Assembly: GCA_019637585.1 (NCBI GenBank)
Contig: JAHBVL010000001.1
Span: forward strand, 62,001 to 126,000
Direction: 5' to 3'
Length of the DNA stretch: 64,000 nucleotides
Source of the DNA: Thermomicrobiales bacterium
GTDB lineage: Bacteria > Chloroflexota > Chloroflexia > Thermomicrobiales > UBA6265
Shown here in pieces: positions 1-64,000 of the stretch. How positions within the stretch are numbered: the stretch's first letter is position 1; the number at the start of each line of letters is the position of its first letter. The position numbers and the translations under genes are program-made. The notes below the pieces were generated by a model. It had not been told where the DNA came from. It searched no databases and worked only from the letters and a program-made list of their open reading frames with translations.

Positions 1-999
1 ATCGGCGTTCGCCTCATCGATCAATTGGCGCACCGTGCTCCGGCCATTGCCAACCACATGGGAATGGACTCGCTCGATCACGCCCACGAGCTGGCCATCG
101 ACGAGGAACACGCGGAACTCTTTGCCGGGAAGGAACGCTTCGACCAGAACCGCATTCCTTCCCGATCGCGCCGTCGCGGCCGCGTACGCGTCGCGCACGC
201 TCTCCGCATCTGACAGATTCGGCGCGACCCCCCATCCGCCGGTCAGACTGACTGGTTTGACGATCACCGGATACCCGATCTCTGCCGCGGCAGACACCGC
301 CCGTCGCGCACTTCTGACCACCTGGCCATTGGGAACGGGAATACCGCGCTGGCGCAGAATGTGGTTCGTCAACGGTTTCTGTTCGGCCGTTCTTCCGCCC
401 AGCAGACTCGTGCTCGATGCCCGGCATCGCCAGAAACGGCGGAGATATCTGCCCGTCCCCAATTCGACGATGTCGTCAAAGGGCGGATCGTCGATCCGGA
501 CTGGAACGCCGCGACGGCGCGCGGCCCGGATGACGAGATCCCGGCCCTCCGGCTCGGTGCGCCGGGTCATGTAGCCGCGGATGCGCGCGGCATAGGCAGC
601 GGCAAAGTCGAAGTCAGGGTCCTCTCCGAGGAAGTGGTGGTTCAGCGTCTCGACTGCGATATCCGCCGCCGCAGTGGCGATCGCATAGTCCTCGTACTCG
701 ACAACTGCATCGAAAATGCCGTCGCCAGACGACCAGCAGAGCGCCACCTTGACGTCATGCCCAGCCGACTGCTGAATCTCCTGCACCAGCGCGATGAAGA
801 GCTGCTCCACCGGAACAGACGCATCGCCCTGTGGCGCGTTCTCTCCATGCTGACCTGGCGGCAGGAGCTCTCGTTCTTTGATGTTCCCCAATGACCCGGC
901 TGCGACCGTGAACCGCGCAACTGATGTCTGCGACCACGCGTTCGGACCATTCAACCGCCGGACGTCGACCAGTCGTAGGGGTTCCTTCGATTCATTCAC
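1..999 (-). CDS. CphA2-like ATP-grasp ligase, copy 1 (C-terminal part beyond window)
   Basis: The reading frame is open from a GTG at 999 to the left edge (333 codons) with no stop. The GTG has a GAGGAAAG Shine-Dalgarno about 7 nt upstream and lies 33 nt after copy 2 ends, so the two are probably co-transcribed. The first ~160 residues match the cyanophycin synthetase N-domain (GPNAWSQTSVARF, then a segment ending EIQQSAGHDVKVAL). A linker IVELGTGRYLRRF follows, then the first part of the ATP-grasp domain (GYPVIVKPVSLTGGWG, VLVEAFLPGKEFRVFLVDG). The glycine-rich loop reads GGWG instead of the GRG of the other copies, so nucleotide binding may differ. Whether it keeps a Mur-ligase half cannot be seen. 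It is closest to copy 2. The family assignment is firm and the product is unknown. Confidence 0.85.
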   Translation of the reverse strand, partial: MNESKEPLRLVDVRRLNGPNAWSQTSVARFTVAAGSLGNIKERELLPPGQHGENAPQGDASVPVEQLFIALVQEIQQSAGHDVKVALCWSSGDGIFDAVVEYEDYAIATAAADIAVETLNHHFLGEDPDFDFAAAYAARIRGYMTRRTEPEGRDLVIRAARRRGVPVRIDDPPFDDIVELGTGRYLRRFWRCRASSTSLLGGRTAEQKPLTNHILRQRGIPVPNGQVVRSARRAVSAAAEIGYPVIVKPVSLTGGWGVAPNLSDAESVRDAYAAATARSGRNAVLVEAFLPGKEFRVFLVDGQLVGVIERVHSHVVGNGRSTVRQLIDEANAD

Positions 1000-1032
1000 C
1001 AGTTGCTTTCCTCACGATTCACATTCTCTCTG

Positions 1033-3111
1033 CTACGTCTGACGGATGCTCTCCGGCGGAATGTCACGACTCACTGCAGCAGCCACGGCAAAGAGCAGCG
1101 TCAGCCTGGATTCGCGGTCGGTCTCTGCGGCATGCTCGACGATCGGCGTTGCCGATTCGCTGCCAGTCATCAGCACGACACGTTCCGAATCGGATCCAGC
1201 CATCACAACAGCCCGGCCGCGTGCATGGAGGTGAGCGCGCAACACCGGGTGGTTTTCGTCTACGCTCACCAGGATGACTGATCCAGCCGCTCGTGCCCGC
1301 AATTCGTCAGCGCGAGGGTCGGCTGCATCGAGGATGACCGTGCCCGTTTCCCCAGCCAGATCGATGAGAACCTGGGCAGCGTCACGCCAATTCTTCGTTG
1401 GTTGCTTCTCGGCACGGGTAACGATGACTGTGTCGATCGCCGAAAAACCCAACCCTCGCTCTTCGACATCGACGGCGCCAACCCCCAGCACCGCACAATC
1501 GACGACCGGGCTGCTCAGCACGATGCCGAATTGCGTCTGACCACGGTTCACCCACGGACCAAGCGGGACACCGTCGACAACCGTATCGGCTGCATGCGAC
1601 AGACCAACCACATGACCGGCACCACGAAGCACCTGTGCGACACGCTCGCACGTCGCTTCGACACCGGCCGAACCCGTGACACCCACCACAGGAATGCGGT
1701 ATGGCGTTCCGGGCGGAAAGAGCAAGTCGATATAGTCTTGCCCCACATCCCGGCTCTCTCCCTGGAGTGGCCGAATATGCACGCCAAACTCCGGTCCGGA
1801 GTTAACCTCATTGATCACGCCGCCGATCTCCCCAAGCGGCACACCGATATCGGGCGTCAGAACGTCGACACCACAGATGTCCAGTCCCACGGTTTTCACG
1901 GCAAACTCGATGAGCCGCACGTTGTCCGGATGGATTTCTTCGGTGCGTACCGCGTTCGAGCCACCATGCCCGGAACCGCCAAGATGGTGAAGGAAGAACG
2001 TCGTGCCAGCCTCCGGCACACTGTCGAGCGTCAGTCCCTGCTGATACAGGACGGCCTCGGTTTCCTCGAGGGGAACTGGCTTCATCGGCTGCCCGGGTTG
2101 CCGTCTCGGCTCGGCATTGACCGCGTCGAGCAACTCCCGTACCGTGCGCACGCCGTCCCCGGTCGTGGACGGTTTGAGCCGCTCGACAATCGCCTTCACC
2201 TTGCCGTCCGCCACGAACACCCGGTAGTCACGCCCCTCGATGAATTGCTCGACAAGCACCGTCCGGGAACCTGATATGGCGGTCGACCTGGTATAGGCGG
2301 AACGAACCTCATCGGCGTTGCGCAGTTTCGTGAAAACGCCTCGCCCATGATTGAGATTGAGCGGCTTGACCACCACCGGAAAGCCGATATCGTCGGCAAC
2401 CGCGACGGCACGTTTCGCGCTGGAAACGACGACTCCCTTCGGAACCGGAAGACCCCGTTCACCAAGAACGTGATTCGTCAACGACTTGCTGTATGCGATG
2501 CGATGGGGAATCAGCCTGGTCTTGGAGCTCGATCGGCCCATATATCGTTGCTGGTAGATTCCCGTCCCCAGCTCGATCAACCCGCGATTGGCTTCACAGT
2601 GCCGTACGGGGATACCGCACCGGCGCGCAGCCCGCAGGATGGCCCGGGAGTGCTCGTCGATGCCCAGCGACTCCGTCACCGCTCGATGCGTGCGGTCGAA
2701 TTCACCGGCGAAGTCGAAGCCGGGCTCGATCTGAAGAAAGAGGTGATTGAGCGCGCGAACTGCCAGATCCCCAGCGGCGTGAACCAGGTTCTTCTCCTGG
2801 TATTCACAAACGACCTCGTACCACCCCGCCGGGCCCGCATTCCATGACAGTCCAAGCGACACCTCATAACCGGCCGATTGCTGAATCTCCAGAACCAGAG
2901 CGGCGAAGAGCTGACCAGCATCGACATCGGCGTTGGAAAAAGGAGCCGTCTCTTCTCCACCCAGCGCCTGAATCAACGTGCGCTCACTTGGCGGATCGAT
3001 CGAACCAGGATCGATCATGAATCGCGCCACCGGCCGGTCGGACCACGCATTGGGTCCGTCGAGCACCCGGGTGCTCACGATATGCAGCGGCAATACCGTT
3101 GTGGCGGTCAT
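1033..3111 (-). CDS. CphA2-like ATP-grasp ligase, copy 2
   Basis: About 692 residues, compared with roughly 870-900 for a full cyanophycin synthetase. The order is CphA N-domain (GPNAWSDRPVARF), ATP-grasp domain (FPVVVKPLNLNHGRGV, CGVDVLTPDI, INEVNSGPE) and a shortened Mur-ligase remnant. Where true CphA has a GTNGKTT P-loop this protein reads VTGSAGVEAT, and the C-terminal lobe is absent, so only one ATP site should work. That is the architecture of CphA2, which joins beta-Asp-Arg dipeptides. This copy alone keeps the NHGRG loop typical of CphA. ATGs at 3129, 3117 and 3111 are possible. I chose 3111 because GAGGGG sits 6 nt upstream and it matches the N-termini of the paralogues. The upstream copy 3 ends at 3136. 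Confidence 0.88.
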   Translation of the reverse strand: MTATTVLPLHIVSTRVLDGPNAWSDRPVARFMIDPGSIDPPSERTLIQALGGEETAPFSNADVDAGQLFAALVLEIQQSAGYEVSLGLSWNAGPAGWYEVVCEYQEKNLVHAAGDLAVRALNHLFLQIEPGFDFAGEFDRTHRAVTESLGIDEHSRAILRAARRCGIPVRHCEANRGLIELGTGIYQQRYMGRSSSKTRLIPHRIAYSKSLTNHVLGERGLPVPKGVVVSSAKRAVAVADDIGFPVVVKPLNLNHGRGVFTKLRNADEVRSAYTRSTAISGSRTVLVEQFIEGRDYRVFVADGKVKAIVERLKPSTTGDGVRTVRELLDAVNAEPRRQPGQPMKPVPLEETEAVLYQQGLTLDSVPEAGTTFFLHHLGGSGHGGSNAVRTEEIHPDNVRLIEFAVKTVGLDICGVDVLTPDIGVPLGEIGGVINEVNSGPEFGVHIRPLQGESRDVGQDYIDLLFPPGTPYRIPVVGVTGSAGVEATCERVAQVLRGAGHVVGLSHAADTVVDGVPLGPWVNRGQTQFGIVLSSPVVDCAVLGVGAVDVEERGLGFSAIDTVIVTRAEKQPTKNWRDAAQVLIDLAGETGTVILDAADPRADELRARAAGSVILVSVDENHPVLRAHLHARGRAVVMAGSDSERVVLMTGSESATPIVEHAAETDRESRLTLLFAVAAAVSRDIPPESIRQT

Positions 3112-3135
3112 CGACATCCCCTCGTCCATGTAGCG

Positions 3136-5163
3136 CTACAGCAATTCCAGGGCGATCGCTGCCCCAAGAGCCGGCAAGGAGAGATCAGCTGGCGCCGAAA
3201 TCGAGCGCTCAACGCCCTCCCTGATGTGCACCACGATGTCATCTCGCACAAACACCGCTTCCCCTCCCTGTGCGCGCCATTGTTGCAGGAGCTCGCTTTC
3301 CGGATCGACGCCAAAGCCGATCACCCGATTGGGCAGCGAGGAGCGGATGTCCTCCAGACCCGGGGCGTCCACATCGACGATGGCGCTTCCATCCGGCGGC
3401 ATCAGGTCGAGAACGACACGCGCCGCGGCGCGATGCGCGCCACGACTCTCTCCCGGCGAATCGGGCAGCACCACAACGTCGCAGTAGCGAAAAAGGAGAC
3501 CGGGCGGCTCGAGGTCACGCATCTCCACCTGCAGCACAGCGAGCTCGGCAAATGGATTGTGCAGCACCAGCCGGTGGTGTGTCCTCCCTTGCAGGTCGAG
3601 CCGGGTCATCGACTGGTGTCCGACCACGTTCGCCGAAGTCGTGGCCAGCCCGGCGGTTATGCCGCATGCTCGCGCCTGGCGCCAGATCGCTGTAGCAATC
3701 TCGTCAGCCGCGCCATTCCCCAGCACGGCGACAACGGGAATGCGGACCGGCGTTCCGGGGGGAAACAATGAATCGACAACGGCGGCCCCGATGTCCCTCG
3801 GTTTGCCAATCTGTGGGACGAGATGGACTCTCGGTCCGGGTTCGTGGTTGATCTCGATGATGCCGCCGCCGGTCTCCCAAACCGACTTCGTGATGTCGGG
3901 TGTGATCAGGTCGACGCCGCATGGATCGACATCGATCGTGCGTGCAGCCAAAACCGCCAGGTGCGCGTTGTCCGGATGAATGTCATCCGTCCGGTCTCGC
4001 GTCGTACCACCCTGACTGACATTCGACACCAGCTTCACCCGCACGTACTGACCGGCAGGAGGAACGCTCTCCAGCGTCATTCCCACCCGCTCGAGCGCGT
4101 CCGTGGTCGCGGCGTCAGGGGTGATGTCAGTGAGAATCTGGGTGTGCCCCCTGCCTCGCAACGGGTCCTGGTTCACGATGTCGATCAGTTCGGCAACCGT
4201 GTGAACGCCGTCGCCAACGACATGAGCCGGCATTCGCTCGAGCACCGCGACAACCTTCCCACCGATGACGAGAACCCTGTTCTCTGCTCCTTCGATAAGC
4301 TGCTCGACAAGCACTTTGCCACTGCGCGTCGCCCGGGCGGCGATCGGATAGAACTCGCGAACCTTTTCCGGTGTGCGGAGATCGACCCCCAACCCACGCC
4401 CCTGCGATCCGGATAGTGGCTTCACCACCACGGGGAAACCCAGCTGCTCGGCCGCGCTCACGGCCTCGTCTTCAGACGTAACCGGGATCGACCTGGGAAC
4501 AGGAATCCCCACTTCACCCAGCAGGCGGAGCGTCATCTCCTTGTTCGTGGAAATGCTGTCGCCCAGGTGGCTGCTGTGCGATGTGATCATGTCCCGGTAG
4601 CGGAGGAGGTGGATGCCCGTGCCCAGCTCGATGAGCAGCGACGGCGGAGCCACCCAACGAATCGGAATCCGCCGCTCTTCAGCTGCCCGAATAACCGCGT
4701 CTTCCTGCGGGCGCACCGGCCGGGCTTCGACAATGCGCCGGATCGTGCGTTCGAACTCCCGCTCGAAATCGAACCCGGCCTGACCAGGCTCGAGAATCTC
4801 GCTCAGCAGCCGAACCGTGAGATCGAGCGCCGCTTCGGCCAGCACCGCGTCCCGGCACTCGACAACGACGTCGAAAGTGCCTGGTTCCACACCCGGTTGA
4901 GAGATGCAGAACGACACACGGTCTCCAGCAGAGCGCTGCATCTCCAGGGCGATCCCCGCGATGATCGACCCGACAGAGTCCCACAACCCGCCGTTCTCAT
5001 CTGCTCCGGCGTCGAGACCGTCCTGTCGCATGGCCAGGCGCAACCGGGAAACGGCATCTGGTCCCGCATCAGAAGCATCGGCCAGAACGTGCACCACCGG
5101 CCGGGAAGACCAGGGATTGGGTCCCTGGTAGATAGAGCGTTCAACAATTGCCATCGAAGACAT
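3136..5163 (-). CDS. CphA2-like ATP-grasp ligase, copy 3
   Basis: About 675 residues with the same three-part layout: CphA N-domain (QGPNPWSSRPVVHV), linker LIELGTGIHLLRYRD, ATP-grasp (FPVVVKPLSGSQGRGLG, CGVDLITPDI, IEINHEPGPRVH) and a Mur-ligase remnant. The P-loop position reads VLGNGAADEIA, so the Lys/Thr/Ser needed for nucleotide binding are gone. ATP-grasp acidic and Asn residues (GVD, EIN) are kept. The start at 5163 has AAAGGA 6 nt upstream and leaves 26 nt after copy 4. A longer reading from 5229 would overlap copy 4 and lacks a ribosome site. It is more similar to copy 4 than to copies 1 and 2. Confidence 0.88.
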   Translation of the reverse strand: MSSMAIVERSIYQGPNPWSSRPVVHVLADASDAGPDAVSRLRLAMRQDGLDAGADENGGLWDSVGSIIAGIALEMQRSAGDRVSFCISQPGVEPGTFDVVVECRDAVLAEAALDLTVRLLSEILEPGQAGFDFEREFERTIRRIVEARPVRPQEDAVIRAAEERRIPIRWVAPPSLLIELGTGIHLLRYRDMITSHSSHLGDSISTNKEMTLRLLGEVGIPVPRSIPVTSEDEAVSAAEQLGFPVVVKPLSGSQGRGLGVDLRTPEKVREFYPIAARATRSGKVLVEQLIEGAENRVLVIGGKVVAVLERMPAHVVGDGVHTVAELIDIVNQDPLRGRGHTQILTDITPDAATTDALERVGMTLESVPPAGQYVRVKLVSNVSQGGTTRDRTDDIHPDNAHLAVLAARTIDVDPCGVDLITPDITKSVWETGGGIIEINHEPGPRVHLVPQIGKPRDIGAAVVDSLFPPGTPVRIPVVAVLGNGAADEIATAIWRQARACGITAGLATTSANVVGHQSMTRLDLQGRTHHRLVLHNPFAELAVLQVEMRDLEPPGLLFRYCDVVVLPDSPGESRGAHRAAARVVLDLMPPDGSAIVDVDAPGLEDIRSSLPNRVIGFGVDPESELLQQWRAQGGEAVFVRDDIVVHIREGVERSISAPADLSLPALGAAIALELL

Positions 5164-5189
5164 GACCTGTCCTTTGTATTCAGACGGGT

Positions 5190-7304
5190 TCAGCGTCGAC
5201 CCTGTTCTCCCATGACCCACACGGCGCACGCGGCTGCCAATCTCGCCTCCGCTGGAGCACCGGGATCGTCGATGAACCCAGCGCCTGGTGCCGCCACGCC
5301 GTCGGAAATGATGACGACGCGCTCTTCACAGATCGTGAATCCAACCTGGCCAGCATTCAACCATGCCGCCAGACGCGGGCTGGTGGCATCGGTCGAATAC
5401 CCAACGATTCGACGATCTGGCCCGACCCAGGATTGTCCATCGACAATCGTATCGACATTTACAACCACTGCGCCATCCAGTCCCAGCAGCGACAGCGCTA
5501 CCTCCTCCGGACTACGGAGCCCGGATCCTGCCGTCTGAATCGATTCCGGGAGAACAACCAAATCGCAGTGGTGAAACCCCAGCCCATCCTCCCGGAAGCC
5601 CTCATGCGTCACCTGGAGCACCGCCATCTCGACGAACCGGTTGCGCAACACCATCTGGTGCTGCGGTCTCCGCTCCAGATCGGCATGTGGCCTGACATCC
5701 TCGCCAACGCACGTGCGAGCCGTGGTAGCCGCGCCAGTCACCAAACCAGATCGCTCGAACGAGGACCGCATGAACTCGGCTATCTCCAGAGCGACGTACG
5801 AACCGAGTACGGCAACGACCGGCACCCGCACCGGAGCCCCTGGTGGATACAGCGAACCGACGATTGCCGAAGCCACCGTGCCATAGTCCATCGTCGCTGG
5901 ATCGTCGACATGCACCCGCGGGGCCGGCTGGAAATTGACCTCCAGAACCGCGCCACCCACCTCCCGGATCGACTGGGAGATATCGGGCATGACCAGATCG
6001 ACGCCGCACATCGCAACATCGATCGTCCGCGCGGCCAGAATCGCCAGCCGGGCGTTGTCGGGATGGATGTCGGCAAGCCGGTCGACGGCGCTGCCTCCCT
6101 GACTCACGTTCCCGGCAAGCTTCACCCGCACGACCTGACCCTGTTCCGGAACACTGGACCGTGTCAGACCCACCCGCGCCAGCGCCTCGTCGGTCGACTC
6201 GTCGGCCACGATCCGGTTCATGGGCAACGACCCATCCCTTCCACGCAGGGGATTCCGGTTCTCGATGTCGATCAAATCCGCAACGGTGTGGCGCGCATCC
6301 CCGACTACCTGGGCCGGTTGCCGTTCAACGACCGCAACGACCCGATCGTCGATGACCAGTACCCGGTAGTCGCTTCCCCGGACGAACTCCTCGATCAGAA
6401 CGGCCTTGGACTTCGAATAGTGCATCGCCCGTGGCACGAAGTCCCGCAGCTTTTTCGGTGTATCGAGGTCGACGGCAACGCCCCGCCCTTTCAGACTGTC
6501 GACCGGCTTTACGACAACGGGATATCCAATGGCTTCCGCTGCGGCCAGCGCCTCGCCGACATCACGAACCACCACACCCCGCGGCACCGGGATACCGACC
6601 CCTTTCATGAGCTCGATCGATGCCGCCTTGTCTTCCGCGGTACTGAAACCGAGGTACGACGAGTGGGAGAGAATCGTCGACCGATAGCGTCTGATATGCA
6701 CACCCGTGCCGAGCTCGATCAGTTTTGCGTCGGTGCTGGCCCACCGAATCGGAATCTGCCGTTCGCGCGCAATGCGGAAGATGGCGTCTTCCACAAACAG
6801 GGCGGATCTCCGTCCCATCAGACTCAACATCCTGCCGTCGAGCTCGGAGTCGACGTCGCCCTCATCCCGGTTTGACGTCAGCGCCTGGTTGACCAGCCAC
6901 ACCGCCAATGCCATGCATTCGGCAACAACATCGGCCCTGCGAAATCCGAGCACGACTTCATAGAACCCCGGTTCCCCTCCCGGCCGCGACGAACTGAAGG
7001 TCACTTGGTCACCGGCGAGGCTTTGCAGCTCCAACGCAATGCCCTCGGCAAGGGTGCCGGCATCGCGCCACAGTCGATTCACGGGGCTGACCTCTCCGAG
7101 CCCGCCGAATCCCGATCGACGCATCAACGTGACCAAGTGTCCTCCGGAACTCGGCCCGAGATCTGAGGCGTCGAGAAGAAACTCGGCGACCGGTTCGTTC
7201 GACCAGGCGTTTGGACCATGAAAGAAGCGGGTCCGCATGACCCGAATACCTGGCGTGCTTTCACTCCCCTGCAGTTCGCTGTCAGGTGAATCGCCCAAGC
7301 TCAT
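5190..7304 (-). CDS. CphA2-like ATP-grasp ligase, copy 4 (first gene of the operon)
   Basis: 704 residues. Approximate domains are: CphA N-domain 28-165, linker LIELGTGVHIRRY near 195-207, ATP-grasp 215-475 (YPVVVKPVDSLKGRGVAVDL near 261-280, CGVDLVMPDIS near 433, LEVNFQPAPRVH near 454), and a Mur-ligase remnant from ~492 whose P-loop position reads VLGSYVALEIA. The ATP-grasp half looks intact and the Mur half cannot bind ATP by its known motif. The start is ATG 7304 with AAGGGA 6 nt upstream. It is the promoter-proximal gene; the operon promoter must lie in 7305-7448, shared with the divergent amidase gene. No cyanophycinase or isoaspartyl dipeptidase lies on this side of the array. Confidence 0.88.
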   Translation of the reverse strand: MSLGDSPDSELQGSESTPGIRVMRTRFFHGPNAWSNEPVAEFLLDASDLGPSSGGHLVTLMRRSGFGGLGEVSPVNRLWRDAGTLAEGIALELQSLAGDQVTFSSSRPGGEPGFYEVVLGFRRADVVAECMALAVWLVNQALTSNRDEGDVDSELDGRMLSLMGRRSALFVEDAIFRIARERQIPIRWASTDAKLIELGTGVHIRRYRSTILSHSSYLGFSTAEDKAASIELMKGVGIPVPRGVVVRDVGEALAAAEAIGYPVVVKPVDSLKGRGVAVDLDTPKKLRDFVPRAMHYSKSKAVLIEEFVRGSDYRVLVIDDRVVAVVERQPAQVVGDARHTVADLIDIENRNPLRGRDGSLPMNRIVADESTDEALARVGLTRSSVPEQGQVVRVKLAGNVSQGGSAVDRLADIHPDNARLAILAARTIDVAMCGVDLVMPDISQSIREVGGAVLEVNFQPAPRVHVDDPATMDYGTVASAIVGSLYPPGAPVRVPVVAVLGSYVALEIAEFMRSSFERSGLVTGAATTARTCVGEDVRPHADLERRPQHQMVLRNRFVEMAVLQVTHEGFREDGLGFHHCDLVVLPESIQTAGSGLRSPEEVALSLLGLDGAVVVNVDTIVDGQSWVGPDRRIVGYSTDATSPRLAAWLNAGQVGFTICEERVVIISDGVAAPGAGFIDDPGAPAEARLAAACAVWVMGEQGRR

Positions 7305-7448
7305 GACTCGTCCCTTATGTCGCAGAGCCAGCGCCGGTAGCGCGTCTCATCTTCGACACACCGACCCAACTTGACTGTTTGGTGCTTTCAGCGTCGCTGA
7401 GTGTAATCGCTCGCGCGGCAAACGACCGGCCACAGAAATGGAGAATCG

Positions 7449-8486
7449 ATGACTTCCACCTTCGGCAACGTCCCCCACCCACCATTCGTCGACCGGCTCA
7501 TTCCCGACACCCACAACCGCGCCTGGGACGACCTCGGCCAGCGGAAGCCCATTGGCGTCTGCCAGCACTCGATGCTCGGCTCGCTCTGGGGAACGGATGC
7601 CTACTTCCGCCGTGGAGCAGCGTCTCGGGCCTTGACCGATTACGGCATCGGCGGCTCGACGGATGGCGGGCAAGGGGATGGCGTCATCCTCCGCTGGAAC
7701 GATCCCCTCGGGCGGGGAACCGCGGTCGACATCGACGGCGTGTCCCATCGCGTCAGCGCCAACCGGGCGCCCTGGGCCAATGGCGGCAGTGACGACCTGG
7801 AGGGCGACGGTCCGGCGTTTGTCCGCAAACTGGGAATCGCCGCCATCAATCGCGATCTGGTCAGCATCGAACGCTCGGATGGCGGCATCGAAAGCACGCC
7901 CATGAGTCCGAAACAATTCGAATCGATCTGCGCTCTGACCGCGCACTGGTTCGATCACGCACGGGTCCCCTGGGAACAGTTTCCCTTCAATCCAGGGGCC
8001 GGCGTCACAACCCACATGCTGCACTACGAATTCGCGTCGAAGACATGCCCATTCGCACCAGTCACCAACCGGATTGCCGAGCTGCAGAATCGCATTCGGC
8101 AGATACTCAAAGCCGGTCAAACCCTCGGCCAGCCCGCTCCAGCAACGACGCCTGCTCCCTTGGCTCCATCACCGGTGCAGCCAGCCGACGACTGGTGGCC
8201 ACAGGGCTACGCCATCGACGCGCTGGCCGCCAGATTCGGCGTTCTCATGAAAAAGGAAGCCGACGGCACTGAACGACCGGCTCGTTTCGATCCGAAAGGG
8301 GTCATTTCGAATGCGTGGGTCGCTCGCGGCGTGGCGGAACAACGAACCGTCGCCCAGCTGCCGATTGCCCTCCGCTGGTGGGTCCTCCACTCGAATGAAG
8401 ACCAACGCTGCGATCTCGTCACCTTCGACGACCGCTGGACCCTTTTCCGCCCCGATCAGCATGTTGCGTGGACATGGATCGCCTAG
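7449..8486 (+). CDS. N-acetylmuramoyl-L-alanine amidase-like protein (Amidase_2/PGRP fold)
   Basis: 345 residues with no signal peptide or membrane segment. The amidase part spans about 1-215. VCQHSMLGSLWGTD carries the first candidate zinc His, a central segment DGVILRWNDPLGRG resembles the usual DG-x-I-x-QW strand, and TTHMLHYEFASKTCPF carries the second His and the Lys/Cys end motif of amidases that cut the MurNAc-L-Ala bond. A Pro/Ala-rich linker (about 225-250) leads to a C-terminal domain of ~90 residues that I do not recognise. It is divergent from the CphA-like operon. GGAG lies ~7 nt before the ATG. Endolysin-like architecture without export signal could mean a phage-derived or recycling enzyme. 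Confidence 0.65.
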   Translation: MTSTFGNVPHPPFVDRLIPDTHNRAWDDLGQRKPIGVCQHSMLGSLWGTDAYFRRGAASRALTDYGIGGSTDGGQGDGVILRWNDPLGRGTAVDIDGVSHRVSANRAPWANGGSDDLEGDGPAFVRKLGIAAINRDLVSIERSDGGIESTPMSPKQFESICALTAHWFDHARVPWEQFPFNPGAGVTTHMLHYEFASKTCPFAPVTNRIAELQNRIRQILKAGQTLGQPAPATTPAPLAPSPVQPADDWWPQGYAIDALAARFGVLMKKEADGTERPARFDPKGVISNAWVARGVAEQRTVAQLPIALRWWVLHSNEDQRCDLVTFDDRWTLFRPDQHVAWTWIA

Positions 8487-8533
8487 ATGCTGACAAAGCG
8501 TTGATGCGGAACGATAAGCAGGAAATGCGCTGG

Positions 8534-9070
8534 CTAGTCGAAAAGCGCGGCAGCCGGAAATGTCAGATCCGGCAATACCGGTGCGCCACTGACCATCGCT
8601 GAGTCGCCGTAGACGCGGGGCGCGTTGTCGGGTTCGTAGACAGTGATCTGCCGCTCGCGCGGATAGACGATCCAGACACAGCGCACACCAGCCTGCAGGT
8701 AGATCGCCAGCTTCCGCTCGATTTCTCCCGGGGCGTTGCCCGGAGAAACGATCTCCACGGCAAGGTCGGGCGCCACCGACAGATATCCTCGCCGATTCTC
8801 CGGGAGACGGTCAGATAGCACAAACGAAACATCAGGACCTAGAACGGTGTCGGGATTCCGCTGCAGAACGTAGCCAGTGTCGCCAAAAACCTTGCCGGCC
8901 TCGCGCGTAGAAACGAACTCCCGAATGATGCCGATCAGGTTCGCCTGAATCTCCCCGTGTTCACCGCCCGGTGGCGTCATGGGCGCCAACTCTCCCTCGA
9001 TCAGTTCGACATGCTCGGCTTCTTCCAAATTCCAGAGGTCTTTGGCGGTTCGTAACTGCGTTGTAACCAT
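8534..9070 (-). CDS. Uma2 family (DUF820) putative endonuclease, copy 1
   Basis: 178 residues from the ATG at 9070, which has GAGG 8 nt upstream; an in-frame ATG at 9109 has no such site. The PD-(D/E)XK-like core is visible: GPDVSFVLSDR, then APDLAVEIVSPGNAPGE and later VRCVWIVYPRERQITVYEP. Uma2 proteins are small restriction-endonuclease-fold proteins, abundant in cyanobacteria and Chloroflexota, with no settled role. This copy is the most divergent of the four in the window: it carries SPGN where the others have SPTD. It ends 47 nt from the 3' end of the convergent amidase gene. Confidence 0.9.
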   Translation of the reverse strand: MVTTQLRTAKDLWNLEEAEHVELIEGELAPMTPPGGEHGEIQANLIGIIREFVSTREAGKVFGDTGYVLQRNPDTVLGPDVSFVLSDRLPENRRGYLSVAPDLAVEIVSPGNAPGEIERKLAIYLQAGVRCVWIVYPRERQITVYEPDNAPRVYGDSAMVSGAPVLPDLTFPAAALFD

Positions 9071-9212
9071 GGTCGCTGCCTCGGATGCTTGTATGGAACG
9101 CCAGGACAAGTCTGTCAGCCAGAACCGGAGATAGCAAGGTCACGCGCGCCGGTCAGCAACACCCAGATAGCCGGCATATCCAACAACGATCGCTGGAGCG
9201 GATGGTTCTGCT

Positions 9213-10226
9213 TCATGTCCCACCCTGAAGATCCACCAGCGTCTCCTCGACCCACCGGAGCCATTGCTCATCGACATCGATGCCCGCCGCCTGCGCTCCC
9301 GCGATCAACGTTCCCACCACCGGCGGAAAACGCGGCTCCGCCGCTTCCGCCTGCGGCCAGCCGGCATGCAACGCCAGATCGAAGGGACCGCGCACCAGCG
9401 GACCTGCCTTGAAAACCCCACCCGTCAAATAGACGCGCACCCGATCCCCCGGCTCGTAGAGCTGCCGGATCACCCCCAATGCGGTGTCAGCTGCATCCCC
9501 AGCGGAACCGGCGAGAAGACCTTTCGCCACCTCATCACCTGACTCGGCAACCTTCACCACCTCGGGGGCCAAGCGAGCGATGCGGTCGCGAGAGAATCCA
9601 GCGGCATAGACGACTCTGGTGATCAACCTGATGCGATCGAGTCCGAAGTACTCGCAGACCGTCCATTCGAGGGCGGTCTCTGGGCCGCGTCGGTCCTCTG
9701 ACTTCGTCGCGGCGTCGATCGCCCGCAATCCGATATCGAACGCGCTCCCCTGATCGCCGATCAGGAATCCATACCCGCCGGCGATTCCTTCTTTACTATC
9801 TACGGTAATGCCGTAAGATATGCAACCACCACCCGCAATCAGAACAACGCCTGGTTGTCCGCCGGAAGCGCCGAGCAAGTTCGTTTTGTAGTCGGGGTTG
9901 ATGGAAATCCGCTGTTCGTCCAGGTGCGGAAGCATTTCCCTGATGATTTCGACGATCACGAGATTCTGCTCCCCTTCTGAGGGAACCCCGGTCGATCCCA
10001 AACCGACCGCAACGACGTCGTTTCCAGGCCGATCTGCCGCTGCCAGCGCACTCTCGATCGCGCCATGGATGGCGACACGGTTCTTCTCCACCCCACCGTC
10101 GATATGGAAGTGATCGGACGGTCCGCCCAAACCGGTCGCCAGCACCTCACCCTCTGTTGTGGCGAGGAGGGACTTTGTCGCCGTCTGTCCGCCGTCGATA
10201 CCCAGGAGTAGAGGAGACGCCGTCAT
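9213..10226 (-). CDS. N-acetylglucosamine/N-acetylmannosamine kinase-like (BadF/BadG/BcrA/BcrD ATPase family)
   Basis: 337 residues of the ASKHA sugar-kinase fold. LLGIDGGQTATKSLLA is the N-terminal phosphate-binding loop, VLIAGGGCISYG the second phosphate region, and VRVYLTGGVFKAGP the adenosine region. The ATG overlaps the stop of the upstream epimerase gene by 4 nt (ATGA), so the pair is translationally coupled. Next to an N-acetylmannosamine-6-P epimerase the natural reading is phosphorylation of ManNAc or GlcNAc during amino-sugar or sialic-acid use in the cytosol. Substrate choice is inferred from the neighbour only. Confidence 0.85.
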   Translation of the reverse strand: MTASPLLLGIDGGQTATKSLLATTEGEVLATGLGGPSDHFHIDGGVEKNRVAIHGAIESALAAADRPGNDVVAVGLGSTGVPSEGEQNLVIVEIIREMLPHLDEQRISINPDYKTNLLGASGGQPGVVLIAGGGCISYGITVDSKEGIAGGYGFLIGDQGSAFDIGLRAIDAATKSEDRRGPETALEWTVCEYFGLDRIRLITRVVYAAGFSRDRIARLAPEVVKVAESGDEVAKGLLAGSAGDAADTALGVIRQLYEPGDRVRVYLTGGVFKAGPLVRGPFDLALHAGWPQAEAAEPRFPPVVGTLIAGAQAAGIDVDEQWLRWVEETLVDLQGGT

Positions 10227-10930
10227 CGCTGACCGATCGCCGCGACGAACCGCTCTGTGATGGCGAGCGGATTGGTGATCGCCGTTCCGACCACGATGAA
10301 ACTGGCCCCCAGATCGAAGGCGCGCACCGCTTCTTCGCGGGTCCAGATCCGGCCTTCCGCGAACACCGGTACGTTCACGCGCCCTACCACCTCTTCGAGA
10401 AGCCCGAAATCGGGTCCTTCCACCTTCACGCGTTGCGGCGTGTATCCGGCCATCGTCGTGCCGACCGCATCAGCCCCACATTCGATGGCGTAGACCGCGC
10501 TATCCAGCGTGTCGATGTCCGCCAGCGCCGCTCCGCCCGCCTCATGAATCGCCGCAACGACAGTCGCCAGCGATTCCCCACCAGGGCGATCTCGCCGAGT
10601 GCCATCCAGCGCGACGAGATTGGCGCCAGCGCCGATCACCTCCTGCGCGTGGCTGGCAGTTGCCGTGATGAAGAGCGATCCATCCGGCATCTTCGTTTTC
10701 AGGATGCCCATGATCGGCACATCCGGTCTAATCCGCTCCCGAATCGCCGCGATGTCCGCCACCCCATCCGCACGGATACCGGCCGCCCCACCCATCACCG
10801 CTGCTTCTGCCATCGCAGCCATGAACTGCGCTCCATGCAGCGGGTTGCCCTCCCACGCCTGACAGGAAACGACGAGCTTGTCCGCCAACGCCGCGAGAGA
10901 ATCGATTGCCGAGCTACCTGTTCTTTTCAT
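10223..10930 (-). CDS. nanE: N-acylglucosamine-6-phosphate 2-epimerase (ManNAc-6-P epimerase)
   Basis: About 235 residues, a complete TIM barrel of the NanE family. KLVVSCQAWEGNPLHG is the family N-terminus, GAAGIRADG and PIMGILKT carry substrate residues, LVALDGTRRDRP and DIDTLDSAVYAIECGADAVG form the middle of the barrel, and VFAEGRIWT and FIVVGTAITNP the C-terminal phosphate site. The enzyme converts ManNAc-6-P to GlcNAc-6-P. It is the first gene of a two-gene unit with the kinase. The start is uncertain: ATG 10930 follows GAGAAGCGGA, and a GTG at 10948 is in frame but has no good ribosome site. Confidence 0.9.
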   Translation of the reverse strand: MKRTGSSAIDSLAALADKLVVSCQAWEGNPLHGAQFMAAMAEAAVMGGAAGIRADGVADIAAIRERIRPDVPIMGILKTKMPDGSLFITATASHAQEVIGAGANLVALDGTRRDRPGGESLATVVAAIHEAGGAALADIDTLDSAVYAIECGADAVGTTMAGYTPQRVKVEGPDFGLLEEVVGRVNVPVFAEGRIWTREEAVRAFDLGASFIVVGTAITNPLAITERFVAAIGQR

Positions 10931-10999
10931 TCCGCTTCTCGCGTCCACATGCCCGCATCACAATCGTCAGTGGCAACATCCGCGACCACAACTATCGAC

Positions 11000-11044
11000 C
11001 TTTGCCCTTTTGCCCTTTGCCCTTTGCCCTTTGCCCTTTGCCCC
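11000..11044. repeat. Heptad tandem array, unit CCCTTTG
   Basis: About six near-perfect 7-bp units in the 5' region between nanE and the homocysteine methyltransferase gene. It is one of the period-7 arrays of this window. Confidence 0.9.
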
Positions 11045-11158
11045 GGACATCGTCAGCGCCTCGATGAAATTCTGTCGCGACATTGGAAGACGGCCAATGC
11101 GGGCAGAACAGCCCACAAAAAGCGGGATACGCGCAGCGGCCGATTCGACTGAAAGACC

Positions 11159-12058
11159 TCAGCAACCCTCGATCAACGATCGCAACAGCGCAATGTGCGC
11201 CGGGCGAGTTCCGCAACATCCGCCCACAACTGTCGCTCCCCCATCCAGCCACTGCTGAACGAGCGCCGCATACGGTTCCGGATCGAGATCCTCTCGCAAC
11301 CCGAGCAACCCCTCCGATTCGAGCGTCCAGTCGGGTGGCGGCGTGTTGAAAGTATTGGCATATCCGCCAATATACGATTTATTCGTATTGACCAGATCCG
11401 GCATGGCGCCGGCAATCGTTTCCGGCATGCAGCAGTTGGCCAGCAATCCTTCGATGGGCAGATGCGCCAGCGACTCATTTGCCTGCGCGATCGTTTCACC
11501 ACTCTTCAGGCGGTCCGGAGCATAGTCGTTCAATGTCCATGCCACCCAAACCGGTTTGCCCGACTCAGCGGCGGCGGTCGCAGCTGCCAGCGACTCGTCG
11601 ATATTGGACATCGTCTCGCAGAGAAAGAAGTCCACCAGCGGCGCCATGTGCCCGACCATTTCCTGATAGCGCGGCAACATCTCCGCGAAGGGTCGTACAA
11701 GATCGGGCCGGTAGCTCTCCTCCAGCGGCGGCAGCGACCCAGCGATTCGGGCTGACGCGCCCGCTTCCTCCCTGCCCTCGATCGCCAGTTGGCAGGCCAG
11801 CTCCAGCATCTCTCCGAACCGGTCACCCAGCCCCAGACTCTCGAAGTTCTCCCGGGCCACGCCGTAGGTGTTTGTCGTAATCACGTCAGCGCCGGCCAGA
11901 ATGTAGTCCCGGTGAATCTCCCGAACCACGTCAGGCGCATCGAACAACGCCTGCGCCGACCAGAGCCCCTTGGGCACATCGGCGCCGCGGTACCAGAGCT
12001 CCCGTCCCATTCCACCATCGAGCAGGACAACGCGCTTGTGATTCATATCTGCTGCCAT
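11159..12058 (-). CDS. Homocysteine S-methyltransferase family protein
   Basis: About 299 residues. The start LLDGGMGRELWYRG, the middle motif LLANCCMPETI and the terminal TVVGGCCGTRPAHI give the zinc-binding cysteines (one from NC, two from GGCC) of cobalamin-independent thiol methyltransferases of the Hcy-binding domain. Members move a methyl group from S-methylmethionine, SAM or betaine to a thiol such as homocysteine. No cobalamin or folate domains are attached. I chose ATG 12058; ATG 12046 is also possible, and the longer in-frame reading from 12169 is non-family sequence. The substrate donor is unknown. Confidence 0.85.
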   Translation of the reverse strand: MAADMNHKRVVLLDGGMGRELWYRGADVPKGLWSAQALFDAPDVVREIHRDYILAGADVITTNTYGVARENFESLGLGDRFGEMLELACQLAIEGREEAGASARIAGSLPPLEESYRPDLVRPFAEMLPRYQEMVGHMAPLVDFFLCETMSNIDESLAAATAAAESGKPVWVAWTLNDYAPDRLKSGETIAQANESLAHLPIEGLLANCCMPETIAGAMPDLVNTNKSYIGGYANTFNTPPPDWTLESEGLLGLREDLDPEPYAALVQQWLDGGATVVGGCCGTRPAHIALLRSLIEGC

Positions 12059-12299
12059 CGATTCCCCGGTCGATCGAATACCCATCTGGTCCATAGTAGC
12101 CGAGTCGTCCGGCGCCCTGTCGAACCGAGCGGCCCCCTGTCGAGCGCCCGATGAAGCCGGATTGTTCATGTGCAGGCACCGAATCGGTCCTCACCAGTAG
12201 CATGGCAAGAAAACGACGCGTAGCCTCGCCATTCATGGCGCTTTCGCCCAGTTCCGTTCGAGGTCTTTCACCACTGCGTAGGTTGGTCTGGAAGACTGG

Positions 12300-12965
12300 C
12301 TACAGGAGACTGGACAGCGACTTCACCACGAAGTAGAGACCGAAGATAAAGGAAACGGCGATCATGATCGGACGGTTGTTGCGTTCCAGCCAGCCACTGG
12401 CGCGATCGAGAGCAGCGCCGGTCCGACTCGGTGCCAGCACAGACAGAACGATCGGCAGCACCAGCAGAATCTGAGCGCCAGCAACGAAAATGAGAAACGC
12501 CACGATACGCTCGGGGCGACTCAGATCGGTTTCCCGGATCACGCCGATCGCACCCAGCGTGAACACCCACTGTTTGGCTCCGATCAGCAACAATGCCGCC
12601 CCGAATCCAAGCGCAGCCAGCGGTGTGGCCTGCCCCAGAAGGCTCATCCATTTCGGTGGCGGGGCATCCGGATCCTCATCGGAAAAAACCTTGCGCGCAC
12701 CAGCAACGAGCATCAGCAGTCCGACCACCAGAAGCAGGATCGACGCAATCGACCGCTCGTCGGCTCCGTCGTGGCCTGCCCGTCTGAGGATGAACCCGAA
12801 GAGCCCTCCCTGCGCCAGGCGTACCACGGTCATACCGGCGACAAATGCCGCCGCAGTGAGCACACCCCGGCTCCCACGCAGCAGGAGCAGGACGATGATG
12901 ATCCAGATCGGCGCCGCGGCGGCGCCAACCATCAGGGGAATCAGACTCGCCACCGTGCCACCCAC
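12300..12965 (-). CDS. SfLAP/GAP-family integral membrane protein
   Basis: About 221 residues with six hydrophobic segments (for example LMVGAAAAPIWIIIVLLLL and QATPLAALGFGAALLLIG). The pattern matches the Sap/GAP family (sulfolipid-1-addressing protein), whose members are LysE-like six-helix proteins linked in mycobacteria to glycolipid export. The role here is unknown. Codons upstream of about 12974 fall inside a heptad repeat and are unlikely to be coding. GTG 12965 has GGGAG 8 nt upstream, and GTG 12974 is an alternative. It is separated by ~65 nt from the upstream ankyrin gene on the same strand. Confidence 0.7.
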   Translation of the reverse strand: MGGTVASLIPLMVGAAAAPIWIIIVLLLLRGSRGVLTAAAFVAGMTVVRLAQGGLFGFILRRAGHDGADERSIASILLLVVGLLMLVAGARKVFSDEDPDAPPPKWMSLLGQATPLAALGFGAALLLIGAKQWVFTLGAIGVIRETDLSRPERIVAFLIFVAGAQILLVLPIVLSVLAPSRTGAALDRASGWLERNNRPIMIAVSFIFGLYFVVKSLSSLL

Positions 12966-12991
12966 CAGAAACACTCCCTCATCCCGTATCC

Positions 12992-13035
12992 GACCAACCG
13001 GACCACGGACCACGGACTCCGGACTACGAACTACG
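12992..13035. repeat. Heptad tandem array, unit GGACYAC
   Basis: About six degenerate 7-bp units (GGACCAC, GGACTCC, GGACTAC, GAACTAC) between the ankyrin gene stop and the SfLAP gene start. The last units run into the 3' end of the ankyrin gene. Confidence 0.85.
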
Positions 13036-13612
13036 TCGCCTCTTCGAGAACCTCCACGATCTCCCGATATCCGCGCGACCTGGCATGCGCGAGCGCCGTT
13101 ACTCCGTCTCCATCCGGCAACTTGACATCCGCGCCATGAGCAATCAACTCCCGCACGATCTCCTGAAAAACCGGCCCGCCATCGGTGAGAATCACCGCTT
13201 CGAGCAGCGCTGTCCAGCCGAGATTGTTGACATGGTTGACATCCACCGATGTTTCCTCGAGCAGATACTGGACTGAATCGAGGTGGCCCTTTTCCGACGC
13301 CGGAATCACCGCCACCCCACCATATCGATTGGTGATCGCCGGGTCGGCGCCGGCGTTGTTGGCCAGCTTCAGAATGTCCATCAACCCTTCGGCGCCGGCG
13401 TAGAGGAAGGGGTTGTTCAGCATGTCGTCCTGCAGGTCGACATTCCCACCCAGCTCCAGCAGCAAGGCGAACGCCGCTGGCTGGTTGGCATAGGTTGCGG
13501 TCATCAGCGGCGTCCGGCCCTGCGCGTCCCGGGTGTCGACATCTTCACCCGCCTCGATCGCTGCCCGGATCCCCTCCAGATCTCCCCGCTCCGCAGCCCG
13601 ATGCAACCCCAT
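13031..13612 (-). CDS. Ankyrin-repeat protein
   Basis: 193 residues made almost entirely of five ankyrin repeats (MGLHRAAERGDLEGIRAAIE, DAQGRTPLMTATYANQP, then less regular units, ending DGDGVTALAHARSRGYREIV). There is no signal peptide, so it is a cytosolic protein-binding scaffold by fold. The binding partner is unknown and the neighbours give no hint. The 3' end overlaps the heptad array that fills the next spacer. Confidence 0.88.
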   Translation of the reverse strand: MGLHRAAERGDLEGIRAAIEAGEDVDTRDAQGRTPLMTATYANQPAAFALLLELGGNVDLQDDMLNNPFLYAGAEGLMDILKLANNAGADPAITNRYGGVAVIPASEKGHLDSVQYLLEETSVDVNHVNNLGWTALLEAVILTDGGPVFQEIVRELIAHGADVKLPDGDGVTALAHARSRGYREIVEVLEEAT

Positions 13613-13632
13613 TTACTCCCTCCCCCCAATCG

Positions 13633-13663
13633 TCTATTCACTATCCGCTATGCACTATGCACA
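13633..13663. repeat. Heptad tandem array, unit CTATGCA
   Basis: Four 7-bp units (CTATTCA, CTATCCG, CTATGCA, CTATGCA) in the short gap before the 3' end of the SH3b/C39-like gene. Confidence 0.8.
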
Positions 13664-13676
13664 TACTCAACCGTCT

Positions 13677-15137
13677 CTACGGAAGCCGCACTGCCAACGC
13701 CATCTGCGCCATGCTGTCCCACATCCGCATGAAGTTCGTCCAGCCGATAACCCGCTTGCGCCGGCTCGAATCGGGATCGGAAATCAGCACGCCTTCGTCG
13801 TTGTATCCGTAGCCACAGACGACATGCGATTGCGTGGCCATCAGCACCTGCTGTCCGCCGATGTCCATCATGAAGCTGGATGTGTAGCCAAGATCGATCC
13901 AGAGCACGACCGGATGGTGTGCGGCAAGCTCGGCGATGAGTTCATCCTTCCCGCCAGTGAGAATGGTCCCTACAAAGCCGAACTGAGCCAGCGCGGGCAC
14001 CAGCGGCTCAGGGTAGATGCCATAGTCCTCGTACCCATAGATGAACGTCCCGTCGATGTTGCCCCGGAACGCCACATGCGGATTGGGATTTGTTCCGATG
14101 AGCGGAATGAATCGGTTCTCATCGATTTCATTGCCCAGCCCGGCGGTGGCAATCTGGCACGACGCATATTCGCAGCTCAGACTGTGCTTCTGCTGATGTG
14201 TCGGCACCCACATCGATGCCGATGGTCCGCCAAAGCGCAGGTAAGGTCCAAAGGAATATCCCGTCGTACCGTGATAGGCGCCCCGGTACCAGTCTCCCGA
14301 TTGACTCTCGATCTCTACGGTTTCTCCGTAGAGCATCTGTTTGATGACCGAGGTCGATGTCGAAGCGCCGGTGCGGAGATTCAGGACATCGGTCGCCACC
14401 GTCGCTGTCTGCGCGCTCGTCGAACCGTTCATCGTCAGGTAGGTCGAAGCCACCCAGCCGGTAGTCCCAGCGGCAGCCACCTGCGCCCACCCGCCCGACG
14501 GAGCGGTCACGATCGTCACGATCTGTCCCTGATTCAACACGGTGAGCACGCTGTATGACGTGCTCGGACCACTGCGCAGATTGAGCTTCGCGACATTGAC
14601 AGTCGCCGTGTCACTCCCTGCCGGAGGCTCCGAGCCACCGGGAGTCACCGTCAGATAGTCGCCGGACGCCCACCCCTGTGTTCCATCGAAAACGACCTTG
14701 TACCAGCCTCCCGACGGACCTTCCAGCACCGAGACCACCGTATTCAGCGGCATCTTGCCGATGACGCCATATGTCGTGGCTGGTCCACTGCGCAGATTCA
14801 GAATGCTCGTCGTCACCTTGGCCGTGGTTCCGGTCGGAGGCGTCGAAGCATCCGGGGTGACCGTCAGATAGTCACCCGACGCCCAACCAGTCACGCCATT
14901 GGCATTGACCCGGTACCAGCCTGCGTTCGGTCCTTCCAGAACCTGCACGACCTGGTTCAGCGTCATCCGCCCGATCACAGAGTTCGAAGTGCCCGGTCCG
15001 CTGCGCAGGTTCAGAACGTCAGTCGTTACCCGAGCCGATCCAGTCACTGCGCCAGCCCGCTGCATCCCCAGAAGCGGAATCGCCAACGCGCCGGATGCCG
15101 CCGCAATTACCTGTCGCCGGTTGATCGCCCCCGACAT
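13677..15137 (-). CDS. Tat-exported protein with four SH3b domains and a C39-like peptidase domain
   Basis: 486 residues. The N-terminus INRRQVIAAASGALAIP is a twin-arginine signal. Four bacterial SH3 domains follow (about 34-94, 106-166, 178-236, 243-305), each with a LNLRSGP/LNLRTGA signature and a GW/GYSFG end. The C-terminal ~170 residues form a Peptidase_C39_2-like cysteine peptidase: SLSCEYASCQIA supplies the candidate Cys, ATQSHVVCGYGYND the His and VLISDPDSS the Asp. The predicted role is an extracellular peptidase targeted to the cell wall. The start has a G-rich SD (GGGGGTGGGGG) directly upstream. Confidence 0.87.
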   Translation of the reverse strand: MSGAINRRQVIAAASGALAIPLLGMQRAGAVTGSARVTTDVLNLRSGPGTSNSVIGRMTLNQVVQVLEGPNAGWYRVNANGVTGWASGDYLTVTPDASTPPTGTTAKVTTSILNLRSGPATTYGVIGKMPLNTVVSVLEGPSGGWYKVVFDGTQGWASGDYLTVTPGGSEPPAGSDTATVNVAKLNLRSGPSTSYSVLTVLNQGQIVTIVTAPSGGWAQVAAAGTTGWVASTYLTMNGSTSAQTATVATDVLNLRTGASTSTSVIKQMLYGETVEIESQSGDWYRGAYHGTTGYSFGPYLRFGGPSASMWVPTHQQKHSLSCEYASCQIATAGLGNEIDENRFIPLIGTNPNPHVAFRGNIDGTFIYGYEDYGIYPEPLVPALAQFGFVGTILTGGKDELIAELAAHHPVVLWIDLGYTSSFMMDIGGQQVLMATQSHVVCGYGYNDEGVLISDPDSSRRKRVIGWTNFMRMWDSMAQMALAVRLP

Positions 15138-15447
15138 CCCCCACCCCCAGAATGATCATGTCCGATGCGTGAATCGCCCTGTATTTCAGTGAGGATAGCA
15201 GGTGAAGGGATTCTCGATAGCGCGGAAGGAGGACGACAAACGTGAGTAGCGGAAAGACCTGCCTCCCCACAGATACGGCAATCCATCCGACTGGCCGCTG
15301 AACGGGAGTAGCGGAAAGGCCTGCCTTTCCCCTCACAGGTACAGCAACACAGCCGACTGGATCCAGCCGAAGTAGCGGAAAGGCTCGCCTTTCCTTCATC
15401 CATGGCGATGCCAGTCGCTCTTCGCGGACTCAAATTGGATGCAGAAT
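15138..15447. other. Intergenic region holding a three-copy 62-64 bp hairpin repeat
   Basis: No gene seen. About half of the region is the tandem repeat at 15246-15400; the rest is the leader of the SH3b/C39-like gene, including the SD at its start. Confidence 0.6.
15246..15400. repeat. Tandem hairpin repeat, three copies of ~62 bp
   Basis: Copies begin at 15246, 15308 and 15372. Each starts GTAGCGGAAAGGC and continues into GCCTTTCC, which can fold on the preceding GGAAAGGC as an 8-bp hairpin; the first copy has mismatches. The spacers between hairpins are also related to each other (an ACAG-TACGGCAA type segment followed by CCGACTGG), so the whole unit was duplicated. Confidence 0.8.
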
Positions 15448-15996
15448 CTAGATATCGAAGATGCGATGGAGATCGATCTGGAACCCTGGCAGAACATCTC
15501 CTCCATCGAGAGTTGCTGCTTCATCGCGAACCACAACGTCGTGACCCAGACGGTGGACAGCGACGGTTCGATTCTCCGGATCGACCCACCAGACCAGGGG
15601 GACTCCCGCTCGCGCGTAGAGTTCCTGCTTGCGCGCAATGTCTCCCCGCTCATCAGTCGGCGAGATCACTTCCACCGCAAGATCAGGCGGGATCGGGAAG
15701 AACCCCCTCACCGGGATACCGACAGGCAATCGTTCCCGTCGAACAAAACCCACATCAGGCGCAACAACCGTGTGCGGATTGTCGTTAAGGATGAAACCAG
15801 CATCAGAACTTGCCACAAACCCAAGACGGTGGTTGTCGGCAAACATCATGATTGCGCTGGCGATCCTCAGCGTGATCACGCTTGGCCTGGCACTTGATGG
15901 CGACACGTTCTTGAGCACCCCTTCCCAGAGTTCATACGGAGCATCGCTGCCCATCGCCAGAAGGTCTTCTGCTGTAACCAGATGTGTCGCGGTCAT
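15448..15996 (-). CDS. Uma2 family putative endonuclease, copy 2
   Basis: 182 residues from ATG 15996, which has AAGGGA 8 nt upstream. The in-frame extension to 16056 is not family sequence. Core motifs are VVAPDVGFVRRER, PPDLAVEVISPTDERGD and ARAGVPLVWWVDPENRTV. It resembles the copies at 50072 and 50710 much more than the one at 8534. The function of the family is unsettled. Confidence 0.9.
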   Translation of the reverse strand: MTATHLVTAEDLLAMGSDAPYELWEGVLKNVSPSSARPSVITLRIASAIMMFADNHRLGFVASSDAGFILNDNPHTVVAPDVGFVRRERLPVGIPVRGFFPIPPDLAVEVISPTDERGDIARKQELYARAGVPLVWWVDPENRTVAVHRLGHDVVVRDEAATLDGGDVLPGFQIDLHRIFDI

Positions 15997-16164
15997 CGTC
16001 CGGTTCCCTTTGCCACAAACCTGCGTGTTTCGATGGTACCACCAGCACCCTGCCAAGATGGCCTCCCTGCCGCTGGAACTCCGCGCAGGAGTAGAACCGG
16101 CTCCGTGCCGACGGGGTAAGTCGAAACTCCACAGTACGTCGCCGACTGATACCCGCAGCCCGGA

Positions 16165-17085
16165 TTACGTCACTGCATTAGTCTTCCCGGTTACGCTCAG
16201 CCCCCGCCGAATTCGGGCTCTTGCTTCTTCGCCATGCGCAGAATCCCAGTCGTAGAAACCCTTCCCCGACTTGATCCCCAGATCACCACCCTCCACCATC
16301 TCCACAAACCACGCCGGCGGACCATCCGCATTCGAGAGATCGGGCATCAATGCCCGCGACACTGCCAGCACAGTGTCGAGACCCGCCAGATCAAACACCT
16401 CGAAAATCCCCGCCACCGACCACCGCCGCCCGATACTCGAATGGATCACCGTGTCCAGATCCTCGACCGAGCAGACCCCATCGCTGACCAGCGACAGCGC
16501 TTCCCGGAACATCGCCATCTGCAACCTGTTGCCGATGAATCCCAGCCGCTCTTTCTGGACGACGACCGGGATCTTGCCCATGTCGTCATAGGCACGCCGG
16601 AGCAGCTCTGCCGTGGCATCACTCGTTTCCGGACCCTTGACAACTTCCACGAGCGGCGCCACATGCGGCGGATTGAAGTAGTGCGTCACCACCACCTTGT
16701 CCGGACGTTTGGTGAACGGCGCCATCTGACTGGGCATGAACGACGATGAATTGCTGGCCAGAATGGCATGCGGAGGTGCGAGCCGATCCAGATCGCCGAA
16801 AATCTGCTCCTTGAGTGGCAGTCGCTCGCTGACCGCTTCGATGACCAGGTCGGCATCGCGCCCGGCGTCTTCCAACGACGTCGTGAAGACAATCTGGTCG
16901 ATTGCACCAGCGTTCTTGCCTCGTTCGGCAAGCGTCGCGGCAACGTTGTCTCTCGCCGCGTCCAACGCTGCAGGCGACGAATCGGTGATCGCCACGGCGT
17001 ACCCGGCTTCGGCGAACTCCAGACCGATACCATGTCCCATGATCCCGGCGCCGATCACCGCAACCTTGCGGATTCCCTCGATCAT
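16165..17085 (-). CDS. 3-hydroxyacyl-CoA dehydrogenase family (3-hydroxybutyryl-CoA dehydrogenase-like)
   Basis: About 306 residues. The NAD site is VAVIGAGIMGHGIGLEFAEA. ILASNSSSF, the catalytic His in VVTHYFNPPH, its Glu partner in APLVEVV and KERLGFIGNRLQMAMFREAL define the family, and GIKSGKGFYDW marks the C-terminal domain. The reaction is NAD-linked oxidation of a 3-hydroxyacyl-CoA. The single-domain length fits butyryl-CoA-type or carnitine-dehydrogenase-type members. Start 17085 has GGAGA 7 nt upstream. No other beta-oxidation gene is adjacent. Confidence 0.88.
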   Translation of the reverse strand: MIEGIRKVAVIGAGIMGHGIGLEFAEAGYAVAITDSSPAALDAARDNVAATLAERGKNAGAIDQIVFTTSLEDAGRDADLVIEAVSERLPLKEQIFGDLDRLAPPHAILASNSSSFMPSQMAPFTKRPDKVVVTHYFNPPHVAPLVEVVKGPETSDATAELLRRAYDDMGKIPVVVQKERLGFIGNRLQMAMFREALSLVSDGVCSVEDLDTVIHSSIGRRWSVAGIFEVFDLAGLDTVLAVSRALMPDLSNADGPPAWFVEMVEGGDLGIKSGKGFYDWDSAHGEEARARIRRGLSVTGKTNAVT

Positions 17086-17222
17086 TGTCTCTTCTCCGTA
17101 TGCTGATTCATCCGAACTCAGCGCACAGTACCGCACCTGACGAACGGAAGCCCGCCCTCCTGTGCCTCCCGTGCTGCGGTACCATGTGGGTGATCGTCCC
17201 TCCGCTCAGCTCAACGACTCGT

Positions 17223-17759
17223 ATGGCCAGAAATCCGGCAATCGATGTGACGCGGTCCGAGCAGCCCAAGGTCGCCGCTGCAGCCGGGCAGATCGAGATT
17301 GCCCCTGTTCGGTTCGGCGATCTCCGCTCGGCGGCGGCGCTGCAAAAGCGGTCGTTTGCTCCCCGGCTGGCCTACAGCTACCTCACCCTGCTCTTTCTCC
17401 ACCTGATGCCTGGCGTCAGATTTCTGGTTGCGCGAACAGGCGACTCGATCGCCGGCATCGCGATCGGTGATCGCAACAAACACCAATCCCGCGTGGTCAA
17501 CATCTGCACCGATCCTTCGGCCCGGCGACAGGGCATCGCCACTCGCCTGTTGCGGCAGCTCGAAAACGAGCTCCCCACCGGCGACATCGTTCTCATGGCC
17601 GAGCTCGACAATGCCGCGGCCCGTGCCCTCTATACAAAGGAGGGATATGCCGAGCTCGGCATCATCCGCAACTACTATGGGCGGGGTAAAGACGGCATCT
17701 GGATGCAGAAAACGCGAACCGGCGGCAAAAACCCAACGTCAACGCGAGAAACCATCTAG
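17223..17759 (+). CDS. GNAT-family N-acetyltransferase
   Basis: About 178 residues from ATG 17223. The acetyl-CoA site is NICTDPSARRQGIATRLLRQ, and the C-terminal strand and helix are AELDNAAARALYTKEGYAEL. Acceptor unknown. It diverges from the dehydrogenase gene; an in-frame ATG at 17184 is an alternative start. The upstream reading to 17085 overlaps the other gene and is not family sequence. Confidence 0.82.
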   Translation: MARNPAIDVTRSEQPKVAAAAGQIEIAPVRFGDLRSAAALQKRSFAPRLAYSYLTLLFLHLMPGVRFLVARTGDSIAGIAIGDRNKHQSRVVNICTDPSARRQGIATRLLRQLENELPTGDIVLMAELDNAAARALYTKEGYAELGIIRNYYGRGKDGIWMQKTRTGGKNPTSTRETI

Positions 17760-17839
17760 CATTGAATCTCGTTCTAGTCCCCGTGCGCTGCAAATGGGGC
17801 AGAGCGTGAACTCAGAACATACGGGAGGTACTGGAGCAC

Positions 17840-19843
17840 ATGCTGAACGGACGAAGAATCGGCAACCGGGCCAAAGAGGGGGGGACGGCCTCGCGCCTCA
17901 CACTCCTGCTGGCACTAACGCTCATGCTCGCTGGACTGGCGCCGTTTGTCAGCCCAGCCCCGGCGGCCGCGCAGAACATCAACATCTCGCTGAGCAAAAC
18001 TGTCTGTGCGCCAGGATTCGATGACAGCGGACTGAACCTGGCCGGATTGCAGGGAAGTGGCCAATGCGACACGCCCGGAGCCGGCATTCCGTTTTCGCTG
18101 GTTCCGGACAATGGCAGCCCCGTCTCCGCGAATGCTGATGCCAGCGGTATCGTCATCTTCTCAGGAGTCACCGCGGGCACGGGCTTCATCGCCGAAACAG
18201 CCGCGGAGATGAGCTATTCCCGCGTTTTCTGCTCGGTCTATCCCACCGGCGGATCGCTCCCCGGTCTCGACACCTATACCGAGGTCAACGCCACATCCAA
18301 TGTCATCGGCTATTCGCTCAATGACAACGAGAGCGTTGATTGTTTCTGGTTCAACATCCCCGAGGCCGGCGGCGACGATCTCTCGATCGTCAATGTCTTC
18401 AAGTACGCCTGCCCTGAGGGCGTCGACTTGACCGGCAATCTCATCGGCGTGTGCACCACCGCCATGCCAGGCGTCCAGTTCTACCTCTACCCAAGTGACA
18501 ACACAGAAATCCCGGGCGTCACCGACGAGAGCGGATTCACGATGTTCGAGAACGTTCCAGGCGGCGTGCTCAATCTGCTGGAAGTGCCGCCGGATGGCTA
18601 TCAGCCAGCGGCGGTCTTCTGCGCTTCAGCCCCTGGAGGCAGTGGTCAAACCCCCGATCCTGAACCGATCGAGCTCATCGACGGCGCCATGATCGAATAC
18701 GCCCTCGATCCTGGCTACTATCTCTCCTGCTTCTGGTACAACACCCCAGAAACAGAGCAGGCCGCCGTGCGACTCACGAAGTACGCATGCCCGGAAGACT
18801 ATGACTGGGCCAACGCCAGTCTCGAGCAGATCTATGCCGCCTGCGAAACTCCGCAGACCGGCGTCCACTTCTTCCTCGGCGGTCCGGCTACCGAGATCGA
18901 GCAGGTCACCAACGAACAAGGGCAGGCAACCTGGAACATCGATCCCGGTGACTATCACCTGCGGGAGACGCTGCCCACTGGCTACATCGCCACGCGCGTC
19001 TTCTGCAGCGTGAACATCGAAGGCGGCGGCACGATCAATGAAATGCAGCTTTCCCAATCGTCCTTCCCGATTTCCCTGGGATCGGGCGATGTGATGGATT
19101 GCGCTGTCTTCAATCTGGCCGGCGTCGTCGACGCGGGTCCGGCATCGTTGACGATCAACAAGTACACCTGCCCGGCAGGCTTCGATGTCCTGGCCGAGGG
19201 CGCGGATCCAGCGGAGTGCTCGCTGGGCACCGACGATATCAACTTCCTGCTCGAAGGCGACGCGGGCCAGCTCAGCGCCTCCACCGGCACCGGCGGAGCC
19301 CCGGCGACCGTCACGTTCTCCGATCTGGAATCGGGCGTCTATCTCCTTACTGAGGAAACCCCTGAACCCATCGACATGGCCTTCATCCTGACCTGCACCA
19401 GCGACGTTCGGACCTTCAACTATCCGTTCGCGCCCTTCGCGGTGATCGAGCAAGGCGGTCGTATCGTGGTCCAACTCCTGCCAGGTGAGGATATGAGCTG
19501 CTCCTGGTACAACGTGCTCGAAGACCAGCCAGGTACGGTCACCATCACCAAGTACTGGTGCGACGGCCAGGCCGGTAGCCTCACCAACTGCGCGCCATTC
19601 GCCGGACTGATCAATTTCGTTCTCACTCCCACCGATGGCGGCGACCCCATCACCCTGCAAACCAGCGGCAGTGAAGGCACTGGCGTTGTCGAAGCCACCG
19701 GCACCTTCGAAGTCGAAGAGCAGAACTTCACCTGGTGCGCGGCCGAATCCGACTTCGTCGACGCCAATGGCAACCTCCTCGTCGAACCCGGTGCGGATGT
19801 CACCGTCGAGGTCTACAACTGCGGTCCCCGGCCGCTGCAATAG
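17840..19843 (+). CDS. Secreted protein A: five cysteine-bearing CnaB/SpaA-like modules
   Basis: 667 residues. A signal peptide (LTLLLALTLMLAGLAPF... to about 45) is followed by five modules (about 50-172, 182-302, 311-425, 437-558, 568-662) and no LPXTG motif, membrane anchor or repeat linker. Each module starts with a strand containing Lys three residues before Cys (FKYACP, LTKYACP, INKYTCP), has a second Cys ~20-25 residues later, a Glu in a strand before a turn (LLEVPPDGY, LRETLPTGY), a third Cys (VFC) and ends C-x-W-[FY]-N or a close variant. The Lys, Glu and Asn sit where CnaB domains form Lys-Asn isopeptide bonds. The cysteines predict two disulfides per module. GGAG precedes the ATG. 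Confidence 0.8.
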   Translation: MLNGRRIGNRAKEGGTASRLTLLLALTLMLAGLAPFVSPAPAAAQNINISLSKTVCAPGFDDSGLNLAGLQGSGQCDTPGAGIPFSLVPDNGSPVSANADASGIVIFSGVTAGTGFIAETAAEMSYSRVFCSVYPTGGSLPGLDTYTEVNATSNVIGYSLNDNESVDCFWFNIPEAGGDDLSIVNVFKYACPEGVDLTGNLIGVCTTAMPGVQFYLYPSDNTEIPGVTDESGFTMFENVPGGVLNLLEVPPDGYQPAAVFCASAPGGSGQTPDPEPIELIDGAMIEYALDPGYYLSCFWYNTPETEQAAVRLTKYACPEDYDWANASLEQIYAACETPQTGVHFFLGGPATEIEQVTNEQGQATWNIDPGDYHLRETLPTGYIATRVFCSVNIEGGGTINEMQLSQSSFPISLGSGDVMDCAVFNLAGVVDAGPASLTINKYTCPAGFDVLAEGADPAECSLGTDDINFLLEGDAGQLSASTGTGGAPATVTFSDLESGVYLLTEETPEPIDMAFILTCTSDVRTFNYPFAPFAVIEQGGRIVVQLLPGEDMSCSWYNVLEDQPGTVTITKYWCDGQAGSLTNCAPFAGLINFVLTPTDGGDPITLQTSGSEGTGVVEATGTFEVEEQNFTWCAAESDFVDANGNLLVEPGADVTVEVYNCGPRPLQ

Positions 19844-19857
19844 GCAGAACACGCCAC

Positions 19858-19881
19858 GGGCCGGTCCTCACGGACCGGCCC
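19858..19881 (+). terminator. Hairpin after secreted protein A gene
   Basis: A perfect 10-bp stem (GGGCCGGTCC with GGACCGGCCC) closed by a 4-nt loop, 15 nt after the stop. There is no T-run, so termination is inferred. Confidence 0.6.
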
Positions 19882-19889
19882 CAGGGAAT

Positions 19890-20031
19890 CCCTCACCCCC
19901 GACCCCTCTCCCGACCGCGGGAGAGGGGAGAAGGCATCTTTCCTTCCCGCCGTCTTGCTCGCCGTCTTCCCGTCTTGCCGTCTTCGTCCTCACCCCCGAC
20001 CCCTCTCCCGACCACGGGAGACGGGAGCACG
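19890..20031. repeat. Two copies of a CCCTCTCCCG palindromic repeat flanking a period-8 array
   Basis: Copies at 19890-19930 and 19987-20031 share CTCACCCCCGACCCCTCTCC followed by CGACC(G/A)CGGGAGA and can fold into hairpins. A third, inverted copy is at 32823-32861. Between them 19949-19987 is a degenerate period-8 array of CCGTCTTG/C. Confidence 0.75.
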
Positions 20032-20033
20032 TG

Positions 20034-20098
20034 CTATTTCCTATCTCCCATCTCCCATTTGCCTTTTGCCCTTTGCCCTTTGCCCTTTGCCCTCCGCC
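20034..20098. repeat. Heptad tandem array, unit CCCTTTG/CCCATTT
   Basis: About nine 7-bp units drifting from CTATCTC and CCCATCT through CCCATTT to CCCTTTG. It has the same core unit as the array at 11000. Confidence 0.9.
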
Positions 20099-20199
20099 AA
20101 ATCCGTACCCTTCCCAATTCCCCTCCCACCACCTGACCCTGTACGATAGAAAGACCCTCCCATACGGTGCTCGATTGGTGGACGTGGAAGGATCGACGA

Positions 20200-22578
20200 A
20201 TGAAACGCCTGCAAAACCCTCTCAAACGGACGTCACGGCTCCTGGCCATCGCGGTGATCGCCGTTCTGGCGCTGGGACTCCTGCCGGTCGCTCCGGCCCA
20301 ACCGGTGCTCGCCGCTTCCGGTGAGATCAGTGTCTCGTTCTTCTTCTGCCCGGACGGCTACAACGCTGACGGCGAGGACTTCGGAGACATCGCGGCTGCC
20401 TGCACCACGGCGGGAGCAGGTGTCGAGTTCTCGATGCAACCCACTGGCGCCGCCGCCCAGAACTCGGCGACCGGCGTGGCTGGCGTCGTCTCCTGGCCAT
20501 CGAGTGATCCAGGCGACGGGGTTGTTTCGTGGGTCAATCCCGGCGCCTATGCGTCGTCGGTCTGGTGCTCGGTGCAGGAATCGGGCGAACTGGGACTCAT
20601 CCAACCCAAAACAGTCGATCTCCCGGCCTCGATCGCCTACGACATTCCCGACGACCAGCAAATGAGCTGCTCCTGGTTCGCTTATCAGGCAACGGCAACC
20701 CTGATCGGCAGCGAAATCCGCTTGCAGAAGTGGGTTTGCCCGGATGGCTATGACGCCAGCCTCACCCCCTCGATCGACCTGCTCTGGACCGACTGCACCA
20801 CACCTGGCGCCGGTTTTCCCTTTACTCGCGTGCCGGTCGGTGACGATCCTGTGGAGATGTCAGCCGACGCTGGCGGCGCTATCACCTGGCCGGAATTTCC
20901 TTCGGGAACGGGTTTCGTCGCCGAGATGGCTGCCGAAATGCCGTATTCACGCGTCTTCTGCACCGACTACACCATCGGCGAAATCGGTCTCGCGGTCTAC
21001 AACGAAGTCGACGCCACAGGCAATCAGATCGATTACGACCTCGCCCCCACCGAGGGCATCGACTGCGAGTGGTTCAACTACGCGCCACCTGGCGAAACAA
21101 GCGATCTCATTCTCTACAAGCGAGCCTGCCCGGAGGGCGACTGGAGCACCGCCACACTCGCCGAGCTCTCCCTTGACTGTGTCGACGTGCAACCGGATGT
21201 CACCTTCACCGTCATTGGTCCCTCCTCCAGCGTCGAGGGGGTCACCGATCCGACGGGAGCAGTCGGCTGGTCGCTGCCCAGCGACGCCACCTACACCGTG
21301 GTCGAATCAGCGCCGGATGGCTACGGAGCTTCCCGCGTTTTCTGCTCCTACTACGATCAACTGGTGGGTCCCGGTGAATTTGAAGCGGTCGACGCACCCG
21401 GCAACGAGATCACCCAGCACCTCGAAGCGGGATGGTCGATGGAGTGCTACTGGTTCAACCTGCCGGTCGAGCTCGGCACCATCGTTGTGGACAAGTATGC
21501 CTGCCCCGTAGGGTACGGGATTGGCACCGGCTACGATCAGCTCGCGGCGAACTGCACATCGCCGGTGACTGGCGTGACCTTCACACTGACCCCTGCTGGT
21601 CTCCCCCCGATCGACGGCCAGACCGACAACAGTGGACGCGTTGTTTTCGAGAACGTCCCCCTCGGTGAGGGATCGCTCGACGAGCAGGTACCCAGCCAGT
21701 TCAACTATGTCGAGGTCTTTTGCGCCATCAGCGACGATGTGGCCGCTGGTCCCTACCAGGCGCAGAACATCACCGCCCAGAATGTCATGGGTTACCTGAT
21801 GGAGCCTTCGCAGGTCTGGAGTTGCTCGTGGTTCAACCTCACACTCGAAGCCGGTCCGGCGTCGTTGACGATCAACAAATACACCTGCCAACCCCTGCAC
21901 GACCCGGTCGAGCCATTGCAGACCCTGGCCAACGAATGCGCCGAACCCAATGACGATGTGACATTCACCCTGGAAGCGGTCGATCTCCCCGAGGGAGCAT
22001 CTGCTGGCATGGGCGCATCGACAGGCCCCCAACCAGGACCGGCCAGCGTCGAATTCGCCGATCTCGAAGCAGGGCGCTACGTTCTCACCGAGGAGATTCC
22101 GGACTCCATTCGGCTCGCCTACATCAGCGAATGCCGCAGCGATCAACGCGCCTTCGCTTCGCCACTCTATCCATTCGCCTTCGTCGCACCCGATGGCCGC
22201 TTCCAGATCGAGCTCCTACCCGGCGAGAACGTCGAGTGCGATTGGTACAACATCCTGGACGAATCACCGGGAACCATCACCATCACCAAGTTCTGGTGCC
22301 AGGGTGACGTGATCAACGAGGCGAGTTGCCCCATCTACGATGGCGGCGCCGTGTTCACCCTCATCCCGGCCGAAGGAGGCACACCGATTCCCGCCGTCAC
22401 CGGCGCCGATGGCACGGTGACCGTCGAAGCCACCGGCACATTCGAGGTTCTGGAAGAAGACTTCGAGTGGTGCTCGGCACAATCAGACGCGGCGAACGCC
22501 GATGGTCTGATCGAAGTCGGGCCCGGAGATGAGGTTTCCGTGGAGATCTACAACTGCGGTCTGCAACCGGTTCAGTAG
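20200..22578 (+). CDS. Secreted protein B: six cysteine-bearing CnaB/SpaA-like modules
   Basis: 792 residues from ATG 20200 (AAGGA 7 nt upstream), with signal peptide RLLAIAVIAVLALGLLPVA. Six modules run about 40-162, 170-292, 300-420, 428-547, 556-686 and 693-788. Modules 2-6 carry the K-x-x-C start (LQKWVCP, VDKYACP, TITKFWC), the central Glu and the terminal Asn (CEWFN, CYWFN, CSWFN, CDWYN, then IYNC in module 6). Module 1 lacks all three (SFFFCP, no Glu, CSWFA) but keeps the cysteines. The last two modules match the last two of protein A closely, and the genes are tandem duplicates. There is no anchor, so the protein should be released or held by partners. Confidence 0.8.
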   Translation: MKRLQNPLKRTSRLLAIAVIAVLALGLLPVAPAQPVLAASGEISVSFFFCPDGYNADGEDFGDIAAACTTAGAGVEFSMQPTGAAAQNSATGVAGVVSWPSSDPGDGVVSWVNPGAYASSVWCSVQESGELGLIQPKTVDLPASIAYDIPDDQQMSCSWFAYQATATLIGSEIRLQKWVCPDGYDASLTPSIDLLWTDCTTPGAGFPFTRVPVGDDPVEMSADAGGAITWPEFPSGTGFVAEMAAEMPYSRVFCTDYTIGEIGLAVYNEVDATGNQIDYDLAPTEGIDCEWFNYAPPGETSDLILYKRACPEGDWSTATLAELSLDCVDVQPDVTFTVIGPSSSVEGVTDPTGAVGWSLPSDATYTVVESAPDGYGASRVFCSYYDQLVGPGEFEAVDAPGNEITQHLEAGWSMECYWFNLPVELGTIVVDKYACPVGYGIGTGYDQLAANCTSPVTGVTFTLTPAGLPPIDGQTDNSGRVVFENVPLGEGSLDEQVPSQFNYVEVFCAISDDVAAGPYQAQNITAQNVMGYLMEPSQVWSCSWFNLTLEAGPASLTINKYTCQPLHDPVEPLQTLANECAEPNDDVTFTLEAVDLPEGASAGMGASTGPQPGPASVEFADLEAGRYVLTEEIPDSIRLAYISECRSDQRAFASPLYPFAFVAPDGRFQIELLPGENVECDWYNILDESPGTITITKFWCQGDVINEASCPIYDGGAVFTLIPAEGGTPIPAVTGADGTVTVEATGTFEVLEEDFEWCSAQSDAANADGLIEVGPGDEVSVEIYNCGLQPVQ

Positions 22579-23565
22579 TCAGGAGATCGCGCGCGACTGG
22601 GCGGCAGGCGACTGCCGTCCAGTTCGCTGGTCGCCAAAGAGTACCTGCCGGAACGCCTCCACCGTACGCTCCAGCCCCTCCTCCAGCGGAATTTCCGGCT
22701 GCCAATCGAGCAAGTCACGCGCCAGCGTGATATCAGGACGCCGCCGCACGGGATCATCGGGAGGCAGCGGCAGAAAATGCACCTCCGATGTCGATTCGGC
22801 GATCCGGAGCACCTTTTCCGCCAGTTCCAGCACGGTGAACTCGTTGGGATTGCCGATGTTCACCGGCAGGTGATGGTCGGAGTTCATCAACCGGAAAATA
22901 CCCTCGATCAGATCGTCGATGTACTGGAAACTCCGCGTCTGCGAACCATCCCCATAGATCGTCAAGGCTTCACCGCGCAACGCCTGCACCACGAAATTGC
23001 TCACGACCCGGCCATCGCCAGGATCCATCCGCGGTCCATAGGTATTGAAGATGCGCACGATTCGCGTTTCGACTCCATGGGCGTCGTGATACGCCATCAT
23101 CAGGGCCTCTGCGTATCGTTTCGACTCGTCGTACATCGAGCGAGGACCGGTCGAGCTGACATGCCCCCGGTAATCCTCTCGCTGAGGATGATCGAGCGGA
23201 TCGCCATACACCTCCGATGTGCTGGAGAACAGCAGTCGAGCGCCATCCCGCACTGCGATATCGAGCAACTGGCGCGTCGTTTCGGCATTGACCCGCAACG
23301 TTGCAATGGCATGCCGTTGGTAGGCGGGTGGACTGGCCGGGCTGGCCATATGGAAGATGCGGTCGACCTTCGGCAGCTCCGGCAACCCCTGCAGGAGATC
23401 GTGCTGAATCAGCGAAAAGCGAGGATTGCCCAGAAAGTCTGCGACATTCGCCCGGGAGCCGGTCACCATATTGTCGACGGCGATCACCGTCTCACCCGCA
23501 TCGAGCAATCGCTCGCAAAGGTGCGACCCCACAAACCCCGCCCCACCCGTCACCAGCGTGGTCAC
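22579..23565 (-). CDS. UDP-glucuronate decarboxylase-like (UDP-xylose synthase family) SDR epimerase
   Basis: About 328 residues of the extended SDR family. LVTGGAGFVGSHLCERLL is the NAD loop. IFHMASPASPPAYQ, FSSTSEVYGDP and the Y-x-x-x-K of MYDESKRYAEAL are hallmarks of UXS enzymes, and NTYGPRMDPGDGRVVSNF and SQTRSFQYIDDLI confirm the nucleotide-sugar site. The reaction is NAD-dependent oxidation and decarboxylation of UDP-glucuronate to UDP-xylose. The stop abuts that of protein B with no space. GTG 23565 has GAGGGG 9 nt upstream; a TTG at 23604 is the alternative start. Some related dTDP/UDP-sugar epimerases share these motifs. Confidence 0.82.
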   Translation of the reverse strand: MTTLVTGGAGFVGSHLCERLLDAGETVIAVDNMVTGSRANVADFLGNPRFSLIQHDLLQGLPELPKVDRIFHMASPASPPAYQRHAIATLRVNAETTRQLLDIAVRDGARLLFSSTSEVYGDPLDHPQREDYRGHVSSTGPRSMYDESKRYAEALMMAYHDAHGVETRIVRIFNTYGPRMDPGDGRVVSNFVVQALRGEALTIYGDGSQTRSFQYIDDLIEGIFRLMNSDHHLPVNIGNPNEFTVLELAEKVLRIAESTSEVHFLPLPPDDPVRRRPDITLARDLLDWQPEIPLEEGLERTVEAFRQVLFGDQRTGRQSPAAQSRAIS

Positions 23566-23658
23566 TCTGCCAAACCCCTCATACCGCCAATCGATCCAAC
23601 TCAAAGGTTGCTAAGCGTAATACACCCAAGACGAACCCGGAATGGACGCAATGACACT

Positions 23659-23763
23659 GTCATCCCGAGCGGAGCCGAGGGATCTCCTGCCGCAGCAGTC
23701 TCCAGGGAAACGACAGTCGTGATAGAAGACAACGGTGAGATTCTTCACTTCGTTCAGAATGAA
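23659..23763. repeat. Palindromic GTCATCCCGAG-type repeat (divergent copy)
   Basis: Begins GTCATCCCGAGCGGAGCCGA and ends GAGATTCTTCACTTCGTTCA plus GAATGAAG, giving imperfect terminal inverted repeats. It is the same general class as the 103-bp elements at 29499-30292 but with a different interior. Confidence 0.7.
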
Positions 23764-23779
23764 GTCGCTGGATCGGCGC

Positions 23780-23828
23780 TCCCTCTCCTCCGCCTCTCCG
23801 CCTCTCCGCCTCTCCGCCTCTCCGCCTC
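23780..23828. repeat. Octamer tandem array, unit CCTCTCCG
   Basis: Five near-perfect 8-bp units just after the stop of msrAB. It differs from most arrays here in having period 8, not 7. Confidence 0.9.
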
Positions 23829-23835
23829 GAAAAGA

Positions 23836-24906
23836 CTACCGGCGCTCGAGGTCCAGAGCGCAGCTATTCATGCACCACCGCTGACCACCGGATTCGACCG
23901 GCCCGTCATTGAAGACATGCCCCAGATGCGAATGGCATCGTGCGCACCGCACTTCGGTCCGTACCATGCCGTGTGACCGATCCTCGATGATCTCCACGGC
24001 TCCCGGCAACGCCTCGGTGAAACTCGGCCATCCCGAACCGGAGTGGAATTTCGTTTCACTGTCGAACAGCTGATTTCCACACGCGGCGCACCGATAGAGA
24101 CCATCATCCTCGGTATCGACATACTTCCCGGTAAAGGCCCGTTCGGTGCCGGCTTGTCGCAGGACGTGATACTGCTCCGGCGTGAGTTTCTCCCGCCACT
24201 CCTTGTCGCTCACCGGTGCCTCAGACATGCCCTTCTCCGCATTCGCTTGCTTCGCCCATGGCACGGGGCAGGAAACACCCGTCCCTTCCAAACCACAGTA
24301 TCCGTTGGGATGCTTGTCCAGATACTGCTGGTGATATCCCTCCGCATAATAGAAGGGACCAGCGGGTTCGATCGTCGTCGTGATGTCGCCGAATCCCGCA
24401 TGGTGGAGTTTCTGGTCGTAGCTCTGCAGCATCTCGGTCGCGACCTCCCGCTGCTCGGCGGTCGTCGTCCAGATGCCAGATCGGTACTGCGTGCCGACAT
24501 CGTTGCCCTGTCGCATCCCCTGCGTCGGATCGTGTTCCTCGAAAAAGCTCGTGGCGATTGTCTCGAAGCTTGTTTTCTCCGGATCGTAGGCAACCAGGAC
24601 GACTTCGGCATGTCCCGTTTGCCCGGAACAGACTTCTTCATAGGTCGGGTTGGGCGTATAGCCGCCCATGTAGCCGGACGCGGTCGTGTAGACGCCCGGC
24701 AGCTTCCAGAACAACCGCTCCGCCCCCCAGAAACACCCCATCCCGAAATAGGCCACCTCCATCCCCGCAGGGAATGGCGGAACGAGCGGTGTGCCCAGCA
24801 CATCGTGCGTATCAGGCGTGGAAAAAGCGGGTTCCGGGCGGCCGGGAAGCGCCTCTTCCGGGGCAATCATCGTGGCCTTTTTGCGGCCGAAAATCGAAGA
24901 GAGCAT
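23836..24906 (-). CDS. msrAB: Bifunctional peptide-methionine sulfoxide reductase MsrA/MsrB
   Basis: 356 residues. The MsrA domain (about 48-205) has the catalytic [13 protein letters not shown] motif, [18 protein letters not shown] and the EGYHQQYL end. The MsrB domain (about 228-353) has zinc CxxC pairs in [11 protein letters not shown] and [14 protein letters not shown] and the catalytic Cys in [10 protein letters not shown] (usual form RYCIN). Together they reduce both S- and R-methionine sulfoxide. There is no signal peptide and the N-terminal ~45 residues are variable, so it is probably cytosolic. The start was taken at 24906; an in-frame ATG lies 12 codons further in. Confidence 0.93.
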
Positions 24907-25292
24907 GCTGTTCGTGACCTTTCACGACGTTCGTTCGCGCCGGTCGGCTGACGCCGGTGACGGGGTATATCGCCAGAGAACTCGAGCAATGAGCGATCCG
25001 GCGCGCGCGAACCAGTTGTGCCTGCGGGAAGGTGAGATACGCCCCATCCGGCTGGGAAAGGGCTCCATCCAGGTGTACGGCATCGACGCGACACTGGTTC
25101 ACCGTCGTTGCCCTTCCTCCCGCACTGATAGTATGCACGGTGCGAATCTGACGCGCGATGCCCCCGTGACTGCATGTCAGGGGGGCGCACTGTCGTGGTT
25201 TCGCCGGACTCCAGGTCGCTGGACACCGGCTGACGCGTTCCAGGCGCCCGCCAACCGGCGCCTGAAACAGAGGCTATGGCCAGGAGAAGGGC
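24907..25292. other. Divergent intergenic region between msrAB and kynureninase
   Basis: 386 bp without a convincing gene. It must hold the promoters of both divergent genes. The only structure I see is the hairpin at 25160-25186; no heptad array is present. Confidence 0.5.
25160..25186 (+). promoter_or_regulatory. GC-rich hairpin in the kynureninase leader
   Basis: GCCCCC pairs with GGGGGC, and inside it TGAC pairs with GTCA around a 5-nt loop, about 105 nt upstream of the ATG. There is no T-run. A regulatory role is inferred from position only. Confidence 0.3.
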
Positions 25293-26573
25293 ATGATCTC
25301 CCAGGACGACGCACTTCGACGTGATGCAGACGATCCCCTCGCTCACATCCGGCAGCGCTTCTACCCATTGTCCGGCGACCAGATCTACATGGATGGCAAT
25401 TCTCTGGGATTGCTGTCCGTCGATGCGGAGCGTTCGATTCTTGCGGCTGTCGATCAGTGGAAAAGACTGGGCATCGACGGCTGGCTGACCGCCGAGCCCG
25501 ACTGGTTCACATTGGGAGAGCAGCTCGGGGCCATGATGGCGCCATTGGTCGGCGCCACCCCGGATGAGGTCGTGGTCACCGGGTCGACCACCGTCAATCT
25601 GCACTCGCTCGTCAGCACCTTTTACCAACCCGAGGGTGCGCGACGAAGGATCGTGGCCACGGCGCACGATTTCCCCTCGGATGTCTACGCCCTGCAAAGT
25701 CAGATCGAGCTGCGAGGTGGCGATCCCGACCGCGATCTCGTTCTCGTGCCTTCCCGGGATGGCCGCACGATCGCCGAGACGGACATCATCGCAGCGCTCG
25801 ATGACTCGGTTGCGCTGGCGCTCCTGCCCTCGGTCCTCTACCGATCGGGCCAGCTTCTCGACATCGCCTCGCTGGCCGCGGCCGGACGCGAACGAGGCAT
25901 AGCTGTGGGATTCGACTGCGCGCATTCGGTCGGCGCGATTCCGCATCACTTCAATGCCTGGGAGGTCGATTTCGCCTTCTGGTGTTCCTACAAGTATCTG
26001 AATGCCGGTCCCGGTGGGCCTGGCGCGCTCTACGTCAACCGGCGACTCCACCAGACAAAGCCTGGATTGACCGGCTGGTGGGGGTATCTCAAGCAGAAGC
26101 AGTTCGACATGGTGCACGAATGGGAAGGAGCCCCGTCGGCCGGCGCCTGGCAGATCAGCACCGTTCCGGTGATCGCGGCCGCCGGCCTTCTCGGTTCACT
26201 CACCATCTTCGAAGAAGCCGGCATCGAGCCCATTCGGCAGAAATCCCTGCAGCTCACCGCCTACCTCATCGAACTCCTCGACGCACTCAATCTTACGAAA
26301 TCTCCGTATTCTTTTCGAATCGGCACACCGCTCGATCCCGCCGCCCGGGGCGGGCATGTGGCGGTGGAGCATACCGACGCAGCCCGCATCGTCCGGGCAC
26401 TGAAAGCCCGCGGCATCGTCCCCGACTTCCGTGCTCCGGATGTCATCCGCCTCGCCCCCGTGGCCCTCTACACCCGCTTCATCGACGTCTGGCAAACCGC
26501 CCAGACCCTACGCGACATCATCGACGCAGGCGAGCACCTGCAGGGCGAGCAAGGCCGGTCGCTGGTGGCATGA
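25293..26573 (+). CDS. kynU: Kynureninase
   Basis: 426 residues of the PLP fold-type I family. IYMDGNSLGLL is the N-terminal substrate motif, TAHDFPSDVYALQSQ contains the phosphate-region FPSD, VGFDCAHSVGAIPH has the PLP-contacting Asp, and FWCSYKYLNAGPGGPG carries the Schiff-base Lys. It hydrolyses kynurenine to anthranilate and alanine. AGGAGAAGG precedes the ATG. No tryptophan dioxygenase or kynurenine formamidase gene is nearby, so the rest of the pathway is elsewhere or the substrate is imported. Confidence 0.93.
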   Translation: MISQDDALRRDADDPLAHIRQRFYPLSGDQIYMDGNSLGLLSVDAERSILAAVDQWKRLGIDGWLTAEPDWFTLGEQLGAMMAPLVGATPDEVVVTGSTTVNLHSLVSTFYQPEGARRRIVATAHDFPSDVYALQSQIELRGGDPDRDLVLVPSRDGRTIAETDIIAALDDSVALALLPSVLYRSGQLLDIASLAAAGRERGIAVGFDCAHSVGAIPHHFNAWEVDFAFWCSYKYLNAGPGGPGALYVNRRLHQTKPGLTGWWGYLKQKQFDMVHEWEGAPSAGAWQISTVPVIAAAGLLGSLTIFEEAGIEPIRQKSLQLTAYLIELLDALNLTKSPYSFRIGTPLDPAARGGHVAVEHTDAARIVRALKARGIVPDFRAPDVIRLAPVALYTRFIDVWQTAQTLRDIIDAGEHLQGEQGRSLVA

Positions 26574-26608
26574 CGGGACAGGGCGGCCCCTCAAACCGCC
26601 CTCCGTTT

Positions 26609-26697
26609 CTATCTCCCATTTTCCTATTTCCCATTTCCTACTCCCGGCTCCCGTCACGTCACTGCCCGCTGCCGACAGCCGGCTGCCCGCTCTCATG
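26609..26697. repeat. Heptad tandem array, drifting unit (CCCATTT to CCCGCTG)
   Basis: About twelve consecutive 7-bp units (CTATCTC, CCATTTT, CCTATTT, CCCATTT, CCTACTC, CCGGCTC, then CCCGCTG, CCGACAG, CCGGCTG, CCCGCTC). The phase is held although the sequence changes almost completely. It lies between kynU and the CocE-type gene. Confidence 0.85.
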
Positions 26698-26740
26698 CGA
26701 AGATGGCGCATCATTCGCCGCACGTTTGAGGAGAACCTGA

Positions 26741-28498
26741 ATGCCTGCGAGATATTCGGTTTCGTTCGAGCGGAACGTTCCTGTGCCAATGAGCGACGGC
26801 ACGATCCTCTACGCCGACGTCTACCGGCCCGCCACTCCCGGCAAATATCCGGTCATCTTGCAGCGAACCCCCTACGACAAATCGGCGCCGATCAATTCCT
26901 CCGGGCCATTTGCCCTCCGCGCCGCCGGCGAGGGGTACGCCGTTGTCATTCAGGACACCCGCGGTCGCTGGGCCTCCGAAGGCGTCTTCCATGCCTTCCC
27001 CTACGAACGGCAGGATGGATACGACACCTGCGCCTGGTTGCAGGAACAACCCTGGTCGAATGGACGGATCGGCATGTGCGGCGGATCGTATGTCGGACTG
27101 ACTCAGTGGCAGGCGGCCCTCGGCAACGCACCCGGTTTGCAGGCGATCGTGCCCACGGTCACCGCCGCCGACTATCACGAGGGCTGGACCTATCAGGGTG
27201 GCGCCTTCGAGCTGAACTTCAATCTCAGCTGGACGCTCACCTACCTCTCATCGGCCACCGCGGCCAAGCGACTGGCAGCCGATCCAGGTTTCGGTCCGAA
27301 AGTGGAGAACCTCTTCGATCGTATCGACAATATGGCGCCGGAATTCGACCGGATGCCCCTGAAGGGCGATCCGCTGCTAGCAGAGCTCGCCCCGTACTAT
27401 GACGAGTGGCTGAGCCATCCCTCCCACGGCGCATTCTGGGACAAGATCAAGGTAGATACCCATTACAACGATATTGATGTCGCCGCGCTCAATGTCGGCG
27501 CCTGGTACGACATCTTTCTCGGCGGCACGATTCACAACTTCCTCGGCATGCAACAGCATGGCAAAACCGAACAGGCCCGCAGGGGAAGCAGTCTGCTGAT
27601 CGGCCCATGGGAGCACATGACTGTCGTTACCGTGAGTCCCGTCGGCGAATACGACCCTGGCGTACGAAGCTGGCACACGGTGTACGACGTCGATGGCGTC
27701 ACCCTCCGCTGGTATGACAAATGGCTGCGGGATGTCGAAAGCGCAGGAGAGGAGAAACCAGTCACCATCTTCGTGATGGGCGCCAATCAATGGCGGCAGG
27801 AAGACGAATGGCCCCTCGCCCGCACCCGGTATGTCGACTACTTCTTCGCCAGCGATGGTAAAGCGAATACCCTCTTCGGCGACGGGAGGCTGTCGCGCGA
27901 GCCCGATGGCGACGGCCGCCCCGACAACTATCTCTACGACCCCCTGAATCCGGCGCCGACCCGCGGCGGACCCCTCTGCTGCAATACCTACTGGGCGGCC
28001 GCAGGCGCTTTCGACCAGACCGAAACCGAAACTCGTCCAGACGTGCTCGTCTACTCCAGCCCAATTCTGGAAGAAGCCGTGGAAGTCACCGGACCGGTCA
28101 AGGTCATTCTGTACGCCGCCAGCAGCGCGGTCGATACCGACTTCACCGCCAAGCTGGTCGACGTCTCACCCTGCGGCGACGCCAAGAACCTGACCGACGG
28201 CATCATCCGGGCTCGCTACCGAAAAACGACCCGCGAGGAGCATTTCCTGGTTCCCGGCGAAGTCGAAGCGTACGAAATCGATCTCTGGGCCACGAGCAAC
28301 GTCTTCCTGCCCGGTCATCAGATCCGCGTCGAGATCTCCTCGAGCAACTTCCCCCGCTTCGACCGAAACCCGAACCATGGCGGCGTCATCGCCGAAGCGA
28401 CGAAAGAGGATTGCATCGTCGCCCACCAGACCGTCTATCACGATGCAGGGTATCCATCGCGGATCGTGTTGCCGGTCGTGGAAGGGGATCTTCCGTAG
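26741..28498 (+). CDS. CocE/NonD family hydrolase (X-Pro dipeptidyl-peptidase S15-like)
   Basis: 585 residues of an alpha/beta hydrolase. The first domain begins NVPVPMSDGTILYADVYRPA and has the oxyanion region RTPYDK. The nucleophile elbow is GMCGGSYVGLTQWQAA (GGSYVG), and the C-terminal jelly-roll domain (about 360-585) includes VTGPVKVILYAASSAVDTDF and HQIRVEISSSNFPRFDRNPN. Members cleave esters or amides such as cocaine or acyl side chains. No signal peptide. GAGGAGAA precedes the ATG. The substrate is unknown. Confidence 0.9.
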   Translation: MPARYSVSFERNVPVPMSDGTILYADVYRPATPGKYPVILQRTPYDKSAPINSSGPFALRAAGEGYAVVIQDTRGRWASEGVFHAFPYERQDGYDTCAWLQEQPWSNGRIGMCGGSYVGLTQWQAALGNAPGLQAIVPTVTAADYHEGWTYQGGAFELNFNLSWTLTYLSSATAAKRLAADPGFGPKVENLFDRIDNMAPEFDRMPLKGDPLLAELAPYYDEWLSHPSHGAFWDKIKVDTHYNDIDVAALNVGAWYDIFLGGTIHNFLGMQQHGKTEQARRGSSLLIGPWEHMTVVTVSPVGEYDPGVRSWHTVYDVDGVTLRWYDKWLRDVESAGEEKPVTIFVMGANQWRQEDEWPLARTRYVDYFFASDGKANTLFGDGRLSREPDGDGRPDNYLYDPLNPAPTRGGPLCCNTYWAAAGAFDQTETETRPDVLVYSSPILEEAVEVTGPVKVILYAASSAVDTDFTAKLVDVSPCGDAKNLTDGIIRARYRKTTREEHFLVPGEVEAYEIDLWATSNVFLPGHQIRVEISSSNFPRFDRNPNHGGVIAEATKEDCIVAHQTVYHDAGYPSRIVLPVVEGDLP

Positions 28499-28593
28499 AG
28501 CGGGCGGCCGGCAGCAAGCAGCTGGCAGCGAATGGCGACAGCCGATCTCGGCACGACCAGATCACTGCCCGCTGCAGGCCGCCCGCTGCCGGC

Positions 28594-29475
28594 TCAGGCG
28601 TCGACGTCCGACCGCATCACCCTGATCAGCACCAGCGTCAGCACCATGATCGCCAGCAACAGGAGGATCGAGGCCGCGGCCGCGTTGCCCATATCGAGAT
28701 TGGTGAATCCGATTTTCCAGATGCGGAAGGACACCGTTTCCGTCGCGCCGCCAGGACCACCGGCGGTGAGGATGTAGACGAGATCGTACGTCTTCATCGC
28801 CGAGATCATGCGGATCAGCACGGTCACCAGAATGACCGGCATCATCAGCGGAACCGTCACCGTCGTGAAGATTTGGAGCTTGTTGGCCCCATCGACCCGT
28901 GCTGCCTCGATCGGATCGCGCGGCAACGCGGTCAAACCCGCCAGCAACACCAGCAGCATCAGCGATGTCTCGTGCCAGGCATCGACGCCGATAACAGCCG
29001 GCATGGCGCTGCTCTTCACGGAAAGCCATTCCTGGGCTGGCAACCCCACCTTGCCGAACACCCAGTTCACCGCGCCAAGGTCCGGATGCAACAGTAGCCG
29101 CCAGACCAGACCGACCGCAATCGGGCTGACCAGCAATGGAATGAGCAGAATACCCAGGTAGAGATTCCGGAATCGCAGACCGGGTTGGTTGAGAAGGAGC
29201 GCCAGTCCAAACGCGATCACCAGCTCCAGAATGACCACCGAAATCGTGAGGACAACGGTGTTCCGCACGGCCTGCATGAAGACATCCATGTCCAGCACGC
29301 GACGGAAGTTGTCCAACCCGGAAACCGCGCCGATGCCACCCTGGGTCAGGTCGTACTCGTGGAACGCCACATAGAGCGCATACCCCAGCGGAAACCCGAC
29401 AATCGCCACCAGCGCGACGATCGTCGGCAGCACCATCCGCCACCCAAACGTCCCTATGCCGCTATCTCGCGTCAT
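28594..29475 (-). CDS. ABC sugar transporter permease, MalF/UgpA type
   Basis: 293 residues with six membrane spans. The cytoplasmic EAA loop reads DPIEAARVDGANKLQIFTTV, typical of CUT1 carbohydrate permeases. It is the last gene of a minus-strand transporter operon: MalG-type permease (31764-32651), binding protein (30371-31711), then this gene. Between it and the binding protein lie ~900 bp of repeats and a GIY-YIG gene, so it may need its own promoter. No ATPase gene is present. A shared ATPase of the MsiK/MalK kind is the usual solution in such systems. Confidence 0.9.
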   Translation of the reverse strand: MTRDSGIGTFGWRMVLPTIVALVAIVGFPLGYALYVAFHEYDLTQGGIGAVSGLDNFRRVLDMDVFMQAVRNTVVLTISVVILELVIAFGLALLLNQPGLRFRNLYLGILLIPLLVSPIAVGLVWRLLLHPDLGAVNWVFGKVGLPAQEWLSVKSSAMPAVIGVDAWHETSLMLLVLLAGLTALPRDPIEAARVDGANKLQIFTTVTVPLMMPVILVTVLIRMISAMKTYDLVYILTAGGPGGATETVSFRIWKIGFTNLDMGNAAAASILLLLAIMVLTLVLIRVMRSDVDA

Positions 29476-29498
29476 ACACCCAACCCAGTCCAGCCATC

Positions 29499-29601
29499 GT
29501 CATTCCGAGCCTGCCGAGGAATCTCTCCTTCATCACAGCGCCGGTCATCTCAAGCCGTCGCTCTCATAACAGAGAGATCTCTCCGCTTCGGTCGAGATGA
29601 C
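29499..29601. repeat. 103-bp palindromic repeat, copy 1
   Basis: Begins GTCATTCCGAGCCTGCCGAG, ends TTCGGTCGAGATGAC, and contains the perfect palindrome GAGAGATCTCTC near its 3' side. It sits just downstream of the GIY-YIG gene. Confidence 0.88.
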
Positions 29602-29631
29602 GATGTTGCCAGTCAATATGACCAACCTGGC

Positions 29632-29943
29632 CTACTGACTGGCCGGCACATAATCACCAAACCATTGATGAGCAAGATCCCGCCAAGTTGGATTCTGCTG
29701 CTCGATGAGCCACAGCTTCTTGGCACGACTCCATCTTTTGAGTTGCTTCTCTCGTGCAATGGCATCACCTGGGCTCGCAAACTCCTCCATGAACACAAGC
29801 ATTGTGGCGTTGTAGCGGCGGACGAACCCCTCTTGCTCTTTTGAGCGATGCTCGTAAACCCTCCGCTCGAGATCATTCGTCATTCCAATGTAGAGCGTGC
29901 GAGAGACGTTCGACATGATGTAGACGTAGTAGCTGCCGGGCAT
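29632..29943 (-). CDS. GIY-YIG domain nuclease (URI/YhbQ type)
   Basis: 103 residues. YVYIMSNVSRTLYIGMTNDL is the GIY-YIG signature (YVY...YIG), RRVYEHRS carries the Arg/His, and DAIAREKQLKRWSRAKK contains the catalytic Glu region (REKQLK). It is a stand-alone minimal nuclease module. It lies inside a sugar-transporter operon and is bracketed by four 103-bp palindromic repeats, which suggests that the gene and repeats arrived or spread together. No canonical ribosome site is seen. Confidence 0.9.
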   Translation of the reverse strand: MPGSYYVYIMSNVSRTLYIGMTNDLERRVYEHRSKEQEGFVRRYNATMLVFMEEFASPGDAIAREKQLKRWSRAKKLWLIEQQNPTWRDLAHQWFGDYVPASQ

Positions 29944-29973
29944 ACGAACGTCTCACTTTGCGATCACCACATC

Positions 29974-30292
29974 GTCATTCCGAGTCTGCCGAGGAACCTC
30001 TCCGTCATCACAGCGCCGGTCTTCTCAAGCCTCCACTCTCATAGCGGAGAGATCTCTCCACTTCGGTCGAGATGACAGTTCGTCATTCCGAGCCTGCCGA
30101 GGAACCTCTCCGTCATCACAGCGCCGGTCATCGCAAGCCATCGCTGCCATAATGGAGAGATCTCTCCACTTCGGCCGAGATGACACTGCGTCATTCCGAG
30201 CGTGCCGAGGAACCTCTCCGTCATCACAGCGCCGGTCATCTCAAGCCTCCGCTCTCATAGCGGAGAGATCTCTCCGCTTCGGTCGAGATGAC
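29974..30292. repeat. Three tandem 103-bp palindromic repeats at a 108-bp period
   Basis: Copies at 29974-30076, 30082-30184 and 30190-30292, separated by exactly 5 nt. They match the copy at 29499 with few changes. Each begins GTCATTCCGAG and ends GAGATGAC. Confidence 0.92.
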
Positions 30293-30337
30293 GATGTTGC
30301 CGGGCGGGATGACCATGATGCCGGGCGGGATGACGAT

Positions 30338-30364
30338 GTCGGGACGACGGCATGTCGTCCCGAC
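30338..30364 (-). terminator. Hairpin after the solute-binding protein gene
   Basis: A perfect 11-bp stem (GTCGGGACGAC with GTCGTCCCGAC) and a 5-nt loop, 6 nt past the stop of the binding-protein gene on the minus strand. There is no T-run. It may act as an attenuator or mRNA end that makes the binding protein more abundant than the downstream permease. Confidence 0.6.
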
Positions 30365-30370
30365 AACCGC

Positions 30371-31711
30371 CTACAGCAACTCCGCCAGCTCTTCCGCGGC
30401 AGCGTCCATCGCCTCCTGAGGGGTCGCGCCGCCGGTTACAGCGTTGCTCAGGTGGCGTCCCATGATCTCCACCAGTTGATTCTGCCGGGTGATGGCCGGC
30501 AATCCCTTGCCGGTCGCGGCCAGATCAGCGACCTGCGCCAGCCACGGGAACTTGGCGATGTACTCCTCGTTCTCATAAAGCGCCGACTGCGCCGCCACGC
30601 CGCCGCCCATACCGCGCCGCAGCGCAATCTCCGGCGACTCGACCCACTTGATGAATTCAAACGCAGCATCCGGGCTCGGCGAGCTCACCGGAATGCCCCA
30701 ACTCCACGACCCGGTCAGACCCGTGCCGCCCGGCATCGTGGTGATGGCTCCCTTGCCGGAAACCTGGCTGTCCTCGACCGTTTCTCCGTCGGAGAGGAAG
30801 AAGAGGTAGCTGACCGAGGAGAACGCCTTGCCCTGCCGCCAGAGCGCACCCGTGTCGTTCAGGTCAGCATTGGCCGCACCCGGCTGAGCCGCATTGTTCA
30901 CGGCATCGGCGAAGTAGGTCAGCGCCTGAACACCCGCTTCGTTGTTGACGATGACCTCGGTCAGGTCCTCGTTGTAGAAGTCCCCGCCATTGCCATAAAG
31001 CCAGTTGCAGAACTCCATCAGAATCGGGTCGCCCTGCATGCCCTGAATGACCCCGCCATACATCTCGCCGGGATTGATCTGCTGAACCGCCTTGATGACC
31101 TCGACGTAATCCCCAACCGACTCCGGCATGGCCAGGTCTTTGCCGGCGATCTCGGCGTAGCTCGCCTTGAATTCCTCATCTTCCATGAGGTCGCTGCGGT
31201 AGATCAGCCCCATCGGATAGATGTACTGCGGGACGTAGTAGGTCCCCCCATCGACCCGCGAATTGCTGTTCAGCAGCGCTTCCGAGTAGCGCGACATGTC
31301 CAGCGCGCCATTGCTCGCCTCGATGCGGGGAGTCAGCTCTTCGACCCAACCCGACCGGGCGAATTCATAGGTCCAGTAGAAGTCGACCTGCAGGAAGTCG
31401 TACGCGCCATTCCCTTCGCCCGACGCCAGCTGCGTCACCAGGAGGTCGTGCATCACCGGATAGACGACCTTTTCGAACTGCACTTTGATGCCGGTCAACT
31501 CTTCGAACTCCGGCAGCATCTCCTCGATCACCGTTGTCTCGGTGAGATCTTCCATCAGCGCGTTGAGCGTCGTTCCTTCGAAATCACGAGAAAAGGTGAT
31601 CTCCTGAGCCGACGCCGGCGCGGCGAAACGGGTACCCAGCGTTGCACCGAGTCCTGCCGCTCCGGCCCCGCCCATTAGCAAACGACGGTTGATCTTGCTG
31701 TTGCGTACCAT
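30371..31711 (-). CDS. Extracellular sugar-binding protein of ABC transporter (family 1)
   Basis: 446 residues. The start KINRRLLMGGAGAAGLG is a twin-arginine signal, and the mature protein has the SBP family 1 fold (EEMLPEFEELTGIKVQFEKV, YFADAVNNA, AFEFIKWVESPEIALRRGMG). It should bind a carbohydrate outside the membrane and deliver it to the two permeases of the operon. AGGAGGAAA precedes ATG 31711; the in-frame stretch back to 31798 is not part of the protein. The ligand cannot be told. Confidence 0.92.
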   Translation of the reverse strand: MVRNSKINRRLLMGGAGAAGLGATLGTRFAAPASAQEITFSRDFEGTTLNALMEDLTETTVIEEMLPEFEELTGIKVQFEKVVYPVMHDLLVTQLASGEGNGAYDFLQVDFYWTYEFARSGWVEELTPRIEASNGALDMSRYSEALLNSNSRVDGGTYYVPQYIYPMGLIYRSDLMEDEEFKASYAEIAGKDLAMPESVGDYVEVIKAVQQINPGEMYGGVIQGMQGDPILMEFCNWLYGNGGDFYNEDLTEVIVNNEAGVQALTYFADAVNNAAQPGAANADLNDTGALWRQGKAFSSVSYLFFLSDGETVEDSQVSGKGAITTMPGGTGLTGSWSWGIPVSSPSPDAAFEFIKWVESPEIALRRGMGGGVAAQSALYENEEYIAKFPWLAQVADLAATGKGLPAITRQNQLVEIMGRHLSNAVTGGATPQEAMDAAAEELAELL

Positions 31712-31763
31712 GGATGTTTCCTCCTCTTGTCTCTGTCCGGCGGCTGCCCATGCAGCTGCCCTG

Positions 31764-32651
31764 CTACTTGACCGCTCCGAATGTAAGCCCCCGCACAAGA
31801 TACCGCTGAATGAACCAGGTCACGACAACGATCGGCAGCATCATGGCCACGGTAGCCGCGCAGATGGCCCCGACCTGATTGCCCTGCGACGTCATCAGCG
31901 ACGCCAGCGCCACTGGCATCGTCCGCGAATCGCGACCCGTCAGAATGAGCGCGAACAGGAATTCATTCCAGCTCAACACGAACGCGAAAATCCCCGCGGC
32001 CATCAGTCCCGGCAGCGCAACGGGAATCACGATCTGCCGAAACGCCCGAAATGGCGAAGCGCCGTCCACGCGTGCCGCTTCCTCGAGTTCGCGCGGAATG
32101 CTCTGGAAAAACCCGATCAGAATCCAGACGACAAAGGGCAGATTGAACGACAGGTAGACCAGCGCCAGCGTGATACCGCGGTCGAAAAGGGAGAACTGGT
32201 ACCCCAGAACGTTGACCGTCTGCCGGATCAGGAGATAGAAGGGGATCACCAGCGCGACCGGAGGCAACATCTGGGTACCCAGAATGGTCAGACTGAACAA
32301 TGTGCCGCCGGTTCGGTACCGGGCGATGGCATAGGCCGCGAGCGACCCAATCGCCAGGCAGATCCCCGCGGAGAGCGCGGCGATCCAGATCGAATTCCAC
32401 AGATACCGGGTGAAATCCTGCTCCTGCAGAATCTGGCGGTAATTGTCCAGCGTCGGATCGAACCGCATGACCGCCGGGCGGTAGGCCAGATCGCCCGATG
32501 TGAATGACGTCCGCGCGGTCCAGAGCACAGGCAGGAGAATCGTCAAACAGGCCAGAATCAGGACAGCATGCGTCAGAACCCGCCCGATACCCGGCCAGCG
32601 GGATCGCGACGGTTGAGCTTCACTCGACACAGGTTGAGCGACAGCGGACAA
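31764..32651 (-). CDS. ABC sugar transporter permease, MalG type
   Basis: 295 residues with six membrane spans and the EAA loop RELEEAARVDGASPFRAFRQ followed by IVIPVALPGLMA, the MalG/CUT1 form. It is the first gene of the operon. The frame opens directly after a TGA, and the only in-frame candidate at the very start is TTG 32651 without a clear ribosome site, so the start is uncertain by up to ~8 codons. Confidence 0.88.
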   Translation of the reverse strand: MSAVAQPVSSEAQPSRSRWPGIGRVLTHAVLILACLTILLPVLWTARTSFTSGDLAYRPAVMRFDPTLDNYRQILQEQDFTRYLWNSIWIAALSAGICLAIGSLAAYAIARYRTGGTLFSLTILGTQMLPPVALVIPFYLLIRQTVNVLGYQFSLFDRGITLALVYLSFNLPFVVWILIGFFQSIPRELEEAARVDGASPFRAFRQIVIPVALPGLMAAGIFAFVLSWNEFLFALILTGRDSRTMPVALASLMTSQGNQVGAICAATVAMMLPIVVVTWFIQRYLVRGLTFGAVK

Positions 32652-32751
32652 CGGCGGCTCATTTCAGTTCATGCCAGGGGACGGCAACAATACTTTCCAG
32701 CATTGTGAAAAATCATCCGCCCCCTGTCAAACTGGGGGCTTGAGCGTGGGG

Positions 32752-32794
32752 CCCGAAGTCCGGGGTCCGGAGTCCGTAGTCCGTAGTCCGAAGC
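32752..32794. repeat. Heptad tandem array, unit CCGTAGT
   Basis: Six 7-bp units (CCGAAGT, CCGGGGT, CCGGAGT, CCGTAGT, CCGTAGT, CCGAAG) in the divergent region between the MalG-type permease and the HAD gene. Confidence 0.9.
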
Positions 32795-32822
32795 AAGGGT
32801 GAGGACGAATTGGCGGCAACCG

Positions 32823-32861
32823 AGAACCCTCTCCCGCGGTCGGGAGAGGGCAGGGTGAGGG
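32823..32861. repeat. CCCTCTCCCG palindromic repeat, inverted copy
   Basis: CCCTCTCCCG pairs with CGGGAGAGGG around CGGT. It is followed by CAGGGTGAGGG, the reverse complement of the start of the copies at 19890 and 19987. Confidence 0.75.
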
Positions 32862-32881
32862 ACATCTGCTAGTCTCCTACC

Positions 32882-33571
32882 ATGACACTCATCGATCCGC
32901 GGCCCTCGCTGGTCCTGTTCGATCTCGACGACACACTCTGCGACTACGCCTCCGCGCGGTGGTTGCGCCTTCGCATTGCCTTCGACCGCGCGCTCGGACT
33001 TTTGCCCGACCGTCCAGACGTCGATCTCGACCGTCTGGCCCGGGAATCGATCGAGATCCATCCGCACGGCGTCGATCATTTCGATGAGCTCCTGGCCAGG
33101 CATGGCGCATCCCACGCCGAGAGCGCGGCCGCAGCCAAAGAGTGGTATCGCACCAATCGCTTCTACGGATTGCGGCTTTTCGATGACGCGCTGGAAACGC
33201 TGCGCACCGTGCGGGACGCCGTTCCCAACCGGAGAATCGGCATCATCACCAACGGTCCGACCGAAACCCAACACGCCAAAATCGACCTTCTCGCGATCAG
33301 ACCCCTCTTCGACTTCATCCTGGTTTCAGAGGAATTCGGATGTGCCAAACCAGATGCCAGGATTTTCGAGGAAGCGCTCCGCTTGGGTGATGCCGATCCG
33401 GCGACCTCGGTTTTCATCGGCGATTCGCTCGAGTTCGATATGGCCGGCGCCCGCAATGCCGGCATGCGCGGAGTCTGGGTGAACCGGCACCACCACCCCC
33501 GGCCCGAAACCTCCCACGCCCCGGAGCATGTGGTAGCGGATTTGGCGCAGGTGCGGAAGTTGCTGGGGTAA
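32882..33571 (+). CDS. HAD-superfamily hydrolase (YjjG-like phosphatase)
   Basis: 229 residues. Motif I is VLFDLDDTLCDY, motif II is GIITNGPTETQ, the motif III Lys lies in SEEFGCAKPDARIFEEAL, and motif IV is FIGDSLEFDMAGARNAGM. The helical cap inserted after motif I fits subfamily IA and nucleotidase-type enzymes. It is a cytosolic phosphatase of unknown substrate. There is no clear ribosome site, so the message may be leaderless. Confidence 0.88.
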   Translation: MTLIDPRPSLVLFDLDDTLCDYASARWLRLRIAFDRALGLLPDRPDVDLDRLARESIEIHPHGVDHFDELLARHGASHAESAAAAKEWYRTNRFYGLRLFDDALETLRTVRDAVPNRRIGIITNGPTETQHAKIDLLAIRPLFDFILVSEEFGCAKPDARIFEEALRLGDADPATSVFIGDSLEFDMAGARNAGMRGVWVNRHHHPRPETSHAPEHVVADLAQVRKLLG

Positions 33572-33726
33572 TTCGTAGTGCATAGTTCATAGTGCATGGT
33601 TCATAGTCGATAATGATTATCTAGAATCTCTGACTTCGGACCTCGGACTACGGACGTCGGACTACGTCCCTTCCCCCTGACTGCTCGCTGCCTGCTGCCT
33701 GCTGCCCGCTGCCCGCTGCTCGCTTC
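33571..33726. repeat. Three successive heptad arrays of unrelated unit sequence
   Basis: 33571-33610 repeats CATAGTG/CATAGTT, 33631-33668 repeats GACTACG/GACGTCG, and 33676-33726 repeats CTGCCTG/CTGCCCG. All three have period 7, with ~10-20 nt between them, and lie just upstream of the lipoprotein gene. Confidence 0.9.
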
Positions 33727-33808
33727 ATCTATACTCTCAACGGCCCGAATGCGGCCGAACCACGATCGTTCCCGGGGCTTGTCCCGGGGTCCTGAGGCGC
33801 TCGTTTTC

Positions 33809-35137
33809 GTGACTCCTTTCACCCTCCAGACATCATTGTTCAGACCCTCACGGCGGATCTGGACGCTGCTGGTGACTGCCGCACTCCTCCTTCCCTTGCT
33901 CGCCGCCTGTGGCGGCGGCGATGGCAAATCATCCGACCGCACCGGGAAGGTTGTCTGGTACGAAGGCGTTCCTCCGGCCGCCGGCGTCGTCACAGACTCG
34001 GAAGGAACCACCGATCTCGCCCAGACGGCTTCATCGAACGAGTCGACTGCGCAGGACGCCGCGGTTCCAACCGCCACAACCGAATCAGCCCCTCCCGCCG
34101 CCACAACAGAACCGGTTCAAACGACCAGTGAACCGCTCGTCACCGGCAAACTGCTGACAGACGACGAACTCCAGCAATATCAACCCAATGAGCTCGGCTA
34201 TGTGCCGGTGCTCATGTATCACAACATCGTGACCGAATATGGTCCCGACGAAGAAGGCGATGTGCTCTTCCGGACCGTCGACGAATTCATCGGCGACTTG
34301 CAGTGGCTCTACGACAACAACTTCTACGTCATCACACTCGAGGATTACGTCACCAACAACATCTCGGCGCCGGCCGGCAAACACCCGGTGGTACTGGTCT
34401 TCGACGATTCCCGCCCCAGCCAGTTCTATTACGACGTTGCCGCCGACGGTTCAAAAACCCTCGACCCCAACTCGGCGATCGCCATTCTGGAAGAGTTCTT
34501 CAACACACATCCCGGTTTCGGCCGAACCGCCGTTTTTGCGGTGTTGCCCATCCACTGCTTCGACTACGAAGAACCGAGCCAGACTCCGTTCTGCCAGGAA
34601 AAACTCCAGTGGCTGGTCAACAACGGTTATGAAGTCGCGAATCACACCTGGGATCATCAGGACCTTGGCGACGTCTCGAACGAGGTTTTCCTGGAAAAGG
34701 TGGGAGATACGACTCTCTGGATTCGGGAACAGACCGGCGTCGAAACCGCCAGCACCGCGCTCATCCTGCCGTACGGGGTCTTCCCGGGTGGTGAGAACTG
34801 GGAACAGCAGTGGGACTGGATCCGGCATGGATTCGACTATGAGGGGCAGCATATTCAGCTGATGACCGTTCTGGCCGCCGGCGCCGACCCCGCTCCGTCG
34901 CCAATGAACGTCAACTTCGATGTGATGTCGATCGCCCGGATCGGCGCGAAAGACGGTCCGCTGCCCGGCGAAGCCGACCTCTTCCTGACCTTCTGGTTCG
35001 GCGTCTTCGCTGCGAATCCCGAGAATCTCTACACCAGCGACGGCAACCCCGGCACCGTTGTCTTCCCCTCCTGGGCCGCCGACCAGCTCGACGCCGAAAA
35101 AGCCGCTGCCGAAGGAATGCAGGTTATCGAGTATTGA
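33809..35137 (+). CDS. Lipoprotein with polysaccharide-deacetylase-like (NodB) domain
   Basis: About 442 residues from GTG 33809 (an in-frame ATG at 33749 is the alternative). A signal peptide ends in the lipobox LLAAC, so the protein is anchored outside the membrane. A Ser/Thr/Ala-rich stalk (~100 residues) leads to a NodB-type domain (VPVLMYHNIV, VVLVFDDSRPSQF, VANHTWDHQDL). The Asp pair and the HTxxxH metal site are kept, but the usual Gly of TFDDG is Ser. The expected role is removal of N-acetyl groups from cell-surface glycans; activity is uncertain. Confidence 0.8.
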   Translation: MTPFTLQTSLFRPSRRIWTLLVTAALLLPLLAACGGGDGKSSDRTGKVVWYEGVPPAAGVVTDSEGTTDLAQTASSNESTAQDAAVPTATTESAPPAATTEPVQTTSEPLVTGKLLTDDELQQYQPNELGYVPVLMYHNIVTEYGPDEEGDVLFRTVDEFIGDLQWLYDNNFYVITLEDYVTNNISAPAGKHPVVLVFDDSRPSQFYYDVAADGSKTLDPNSAIAILEEFFNTHPGFGRTAVFAVLPIHCFDYEEPSQTPFCQEKLQWLVNNGYEVANHTWDHQDLGDVSNEVFLEKVGDTTLWIREQTGVETASTALILPYGVFPGGENWEQQWDWIRHGFDYEGQHIQLMTVLAAGADPAPSPMNVNFDVMSIARIGAKDGPLPGEADLFLTFWFGVFAANPENLYTSDGNPGTVVFPSWAADQLDAEKAAAEGMQVIEY

Positions 35138-35139
35138 TG

Positions 35140-35230
35140 GGCGGAGTCCGGGGTCCGGAGCTCGGTACGGGAACTCGGGTCGGACTACGAGCTACGGACT
35201 ACGAACCCCGGACTACGGCCCACGCCCCCT
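35140..35230. repeat. Heptad tandem array, drifting unit (CGGAGTC to ACTACGG)
   Basis: About twelve units in register (CGGAGTC, CGGGGTC, CGGAGCT, ..., ACTACGA, GCTACGG, ACTACGA, ACCCCGG, ACTACGG). It fills nearly the whole gap before ispH. Confidence 0.82.
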
Positions 35231-35260
35231 ATACTTCCCCACCAACGAGGATCAAACACC

Positions 35261-36247
35261 GTGACCATGACACTCGAACCCAAAACCGACCAGAAGCGGA
35301 TCGTCGTAGCCGACGAGCTTGGCTATTGCTGGGGTGTTCGGCGAGCGCTGGACATCATTCAGGAATCCGCCCAGCAGGCTGGCCCGATCGCGCCGGTCGG
35401 AGACATCATCCACAACCCGCAGGTCGTCGAGCGCCTCCGGGTGAAAGGCGTGGTCGGAGCGGAATCGGTCGATGCCGCCGCCCGGGAGGGGTTCAAGCGG
35501 GTGGCCATCACGGCCCACGGGCAAGGACCACACCTCGCCGAACAAGCCACTGCCGCCAATCTCGAATTAGTCGATACCACCTGCCCACTGGTGACCAAGG
35601 TGCAGCGCCTCGCCCAGAAACTCGTTCGGCAGGGTTACTTTCTCGTTGTCTATGGCGACTCCTATCACCCGGAAGTCAAGGGCGTGCTCGGCTGGGCCAG
35701 CACAACCAAATCGGTTTCGGCTAAAAAGATCGAAGATCTCCCCTGGAATGCCAGACGTGGCCAGGAGGGACCCGGCAAGATCACGCCGCCCCGCAAGGTC
35801 GCGCTCGTCAGCCAGACGACGAAGAATGTCGATGAGTTGATGAAATTCGCCCGGCAGCTGCAGGACATGGTGGTGCCCGAAGGAGGCGAGTTCCGCCTCT
35901 GCAACACCATCTGCGAACCGACCAGCGAACGGCAAAACGCGCTCAAACGACTCGTCGAGCAAGACCACTGCGACGTCATCTTCGCCATCGGCGGCAAGAA
36001 GAGCAGCAACACCGCCCGGCTGGCCGAAGTCGGCCAGATCATGGGGGTCGAATCGCACCACATCGAACGCGCCGAAGACATCCTCCCCGAATGGCTCGCC
36101 GACCGGCAAACCGTCGGCATCACCGCCGGCGCCTCCACACCCGACGATGTCATCGAGGACGTCGTCAACTATCTGACAGGCTTCGGCTTCACCCCACCCG
36201 AAGGCGGCATCCGCAAAGTCGACCCGGATTACGTGCCGGCTTACTAG
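35261..36247 (+). CDS. ispH: 4-hydroxy-3-methylbut-2-enyl diphosphate reductase
   Basis: 328 residues. The three cluster cysteines are in ELGYCWGVRRA, LVDTTCPLVTKVQ and RLCNTICEPTSERQNA. AITAHGQGPH, SYHPEVKG, GGKKSSNTARL and GITAGASTPDD are the substrate residues. It makes IPP and DMAPP from HMBPP with a 4Fe-4S cluster, the last MEP step, so the organism makes isoprenoids by that route. GTG 35261 has GAGG ~10 nt upstream; ATG 35267 is the alternative start. Confidence 0.95.
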   Translation: MTMTLEPKTDQKRIVVADELGYCWGVRRALDIIQESAQQAGPIAPVGDIIHNPQVVERLRVKGVVGAESVDAAAREGFKRVAITAHGQGPHLAEQATAANLELVDTTCPLVTKVQRLAQKLVRQGYFLVVYGDSYHPEVKGVLGWASTTKSVSAKKIEDLPWNARRGQEGPGKITPPRKVALVSQTTKNVDELMKFARQLQDMVVPEGGEFRLCNTICEPTSERQNALKRLVEQDHCDVIFAIGGKKSSNTARLAEVGQIMGVESHHIERAEDILPEWLADRQTVGITAGASTPDDVIEDVVNYLTGFGFTPPEGGIRKVDPDYVPAY

Positions 36248-36283
36248 CAGGCAGCAGGCAGCAGGCAGCAGGCAGCAGGCAGA
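36246..36283. repeat. Heptad tandem array, unit GCAGGCA
   Basis: Five perfect 7-bp units directly after the ispH stop codon (the first unit overlaps it). Confidence 0.95.
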
Positions 36284-36354
36284 CTGTAGTTCGGGCACCT
36301 GTGGCCCGACGTTTCATGCCATCGTGGTCTCGGTCCGTGCACGTACCGACGCGC

Positions 36355-36540
36355 GAAGCCCCGCCGGTTGAAGGCCGGCGGCTAACACGCCTCGTCCGCT
36401 TCGATAAGATCGTTGGTTGTATCAATCTCCTTTTCGGGATAGATCGAGGTTCTGTCCCACCAAGCATCTCGCCTCGACCAACGATCTTCGTCGCAACGAC
36501 CAGGGCGTCTTAGCCGTTGGTTTCAACCATCGGACCTTCC
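36355..36540. mobile_element. MITE-like element with ~42-bp terminal inverted repeats (family 1, copy 1)
   Basis: The left end (36355-36397) contains CCGGTTGAAGGCCGGCGGCT followed by AACACGCC. The right end, read on the other strand from 36540, gives GATGGTTGAAACCAACGGCT followed by AAGACGCC. They align without gaps over ~42 bp. Further in, AAGATCGTTGGT occurs on both arms, so the whole 186-bp element can fold back. There is no coding capacity. Confidence 0.7.
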
Positions 36541-36596
36541 GACAATGCCCGTCTTGCCGACTCTTCCGACTTCTGATCAAATGCCGCCAGCCAGCC

Positions 36597-36631
36597 CTGA
36601 CTGCTGACTACCGACTGCTGACTGCTCGCTT
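36597..36631. repeat. Heptad tandem array, unit CTGACTG
   Basis: Five units (CTGACTG, CTGACTA, CCGACTG, CTGACTG, CTCGCTT) about 25 nt before the BNR gene. Confidence 0.85.
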
Positions 36632-36655
36632 CCAGCGACGCCTTACGAGGATTGT

Positions 36656-37726
36656 ATGAACGACCCTTGCCCCCACCTCCTGCCAACTTCCCCGTTCGAG
36701 CTCATCGACGCGAAGACCCTTTTCGCCTCCGGCAACCGGATGCGCCGCCACTTCGGTGGGCTCCACACGTGTCCGTCCGGCCGCATCTTGCTCACCTTCA
36801 TGCATGGCACGATGCCTCGCACCAACGACGCCGGTACGATGATTTCCCATTCGGATGACAACGGTCAGTCCTGGAGCCCGCCGCGTCCGCTCTGGGCCGT
36901 CCCCGGTTGGGACAGTTTTCCCAACGGCGGCGCCTGCCAGATCACCGGCGACCGAATCCGCCTCTTCATCGGGCAATACCGCTTCACCCCCGATGCCGGC
37001 GGCAAGCAGCCGTTCGATGCCGGCTGGCACACCAAATACATCGACAGCACCGACGAGGGAGCGCACTGGACAGAACCCAGCGCCGACGTCAAGGTCTTTC
37101 CCAGCTGGACCGAGTTCTACGGCACCAGCAATCCCCACAAACTCGCCGACGGCCGCCTCCTCTGGGCGGTCCAGGGCACGCAGGATCGCGACGCCGACTG
37201 GCGGGTTGGCGTCAGCTTCACCGATGCCGAGGGCAACGACTTCTCGCCGCCGACCATCTACGCCCATGATCCCTACTTCCAGTACAGCGACAACGACATC
37301 GTTCGTCTACCCGACGGCCGGTTGCTCACCGTCTTCCGCGAACATATGGAAAACGGCACCTTCTACAGCCACTCATCGGACGAAGGGCAAACCTGGACCG
37401 ACTTCCGCCCCACCGGGTTCCGTGGCGCGAACTTCCGGCTCGTCATTCTGAAAAATGGCGATATCTGTTGCCTCTATCGCGACGAAAACCCCGACCGCTA
37501 CGGCACCAGCATCGGCGTCAGCAAAGACGGCGGCGAAACCTGGGAGTGGGCCGGCAGTCTCTACTACCAGCCAAACTCGACCCGCCACCGACCAGGCTAC
37601 TTCTGCGGCTGCCCCGACCTGGTCCAGGCAGCCGACGGAACGCTCGTCGCCGTACTCCACACCTACGAGGATGACGACGGGGAGATGTGTCTCCACCTGC
37701 TTCGCTTGCGGGACGTCTCGTCATAA
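36656..37726 (+). CDS. Sialidase-like BNR (Asp-box) protein
   Basis: 356 residues, a six-bladed propeller by repeat pattern. Four Asp-boxes are visible: SHSDDNGQSWSP, DSTDEGAHWTEP, SHSSDEGQTWTD and VSKDGGETWEWAG. Candidate catalytic elements such as GGLHTCPSGRILLTF and LPDGRLLTVFREH are of the exo-sialidase superfamily, but I cannot place the Arg triad with certainty. There is no signal peptide, so it would act in the cytosol. Together with the nanE/kinase pair it may belong to amino-sugar use. GAGG precedes the ATG. Confidence 0.75.
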   Translation: MNDPCPHLLPTSPFELIDAKTLFASGNRMRRHFGGLHTCPSGRILLTFMHGTMPRTNDAGTMISHSDDNGQSWSPPRPLWAVPGWDSFPNGGACQITGDRIRLFIGQYRFTPDAGGKQPFDAGWHTKYIDSTDEGAHWTEPSADVKVFPSWTEFYGTSNPHKLADGRLLWAVQGTQDRDADWRVGVSFTDAEGNDFSPPTIYAHDPYFQYSDNDIVRLPDGRLLTVFREHMENGTFYSHSSDEGQTWTDFRPTGFRGANFRLVILKNGDICCLYRDENPDRYGTSIGVSKDGGETWEWAGSLYYQPNSTRHRPGYFCGCPDLVQAADGTLVAVLHTYEDDDGEMCLHLLRLRDVSS

Positions 37727-37831
37727 CCTGACGTCATTCCTATTGAGCCGAGGTCGATTGGCAGACGCCCGGAGTGACTCATTGCACGGAAGCGCTGTAA
37801 ACTTGCAGCGTTCAGGTGAGGAAGTGCAAAG

Positions 37832-38035
37832 ATGTCAGCCAACCCGGTGATAGATCGAGTGACCAGTGATCCTGGGATTTTCGGCGGCAAGCCAATTATC
37901 CGGGGTACTCGTATCGCCGTGGACCTGATTTACGACTGGATCAGCAGCGGTCAAACTCCAGCTCAAATCCTGGAAGACTATCCAAATCTGACCGCCCAGG
38001 ACATCCAGGCCGCGCTCGACGTCACCGAATCGTGA
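37832..38035 (+). CDS. DUF433 protein (VapB45-type antitoxin), orphan
   Basis: 67 residues. The signature SDPGIFGGKPIIRGTRIAVD followed by SGQTPAQILEDYPNLTAQDIQAAL is the complete DUF433 domain, a small DNA-binding fold usually paired with a DUF5615 PIN-like toxin. The usual toxin gene downstream is absent: the next gene is on the other strand 19 nt away. GAGG lies 10 nt before the ATG. Confidence 0.9.
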   Translation: MSANPVIDRVTSDPGIFGGKPIIRGTRIAVDLIYDWISSGQTPAQILEDYPNLTAQDIQAALDVTES

Positions 38036-38053
38036 TCGCCCCAACGGGGCCGA

Positions 38054-39631
38054 TTATTCGACCACCGTCAGTGTCGCAGCATCGATCGCGGTCGCATGCC
38101 GTAGACCATCGTCGGTTTCCGATTCAGCGGCAATGCGCACGACGCGCTCGCCCGTGTCTTCCTCTCGCGTCACATATGGAGCGTGAACGATCCCGCTGGC
38201 GGTGAATGTGCCGTCGCCTGCCCGCTGATCGCCATTCGACCCGTCGTCGAGCAGGGTGGCTCCGCTGCCAACATTCATGTCTACGAAACCGCCGAGCAAT
38301 GCCGCAAACCCGACTCCGAGCACCTCATCATCCGAGCTCACGGCTGCCTGGGCGGTCGTCGAGGATGCTCCATTCAGACCGATCTCGGCGGGTTCGATCG
38401 ATACAGCGCTGATCGCCGGAGACTGGCCCGGACTCGCAGCATCGATCTCCATGGTTGCCAGTTGTTCCTGCAGGTTGGCGCAATCCGCACACCGCACCGT
38501 GCGCATCGCATAGAGGAATGTCCGTCCCGTAGCATCCATCGTCGCTCTGGCCAGCCCGTCGGTCAGGACCGCTTGGTGAGTGCCGCCCACATTCGGGATC
38601 GACACCGCCAGCGTCGTCACATCGCCTGTTGCGATGTCGTAGAGGAGACCGAATGGGCTGACCAGCAAGAGCGATCCATCGTCGCTCAACTGAATTGGTT
38701 CATAGTACCCACCGCTTGGCGTTCCGGGCATCACTCGCGGCGCCCCGCCAGACGCCGCAACAACCTCGACCTCGTCGACGTCCGATTCGAGTGGCACGAC
38801 GTCGTACGCGACCGTCGAACCGTCACCACTGATCGCCACCCTGAATACGAGTTGCAGCTCTTCTCTCAGGACCGTCAGATCCCCACCGCTGCCATTGGCG
38901 GTCAGCACATTCTCTCCACCGCCAGCCAGGGCCGCGAAGACAATCCTGCTCCCGTCGGACGATGAATCGATGGTGTATCCATCGCGATGAAAACAGCAAA
39001 GGTTCGGATCGACCGGCGCACCGACGGCGGCGGCGACCGCTTCCGGGCTGACGATCTGCCGGAGATTCTCTCCACTGGCGTCGATCGCCCAAATGCCCAT
39101 CGGCACCGGCTCGCCACTCTCAGCCATGGCCGTGCTGCGCCGAACCAGGAAGAACACCGTCTCTCCGTCGCCGCTCACTGAGATCGCCGTGATCTCGTTG
39201 CTGGCCAGCGTGATCAGCGCTCGCGCTCCACCGCCGTCAGCAATGCGCACCTGCACACTTTCCGAGGAAATCGCCGTCGAACCATCGTCACTGATATCGA
39301 CAAACGAGTCGCAGTAGCAAAGCGACGTGTAGCTGTCGACTTCCGTCATCCCGCTTCCGTCAAAGCCAATGGTGTAGATGCGGTTCGGCGTTTCGGGATC
39401 GCCAGTACCGGGAGCATCGCTGAACACACCCGTTGTACCGTCAGCACTGAGCACCGGGAAACCGAGATAGCCCGATCCCTCGGTGAGATTCGTGATCTGG
39501 TGATAGGTGTATGTCGCGAACGGACCCTGAGCGAGCGCGTTGTGCGTCCAGCTCCCCAGCGAAAAGGAGATGGCGCTCAACACCATGACAACAGCAAGCA
39601 CGGCACGCGGAACCCGGACGAAAAGGCGCAT
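38054..39631 (-). CDS. Secreted beta-propeller-like (TolB/WD40-type) protein
   Basis: 525 residues from ATG 39631 (GGAGG 8 nt upstream). Signal peptide RVPRAVLAVVMVLSAISFSL. The body repeats blades such as FPVLSADGTTGVFSD, FVDISDDGSTAISSES, AISVSGDGETVFFLV, VAISGDGSTVAYDVV and IQLSDDGSLLLVSPFG, the S-x-DG pattern of TolB-like propellers. A C-terminal ~110-residue part (from about SAVSIEPAEIGLNG) looks like a separate Ig-like domain. A cysteine pair (CYC, CADC) may form disulfides. There is no enzymatic motif; a binding or scaffold role outside the cell is likely. Confidence 0.78.
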   Translation of the reverse strand: MRLFVRVPRAVLAVVMVLSAISFSLGSWTHNALAQGPFATYTYHQITNLTEGSGYLGFPVLSADGTTGVFSDAPGTGDPETPNRIYTIGFDGSGMTEVDSYTSLCYCDSFVDISDDGSTAISSESVQVRIADGGGARALITLASNEITAISVSGDGETVFFLVRRSTAMAESGEPVPMGIWAIDASGENLRQIVSPEAVAAAVGAPVDPNLCCFHRDGYTIDSSSDGSRIVFAALAGGGENVLTANGSGGDLTVLREELQLVFRVAISGDGSTVAYDVVPLESDVDEVEVVAASGGAPRVMPGTPSGGYYEPIQLSDDGSLLLVSPFGLLYDIATGDVTTLAVSIPNVGGTHQAVLTDGLARATMDATGRTFLYAMRTVRCADCANLQEQLATMEIDAASPGQSPAISAVSIEPAEIGLNGASSTTAQAAVSSDDEVLGVGFAALLGGFVDMNVGSGATLLDDGSNGDQRAGDGTFTASGIVHAPYVTREEDTGERVVRIAAESETDDGLRHATAIDAATLTVVE

Positions 39632-39794
39632 GGGGAAGACCTCCAGAGAGAAAGCCGCCGATCGGAAAGAGCAGATCTTGTTTCGTTTCGTGAACTGCTC
39701 ACGATAGTAGCGACTTGCTCGACGATAAACAAGCGGGGCGCGTCGCCAATCTGCACCAGGCAGCAACCGCTCTCCGCTTCTGGAGGTCAAGATC

Positions 39795-39844
39795 AGGTCT
39801 GAAAAGACCTTCGCACTGTGAGCCCGGTCCGTTCACGGCCGGGC
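39795..39844 (-). terminator. Tandem hairpins after the dipeptide permease gene
   Basis: AGGTCT/AGACCT with a GAAA loop (39795-39810) and GCCCGG/CCGGGC (39822-39844), 50-100 nt past the stop of the DppC-type gene. A weak terminator candidate. Confidence 0.35.
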
Positions 39845-39894
39845 GGATGTCATGGAACCGCATATCTGAGGAAAACTGGGCTCGCCTGGACAGG

Positions 39895-40839
39895 CTACCG
39901 ATGCTGCAAATAGGGATCCAGCGCGTCTCGCAGACCGTCGCCGATGAAGTTAATCGACAGCACCGCCAGGGCGATCATCAATCCGGGTGGGAGCCAGAGC
40001 CAGGGCATCTGCTCCAGCACAGTCAACGACTGAGCGTCGGTCAGCATATTGCCCCAACTAGGGGTGGGTGGCTGCACACCAAGTCCAAGGAAACTGAGTC
40101 CAGCTTCGATCAGAATGGCATAGGCGATACCGAAGGTCGCCGCGACAAGCACCGGCGCCATGGCATTGGGCAGCAGATGCCGGAAGATCAACCGGCCGTC
40201 GCTACATCCCACCGCACGGGCGCCGATGATGAACTCGGTTTCCCGCAGCGACAGCAACTGCCCACGCAGCAAACGGGCAATCGGCGGCCAACCCAGCAGT
40301 CCGATCGCCAGCATGACGTTGTAGATACTCGGACCGAGCACCGACGCCAGGGTAATGATGATGATCAGCGTCGGAAACGACAGCACGACGTCGGCCAATC
40401 GCATCACCACCGAATCGACCCAGCCACCGAAATAGCCGGCCAGCGCGCCAAGCACGACCCCGATCGTGGTGTAGATCGAAACAGCGACCAGACCGACACT
40501 CAGCGAAACCCGCCCGGCGTAGAGCAGCCGGGTGAAAACATCCCGCCCGGCGGTATCGGTGCCTAGCAAGTGATTGCGATCCGGCCCGAGCCGGTAGGCC
40601 ATGAGGTCGACCCCACTGGGTGAGTACTTGGTCAAAAACGGCGCAAACACCGCCGCAAAAACGAGCACTAGCAGAATCGCCAGTCCGATCATCGCCAGGC
40701 GGTGCCGCCGGAAGCGTCGCCAGACGGTCGGACCGCGGCGCACAGCCGCCTCTTGGGCGAGCGCGCCTGCCGGCTCATGCCCGTCACTCTGACCAACTGG
40801 CTGGCCGGCACCCGTTGCTGTCACGGCGGTGTCTACCAT
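39895..40839 (-). CDS. ABC oligopeptide transporter permease, DppC/OppC type
   Basis: About 314 residues. The N-terminal cytoplasmic part (WRRFRRHRLAMIGLAILLVL), HLLGTDTAGRDVFTRLLYAG and the loop FIIGARAVGCSDGRLIFRHL followed by LPN are the DppC/OppC signatures, with six membrane spans. Last gene of the minus-strand peptide cluster. ATG 40839 has GGAG 6 nt upstream. It is separated from the DppB-type gene by 338 bp holding an inverted-repeat element. The ATPase genes (DppD/DppF) that usually follow are absent. Confidence 0.92.
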   Translation of the reverse strand: MVDTAVTATGAGQPVGQSDGHEPAGALAQEAAVRRGPTVWRRFRRHRLAMIGLAILLVLVFAAVFAPFLTKYSPSGVDLMAYRLGPDRNHLLGTDTAGRDVFTRLLYAGRVSLSVGLVAVSIYTTIGVVLGALAGYFGGWVDSVVMRLADVVLSFPTLIIIITLASVLGPSIYNVMLAIGLLGWPPIARLLRGQLLSLRETEFIIGARAVGCSDGRLIFRHLLPNAMAPVLVAATFGIAYAILIEAGLSFLGLGVQPPTPSWGNMLTDAQSLTVLEQMPWLWLPPGLMIALAVLSINFIGDGLRDALDPYLQHR

Positions 40840-41177
40840 GACGAGCTCCGAACGCAACCATCCTTGCGAGCACCCAGGCCGGGCGTCTGTGCCAACACGG
40901 CGCGACAGGACGCATCCTCATCGGGAAGAGATCGGGGCGACGCGACTAATCCCGATGGCTGAAGCCAACGGCTAACACGCCTCGTTCGTGGCAGGCAGAT
41001 TGACTGGTCAATGGCCGGCATCACGTGGGATGACATGGCCAACCTCTCCCATGGGTACATCTGCGTTAGGGGGGCACTCGAATCGGTACGACCGAGGCGT
41101 GTTAGCCACCGGCTTTCAACCGGTGGCTCCTTCGATGAAGAGCTTCCTTGGTAGGAGAGGTGGCTTCTCACTGTCAT
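40840..41177. other. Spacer between the two peptide permease genes, mostly an inverted-repeat element
   Basis: No gene seen. 40948-41134 is a MITE-like element; the remainder is the leader of the DppC-type gene and the 3' side of the DppB-type gene. Confidence 0.75.
40948..41134. mobile_element. MITE-like element with ~40-bp terminal inverted repeats (family 1, copy 2)
   Basis: The left end has GATGGCTGAAGCCAACGGCT then AACACGCCTCG. The right end, read on the other strand, has CACCGGTTGAAAGCCGGTGG then CTAACACGCCTCG. They are the same termini as the element at 36355-36540 and the size is almost the same (187 bp), but the interior is unrelated. It lies inside the peptide transporter operon. 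Confidence 0.72.
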
Positions 41178-42140
41178 CTACTTGTACGAAATCCTGGGAT
41201 CGACCCACGCATAAACGATGTCGGCAATCAGACTGCTGACCAGGATGGCGACCGCGCCGATCATATTGATGGCCATGATCGTCGGATAGTCGCGCCCCCG
41301 CACCGCTTTGATGGCCAGCGATCCCATACCCGGCCAGGCAAAAATCTGCTCGATGATGACCGTCCCTCCCAGGAGCTGGGGCAGCGTCAGTGCAATCACC
41401 GTTACCAGAGGAATCAGCGCATTCCGCAGGGCATGGCGTGAAATCACGCGCCGTTCCGACAATCCCTTGGCCCGGGCCACGCGCACATAGTCTTGCCGCA
41501 CCGTTTCCAGCATGCTCGACCGCGTATAGCGGATGAGCGGCGCCGCCTGACCGAGACCGAGCACCGTGGCCGGCAGGATCAGGTGCTCCAGCGAATCGCG
41601 GAAGCTCGGGGGTTTCCCGAGCGTGTTCATACCGGCCGAAGGTAGCCAGCCCAAACGTATGGAAAATACGTAAATAGCAGCAAGCGCAAGGAAAAATGCC
41701 GGGATCGATATCGTCGCAAACCCAAAAATCGTCACGATATAGTCGATAAGCGAATACTGACGAATAGCCGAGATGATGCCGATCGGCACAGCGATCAACA
41801 ACGCCAGAATCTGCACCGTCAGCATCAGTTTGACGGTCGGCCAGATGCGCTCGCCGATCGTCGTCGAAACAGGTCGCCGGTCGGTGTAGGAGTAGCCCAG
41901 GTTCCCCTGGGCTACTTCCTTCATCCAAAGTCCGTAGCGAATCGGAATCGGTTCGTCGAGGCCGAGCTCGGCCCGCCTGGCTTCCAGCCAGCCGGGACCG
42001 AGCTCAGCGATCTGCTCCGGATTGACCAGTGCAGATACAGGATCGCCCGGCGCCAGACTGACGATCAGATAGGTGACCAGCGTGATCCCAAAGAGCACGG
42101 GAATACTGATCAGCAGTCTTCGCAGGATGTAACGACCCAT
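41178..42140 (-). CDS. ABC oligopeptide transporter permease, DppB/OppB type
   Basis: 320 residues. The start MGRYILRRLLISIPVLFGIT, LGLDEPIPIRYGLWMKEV and the EAA loop DYVRVARAKGLSERRVISRH are DppB/OppB hallmarks, with six membrane spans. GAGG precedes the ATG. It is 50 nt downstream of the binding-protein gene and forms the inner-membrane channel with the DppC-type protein. Confidence 0.93.
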   Translation of the reverse strand: MGRYILRRLLISIPVLFGITLVTYLIVSLAPGDPVSALVNPEQIAELGPGWLEARRAELGLDEPIPIRYGLWMKEVAQGNLGYSYTDRRPVSTTIGERIWPTVKLMLTVQILALLIAVPIGIISAIRQYSLIDYIVTIFGFATISIPAFFLALAAIYVFSIRLGWLPSAGMNTLGKPPSFRDSLEHLILPATVLGLGQAAPLIRYTRSSMLETVRQDYVRVARAKGLSERRVISRHALRNALIPLVTVIALTLPQLLGGTVIIEQIFAWPGMGSLAIKAVRGRDYPTIMAINMIGAVAILVSSLIADIVYAWVDPRISYK

Positions 42141-42190
42141 CGATCCCTCGCCCCATTACCAGTGCGTCCCGCACCAGTCTCAGGCAATCG

Positions 42191-43852
42191 CTATTCCGAA
42201 ACGGTCCACTCGTCGGCGTTCCACATCTGGTTGTCGACGTAGCTCGGCGGAGCAAAACCCTGCAACCGGTCGCGGAATCCGTAAATCGAGTTTGGCGACC
42301 AGAGGAAGATCCACGGCAGCTCGGCGTTGAGAATCTGGGCGATCTCGGTATAGGTCGCCTGCCGCTCCTCGAGATCGGTCTGGCCCTTGCCCTGGTCGAA
42401 CAGCTCGTCGACTCGCGGATTGGTGTAGTGCGAACCATTGCCGCCACTTGGCGTGAAGTTGGCCGTGTAGAAGTAGTTGCTCGAGATACTCGGGTCGGCC
42501 CGGAACACTCCGCCGGCGTTGTAGAAGAGATCGAAATCGTTCTCCTCGATGTAACGGCGGTTGAGCTCGGCGACATCGACCTGCAGAATCTCGACGTTGA
42601 AGCCAACCTGGCTGAGCTGCTCCTGAATAATGGCGATCGCAGCATCCTTTGACGCCGTGCCCGGCAGATGCATGATCGAAATCGGCTGGCTCGTGTCGAA
42701 ACCAGAACCCTCCAGAAGCGACTTCGCCAGTTCGGGATCGTACGCGTATGGTTCGAGCCCTTCTGGAACGCCCATCCACTCCGGTCCGAAGATCGACGAA
42801 TTGACGACCGTTCCCTCACCGCGCAGAACCGCGTTGACGATTCCTTCCCGGTCGATCGCGTGCATCATCGCCTTGCGGATATCGACATTCTGCAGGAACT
42901 CCCGGTTCAGGTTGACCGCCAGGAAGTCCATGCTCGGACTCGGAACGGTGACCACGGTCACCCCTTCCAGCCCGGAAACGCGCTCGACCTCGGCCACCGG
43001 CACGGTCATCAGGTCGATCTCGCCCGTTTCGAGCTGACCGAGTCCAACTTCCGGGGTCAGGATCGGCAGAAAAATCTGATCGACTCCGGTTGTGTAGTTT
43101 CCGGTTTCGCTCGACTTCAGCTCGAGATACTGATCGGTGGCGAACTGCACGAAGTCGAACGGCCCGGCCGAGACGGTCGGATTCAGGGAGAACTCATGCT
43201 CTCGCAGCTGATCGGGCGGCACCTCGCCCAGCACATGCTTCGGCAGGATGCCCAGTCCGGTGAAGCTGCAGATGTTGACGAGGAAGACGCTGTCCGGCGC
43301 GGCAAGGTTGATCTGCACCGTTCGGTCGTCGACCGCGACCAGTCCCTCGACCTCGCCAGAGCTGCCATCGTAATCGGCGGCGCCAGCGACGCCACTGAGG
43401 CGGCCCTTCCAGATCGAACCCGTGGCCGGGTTGATCGCCCGCTCGAGGGTGAAGATCACATCCGCCGAGGTCAGCGGCGTACCGTCGTTGAAGGTGAGAC
43501 CCTCGCGGAGGGTGAAGGTGTACTGCGTGCCTTCCACATTCCCCTCGATCGACTCGCAGAGATCAGGGGTCGGGGAAAGTGCATCACTCATCTTGACCAG
43601 CGTGCCGAAGATGTTTCGCTCGACCTGCTGCTCGAATCCCGCCGTCGAATAGAGCGGATTGAGCGTGACAGGCGCGCGCCAGAGCATGCGCACCTGCGCG
43701 CCGCCATCCTGTGCGGCAACGTCGCTCTTCATCAGGGTGGCGATCGCCGCGCCGCCAGCGCCGGCGCCTACCAGCTTCATCAGGTCGCGGCGGCTCAATC
43801 CGCGCGCTTCCCATTCTTGCGTCAATCGTTCGAGATTCCAGTACTCACCCAT
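42191..43852 (-). CDS. ABC transporter solute-binding protein, family 5 (peptide/nickel type)
   Basis: 553 residues. LSRRDLMKLVGAGAGGAAIA is a twin-arginine signal. The mature protein follows the DppA/OppA fold: LCESIEGNVEGTQYTFTLRE, GLTFNDGTPLTSADVIFTLE, VDIRKAMMHAIDREGIVNAV and DFDLFYNAGG. It should capture short peptides or similar solutes outside the membrane. AGGAG lies 10 nt before the ATG. It follows the enolase-superfamily gene with a 99-nt gap. Confidence 0.93.
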   Translation of the reverse strand: MGEYWNLERLTQEWEARGLSRRDLMKLVGAGAGGAAIATLMKSDVAAQDGGAQVRMLWRAPVTLNPLYSTAGFEQQVERNIFGTLVKMSDALSPTPDLCESIEGNVEGTQYTFTLREGLTFNDGTPLTSADVIFTLERAINPATGSIWKGRLSGVAGAADYDGSSGEVEGLVAVDDRTVQINLAAPDSVFLVNICSFTGLGILPKHVLGEVPPDQLREHEFSLNPTVSAGPFDFVQFATDQYLELKSSETGNYTTGVDQIFLPILTPEVGLGQLETGEIDLMTVPVAEVERVSGLEGVTVVTVPSPSMDFLAVNLNREFLQNVDIRKAMMHAIDREGIVNAVLRGEGTVVNSSIFGPEWMGVPEGLEPYAYDPELAKSLLEGSGFDTSQPISIMHLPGTASKDAAIAIIQEQLSQVGFNVEILQVDVAELNRRYIEENDFDLFYNAGGVFRADPSISSNYFYTANFTPSGGNGSHYTNPRVDELFDQGKGQTDLEERQATYTEIAQILNAELPWIFLWSPNSIYGFRDRLQGFAPPSYVDNQMWNADEWTVSE

Positions 43853-43951
43853 GGTGTTCTTGCTCCTTGCTCGACTGTGATGTCTCCGTCATCCACATTG
43901 AGACTCGGTCAATCCCGCAGGCCAGTCCGACTCCTTTCACGTGTGTGCGCG

Positions 43952-45064
43952 CTATTCTCGCACGCGATAGCGCTCCAGTGCGTCTTCATCGAGTTCCACT
44001 CCGAGCCCCGGACCTTCCGGCACTCGCACGTGGCCATTCTCGATCACCAGCGGGTCGACGATCAGATCATCCACCCGCAGCAGCTCGCTGCAGATGTCGC
44101 TGGTCAGGGTCATCGATTTACTCGCCGCAGCCGCATGAGTATGGGCTGCTTCAGCAATGCCGAGATCGACTCCCGAGCCATGCCAGGTCGGAATTCCCGC
44201 TGCTTCGCACATCGCCGACGTCTTGAGGCAGTTCACCATCGACCCGCCGGTATTGATCCAGTCGCAGGCCTCGCGCTTGATCGCCTCGCGAATCTGATGC
44301 GGTCCCTCGATGTGGAGCGCCACCGGCGTCGACAGCTTGTTCCGCACCAATGCATACCAATCGAGATTCGAATGGTCGAACGGGCTTTCCCAGCAGATCA
44401 CATTGGTGATTCCGCGAGATGTGACCTCGTCGACCTTCGCCATCAGCGTGCCAGGATTGCCAAACCGCTGGTTGGGATCGACCACGATACCCAATTTGTC
44501 GCCGACCGCATCCTGAATCGCTTCCAGCCGGTCGGCTAGCGCATCGTCCGGCTTCGATTTCATCTTCAGCACGGTGTACCCCTGCGCCACGGCTTCTTTG
44601 GCAGTTTGCGCCGCGTGATCGGGCGTCATGCGCCCCGAACAGCGCGACACCGGCACCCACTCGCGGAACCTGCCCCCGCAGAGCAATCGATACGCCGGCG
44701 TGCCCAACGCTTTGCCCATCAGATCGAACATCGCCATTTCATACGCGACATAGACCGATGTGTCCTCGAACCAGAACCACTCGAACGGCAGCTCCTGCAG
44801 ATTGAACGACCAGAGATCCCGGCCCTCGAAGTACTTCGCCGGACGCCGTACCTCGAACTCCGACAGGCCCTTTGGCGCCTCGCCGAGCCCGACCAACCCT
44901 TCATCGGTGTGAATCTTCAGCAGAACGATTGGAAAATCGGGCCAATGCAGGCTGATCTCGGCCCCGCCATGCATGTAGGTCTCCGGATCGTACTCCGGGC
45001 TGTGCCAGGTGCCCTCATGGATCGGCACGACAACGGTCATCGTTTCCACACGCGTGATCTTCAT
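43952..45064 (-). CDS. Enolase-superfamily enzyme (mandelate racemase/muconate lactonizing type)
   Basis: About 370 residues from ATG 45064; sequence upstream to 45121 is not family-like. The N-terminal capping domain (KITRVETMTVVVPIHEG) is followed by a barrel with VLKMKSKPDD (candidate base Lys), GIVVDPNQRFG (metal Asp), NVICWESPFDHSN (metal Glu), VALHIEGPHQ (third ligand region) and IPTWHGSGVDLGIA (candidate His). It abstracts an alpha proton from a carboxylate. Its place among a peptide transporter and a dipeptidase-like gene suggests a dipeptide epimerase or acid-sugar dehydratase; neither is proven. Confidence 0.85.
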   Translation of the reverse strand: MKITRVETMTVVVPIHEGTWHSPEYDPETYMHGGAEISLHWPDFPIVLLKIHTDEGLVGLGEAPKGLSEFEVRRPAKYFEGRDLWSFNLQELPFEWFWFEDTSVYVAYEMAMFDLMGKALGTPAYRLLCGGRFREWVPVSRCSGRMTPDHAAQTAKEAVAQGYTVLKMKSKPDDALADRLEAIQDAVGDKLGIVVDPNQRFGNPGTLMAKVDEVTSRGITNVICWESPFDHSNLDWYALVRNKLSTPVALHIEGPHQIREAIKREACDWINTGGSMVNCLKTSAMCEAAGIPTWHGSGVDLGIAEAAHTHAAAASKSMTLTSDICSELLRVDDLIVDPLVIENGHVRVPEGPGLGVELDEDALERYRVRE

Positions 45065-45214
45065 CAGAGTCGATGTCGCCTCCCAGACACAATGCAGCCG
45101 GCCCGTTTCCATTTTCTCCACGTTGAGCGGTGCCTACGGTAGCACCGCCCTTTGAATCACGCAATTGGGGAAGAGAAGGACGGAAAGTGCCGCAGAGAGG
45201 CCATGCGACGCGCT

Positions 45215-46369
45215 CTACCCGCAGACATGCTCGAAAACGCGGAGGAAGTTCTCTCCAAGGATGCCGCTGATCTGGTCATCGCTATAGCCACGTGAAACGA
45301 GCCCCCGGGTGATGTTGGGAAAGTCCCGGTAGTCGTCAAATCCTCGAACGTTGACCAGAGCGCCGACGCCATGCTCAGGTCGGAATCCGATGTCCAGCAC
45401 CCATTCCGCCAGGCGCTGGACACCCCACTCCGGCGCCTGCATTGGCCAGTCGCTGCCGATGCCGACGAACTCGGGTCCGATCAGATTGGCGATGTAGTCG
45501 ACATGATCGAGGAAGTCCTCGATCGTCGAGACCTGCTTGCCAGAAAGGAACATCGACACCAGATAGACGCCGATGTACCCGCCGCTGGCCGCGATCGCTT
45601 TCAGCTCCTCATCGCTCTTGGCTCGGTCGTGCCGGTAGAGCCCATCGGCCGAGGTGTGCGATGCGACAACCGGAGCGGTGGAGAGCGCACAGGCGTCCAG
45701 GGTCGTCTGTCTTCCACAGTGGCTGATGTCGACGATCATCCCCAGATCGTTCATACGCTTGATGAACTTCACGCCGAAGTCGGTGACGCCGCAGTCGACC
45801 CGGTCGGTGCAGCCGCCAGCGACGAAATTGACCGAGTTGTAGGTCAGCTGGATCATGCGCATGCCCATGTCGTAGTACTGGTCGAGGCGATCCAGATCGG
45901 TGCCGATGTCGATCGTGTTCTGCGTCGACACGAAGCCAGCACATTTCCCCTCGGCCTTGGCGCGGCGAAAGTCGCCGGCCGTCGTGGCCTTGAGCAGCCA
46001 GGGGAGCCGGTCGAATTGCGCCTGGGCCAGCGCAAAGTGTTCGAACGACTCGCCGATATGGTCGCCATCGATCTGGCGGTTGCCCGCGGTGATGCCGGAA
46101 TCCTTCCAGCATCGCTCGAACTCGGGGAAATCACAATCGACCGCCATCCGGACAGGCATCTTCAGGCACGACATCACCGATCGCTGGGCGTTGCCGTGTT
46201 TCGCGTACTCGTCCTGCAGGTGCCTGATCATGCCGTCATCGAATGACCGGTGACCACAGGGTCCCTGAAAAAGGGTATCGATGATGATGCTCTCGGCATG
46301 CAACCTGGCGGCGCGCGCTTCCTGCTCGGCGCTCAGCCCGAAATCCCAGTCCCCGAAGCGTTCGCTCAT
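45215..46369 (-). CDS. Membrane dipeptidase-like protein (peptidase M19), altered metal site
   Basis: 384 residues. MIVDISHCGRQTTLDA and PVVASHTSADGLYRHDRAKS followed by DEELKAIAASGGYIGVYLV are clear M19 motifs with the two later zinc His residues. The N-terminal HxD motif (usual DGHND) reads IIIDTLFQGP, and the bridging-Glu position reads FVSTQNTID, so at least three ligands of the usual binuclear site are missing. It may be a metal-poor relative with another reaction. There is no signal peptide. It is the first gene of the peptide cluster. GGGGCGAAG precedes the ATG. Confidence 0.8.
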   Translation of the reverse strand: MSERFGDWDFGLSAEQEARAARLHAESIIIDTLFQGPCGHRSFDDGMIRHLQDEYAKHGNAQRSVMSCLKMPVRMAVDCDFPEFERCWKDSGITAGNRQIDGDHIGESFEHFALAQAQFDRLPWLLKATTAGDFRRAKAEGKCAGFVSTQNTIDIGTDLDRLDQYYDMGMRMIQLTYNSVNFVAGGCTDRVDCGVTDFGVKFIKRMNDLGMIVDISHCGRQTTLDACALSTAPVVASHTSADGLYRHDRAKSDEELKAIAASGGYIGVYLVSMFLSGKQVSTIEDFLDHVDYIANLIGPEFVGIGSDWPMQAPEWGVQRLAEWVLDIGFRPEHGVGALVNVRGFDDYRDFPNITRGLVSRGYSDDQISGILGENFLRVFEHVCG

Positions 46370-46590
46370 TCTTCGCCCCTACTCCGCCGATTTGCCAACA
46401 ACAACGCACACCACATCAGATGCAGGAAAGCAGCGCCTTCTCCACCTGTTGCGTTCCCGCGACCCCAACCTCGCCAGTCACAACAAACTATGCATCAGAG
46501 TCGCTCTAAACAACCCAAAGTGGCCGGTCGGAACGCGCGCGTGTGGAGGTGCCGCTACCATTACTTTGATGCATGGCGGGAGGATGGAGT

Positions 46591-47460
46591 GTGAAAGACC
46601 GGGCAATGGGGCTCCTGACGACGGCGGTCATTCTGGCGCTGCCGGGCATGACCCTGGCAGCGGACCGGTCGGCGTGGGTGGCGGACAGGTTGCGTGACGA
46701 TCCTGGCTGGGCGTGGGTGGCGGCCATTGTCCTGGTCGCCATCGCCGGCGTCACGCTCGGTTTCGAAAAACGCGGCCGCTGGGACGGACTGCTGATCGAC
46801 GAAACCAACCGCAAGTCGCTCTCGCGCCTGCAGGCGATCGTCTGGGGCACGATCGTCGTTTCCGGCATCGCCACCGGGCTGGCCATCAACGTCGCGCGTG
46901 GATGTGCGGAGCCGGTTGAGGGGGCTACGCCTCCCGAAGGCGCCTGCACAACCCCTCCCTGGGATCTTCACTATCCTGAGCAGTTCCTCGTTCTCGTTAT
47001 GCTCAGTGCGGCCGTGGTGATCCTGGCGGCCGTGGTGAACGGCGCCAACGCGTCTCGCACCCTGAACGCCAAAACCAATCGAAGCGCTCAGTACGCCGGA
47101 ATCCTCGCGACCCAGCCAAACGGGCATGGCGCCGATCTCATCGATGACATGGTCGCGCCGTTCCGCTTCTACGGTGTCATTGCCGGGAAGGACCATGTCG
47201 ACCACGCATCATGGAACGACATTGCCAAAGGGGATATCGGCTCGAACGCCGCCTATCTCGATGTCGCCCGTGTGCAGTTTCTGATCATGACCTTGCTGGT
47301 GGCGGGCGCCTACGCCGTCTTCTTCCTGCGCGAAGTGACCGACCCAGCCGGCGGGGTGACATTTCCTGCTTTTGACGCCGGGATGAACACCCTCCTCGGC
47401 ATTTCCGCAGCCGCCTATCTCGGCGTGAAATCGGTGCTTGGCATCGCCGCCAGCGACTGA
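46591..47460 (+). CDS. Integral membrane protein of unknown function
   Basis: 289 residues with a hydrophobic N-terminus (GLLTTAVILALPGMTLAAD, possibly a signal peptide) and about five further membrane spans. Cytoplasmic-looking segments include DETNRKSLSRLQAIVWG and NGANASRTLNAKTNRSAQY. The C-terminal FDAGMNTLLGISAAAYLGVK resembles the end of a widespread family of uncharacterised proteins that also pair an LSRLQ motif with an LLGIS-YLG motif. GTG 46591 has GGGAGG 7 nt upstream; an ATG at 46573 has no such site. Function unknown. Confidence 0.75.
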   Translation: MKDRAMGLLTTAVILALPGMTLAADRSAWVADRLRDDPGWAWVAAIVLVAIAGVTLGFEKRGRWDGLLIDETNRKSLSRLQAIVWGTIVVSGIATGLAINVARGCAEPVEGATPPEGACTTPPWDLHYPEQFLVLVMLSAAVVILAAVVNGANASRTLNAKTNRSAQYAGILATQPNGHGADLIDDMVAPFRFYGVIAGKDHVDHASWNDIAKGDIGSNAAYLDVARVQFLIMTLLVAGAYAVFFLREVTDPAGGVTFPAFDAGMNTLLGISAAAYLGVKSVLGIAASD

Positions 47461-47485
47461 CACCGAACGGCGCATGCGGCTTCGA

Positions 47486-48481
47486 TCATGTCTGGGATTC
47501 GACCGTGATCGTGCCCGCCATCCAGGTATGCGGTCCACAGACGTAGGGGAAGGTGCCCGATTCGGTGAAGAGATGGGCGAAGGACTCGCCCCGGTCGAGC
47601 ACGGCCGCGCCAGTGACCGCGAATGAGTCGCTGACGATCGTGTGGACGTCGAAAGTGTTGTTGGTCCAGACCACCAGATCGCCAGGGTGAATGGTGACCA
47701 ACCGGGGATCGAAGCTCCCCCCTTCCGCAGTGGTGATGTCGATCTGGACGATGGTGCGCGGACTCTCCACCGGCAGGGAGAACCAGGTGATGGCCGTCGA
47801 TGTGTCAGTCGCATCGAACATGGCGATCCCACCTGGAAAGGAGTCTGATGCGTCGATCGGCACAACGGTGCGACCGGCGTTGACGGGATCGTTCAGGTTT
47901 CCGCAGCCGACCTGTTCTCCAGCCGCATTGACCACGACGAGGGCGTGCGGATGCTCCAGCAGACTGTCGAGTGCGACTGGAATCGCGCCCCATGCCGAAC
48001 CTCCGATATCGAACAAGTCGATCGGCTGCATGGATACGACCGAATCGAGGCACGCGCCCGCGCCAATTGCCAGGCTGAAGCCACCAGTCAGGTCAGCGAC
48101 GACCGCGCTGGCAGGAAGCACGGAGAGCGGAATCATCACGGTTTCCGGAAAAGGAGCGGGGATAGCAACGAGCCGCCACTGGCCTTCTCTTGGAAAGGTG
48201 ATCGTGACGCGGTAGTTCCCCAGCGTCCCCGTCGGTTCGGCGATGACTTCGATCATCTCGGTGGAGCCCTCGCGCGTCGCGACGATCGTCAGCTCATCGA
48301 TGTCGATGGCTTCGCGGTCGTGCTGGCGAACGGTCATCGTGAATGTCTGCGGCTCGCCGGCGACGATGTCGCCAGGTTCATCGTCGAAGCGCACCGACGC
48401 CCACCCCCCGGCTTCGACAAACGTCGCCGGCACGAGCAGGGCCACCAGCAAGAGCACACCGATGATTGTGGAACGGACCAT
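47486..48481 (-). CDS. Secreted cupredoxin-like copper protein
   Basis: 331 residues. Signal peptide STIIGVLLLVALLVPATFVE. An N-terminal Ig-like/YtkA-FixH-type segment (GEPQTFTMTVRQHDREAID) and a middle part of unknown fold precede a C-terminal plastocyanin/amicyanin domain (about 245-331). Its type-1 copper ligands are visible: His in NTFDVHTIVSD and Cys, His and Met in FPYVCGPHTWMAGTITVE. Expected role: extracytoplasmic electron transfer or copper binding. It lies 134 nt downstream of the anti-sigma-like gene on the same strand, so the sigma system may control it. AAAGGA precedes the ATG. Confidence 0.85.
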   Translation of the reverse strand: MVRSTIIGVLLLVALLVPATFVEAGGWASVRFDDEPGDIVAGEPQTFTMTVRQHDREAIDIDELTIVATREGSTEMIEVIAEPTGTLGNYRVTITFPREGQWRLVAIPAPFPETVMIPLSVLPASAVVADLTGGFSLAIGAGACLDSVVSMQPIDLFDIGGSAWGAIPVALDSLLEHPHALVVVNAAGEQVGCGNLNDPVNAGRTVVPIDASDSFPGGIAMFDATDTSTAITWFSLPVESPRTIVQIDITTAEGGSFDPRLVTIHPGDLVVWTNNTFDVHTIVSDSFAVTGAAVLDRGESFAHLFTESGTFPYVCGPHTWMAGTITVESQT

Positions 48482-48615
48482 GGGAGCATCCTTTCGGGTT
48501 CGTCAGTCAGAACGAGGCAGTTCTGCTGGTGATACCGAACAGGCGGCAATTTGGTTCCCGCCGTGGGTCGAACACTGGGGGCGGAGCGAAAGAGAAAACA
48601 CGTTCCGCGTTTTCT

Positions 48616-49434
48616 CTATGTCGTGGCGGTCACAGGTCGCAGCGATTCCGCCAGCGCGATCGACGCATCGCGGTCGAGCGCAGATTCCATGCGATAGGTG
48701 ATGCCGTCGTTCTGCCAAAGCAGGATGTTCGCTGAGGGCCGGGTGACGCTTTCGCCGGAAGCGTCATCGAGAATCGTCAGCCAGGCGGCTCCTTCGACCC
48801 AGTAACCGGGGAATCCATCGACGCTGACCTCCTCGATACTGCCGAGACCTTGCGTCGCCGATTTCAGGAGCGAGGTCAGGTCGGACCCGCTCTGGAACTG
48901 CATCAGCAACATTCCGGCGCCCGTTTCCTCCGCCTCCGGGAGTGTGTCCGAGGGGGCATAGATCACCGAGAGCATCGCTTCTCCGCCCGGGAGCGTGCGC
49001 AGAGCCATACCGGACGGCTCATCAATGAGCGCAGGCAACCGCGGCGTGAATGGCAGGGACGAAACCGCGTCCGCAAGGGTGATTGGCGTACCCAGGACAC
49101 GTTCGTCCAGGGGATCGAGGTCAGATGGGGTCGGCGTGGGATCATCGCCCCCCAGGAAGCCGATTTCGATACCGCGCACGCCGAAAACACCGGCAACGCT
49201 TTCCCGCAGACCATCGAAGGCGATCAGCGCAGCGGACGCAGCGAGAAGGATCGCCGCCGCCGCAGCCAGCAAGGTGTGGTGAAGGACAACACGACGCAGT
49301 GGCGGCGCTGGTTGGTGCGATGGAAGGTCGAATGGTGGTGTCTGGGGCCAGGCCATCTGTTCGCCGAGCAGGAGCAGCCGGGAATCGAGCTCGCTTTCGG
49401 TCAGCCTGGAGAGATTGCGTCGTGCATCAGCCAT
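48616..49434 (-). CDS. Putative membrane anti-sigma factor
   Basis: 272 residues. A short N-terminal cytoplasmic part (RNLSRLTESELDSRLLLL) is followed by one membrane span (LHHTLLAAAAAILLAASAAL) and a ~190-residue outside domain of the DUF4367 kind (LRTLPGGEAMLSVIYAPS, GFPGYWVEGAAWLTILDD, DGITYRMESALDRDASIALA). The start overlaps the end of the sigma-factor frame by 8 nt, the usual sigma/anti-sigma coupling. Anti-sigma function is inferred from topology and position. No zinc-binding HxxxCxxC motif is present. Confidence 0.7.
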   Translation of the reverse strand: MADARRNLSRLTESELDSRLLLLGEQMAWPQTPPFDLPSHQPAPPLRRVVLHHTLLAAAAAILLAASAALIAFDGLRESVAGVFGVRGIEIGFLGGDDPTPTPSDLDPLDERVLGTPITLADAVSSLPFTPRLPALIDEPSGMALRTLPGGEAMLSVIYAPSDTLPEAEETGAGMLLMQFQSGSDLTSLLKSATQGLGSIEEVSVDGFPGYWVEGAAWLTILDDASGESVTRPSANILLWQNDGITYRMESALDRDASIALAESLRPVTATT

Positions 49435-50000
49435 GAAGCTGCCTCCCGGCGATCGGATCGTCCCCTGCGAGCATCACGTCGCGCAATCTGGCCATAGCTC
49501 GCGAAAGGCGCGATTTGACGGTTCCTCGTGGGCAGTCGAGCGCGACTGCCATCTCCGTTTCCGACAAGCCGAAGAAATAGCGGTAGGCAACGACCAAGCG
49601 GTCATCGACAGCAAGGGTGTTGACCGCGTCCAGGAGCGCGGACTGTTCCTCATGGAGAAGAGCGGTCGCCTCGGGCGAGGGATCGGGTGATGGCCGCAGT
49701 TCGAATGCGGCTTTCGTCGAGCGGCGCAGTATGGCGATGGTGCGTCGAGGATCGGATGTCTTTGGCCTCATTGACGACGATGCGAATGAGCCAGGGCCGA
49801 AATGGTCGTCCTTCCTCAAAGCGAGACAGCGCCTCGACAGCTTTGAACAAACCAGTCTGGGTTGCGTCGCGAGCATCTTCGGTGTTGCGAGAGATCACCC
49901 AGGCGGCGCGAAAGGCAACCTCCTGATATCGACGGACGAGGACATCCACCGCCTCCCGGTCACCCCGCCTGGCTCGCCTGATCAGATCCTGCTCGTCGAT
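49427..50000 (-). pseudogene. ECF RNA polymerase sigma factor, broken by a frameshift
   Basis: One frame encodes region 2 (DEQDLIRRARRGDREAVDVL, AWVISRNTEDARDATQTGLF, FRPWLIRIVVNEAKD) and stops at 49650. The frame one base over encodes region 4 (LLDAVNTLAVDDRLVVAYRY, ALDCPRGTVKSRLSRAMARL) and ends at 49427. Removing one base near 49772 joins them into a normal-length sigma factor. Region 2 also lacks an ordinary start: the codon 7 nt after GAGGGAG (at 50000) is ATC, and the first usable GTG (49949) would cut into region 2. So it is either a recent pseudogene or a base-level sequence error. Confidence 0.75.
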
Positions 50001-50071
50001 ATGCCGTCTCCCTCGTGGAGGGCTCTACTGTGGCATACCGTCTAAAGGCAGAATCGGTTCCACTGCCAGTG

Positions 50072-50626
50072 CTATCTGAGCGCGAAAAGACGATCGAGCG
50101 CGAGTGTGAATCCCGACAGGACATCGCCGCCGTCGAGCACGCCCGATTCGTCAAGGACTTCCGGCTCTTTACCGGGCCGGCAAATAGTGACGCTGCGGTT
50201 CTCTGGGTCGACCCACCAGACGAGGGGTACCCCTGCCCGCGTGTAGAGCTCCTGTTTCCGGGAGATGTCGGTCCGCCGATCGGTCGGGGAGATCACCTCG
50301 ACCGCCAGATCCGGCGGCATCGGATAGAAGCCCTGGTCGGGAACTCCTCCCGGATACCGGTCGCTCCGGTAGAACCCGACATCGGGGGCGACAACCGTGT
50401 GAAGAATGCTATCGAGTACGTAGCCGCCGTCGGCATTGGTGGTGAATCCGAGATCACGTTCGAGCACGAACTGACCGATGAAAATCTGGAGCCGCGCTCC
50501 TATGACACTCGGTTTCGAACCTGATGGCGACACCTCCTTCAGCACTCCTTCCCACAACTCGAAGGGAGCATCGCTGCCCATCGTCAAGAGTTCATCGGCT
50601 GTTACCAACTGTGTTGATGTGACCAT
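50072..50626 (-). CDS. Uma2 family putative endonuclease, copy 3
   Basis: 184 residues. Core motifs are VVAPDVGFYRSDR, PPDLAVEVISPTDRRTDISR and ARAGVPLVWWVDPENRSVTI. It is adjacent to copy 4 on the same strand with an 83-nt gap. The two share long stretches (LDESGVLDGGDVLSGF versus LDESMTLEGGDELPEF), so they are a tandem duplication. Confidence 0.92.
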   Translation of the reverse strand: MVTSTQLVTADELLTMGSDAPFELWEGVLKEVSPSGSKPSVIGARLQIFIGQFVLERDLGFTTNADGGYVLDSILHTVVAPDVGFYRSDRYPGGVPDQGFYPMPPDLAVEVISPTDRRTDISRKQELYTRAGVPLVWWVDPENRSVTICRPGKEPEVLDESGVLDGGDVLSGFTLALDRLFALR

Positions 50627-50709
50627 AGTGGGATGCCTCGCTTCAGGTCATGCGCTTTCCAAGCCTAGCATGTGCATCGTCGGCGGTGAAACCAGGATCG
50701 GTTGCCCGT

Positions 50710-51261
50710 CTAGAGGGCGAAAACGCGCGCGACCGGCATGGAAAACTCCGGCAATTCGTCGCCGCCCTCGAGTGTCATCGACTCGTCGAGCACCTCGGGT
50801 TCCCGCCCTGGCCGGCAGATAGTCACCGTGCGGGCTCCCGGATCCACCCACCAAACCTGGGGAACCCGAGCGTTGTCATAGGCGGCCTGTTTGCGGCGAA
50901 TATCCGCTGGTTCATCTGTCGGGGAGATGATTTCGATCGCCAAATCTGGAGGCAAGGGAAAGAAGCCGCGCTCGGGCAACTCACCCAGGTATCGATCAGT
51001 TCGAAAGAAACCGATGTCCGGAGCGACGACCGTGTCGGGATTTCTGCTCAGAATGAACCCGCCTTCAGCCGTCGAAAGCCGTCCCAACTCACGACTCTGC
51101 ACAAAACTGCCAATGGCGATAACGAGGTTCGCTGCGATCACGCCTGGCCGTATGCTCGATGGAGACACTTCTGTCAGTACCCCTTCGATGAGTTCATGGC
51201 GAGCATCGCTCCCCATGTCCAGCAACTCCGCTGCCGTGATCAAGTGAGTCATCGTTACCAT
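50710..51261 (-). CDS. Uma2 family putative endonuclease, copy 4
   Basis: 183 residues. Core motifs are VVAPDIGFFRTDR, PPDLAIEIISPTDEPADIRR and RVPQVWWVDPGARTVTI. Its product matches copy 3 along the full length with scattered changes, and the leader also begins MVTxTxLxTAxELL in both. Role unknown. Confidence 0.92.
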   Translation of the reverse strand: MVTMTHLITAAELLDMGSDARHELIEGVLTEVSPSSIRPGVIAANLVIAIGSFVQSRELGRLSTAEGGFILSRNPDTVVAPDIGFFRTDRYLGELPERGFFPLPPDLAIEIISPTDEPADIRRKQAAYDNARVPQVWWVDPGARTVTICRPGREPEVLDESMTLEGGDELPEFSMPVARVFAL

Positions 51262-51387
51262 GGTCGTTGCCTCGATTCATGCTGTGGGACCATCAAGGGT
51301 AGCATGACGCGGTCCTGACATAGCAGTAGGAAGCGAGCCTAGACGCCCTGGCTCGTCTCTGCCCATCGCCTTTTGCCTGCGAAGCCG

Positions 51388-52311
51388 CTACTCCTCTTCC
51401 GGCTCAGTCAGAATGCCCTGTTCGATGAGCAACTGCTGCAGGTAGTCGCGATCGTCATCATGCATCGGCATGAGCGGGCTTCGGAGAGTATTGCCGCAGT
51501 ACTCGAGCAGGTGCATAGCCTCTTTGATGACAGCGATCGAGTATCCCTTACGCTTTTCTCGTAACTTGGCGAAAGGCCGAATTTTCTCGGCGATCAGTGC
51601 TTCCAGGGCAACGGTTTTGCCCGTCGACGCCAGCCGCCAGACATCGAGCACCGTGTTGGGCATGAAGTTGATCAGACCGGAGGTGAACGCCTGCGCACCG
51701 GCAGCGAAGTAAGGCACCGTCAGCGTTTCGGCCATGCCATTCACCCAGGTCAGCCGGTCACCGAGACGCTCCCGGGTTTCGACGAAGAGCTTGAGATCCC
51801 CCCATTCATCCTTCAGGGCGATGATCTCCTCGATCTCGGCCAGATCCTCGATCAGATCGGGACCGTACACCTGCCCTTTCGTGGAAAAGATCATCATCCC
51901 CAGACCGGACGCATCGGCGATGGTTCGATAGTGCCGGTAGAGACCAGCATCCGGCGGTTCGATGAAATAGAGTGGATTGATCATCAATCCGGCAACACCG
52001 ACGGTGGCGGCGTATTCCGCCAGATCGGCGGCAATTCGCGTCGAATGGCCGATACCAGCGAGCAGAGGAACCCTCCCCGCCGCCGCCTCAACACCGACAC
52101 TGATGCACTCCCGGTACTCGTCATTGGTCAACGAAACGTACTCACCAACGCCGCCGCAGACGACAACCGTGTGCGCCCCATTGATGATCAGCCGGTTCAC
52201 CTGCTGGGCGAACGCGTCATAGTCAACCCGTTCATCGGGGTGAAATGGTGTTGGGGTGAATGCGATGACGCCCCGCAGTTGTTGCTTGAGATCAGCAGGA
52301 GCGAGCGGCAT
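51388..52311 (-). CDS. DapA-family (dihydrodipicolinate synthase/aldolase) lyase
   Basis: 307 residues, a TIM barrel. GVIAFTPTPFHPDERVDYDA is the N-terminus. VVCGGVGEYVSLTNDEY holds the GGxGE carboxylate loop, GLMINPLYFIEP the active-site Tyr and EEIIALKDEWGDL the Schiff-base Lys. The start ATG shares one base with the stop of the upstream amidohydrolase gene (TAATG), so the two are coupled. Family members condense or split pyruvate-type substrates (DapA, NanA, deoxyglucarate dehydratase). Its partner suggests catabolism of an acid or aromatic derivative, not lysine synthesis. Confidence 0.87.
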   Translation of the reverse strand: MPLAPADLKQQLRGVIAFTPTPFHPDERVDYDAFAQQVNRLIINGAHTVVVCGGVGEYVSLTNDEYRECISVGVEAAAGRVPLLAGIGHSTRIAADLAEYAATVGVAGLMINPLYFIEPPDAGLYRHYRTIADASGLGMMIFSTKGQVYGPDLIEDLAEIEEIIALKDEWGDLKLFVETRERLGDRLTWVNGMAETLTVPYFAAGAQAFTSGLINFMPNTVLDVWRLASTGKTVALEALIAEKIRPFAKLREKRKGYSIAVIKEAMHLLEYCGNTLRSPLMPMHDDDRDYLQQLLIEQGILTEPEEE

Positions 52312-53189
52312 TAGTCCAACCCCAGCAGCGCAAGGCTGTCCCGATGGAGAATCTCCTCCAGCTTGTTGATGGGAACGGGGGGCAGCGACGTGCCCAGAAT
52401 TACATCGTTGACCCGCCAGAGTGCATCGATCGTCTCTTTCGGAGCGGCAATGGGATAGTCGGAACCGAAAAGGAGCTTGTGTAGAACATCCCACTCGGTC
52501 GCCAGGCGGAACGCGTTGTAGTAGGACCACGGCCGGTAGAAATTGGCGGAGATGTCCGCATAGACATTGGGATGCTTGCGGATGACGACGATGCAGTCGA
52601 TCTGCCAGGGATGACCGACGTGGGCCATGATGACTTTCAGGTTGGGGAAAGCGGTGGCTACACGGTCCATATGACGCGGGTGGGCGAAATCGAGATCGGC
52701 AAACTGGACGGGAGAGGTCCCCTGGTGAAAGAGGATCGGCAACCCCAGCTCCTCGGCGCGCTTGTAGACGGCGAACGCTTCCGGGCCTAGCGGATCGAAA
52801 TTCTGGTAGTTGGGGCCGAGCTTGATGCCCCGCAGCCCGAGATCCTGTGTGCCGCGCTCGATCTCCTCCAGCGCATCCTTCTGATGAGGATGAACGGTGA
52901 GGAAACCGATGAACTTGTCTGAATGAGCCCGCACAAAGGCGGCGGTGTCGTCGTTCACCTCTGGGGTCTGATAGATCAGCTGCCCATCGTCGGGAAGATC
53001 CCCTCTCGGATCTGACGCAATGTTGAAGCAGATCGCCCGGTCGACCATCTCCATGGCCTTGACGTGATCGTCCCAGGTGTGGACTGTAGAAGCACTCTGG
53101 TCGGGGCGCCATTTGGTGTCGAGTTGTCGCTCGGTCGATGCGGGAGCCGTCCGATGCCGGGGTGTATGGGTATGGACATCAACAATCAT
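52311..53189 (-). CDS. Amidohydrolase family protein (Amidohydro_2, ACMSD-like)
   Basis: 292 residues. MIVDVHTHTP supplies the HxH metal motif. GFLTVHPHQKDALEEIERG, GIKLGPNYQNFDP, LPILFHQGTSPVQF (metal His), VIMAHVGHPW (second His) and LLFGSDYPIA (catalytic Asp) complete a metal-dependent hydrolase/decarboxylase barrel of the 2-pyrone-dicarboxylate/ACMSD group. It is the first gene of a two-gene unit with the DapA-family lyase. The substrate is unknown. Confidence 0.88.
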   Translation of the reverse strand: MIVDVHTHTPRHRTAPASTERQLDTKWRPDQSASTVHTWDDHVKAMEMVDRAICFNIASDPRGDLPDDGQLIYQTPEVNDDTAAFVRAHSDKFIGFLTVHPHQKDALEEIERGTQDLGLRGIKLGPNYQNFDPLGPEAFAVYKRAEELGLPILFHQGTSPVQFADLDFAHPRHMDRVATAFPNLKVIMAHVGHPWQIDCIVVIRKHPNVYADISANFYRPWSYYNAFRLATEWDVLHKLLFGSDYPIAAPKETIDALWRVNDVILGTSLPPVPINKLEEILHRDSLALLGLD

Positions 53190-53317
53190 GCTGGCGATTT
53201 GACTCCCGTCGGTGTGGTTTCAAAGGGACTGATCATTGCGTCAGACTATGGGGAGAAGGGAATTGTGGCAAGGCGTTCGTTCCCCTCTCCCCAATGGAAT
53301 GCTCTCCAGAGGAGCGA

Positions 53318-55288
53318 CTACTCCAGCTCGAAGAGACTGAAGTCACGATAGTCGATGGTTCGCCCGTCGATCGTCGTTTCGATCGTCGACGCGGTCGTGA
53401 TCCAGATTTCGCCCGCATCCTGAAGCTCGGACAGGTCGAATGTCACGAACTCCACACCGTTGAGCGCCGCCGCTCCCGTTTCTCCATCGGCGAAGAGTTC
53501 GAGTCTGACCTCATCTCCCGGCTCGTTGGTGAGCATCTCGATCTCTCCTGAATCGATGACATCCTCACCCTTCAGGAATGTCCAGGTGCCATCATCAGCG
53601 AAGATCGTCAGCCGGTAATAGCCATCGTCGGTGCCCTGATCGCGGAAAACCAGGGTCATGTCCCAGGCATCCGGCGCCTCATCGGGCACGATGAAGGTCA
53701 CCGTCGCGTAGAAGTCCGCGGCTTCTCCATTCTTCCGGACGATATCGAACTTCGTGTCCGATTCCTCCATCGATCCAGAGGTCGTTTTGTCGATCTCGCT
53801 GCCCAGCGAAAGATCGAATGCCGGTTCCCCGTCCGACGATGCCGCCGCATCGGGGGTGCTGTCATCCGCAATCACCGTTGGCGACGGAACCGGGGTTTCC
53901 TCCTCCGGCGTCTCGGTAGCTTCAGCTTCAGGGGTCTCCGCAGGCTCGGGAGTCGACTCTTCTTCCACCGCCGGAGCCGCATCGGTCAACGCCGGCAGAC
54001 CGGAAAGGTCCCAGACGGAGAATTCGTCGGTGGGAACCAGAAATGCCGTGGTGTCCGCTGGGTCGGCAGCCTCGAACGCAAGCCAGCGGGTGATGTCTCC
54101 CGACCCGCCCCCTTCGATACCGAAGGAGACACGTGGGTCCGCGCTGTTGACGATGATCACTGCCTGCTCACCAACGACGGTGAGTCCGATGAAGTTGCTG
54201 GCGCCGGGAGTCAGGTCGAGCCCGTCGATCGAACCGGAATCGAGCACTTCCGACTCGCCGGTAGCGGCGGTTCGGGCGTAGATCCACCCGGCGGTGACGC
54301 CATCGGAGTGAACGAAGACGTCGTAGCAATTGAATTCAGGATCGACCCAGAAACAGAACCCGATCGACCAGACACCAGCTGGCGCCGCCGGCACGACAAA
54401 TCGCACTTCCGTATGAAAATCGGTGACATCGACACCAGCCGGATAGACCGGCATGAGCCCGCTGGCCAGCGAAACATCTTCCACGAAGGGTCCGGCGACC
54501 GGTCCCACTTCAAGCGCATAGTCGATAGCGGCGGCTTCGAGCGCTGCCGGATCGACGGCGCCGGATGTCGCTGGCTCAGCTGTTTCCTGCGGTTCGGTCT
54601 CTTCCGGCGTGGCGCCGAGAAGATCGAAGACCTCCAGATTGTCGAACGCGGCGAGCAGCGCCGACGGCGCATCCGGGGAACTCCCCGCACCGAGATATGA
54701 CGCGCCGGCTGCATAGGTGCTGTCCGACGTCGTGATCGTGACTTCGCCGTTCAGAATCCCGGCAATCGACGAACCAACGCATTCGATACCGATGCGATTC
54801 GTTTCGCCGATAGGATTCAGCACCCCGAGACCGTCGCCCGATTCGAGCTCGACCGCGCCGCCGGCATCGAATCGCCAGATCGAGATCCTGCCGCTGTCGG
54901 GTTGCACCCGGAAGGCGTAACCAGCGTTGTCATCGCCAGAACGGCAACCGACAAAGACCGATTGCCCGGACGCGCCACTACTGGCATCGAGCACGGCGTC
55001 GACGAGCGTGCGGGAGTCGCCCAGCGATCCGGTTTCGATATCGCTGAAGATATCGCCGACGAATGCGGGGTCGAACGCCTGAATCTGAAACTGACCAAAC
55101 GCGTATTGCTGGAGCACCTGCGTTTCGTCGAGCGGTTGTGGCGTCAGGAGTGCGCCACTACCGTCCATGGCATCGACGAACGCCGGATCGGTGTCGGATT
55201 GAGCGGCCGACGAAAGTGGCGCCAGTCCCGTCAGCAGAAGAACGCAGACGAGCATCAGGGCCGAATGGCGGAAGAGCGCGAAAGTCAT
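53318..55288 (-). CDS. Secreted lectin-fold protein with Thr/Glu/Pro-rich linker, paralogue 1
   Basis: 656 residues. Signal peptide LMLVCVLLLTGLAPLSSAA. Three concanavalin-like (LamG/DUF1080-type) units are suggested: about 45-225 (ending AAFDNLEVFDL), about 245-435 (ending FSVWDLSGL) and about 515-656 (ending YRDFSLFELE). A low-complexity linker around 450-500 is rich in T, E and P. The first unit has a cysteine pair (VFVGCRSGDD, IGIECVGSS) also present in the paralogue at 56371. No catalytic motif or anchor is seen. Role: probably glycan or surface binding outside the cell. AAGGAG precedes the ATG. Confidence 0.72.
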   Translation of the reverse strand: MTFALFRHSALMLVCVLLLTGLAPLSSAAQSDTDPAFVDAMDGSGALLTPQPLDETQVLQQYAFGQFQIQAFDPAFVGDIFSDIETGSLGDSRTLVDAVLDASSGASGQSVFVGCRSGDDNAGYAFRVQPDSGRISIWRFDAGGAVELESGDGLGVLNPIGETNRIGIECVGSSIAGILNGEVTITTSDSTYAAGASYLGAGSSPDAPSALLAAFDNLEVFDLLGATPEETEPQETAEPATSGAVDPAALEAAAIDYALEVGPVAGPFVEDVSLASGLMPVYPAGVDVTDFHTEVRFVVPAAPAGVWSIGFCFWVDPEFNCYDVFVHSDGVTAGWIYARTAATGESEVLDSGSIDGLDLTPGASNFIGLTVVGEQAVIIVNSADPRVSFGIEGGGSGDITRWLAFEAADPADTTAFLVPTDEFSVWDLSGLPALTDAAPAVEEESTPEPAETPEAEATETPEEETPVPSPTVIADDSTPDAAASSDGEPAFDLSLGSEIDKTTSGSMEESDTKFDIVRKNGEAADFYATVTFIVPDEAPDAWDMTLVFRDQGTDDGYYRLTIFADDGTWTFLKGEDVIDSGEIEMLTNEPGDEVRLELFADGETGAAALNGVEFVTFDLSELQDAGEIWITTASTIETTIDGRTIDYRDFSLFELE

Positions 55289-55400
55289 GGCGTCTCCTTG
55301 GGATCAGCGAATGTTTCAGGCATGTTGCGGCGCGCAGCACGGCGTGTATCGTCGATTATATCTATGTCCGTACCCGGATTCTGCTGTGAAATGAGGATCG

Positions 55401-56222
55401 ATGTTCGAACGGTACATCCAACACTGGAATCTGGACGTCGACGGAGAGCCAATCACCACCCACTTCAGTGCGCTGCTCCCAGTGCGTGTCACCGGCGAAC
55501 CAGCGATGCTGAAGATCCTGAAGCATGATGAAGAGAGGACGGGATCGGAGGTTCTGGCGTGGTGGAATGGCGAGGGCGCTGTGCGCGTGCTCGATCGTTT
55601 GGACGATTGCCTGTTGCTCGAGCGCGCCACGGGTGAGCGATCGCTTGCTGAGATGGCGAGGGGCGGCGCGGACGATGTCGCCACGTCGATTCTGTGCGAG
55701 ACCGCTCTGCACCTTCACCGTCATCGCAGCGCGCATCCCCATCCTGCGGTGCCAACGCTGCGGGAGTGGTTCGAGCCGTTGCGGGTATCCCCGCTGGCGA
55801 CAGATGGGCTGCTGAAGAAGTCGTCGATGGCCGCAAATCATCTTCTCTCCACGCCGCAGGGCGAGGTTCTGCTGCACGGCGATCTGCATCACGACAATGT
55901 CCTGGACGGCGGGATCCGAGGGTGGCTGGCGATTGACCCCAAAGGTCTCTGGGGAGAGCGCACATTCGACTATGTGAACATCCTGCGCAATCCGGTCAGC
56001 TTTTTTGGAGCCGATCCAGCGCGGTTGTCTCATCGGATCGATGTCATCGCCGGGTGCGCGAGCATGCGGCGCGTTCGACTGCTGCAGTGGGTCGTGGCGT
56101 TTTGCGGTCTATCGGCGGTCTGGTGCCTGGAGGATTCGGCCGGGGTTGGGGCAAATCTACAGGAAGCGGAAAGCGACCTGGCGATGGTCGAGTCGGCGTT
56201 GGGACTACTCGAGGGAAGTTGA
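55401..56222 (+). CDS. Aminoglycoside phosphotransferase APH(6)/hydroxyurea-kinase family
   Basis: 273 residues. LLPVRVTGEPAMLKILKHDE has the ATP Lys, VLLHGDLHHDNVL the catalytic HGDLHHDN loop, and GWLAIDPKGLWGERTFDYVN the magnesium Asp with the following GER-D motif. These are features of streptomycin 6-kinase-type proteins. It would phosphorylate a hydroxyl of an aminoglycoside or similar small molecule in the cytosol; chromosomal members are often of unknown substrate. It lies between two paralogous lectin-fold genes, oriented against them. TGAGGATCG precedes the ATG. Confidence 0.87.
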   Translation: MFERYIQHWNLDVDGEPITTHFSALLPVRVTGEPAMLKILKHDEERTGSEVLAWWNGEGAVRVLDRLDDCLLLERATGERSLAEMARGGADDVATSILCETALHLHRHRSAHPHPAVPTLREWFEPLRVSPLATDGLLKKSSMAANHLLSTPQGEVLLHGDLHHDNVLDGGIRGWLAIDPKGLWGERTFDYVNILRNPVSFFGADPARLSHRIDVIAGCASMRRVRLLQWVVAFCGLSAVWCLEDSAGVGANLQEAESDLAMVESALGLLEGS

Positions 56223-56297
56223 CACAGCCAGCCGATGGTGTCGGTTCCCGTGAAAGAGCAGACACGGGATCCGTGGCGTCACCTTCGCAAGACGGAA

Positions 56298-56328
56298 ACA
56301 CCCCCATCCTTTTTCGGGATGGGGGTGT
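56298..56328. terminator. Bidirectional rho-independent terminator
   Basis: A perfect 12-bp stem (ACACCCCCATCC with GGATGGGGGTGT) and a loop of TTTTTCG, placed between the convergent APH(6) and lectin-fold paralogue 2 genes. The best terminator in the window. Confidence 0.85.
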
Positions 56329-56370
56329 TGTCTTTGCTGACCGGCAGGCTGTTGTCCTGCACGAGACTGA

Positions 56371-57561
56371 CTAGGCTGTCGCCCAGACCTCGAATGCGGA
56401 GTACTGCGTCACACGGCCAACCTGCGTGGTCGAACCGGTATTGGCAGTGGCGATCCAGACATCACCGGCAACGACCGATGCGGAGAGATTGAGCACCGCA
56501 AAGTCGACGCCGTTGAGCGCGGCCGCGCCGTTCGCGCCCTCGACGAGCAGATCGATCGTGTTGACCGAGCCAGGAGCGGTCAGCAGGTTGCCAACCACGC
56601 CGGTGGCAATCTGCGTACTCGTGCCAAGGTTCAGCTGCCACTGCCCGGTCGAAGCGATGGTCAGGCGGTACTCATCGGTAACCGACGAGTCGCGGAACGC
56701 AATCGTGATGTCCCAGGGCACCATGTTCGACGGCGCCACGAAGCTGGCGGTGGCAAAGAAATCGACCAGGCTGACCCCGGCGTTTGCCGTCGTGATCGTC
56801 GTGGCCTGCTCGGTGAGGATACCGGAGAGCGGGCCAGCCATCTGCAACGCCGGCAGCTTGGTGAACCCGGCCGGAACCACGGCTGTGCCGCCGCCGAAAT
56901 CAGTGATGACCAGATTGTCGAACACGCCGAAGAGATTGTCGGGAGCGCCGCCGGTGTTGCCAATGCCGACATAGGAGAGGCCGTAGCCATAGGTGCTGTC
57001 GAACTCAGACAGAACCACGGTTCCATTGACCGCGGCCGAAATCTGGTTGTCGTAGCAATCGATGGCCAGCCGGTTGAACTGGCTGACGCCCGGCGTCACG
57101 AGCTGCTTGACGAAGGTCTCAGCCATGAGAACCGGACCGGTGGCGTCCTGGCGCCAGAGAGCGGCGCGCCCAGTGGTTGGTTCGAGCAGGAAGAGGTAGC
57201 CCTCATCATTCACCCCCGCCCGGCAGCCAACGAAACCGTAAATCTCCCGCTCGTCGGCTCCGCCAATACCCACGTCGACCGCGGTGGTCGAATTGACCAG
57301 ATCGGGTGTATTGGCGAAGGAGAAAATCTCACCCTGAAAATAGGTGTTGACCGCCTGCGCGATGAACTGACCATTCCTGTACTGGTAGCTGTACTGGGAT
57401 GGGTCGGGCGACGTCTGAGCGAAGAGCCCCAGAGCCGGCGAGCTCATGTCGTCGGAGTAGACGCGCTGTTGCGCTGAAACGCCGCTGGCGCCGAAGGACA
57501 GCAGTCCAAAGACAACCGCAAAACAGGTGAAAACGAACAAACCTCTTACACGTCGAGCCAT
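56371..57561 (-). CDS. Secreted lectin-fold protein, paralogue 2
   Basis: 396 residues. Signal peptide LFVFTCFAVVFGLLSFGASG. Two concanavalin-like units: about 30-230 (YGFVGCRAGVNDEGYLFLLE, LAIDCYDNQISAAVNGTVVL, ending FGVFDNLVITDF) and about 245-396 (DITIAFRDSSVTDEYRLTIA, AALNGVDFAVLNLSASVVAG, ending YSAFEVWATA). They correspond to the first and last units of paralogue 1, with the middle unit and linker missing. No anchor or catalytic motif. AAGGGA precedes the ATG. Confidence 0.75.
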   Translation of the reverse strand: MARRVRGLFVFTCFAVVFGLLSFGASGVSAQQRVYSDDMSSPALGLFAQTSPDPSQYSYQYRNGQFIAQAVNTYFQGEIFSFANTPDLVNSTTAVDVGIGGADEREIYGFVGCRAGVNDEGYLFLLEPTTGRAALWRQDATGPVLMAETFVKQLVTPGVSQFNRLAIDCYDNQISAAVNGTVVLSEFDSTYGYGLSYVGIGNTGGAPDNLFGVFDNLVITDFGGGTAVVPAGFTKLPALQMAGPLSGILTEQATTITTANAGVSLVDFFATASFVAPSNMVPWDITIAFRDSSVTDEYRLTIASTGQWQLNLGTSTQIATGVVGNLLTAPGSVNTIDLLVEGANGAAALNGVDFAVLNLSASVVAGDVWIATANTGSTTQVGRVTQYSAFEVWATA

Positions 57562-57717
57562 TGCATTCCCTTTCCATTAAGAATCGCTACCTGGGAACTC
57601 TCCCAGCACCAGTATTGTGCAAGGTCCCACGGCAGCGTGCCTGTGGAGTTCTACGTAATTCCCCCAAACGGTCCGTGAGCCGGCGACGTATGCAGAACGA
57701 CGCGATGAAATTTCCGG

Positions 57718-58422
57718 TCAGGATGCAGAGCCTGCGCTAAGCATATCCGATGGTGTGACCAGACCAAGCGGCGCTTCCCCCGGATCGCCATGCTCGGTGA
57801 TAACGATGACCCGGAGACGTTGCTCCTTCCTCCGGTCGAGCTGCTGGAAGCGTTCGCGAGCCTCGAAGGTTGTTGCAGCGCGCGCCAGGAAATCGATGCC
57901 ACCCGGCTTTTCGTAGACCAGCGCGTCGCCGACCGTGGCGCCTTCCAGGTCGATCACCGTTCCGTCGATCACGTGCCCCATCCAGCGGGTGATGCCCGCA
58001 TAGCTGAGAAGCGTCATCCGCCCCTCGATTCGCACGATCACCTGCGAGTAATCCTCGCGCCAGAGGTCTTCCACGGCTTCGGTGAGCGGATCGGACACCT
58101 TGAAAACACGAACATCACGCCGAAAGCGGGGATAGATACCCGGCGGGCTCATGATGGCCGCTGCCATCTCCTCGAATTCAGCAAGGGCTTCCGGGGTGAT
58201 ATCGGCAATGACCTTGCCGCGGGGATGCTCGTGGACGACAGCATTGCGCAGATCGGCCCACTCGCGGAGGTCACGGGAGTAATGGCGGACGGACGGCAGC
58301 TTGTCCCCAGCCCGGGAAATCAGCCCGCCAAAGGGGACATTGCGCTCGGAGCGGGTCGCCTCACGGAGAAACTGCTCCAACTCATTGAACGTGGTCATGA
58401 ACTGGTCGGTGCGTGGAGCCAT
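57718..58422 (-). CDS. CBS-domain protein with N-terminal helical domain
   Basis: About 234 residues. The N-terminal ~85 residues are helical (FNELEQFLREATRSERNVPF, LREWADLRNAVVHEHPRGKV), recalling HEPN-like folds (RNAVVHEH). A CBS pair follows: VFKVSDPLTEAVEDLWREDY and RMTLLSYAGITRWM, then RLRVIVITEHGDPGEAPLGL. CBS pairs bind adenine nucleotides. No enzyme domain is attached. The start is not supported by a ribosome site (ATG 58422 or 58398). Confidence 0.65.
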   Translation of the reverse strand: MAPRTDQFMTTFNELEQFLREATRSERNVPFGGLISRAGDKLPSVRHYSRDLREWADLRNAVVHEHPRGKVIADITPEALAEFEEMAAAIMSPPGIYPRFRRDVRVFKVSDPLTEAVEDLWREDYSQVIVRIEGRMTLLSYAGITRWMGHVIDGTVIDLEGATVGDALVYEKPGGIDFLARAATTFEARERFQQLDRRKEQRLRVIVITEHGDPGEAPLGLVTPSDMLSAGSAS

Positions 58423-58493
58423 GTGAGGAAGCATAGCCCGATAAGGCGGAAACGAAGCAAGGGAGAAAGAAGATTCTTACCCCCAATGCTCAC

Positions 58494-58583
58494 CCCTTTG
58501 CCATTTGCCATTTGCCATTTGCCGTTTGCCGTTTGCCCTCTGCCATTTCCCATTTCCCATTTCCCATTTGCCTTTTGCCCTCC
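58494..58583. repeat. Heptad tandem array, unit CATTTGC/CATTTCC
   Basis: About twelve 7-bp units in register (CATTTGC x3, CGTTTGC x2, CCTCTGC, CATTTCC x3, CATTTGC, CTTTTGC). It fills the divergent gap upstream of the zinc-ribbon gene. Confidence 0.92.
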
Positions 58584-58650
58584 AACCACATCTCCGTTGT
58601 CGTTTATGATCCATACAACGCCGATTCTGGCTTTTAGGGTAGGGAAGCGA

Positions 58651-59409
58651 ATGTATTGCACGCAGTGCGGCGCGGTGTTGTCGCAGGGCGCGATCTTTTG
58701 CGGCAACTGTGGGTGGCAGGTAGCCAGCGGCCAGGCATGGCGGGACGAAGTCAGCCAGCGGGAAGCGCGGGGCCTGAAGCTTTGCGTCAAGTGCCGCAGC
58801 GAGATTCCGCTCGATGCCACCGTCTGTCACCGGTGCGACGCCGCCCAACCCAGCTACAGCCCAAACCTCTGGGCGCCAACCGTTGCGCCCCCTGCAGCCG
58901 CGCCTCCTCGACTGCCGGATCGGTATCCCAGCGCGGCCGCGCCAGCGCCGGGAGCAGTGCCGCCCGTTTCCTTCGAGCTGGAGGCGAAACCCCAGGAGCT
59001 GGCGTCCGTGGGGAGACGGATTGCCGCCTACGCGATCGACATCGTCGTGCTGGTCCTCATTGCGGTGATCGTGGTGCTGGCCGCCGGCATCGATCCCGAG
59101 GAAGCCGACAGCCAGAATCAGCAGATTGCGATCTACGCCATCATCACGCTCGTCTACTTCACCGTCGCGGAAGCATTGACCGGCCAGACAGTCGGCAAGC
59201 GGCTGACCGGTATCAGGGTGACAACGTTGACCGGCGAACCGATCGGTTGGGGCAAATCGGCCGGACGCAACCTGCTCAGGATCGTCGATTCACTCCCGGC
59301 TCTCTACATCGTGGGTATCGTCGTCATGTCCCGGTCGGACCGATTGCAGCGAGTCGGGGACAAAGCGGCTGGGACGATTGTGGTGGTGGACAAGGGAAAT
59401 AGGAACTAG
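58651..59409 (+). CDS. Zinc-ribbon plus RDD-domain membrane protein
   Basis: 252 residues from ATG 58651 (AGGGAA just upstream); the frame is open further back but that part is repeat DNA. Two CxxC zinc ribbons open the protein (MYCTQCG...FCGNCGW and LKLCVKCR...VCHRCDA), then a Pro/Ala-rich linker, then the RDD domain (VGRRIAAYAIDIVVLVLIAV, GQTVGKRLTGIRV, GRNLLRIVDSLPALYIVGIV, RLQRVGDKAAGTIVV) with about three membrane spans. The role of RDD proteins is poorly defined (transport or ion handling). Confidence 0.88.
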   Translation: MYCTQCGAVLSQGAIFCGNCGWQVASGQAWRDEVSQREARGLKLCVKCRSEIPLDATVCHRCDAAQPSYSPNLWAPTVAPPAAAPPRLPDRYPSAAAPAPGAVPPVSFELEAKPQELASVGRRIAAYAIDIVVLVLIAVIVVLAAGIDPEEADSQNQQIAIYAIITLVYFTVAEALTGQTVGKRLTGIRVTTLTGEPIGWGKSAGRNLLRIVDSLPALYIVGIVVMSRSDRLQRVGDKAAGTIVVVDKGNRN

Positions 59410-59477
59410 TAACTAGACAGAGCGTTGCTCATGTCTTTCGGCTTCCACCCCTCGCTACCTCCAGTTGTACCTTCCCG

Positions 59478-59539
59478 GTTGCCAGTTACCAGTTACTAGT
59501 TACCAGTTACTAGTTGCCAGCTACCAGTTGCCAGCTACA
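59478..59539. repeat. Heptad tandem array, unit TTACCAG/TTACTAG
   Basis: Eight units in register (TTACCAG, TTACTAG, TTACCAG, TTACTAG, TTGCCAG, CTACCAG, TTGCCAG, CTAC). Upstream of the VIT/VWA gene. Confidence 0.95.
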
Positions 59540-59654
59540 GCCCCCGGGAACCATTCCCCACTCCATTCCGTTCTTCATCCAGCGAACGCTCTGGCCAGCT
59601 GGCGCATCCATTTGCAGAGATGTCTTCTCGGGACATCGGATACGGAGAAGAACG

Positions 59655-61823
59655 ATGAGTTTGCGAAAGGCATTGCATATCGCCGCATTGCTGGCGGTGG
59701 TGCTCTCGACAGTCCTCGGAGCCGGGACGGCCCGGGCAGATGGAGTGATCGTTATCGATCCTCCCTGGTGCGATCCGTTTTGCGCGGAACCGGTCTATGT
59801 CGGCGACCAGTTGGTGGTCAGGAATCATCACGTCGACGTCACGATCGACAATCAGGTCGCCACGACGCGCATCGACCAGACCTTTCTCAACCAGAACGAC
59901 TGGGTAGCGGAAGGAACCTACCTCTTCCCCGTTCCGGACGGCGCATCGATCAGTCAATTCTCGATGATTGTCGATGGCCAGGAAATCGAAGCAACTCTCC
60001 TCGAAGCCGAGGAAGCACGCAAGATCTATGAAGAGATCGTCCGGAACATGAAGGACCCGGCGTTGCTCGAATACATCGGCCGGAATGTCATCCAGGCCCG
60101 GATTTTCCCTATCGAACCAGGTCAGGAGCGGGAAATCCAGATCGAGTACCAGCAGCTTCTCACGGTCGAGAACGGACTGGTGCAATACACCTATCCGTTG
60201 AACACCGAGCGCTTCTCCGCTGAACCGTTGGAGCAGGCCAGCGTGCGGGTCGAGGTCATCTCTGGAGACCCGGTGCGCGCCATCTACTCGCCCAGCCACC
60301 AGATTGCGGTCGACAGGAAATCGGATACGCACTTCGTTGCGGGTTGGGAAGAGAGCGACGTTCGGCCTGACACCGACTTCGAGCTGATCTACACCGTCTC
60401 CTCTGAAGCGATCGGCGCCAATCTCCTCAGCTCCTGGGATCCAGTGAAGGGTGAAGGCACCTTCCTGCTGCTCGCCGCACCGGGCATTGATGTCGACGAG
60501 CAGACGGTGTCGAAGGACATCATCGTGGTCCTCGATACCTCGGGAAGCATGGAAGGCGAGAAGATCGAGCAGGCCAAGGAGGCGCTGATCTACGTTCTCG
60601 AGCAGCTGAATGAGGGTGACCGGTTCACGATCATCGAATTCAGCACCGGCGTCCGCTTGTACGACGACAAGCTGGTGGGGATCGACGAAGTCAAGGACGC
60701 CATCAGATGGGTCAAGCGGCTGCAAGCCGATGGCGGCACGAACATCGATGAAGCGTTGACCGACGCAATGGATCTGGCCGATGCAGAGCGGCCAACCTAT
60801 CTTCTCTTCCTTACCGACGGCTTGCCGACCGAAGGCGAAACCAACGCCGATGCCATTCTCGACAATGTCGAAGATGCGGCTGCCGACAATGTTCGCCTCT
60901 TTTCCTTCGGTGTCGGCGACGACGTGGATACCATCCTCCTCGATACCCTGAGCCAGGAGCACCACGGCGCAACGACCTATGTCCGGCCGGGCCAGCAGCT
61001 CGATGAAACGATCGCCGCGTTCTACGGCAAGATCAGCTCGCCGGTTCTCATCGATGTCGAGGTGACGATCGATGGCGTCCGCACCGAAGAGATCTATCCG
61101 TCGCCGCTGCCCGACATCTTCGCCGGTACGCAACTGGTGATCGTCGGCAAGTACACCGAACCGGGTGCGGTGACTATCACTATCACCGGTGAGGTGAACG
61201 GTGAGCGGCGATCCTTCGTCTACGAAGGACAGGAACTGTCGGACGAGCGCGGCTCCGGCGCATCGAAGACCCTGCCTCGCCTGTGGGCCACCCGGAAAGT
61301 CGGCTATCTGCTGAACCAGATTCGGATCAATGGTGAGAACGAGGAATGGATCCAGGCAGTGGTCGATCTCAGCGTCGAGTTCGGGATCGTGACGCCCTAC
61401 ACCTCCTATCTCATCACGGAAGATGACATTCTCACCACGGCGGGCCGCGATCAGGTGGCGCAAGCCGAGTACGACCAGGCCGTGGCGACAGCGGCGCCTC
61501 GCAGCGGCGAGGAAGCGGTCGATGCGGCATTCGGAGCCGGCGCCCTGGCGGGAGCCGACAATGCGGCGCCGATGGCCGTCGAAACCGAATCAGGAGGCGC
61601 GATGCGAGCGGTCGGCAGCCGGGCCTTCGTGCTGCAGGACGGCGTCTGGATCGAAACCATCTTCGACCCCTCCACGATGGAGACCGTGCAGGTGGAGTTC
61701 CTGAGCGACGAGTACTTCGCACTCCTCGCTTCGAACCCCGACCTGGCCGAGGCATTCGCCCTCGGCGACCAGGTGATCGCGTTCAGCGATGGGACGTTCT
61801 ACGAGGTGGTTGTCGCTGACTAG
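59655..61823 (+). CDS. Secreted VIT- and VWA-domain protein
   Basis: 722 residues from ATG 59655 (GGAG 7 nt upstream). Signal peptide RKALHIAALLAVVLSTVLGA. VIT domain about 50-180 (VRNHHVDVTIDNQVATTRID, ARIFPIEPGQEREIQIEYQQ). VWA domain about 287-450 with an intact MIDAS (VVLDTSGSMEG, DGGTNIDEAL, LFLTDGLPTEG). The C-terminal ~270 residues include TLPRLWATRKVGYLLNQIR, typical of inter-alpha-inhibitor-type bacterial proteins. There is no sortase or membrane anchor. It probably binds protein partners outside the cell in a metal-dependent way. Confidence 0.88.
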   Translation: MSLRKALHIAALLAVVLSTVLGAGTARADGVIVIDPPWCDPFCAEPVYVGDQLVVRNHHVDVTIDNQVATTRIDQTFLNQNDWVAEGTYLFPVPDGASISQFSMIVDGQEIEATLLEAEEARKIYEEIVRNMKDPALLEYIGRNVIQARIFPIEPGQEREIQIEYQQLLTVENGLVQYTYPLNTERFSAEPLEQASVRVEVISGDPVRAIYSPSHQIAVDRKSDTHFVAGWEESDVRPDTDFELIYTVSSEAIGANLLSSWDPVKGEGTFLLLAAPGIDVDEQTVSKDIIVVLDTSGSMEGEKIEQAKEALIYVLEQLNEGDRFTIIEFSTGVRLYDDKLVGIDEVKDAIRWVKRLQADGGTNIDEALTDAMDLADAERPTYLLFLTDGLPTEGETNADAILDNVEDAAADNVRLFSFGVGDDVDTILLDTLSQEHHGATTYVRPGQQLDETIAAFYGKISSPVLIDVEVTIDGVRTEEIYPSPLPDIFAGTQLVIVGKYTEPGAVTITITGEVNGERRSFVYEGQELSDERGSGASKTLPRLWATRKVGYLLNQIRINGENEEWIQAVVDLSVEFGIVTPYTSYLITEDDILTTAGRDQVAQAEYDQAVATAAPRSGEEAVDAAFGAGALAGADNAAPMAVETESGGAMRAVGSRAFVLQDGVWIETIFDPSTMETVQVEFLSDEYFALLASNPDLAEAFALGDQVIAFSDGTFYEVVVAD

Positions 61824-61851
61824 ATAGGGAAGAGGGACAATATGCAACGCG

Positions 61852-61876
61852 TGAGGCGAGCGTTCTGCTCGCCTCA
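61852..61876 (+). terminator. Hairpin after the VIT/VWA gene
   Basis: A perfect 10-bp stem (TGAGGCGAGC with GCTCGCCTCA) with a 5-nt loop, 28 nt past the stop, followed by TTGCT only. Termination is plausible. Confidence 0.6.
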
Positions 61877-61964
61877 TTGCTATGCGCCGGGAGGACCACG
61901 CTCATCCACGCGTGGAGGACGTAGCTCGGATTACTCAATAAGGCACCCCCCTCTCTTTTTGTCT

Positions 61965-62129
61965 GTAGTCGCAGACCCCCGTGTCTGCTTTCTCAGGGGG
62001 CACAACGCATCCATTGGCGGCGGTTTCTCTTCTCTTGCCGACGCGGGGTCGCGGTTCTTGCGCGTGAGGATAGTGGCGAGTGATCGCAGCGCGTCCCAGA
62101 CGAGTGCAGACACGGGGGTCTGCGACTAC
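61965..62129. mobile_element. MITE-like element with perfect 24-bp terminal inverted repeats (family 2)
   Basis: 61965-61988 (GTAGTCGCAGACCCCCGTGT plus CTGC) is exactly repeated in inverse orientation at 62106-62129. The 117-bp interior has no gene and no strong internal symmetry. Termini differ from the family 1 elements at 36355 and 40948. Confidence 0.75.
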
Positions 62130-62183
62130 ATGGCGATGAGATCGCTGTCAAAGGTGGTGTTTATCGCCGAATGAATATCCGGG

Positions 62184-62498
62184 TTAGGCTGCATAGAAGA
62201 GGTGTCTGGACTGCTCGATCGAGTGGATCAGATACGGATTTCGCTGCCACTTCATCGTGACAAGATCGACATCTCTACCGAGGACTTCCCTGAGGCGATC
62301 CTCGAACTCCGCGTACCTCGAACCCCAATGCCCCGCATCATATCCGTCTGGATACTCGATCAGGAAGTCGATATCACTTCGGGCAGGATCGAACTCGTCG
62401 TTCACCGCTGACCCGAAGAGCTCCAGACGGGCGACCCCATATTCCTTGCAGATTTCGATGATTTCGTCGAGATGGTCCGCGACTGCCGGATGAATCAT
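62184..62498 (-). CDS. Nucleotidyltransferase-fold protein (MntA-type antitoxin), orphan
   Basis: 104 residues. ARLELFGSAVNDEFDPARSD followed by IDFLIEYP is the GSx10DxD motif of minimal nucleotidyltransferases, which in MNT/HEPN pairs AMPylate and silence the HEPN toxin. The C-terminal LREVLGRDVDLVTM supplies the third acidic residue. No HEPN gene is adjacent on either side: the 3' side is a MITE-like element and the 5' side a divergent oxidoreductase. So the partner is lost or elsewhere. Confidence 0.88.
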   Translation of the reverse strand: MIHPAVADHLDEIIEICKEYGVARLELFGSAVNDEFDPARSDIDFLIEYPDGYDAGHWGSRYAEFEDRLREVLGRDVDLVTMKWQRNPYLIHSIEQSRHLFYAA

Positions 62499-62616
62499 GG
62501 TCTCCTCGCTATCAGTCTCAATTCAACGATACCACCCGGAGAGGGCGGATTCGGGTACGCTCTCCGGCACAGAACGATGACAACCACGGGCCGCAGGCTC
62601 TGGACAGGAGACGATG

Positions 62617-63504
62617 ATGACGATTGCAGGTGTCTATCTTCCTGTTGGCATTCTGGGCGAACACAAGGGCCGGTCGGCGGCGGATATCTGGGACCGGATT
62701 CTCCATCTGGCCGAGCTGGCGGAATCGCTGGGCTTCAGGGCAATCCGGGTGCCCGACCACCTGATGCACTGCAAAAGCGACGAACCCTCCCCGACATTGG
62801 AGGTGTTCGGCGTGCTGTCAGCCATCGCGATGGTGACGAAAAACGCCACGCTCGGTCAGGCGGTACTGGCGGCGCCCTTCCGCAATCCTGCCTATGTGGT
62901 GAAACAGGTCACAACGCTGGACGTCGTCAGCCGGGGTCGCGCCGAGCTTGGCTTGGGCGCCGGCTGGTGCGAGCATGAATTCCGGGCCTTTGGCTACGGC
63001 TATCCCCCACCGAAGGAGCGCCTCGATGCCTTACGGGAAACGCTGGAGATCGCCACCAGCATGCTCCGGGACGAACGCGCCACATTCGAAGGCGCCTGGG
63101 CCAGTGTGATCAACGCGCCAGCCGAACCCAAGGGATACAACGGTCACCGCATCCCCGTTGTCGTAGGCGGCAATGGTCAGAAAGTGACCTGGAGGCTGGC
63201 CGCCAAGTATGCCGACGAGCTGAATCTCGACGGCCCGACTGTCCAAAATGTGCGCGATTGGATGCCGATCATCCATCAACGCTGCGAGGAGATCGATCGC
63301 GACCCCGCGACGTTGCGTGTTTCGGCGCAAATGTGGTGGGAGCGGCCAGGAAATGCCGAGTTCCCCCGCGTTGAGCTGCTTCAGCAACTGAGAGAGATCG
63401 GACTCTCTCATGTCTTCACCGATTTCCCGGCCGCGGCGGAATCGGACGAACCCTTCCATCACTTCGCCGAGGACTGCCGGGCGGCTGGGTTGCGTCTCGG
63501 TTGA
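62617..63504 (+). CDS. LLM-class (luciferase-like) oxidoreductase, probably F420- or FMN-dependent
   Basis: 295 residues. The barrel shows LAELAESLGFRAIRVPDHLM, VTKNATLGQAVLAAPFRNPA, VVSRGRAELGLGAGWCEHEF and KGYNGHRIPVVVGGNGQKVT with TWRLAAKYAD, the standard bacterial-luciferase family pattern (start of strand 4 and the GxGxG-like cofactor loop). The substrate is unknown. ATG 62617 is favoured over 62614 because AGGAG then stands 6 nt away. Confidence 0.87.
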   Translation: MTIAGVYLPVGILGEHKGRSAADIWDRILHLAELAESLGFRAIRVPDHLMHCKSDEPSPTLEVFGVLSAIAMVTKNATLGQAVLAAPFRNPAYVVKQVTTLDVVSRGRAELGLGAGWCEHEFRAFGYGYPPPKERLDALRETLEIATSMLRDERATFEGAWASVINAPAEPKGYNGHRIPVVVGGNGQKVTWRLAAKYADELNLDGPTVQNVRDWMPIIHQRCEEIDRDPATLRVSAQMWWERPGNAEFPRVELLQQLREIGLSHVFTDFPAAAESDEPFHHFAEDCRAAGLRLG

Positions 63505-63627
63505 CATTCCGAAGCGGGATGCCATAATGATCTAAGCGCTGACAGTGAGTATTCAGAGATTTGCCGGCGGCAATCCGCAGGGACGCCACGCTGCGTTCCC
63601 GGCAGCCGCCTGACCTGAAAGACCACC

Positions 63628-64000
63628 ATGATCAACGCGAACCTTCTCGACATTCTCGAGCGATACGAACGTAAACGCGATTTCTCCGGCGTCTGTTTGG
63701 TCAAACAGGGCGACATCGAGATCGTGCATGAGGCGCGTGGACTGGCGCACCGTGGCTTCGGCGTACCGAATACGATCGAGACGCGATTCGATGTCGCGTC
63801 CGTCACCAAGCTGTTCACTGCCGCCGCGGTGATGCAGCTGGTCGACCGTGGCCAGCTGACCCTCGACACGCCGTTGCTTCCCTATCTTGGGGTGGACGCA
63901 CCCCATATCAGTCCTGATGTGACGCTCTATCACGCCCTGACCCATTCGTCCGGCATCGGTGACGATGCCGACGAAGAAGCCGGCGAGGACTACGAGCTCC
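63628..64000 (+). CDS. Beta-lactamase-fold serine hydrolase (class C-like), C-terminus beyond window
   Basis: The first 124 codons are present, open to the right edge. RYERKRDFSGVCLVKQGDIE, then TRFDVASVTKLFTAAAVMQL with the catalytic SxxK (SVTK), and YHALTHSSGIG match the serine beta-lactamase/esterase family. No signal peptide at this start, so probably a cytosolic esterase or peptidase-type member. The YxN and final KTG-type motifs would lie outside the window. Confidence 0.85.
   Translation, partial: MINANLLDILERYERKRDFSGVCLVKQGDIEIVHEARGLAHRGFGVPNTIETRFDVASVTKLFTAAAVMQLVDRGQLTLDTPLLPYLGVDAPHISPDVTLYHALTHSSGIGDDADEEAGEDYEL

Follow-up and report, generated by a model that had tools for sequence, protein, structure and literature searches.

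Tandem CnaB/SpaA-class modules with a fixed four-cysteine framework in two secreted proteins of a Thermomicrobiales bacterium

Background

FimP and FimA of Actinomyces oris and SpaA of Corynebacterium diphtheriae are CnaB pilins in which isopeptide bonds occur together with disulfides. In FimP, the N-domain and the C-domain are both of the CnaB fold and both contain disulfides; the C53-C74 bridge closes a loop right after the isopeptide lysine, its first cysteine being directly behind that residue, and the N-domain has all the triad residues, yet no bond in the crystal (PMC3485203). Domain 47I of the giant adhesin of Mobiluncus mulieris was found by mass spectrometry to contain both an isopeptide bond and a disulfide (PMC10619420), and a survey from 2025 reported disulfides in 42.7% of the isopeptide domains of Chloroflexota (PMC12617251). 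The view taken in a preliminary description of the genes analyzed here, that the known members of this class lack regular cysteines, therefore had to be abandoned: FimP, FimA, SpaA, the Mobiluncus adhesin and that share of the Chloroflexota domains of the survey combine both bonds (PMC3485203, PMC10619420, PMC12617251).

The modules reported here resemble the SpaA/prealbumin-like domains (PF17802, PF24514 and PF19403; CnaB class) in their fold, triad positions, E-box-like region and tandem arrangement, but they are longer and have a fixed framework of four cysteines. They share the isopeptide and disulfide combination with FimP, FimA and SpaA, which in contrast have one disulfide per disulfide-bearing domain, not in every domain, and are LPxTG-anchored and polymerised. 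The Mobiluncus domain 47I likewise has both bonds in one repeated Ig-like domain (PMC10619420), although it has a single disulfide, with cysteines 8 residues apart, and is mixed with ester-bond domains. What is new here is the fixed four-cysteine module, which makes it a variant of the CnaB/SpaA stalk domains; no description of such a uniform four-cysteine bead, or of its fusion with a sortase, was found in the literature searched.

Results and Discussion

Two adjacent genes for four-cysteine modules

The window, by which we mean the whole analyzed stretch of 64,000 nucleotides, contains two adjacent open reading frames on the plus strand, P0001 and P0002, with five and six tandem modules, respectively. 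Their features are as follows.

17840..19843, +, P0001: secreted protein of 667 aa; signal peptide and five four-Cys CnaB-like modules; SpaA PF17802 match
17840..17971, +, P0001 signal peptide-like N-terminus, from the sequence; GGAGGT upstream of the ATG
17972..18376, +, P0001 module 1: K/E/N kept, four Cys
18377..18754, +, P0001 module 2: K/E/N kept, four Cys
18755..19135, +, P0001 module 3: K/E/N kept, four Cys; CAVFN variant
19136..19525, +, P0001 module 4: first of the two modules that form the conserved C-terminal doublet
19526..19840, +, P0001 module 5: short terminal module, Cys after Asn (VYNC); no anchor behind
20200..22578, +, P0002: secreted protein of 792 aa from the ATG at 20200; signal peptide and six modules; SpaA match
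20200..20313, +, P0002 signal peptide-like N-terminus, from the sequence
20314..20703, +, P0002 module 1: whole triad replaced together (F/W/A for K/E/N); four Cys kept
20704..21093, +, P0002 module 2: 47% identity to P0001 module 1
21094..21468, +, P0002 module 3
21469..21852, +, P0002 module 4: modelled alone (pLDDT 88.6, pTM 0.82)
21853..22263, +, P0002 module 5: first of the two modules that form the conserved C-terminal doublet
22264..22575, +, P0002 module 6: short variant at the C-terminal end (IYNC); no anchor behind

The reading frame of P0002 spans 20167-22578 and opens at a GTG (20167), and the ATG at 20200 is the more likely start. The modules are 104-137 aa long. All 44 cysteines of the two proteins, 20 in P0001 (5 x 4) and 24 in P0002 (6 x 4), are inside modules, with exactly four in each. 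Except for the case of P0002 module 1, which has lost all three triad residues and retains the cysteines, the modules have Lys, Glu and Asn at the CnaB positions (10 of 11), and the Lys is located three residues before the first cysteine, also in 10 of the 11. Alignment of the window modules shows C1, C2 and one Phe in every module, with Lys, Gly, Glu and Asn almost as constant. The eleven copies counted in the preliminary description stand as five plus six, but they are not equal, since nine are full-length (one of them without the triad) and two are short terminal modules. Similarly, the C-x-W-[FY]-N motif ascribed to each copy is exact in seven of the 11 modules; P0001 module 3 has CAVFN, P0002 module 1 has CSWFA, and in both short C-terminal modules the fourth cysteine lies behind the Asn (VYNC and IYNC). 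The four cysteines around the triad, described at the same time, are conserved both in the window and in the relatives.

As had been noted from the sequence, both proteins combine a signal peptide-like N-terminus with the absence of a sortase motif: scanning of the two proteins detected neither an LPxTG-like motif nor a C-terminal membrane segment, and their C-termini lie three residues past the last module match. No hidden sorting signal was seen when the DNA behind the P0001 stop codon was read by eye, and P0002 runs directly into a convergent epimerase gene. A pilin-specific sortase is absent beside the two genes, and all five sortases matched in the genome are encoded outside the window. 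The region between the genes contains two 40-bp repeats (window 19891-19930 and 19988-20027; 95% identical), each consisting of CCTCACCCCCGACCCCTCTCCC followed by the partly palindromic GGGAGAGGGGAG, with no further copy within the window.

Class and fold of the module

Searches with the whole proteins matched the Pfam family SpaA (PF17802) above its cut-off of 23.1 bits (P0001, 56.2 bits, E = 3.9e-15; P0002, 30.2 bits, E = 5.3e-7), and SpaA_4 and SpaA_2 were likewise above the cut-off for P0001. The single modules are divergent: among 73 diverse modules, 23 matched PF17802 and 10 matched SpaA_4 (E <= 0.001). NCBIfam gave only weak SpaH/EbpB matches below the cut-off, and phmmer with P0002 found no match among the PDB sequences. 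A profile made from the module alignment (A2) matched collagen-adhesion proteins, SdrD and BcpA among the sequences of solved structures.

We also modelled P0002 module 4 with AlphaFold2, using only nine window modules as the input. The model (pLDDT 88.6, pTM 0.82) is a transthyretin-like beta-sandwich, and the best Foldseek matches in the PDB were mostly Spy0128, LGG SpaA, SdrD B, CnaB2 and BcpA, with a top E-value of about 3e-4 and TM-scores on the query of just about 0.35-0.56. In the model, the triad takes the positions that it has in CnaB domains: K9 belongs to the first strand (residues 3-12), E72 to an inner one (66-73) and N123 to the last one (115-125). Since C12 is at the end of the first strand and C29 is located behind the helix that comes next, we liken the C1-C2 pair to the C53-C74 bridge of FimP; C85 is on the strand 78-89 and C119 is on the last strand. 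We infer that C1-C2 and C3-C4 are the most likely disulfide pairs of the full-length modules. A model of the C-terminal doublet (pLDDT 85.7) had two-domain pilins as its best matches. The Pfam matches, the model with its PDB neighbours and the comparative evidence, including the co-variation of the triad columns described below, agree with the first assignment of the modules as CnaB/SpaA domains with an isopeptide triad, and their membership in this class is well supported.

Distribution among the Thermomicrobiales

The module profile matched all 32 genomes (20 genera) of one Thermomicrobiales family, that of the window, and none of the 29 genomes of other families of the order (61 genomes scanned). 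With a broader profile, the best E-values were 4e-17 to 2e-37 for the family members versus 6e-8 or weaker for others of the class, and the relatives outside the family aligned mostly to the core (about positions 20-90 of the 128 profile positions). When a profile of the C-terminal doublet was run against 400 genomes drawn from the phylum, a strong match was obtained in the own genome only, and six others gave weak, partial matches. The spacing of the four cysteines recurs in more than 130 modules of the relatives (strict column count), indicating that the pattern is not due to chance. Exactly four cysteines are present in 167 of 168 full-length modules, a number that includes a selection effect because the profile itself was built from four-cysteine modules. 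The full four-cysteine form was thus found in only one bacterial family among those sampled.

In a genome of another genus (G002), a GNAT gene, a module gene and a convergent epimerase gene are in the same order as in the window. The syntenic orthologue (L080:2669-3544, -) has a signal peptide and the C-terminal doublet only, with no anchor. Its doublet is 43% identical to that of P0001 and keeps the eight module cysteines, and the Lys is lost in both modules. The synteny suggests that proteins without an anchor are a conserved feature of this locus, that the number of beads is variable and that the disulfide framework outlasts the isopeptide bond.

Co-variation of the triad and persistence of the cysteines

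Among 169 full modules, Asn or Asp was present in all 109 modules with the Lys versus 13 of the 60 without it (Fisher's test, P = 3e-30). The mutual information with the Lys column was highest for the Asn (0.41) and Glu (0.40) columns, and the next value among 127 other columns was 0.17; five of six control columns were non-significant. In a tree-based test of co-loss on the supported branches, the 11 independent pairs gave on average three changes in the same direction, none in the opposite direction and eight without difference. Because few independent losses of the triad are countable, the co-variation is non-significant under this strict control of relatedness. All four cysteines were retained in 44 of 54 Lys-less modules (strict column count). 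As the cysteines outlast the lost triad, the alignments make the disulfides look constant and the isopeptide bond look optional across the modules of the family.

Anchored and sortase-fused relatives

By a simple rule, 49 module reading frames were divided into 18 with no anchor (including fragments and frames cut by contig ends), 16 with a sorting motif and a hydrophobic tail, seven with a fused sortase, seven with the motif only and one with the hydrophobic tail only. The genome of the window itself encodes a protein of the same modules with LPVTG/MPATG motifs and a membrane tail (L020), and two proteins of 936 aa and 1776 aa (L076:5658-8465, at C1:651-655 kb, and L073:2016-7343, on C28) in which arrays of about 6 and 12 modules, respectively, are fused to a sortase with TLITCGG (TLITC motif), GHLN and RT. 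The earlier expectation that surface retention must work differently therefore holds for P0001 and P0002, but not for these relatives. The C-terminal doublet is common to the anchorless and the sortase-fused proteins, and the LPxTG-type protein matches it more weakly.

In the fusions of this genome, YPNTG sits between the terminal module and the sortase. Sortase-fused arrays were also found in six further genomes of the family (L081, L085, L087 with YPDTG, L092, L093 and L097). Four of them (L081:2972-6991, L092:408-4160, L093:2905-8091 and L097:4735-9267) have, as read by eye, two hydrophobic segments separated by an Arg-rich stretch between YPNTG and the sortase. The Arg-rich stretch is RRRFLKR-like and in some cases Tat-signal-like; these four look as though the gene of an LPxTG pilin had merged with that of a sortase to give a polyprotein. 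The records with sortase-fused arrays are MAGs of Thermomicrobiales, Chloroflexia or Chloroflexi, one being UBA6265. The fused domain has the His/Cys/Arg set, and its nearest NCBIfam model is the class F sortase (NF033748; E = 8e-26 to 2e-28), with 90-99 bits against a cut-off of 166; it differs from class F sortases in its location C-terminal to a module array, behind YPNTG. Our literature search returned nothing relevant on sortase fusions or on sortases of Chloroflexi/Thermomicrobia. In one further case (L141:7362-8978 and 8576-9097), a YPNTG array and a sortase lie in overlapping frames, which probably reflects either a frameshift in a fusion gene or a misassembly.

Since the array, the motif and the sortase are in one polypeptide, the enzyme could act on its own chain or on its neighbours. 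A self-contained fibre system of this type, with the anchorless proteins of the window as its secreted partners, is an idea to which we give only a small probability.

Proposed architecture and alternative explanations

We consider it likely that P0001 and P0002 are secreted, anchorless, stalk-type strings of CnaB-like beads with two putative disulfides in each bead and a putative Lys-Asn bond in 10 of the 11, and that they are probably tough stalk or matrix proteins. The search for disulfide machinery found DsbA-like proteins, one of which is a membrane-anchored thioredoxin with CPAC, and no VKOR. After export of the beads, this DsbA-like membrane thioredoxin may oxidise the four cysteines. 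C1-C2 would close the loop after the first strand, C3-C4 would connect the last strand with the one that follows the Glu strand, and a spontaneous Glu-assisted isopeptide bond between Lys and Asn would tie the first strand to the last one in the 10 beads with the triad. Locking at three points by the pair of disulfides and the isopeptide bond would make most beads parts of a stiff rod resistant to proteases and stretching. Such rods presumably work beside sortase-anchored and sortase-fused relatives built from the same beads, and they may be released or bind via the C-terminal doublet that they have in common with the sortase-fused relatives.

It is conceivable, though we think it unlikely, that the modules are CnaB-like folds locked by disulfides in which Lys, Glu and Asn are kept and the isopeptide bond is natively absent or partial. 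Across the family, the triad is indeed less constant than the cysteines, P0002 module 1 lacks the triad, the L080 doublet keeps its eight cysteines with both Lys residues lost, and the FimP N-domain has a full triad and no bond in the crystal (PMC3485203). However, the triad is kept or lost together, with Asn or Asp wherever there is Lys, and this is hard to explain without the bond. Somewhat less probable still is an explanation in which P0001 and P0002 are diffusible or non-covalently attached subunits of a sortase-built fibre, with the YPNTG/sortase fusions as its enzyme-bearing base; the anchorless proteins would then be components of the shaft or matrix. The distribution of the C-terminal doublet, common to the anchorless and sortase-fused proteins and weaker in the LPxTG-type protein, and the two sortase fusions in the own genome are consistent with this explanation, but P0001 and P0002 are without a sorting signal, and their genes are not next to those of the fusions, the window being at C1:62-126 kb and the fusions at C1:651-655 kb and on C28.

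Four cysteines are also the number of a metal site, and extracellular matrices can be held together by disulfides. Nevertheless, it is very improbable that the cysteines bind metal or link different molecules so that the modules form a network and are not locked internally, because the cysteines are strictly four, are placed at strand ends and on neighbouring strands in the model, and have intramolecular counterparts in the disulfides of FimP and the Mobiluncus adhesin (PMC3485203, PMC10619420).

Under the preferred explanation of doubly bonded, anchorless bead strings, the contribution of each bond is directly testable, since nature provides triad-less modules in which the four cysteines are unchanged. 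The finding would add an uncultured branch of Chloroflexota to the bacteria with doubly cross-linked surface proteins. The sortase-fused arrays of these genomes also pose the question of self-processing, in which a sortase would act on the chain that contains it, and the modules could be used as hardened building blocks.

Other proteins of the window and the genome

The minus strand of the window at 13677-15137 encodes four SH3_3 domains and a C39-like peptidase domain behind a Tat-like N-terminus (NRRQVIAAASG). Elsewhere in the genome, L016:764-11950 (on C15, cut by the contig end) encodes a giant protein of over 3700 aa, in which more than 30 SpaA modules were counted. In most of them, two cysteines are spaced by 9-16 residues (GGACF...VCDN), so that this genome has two distinct cysteine designs.
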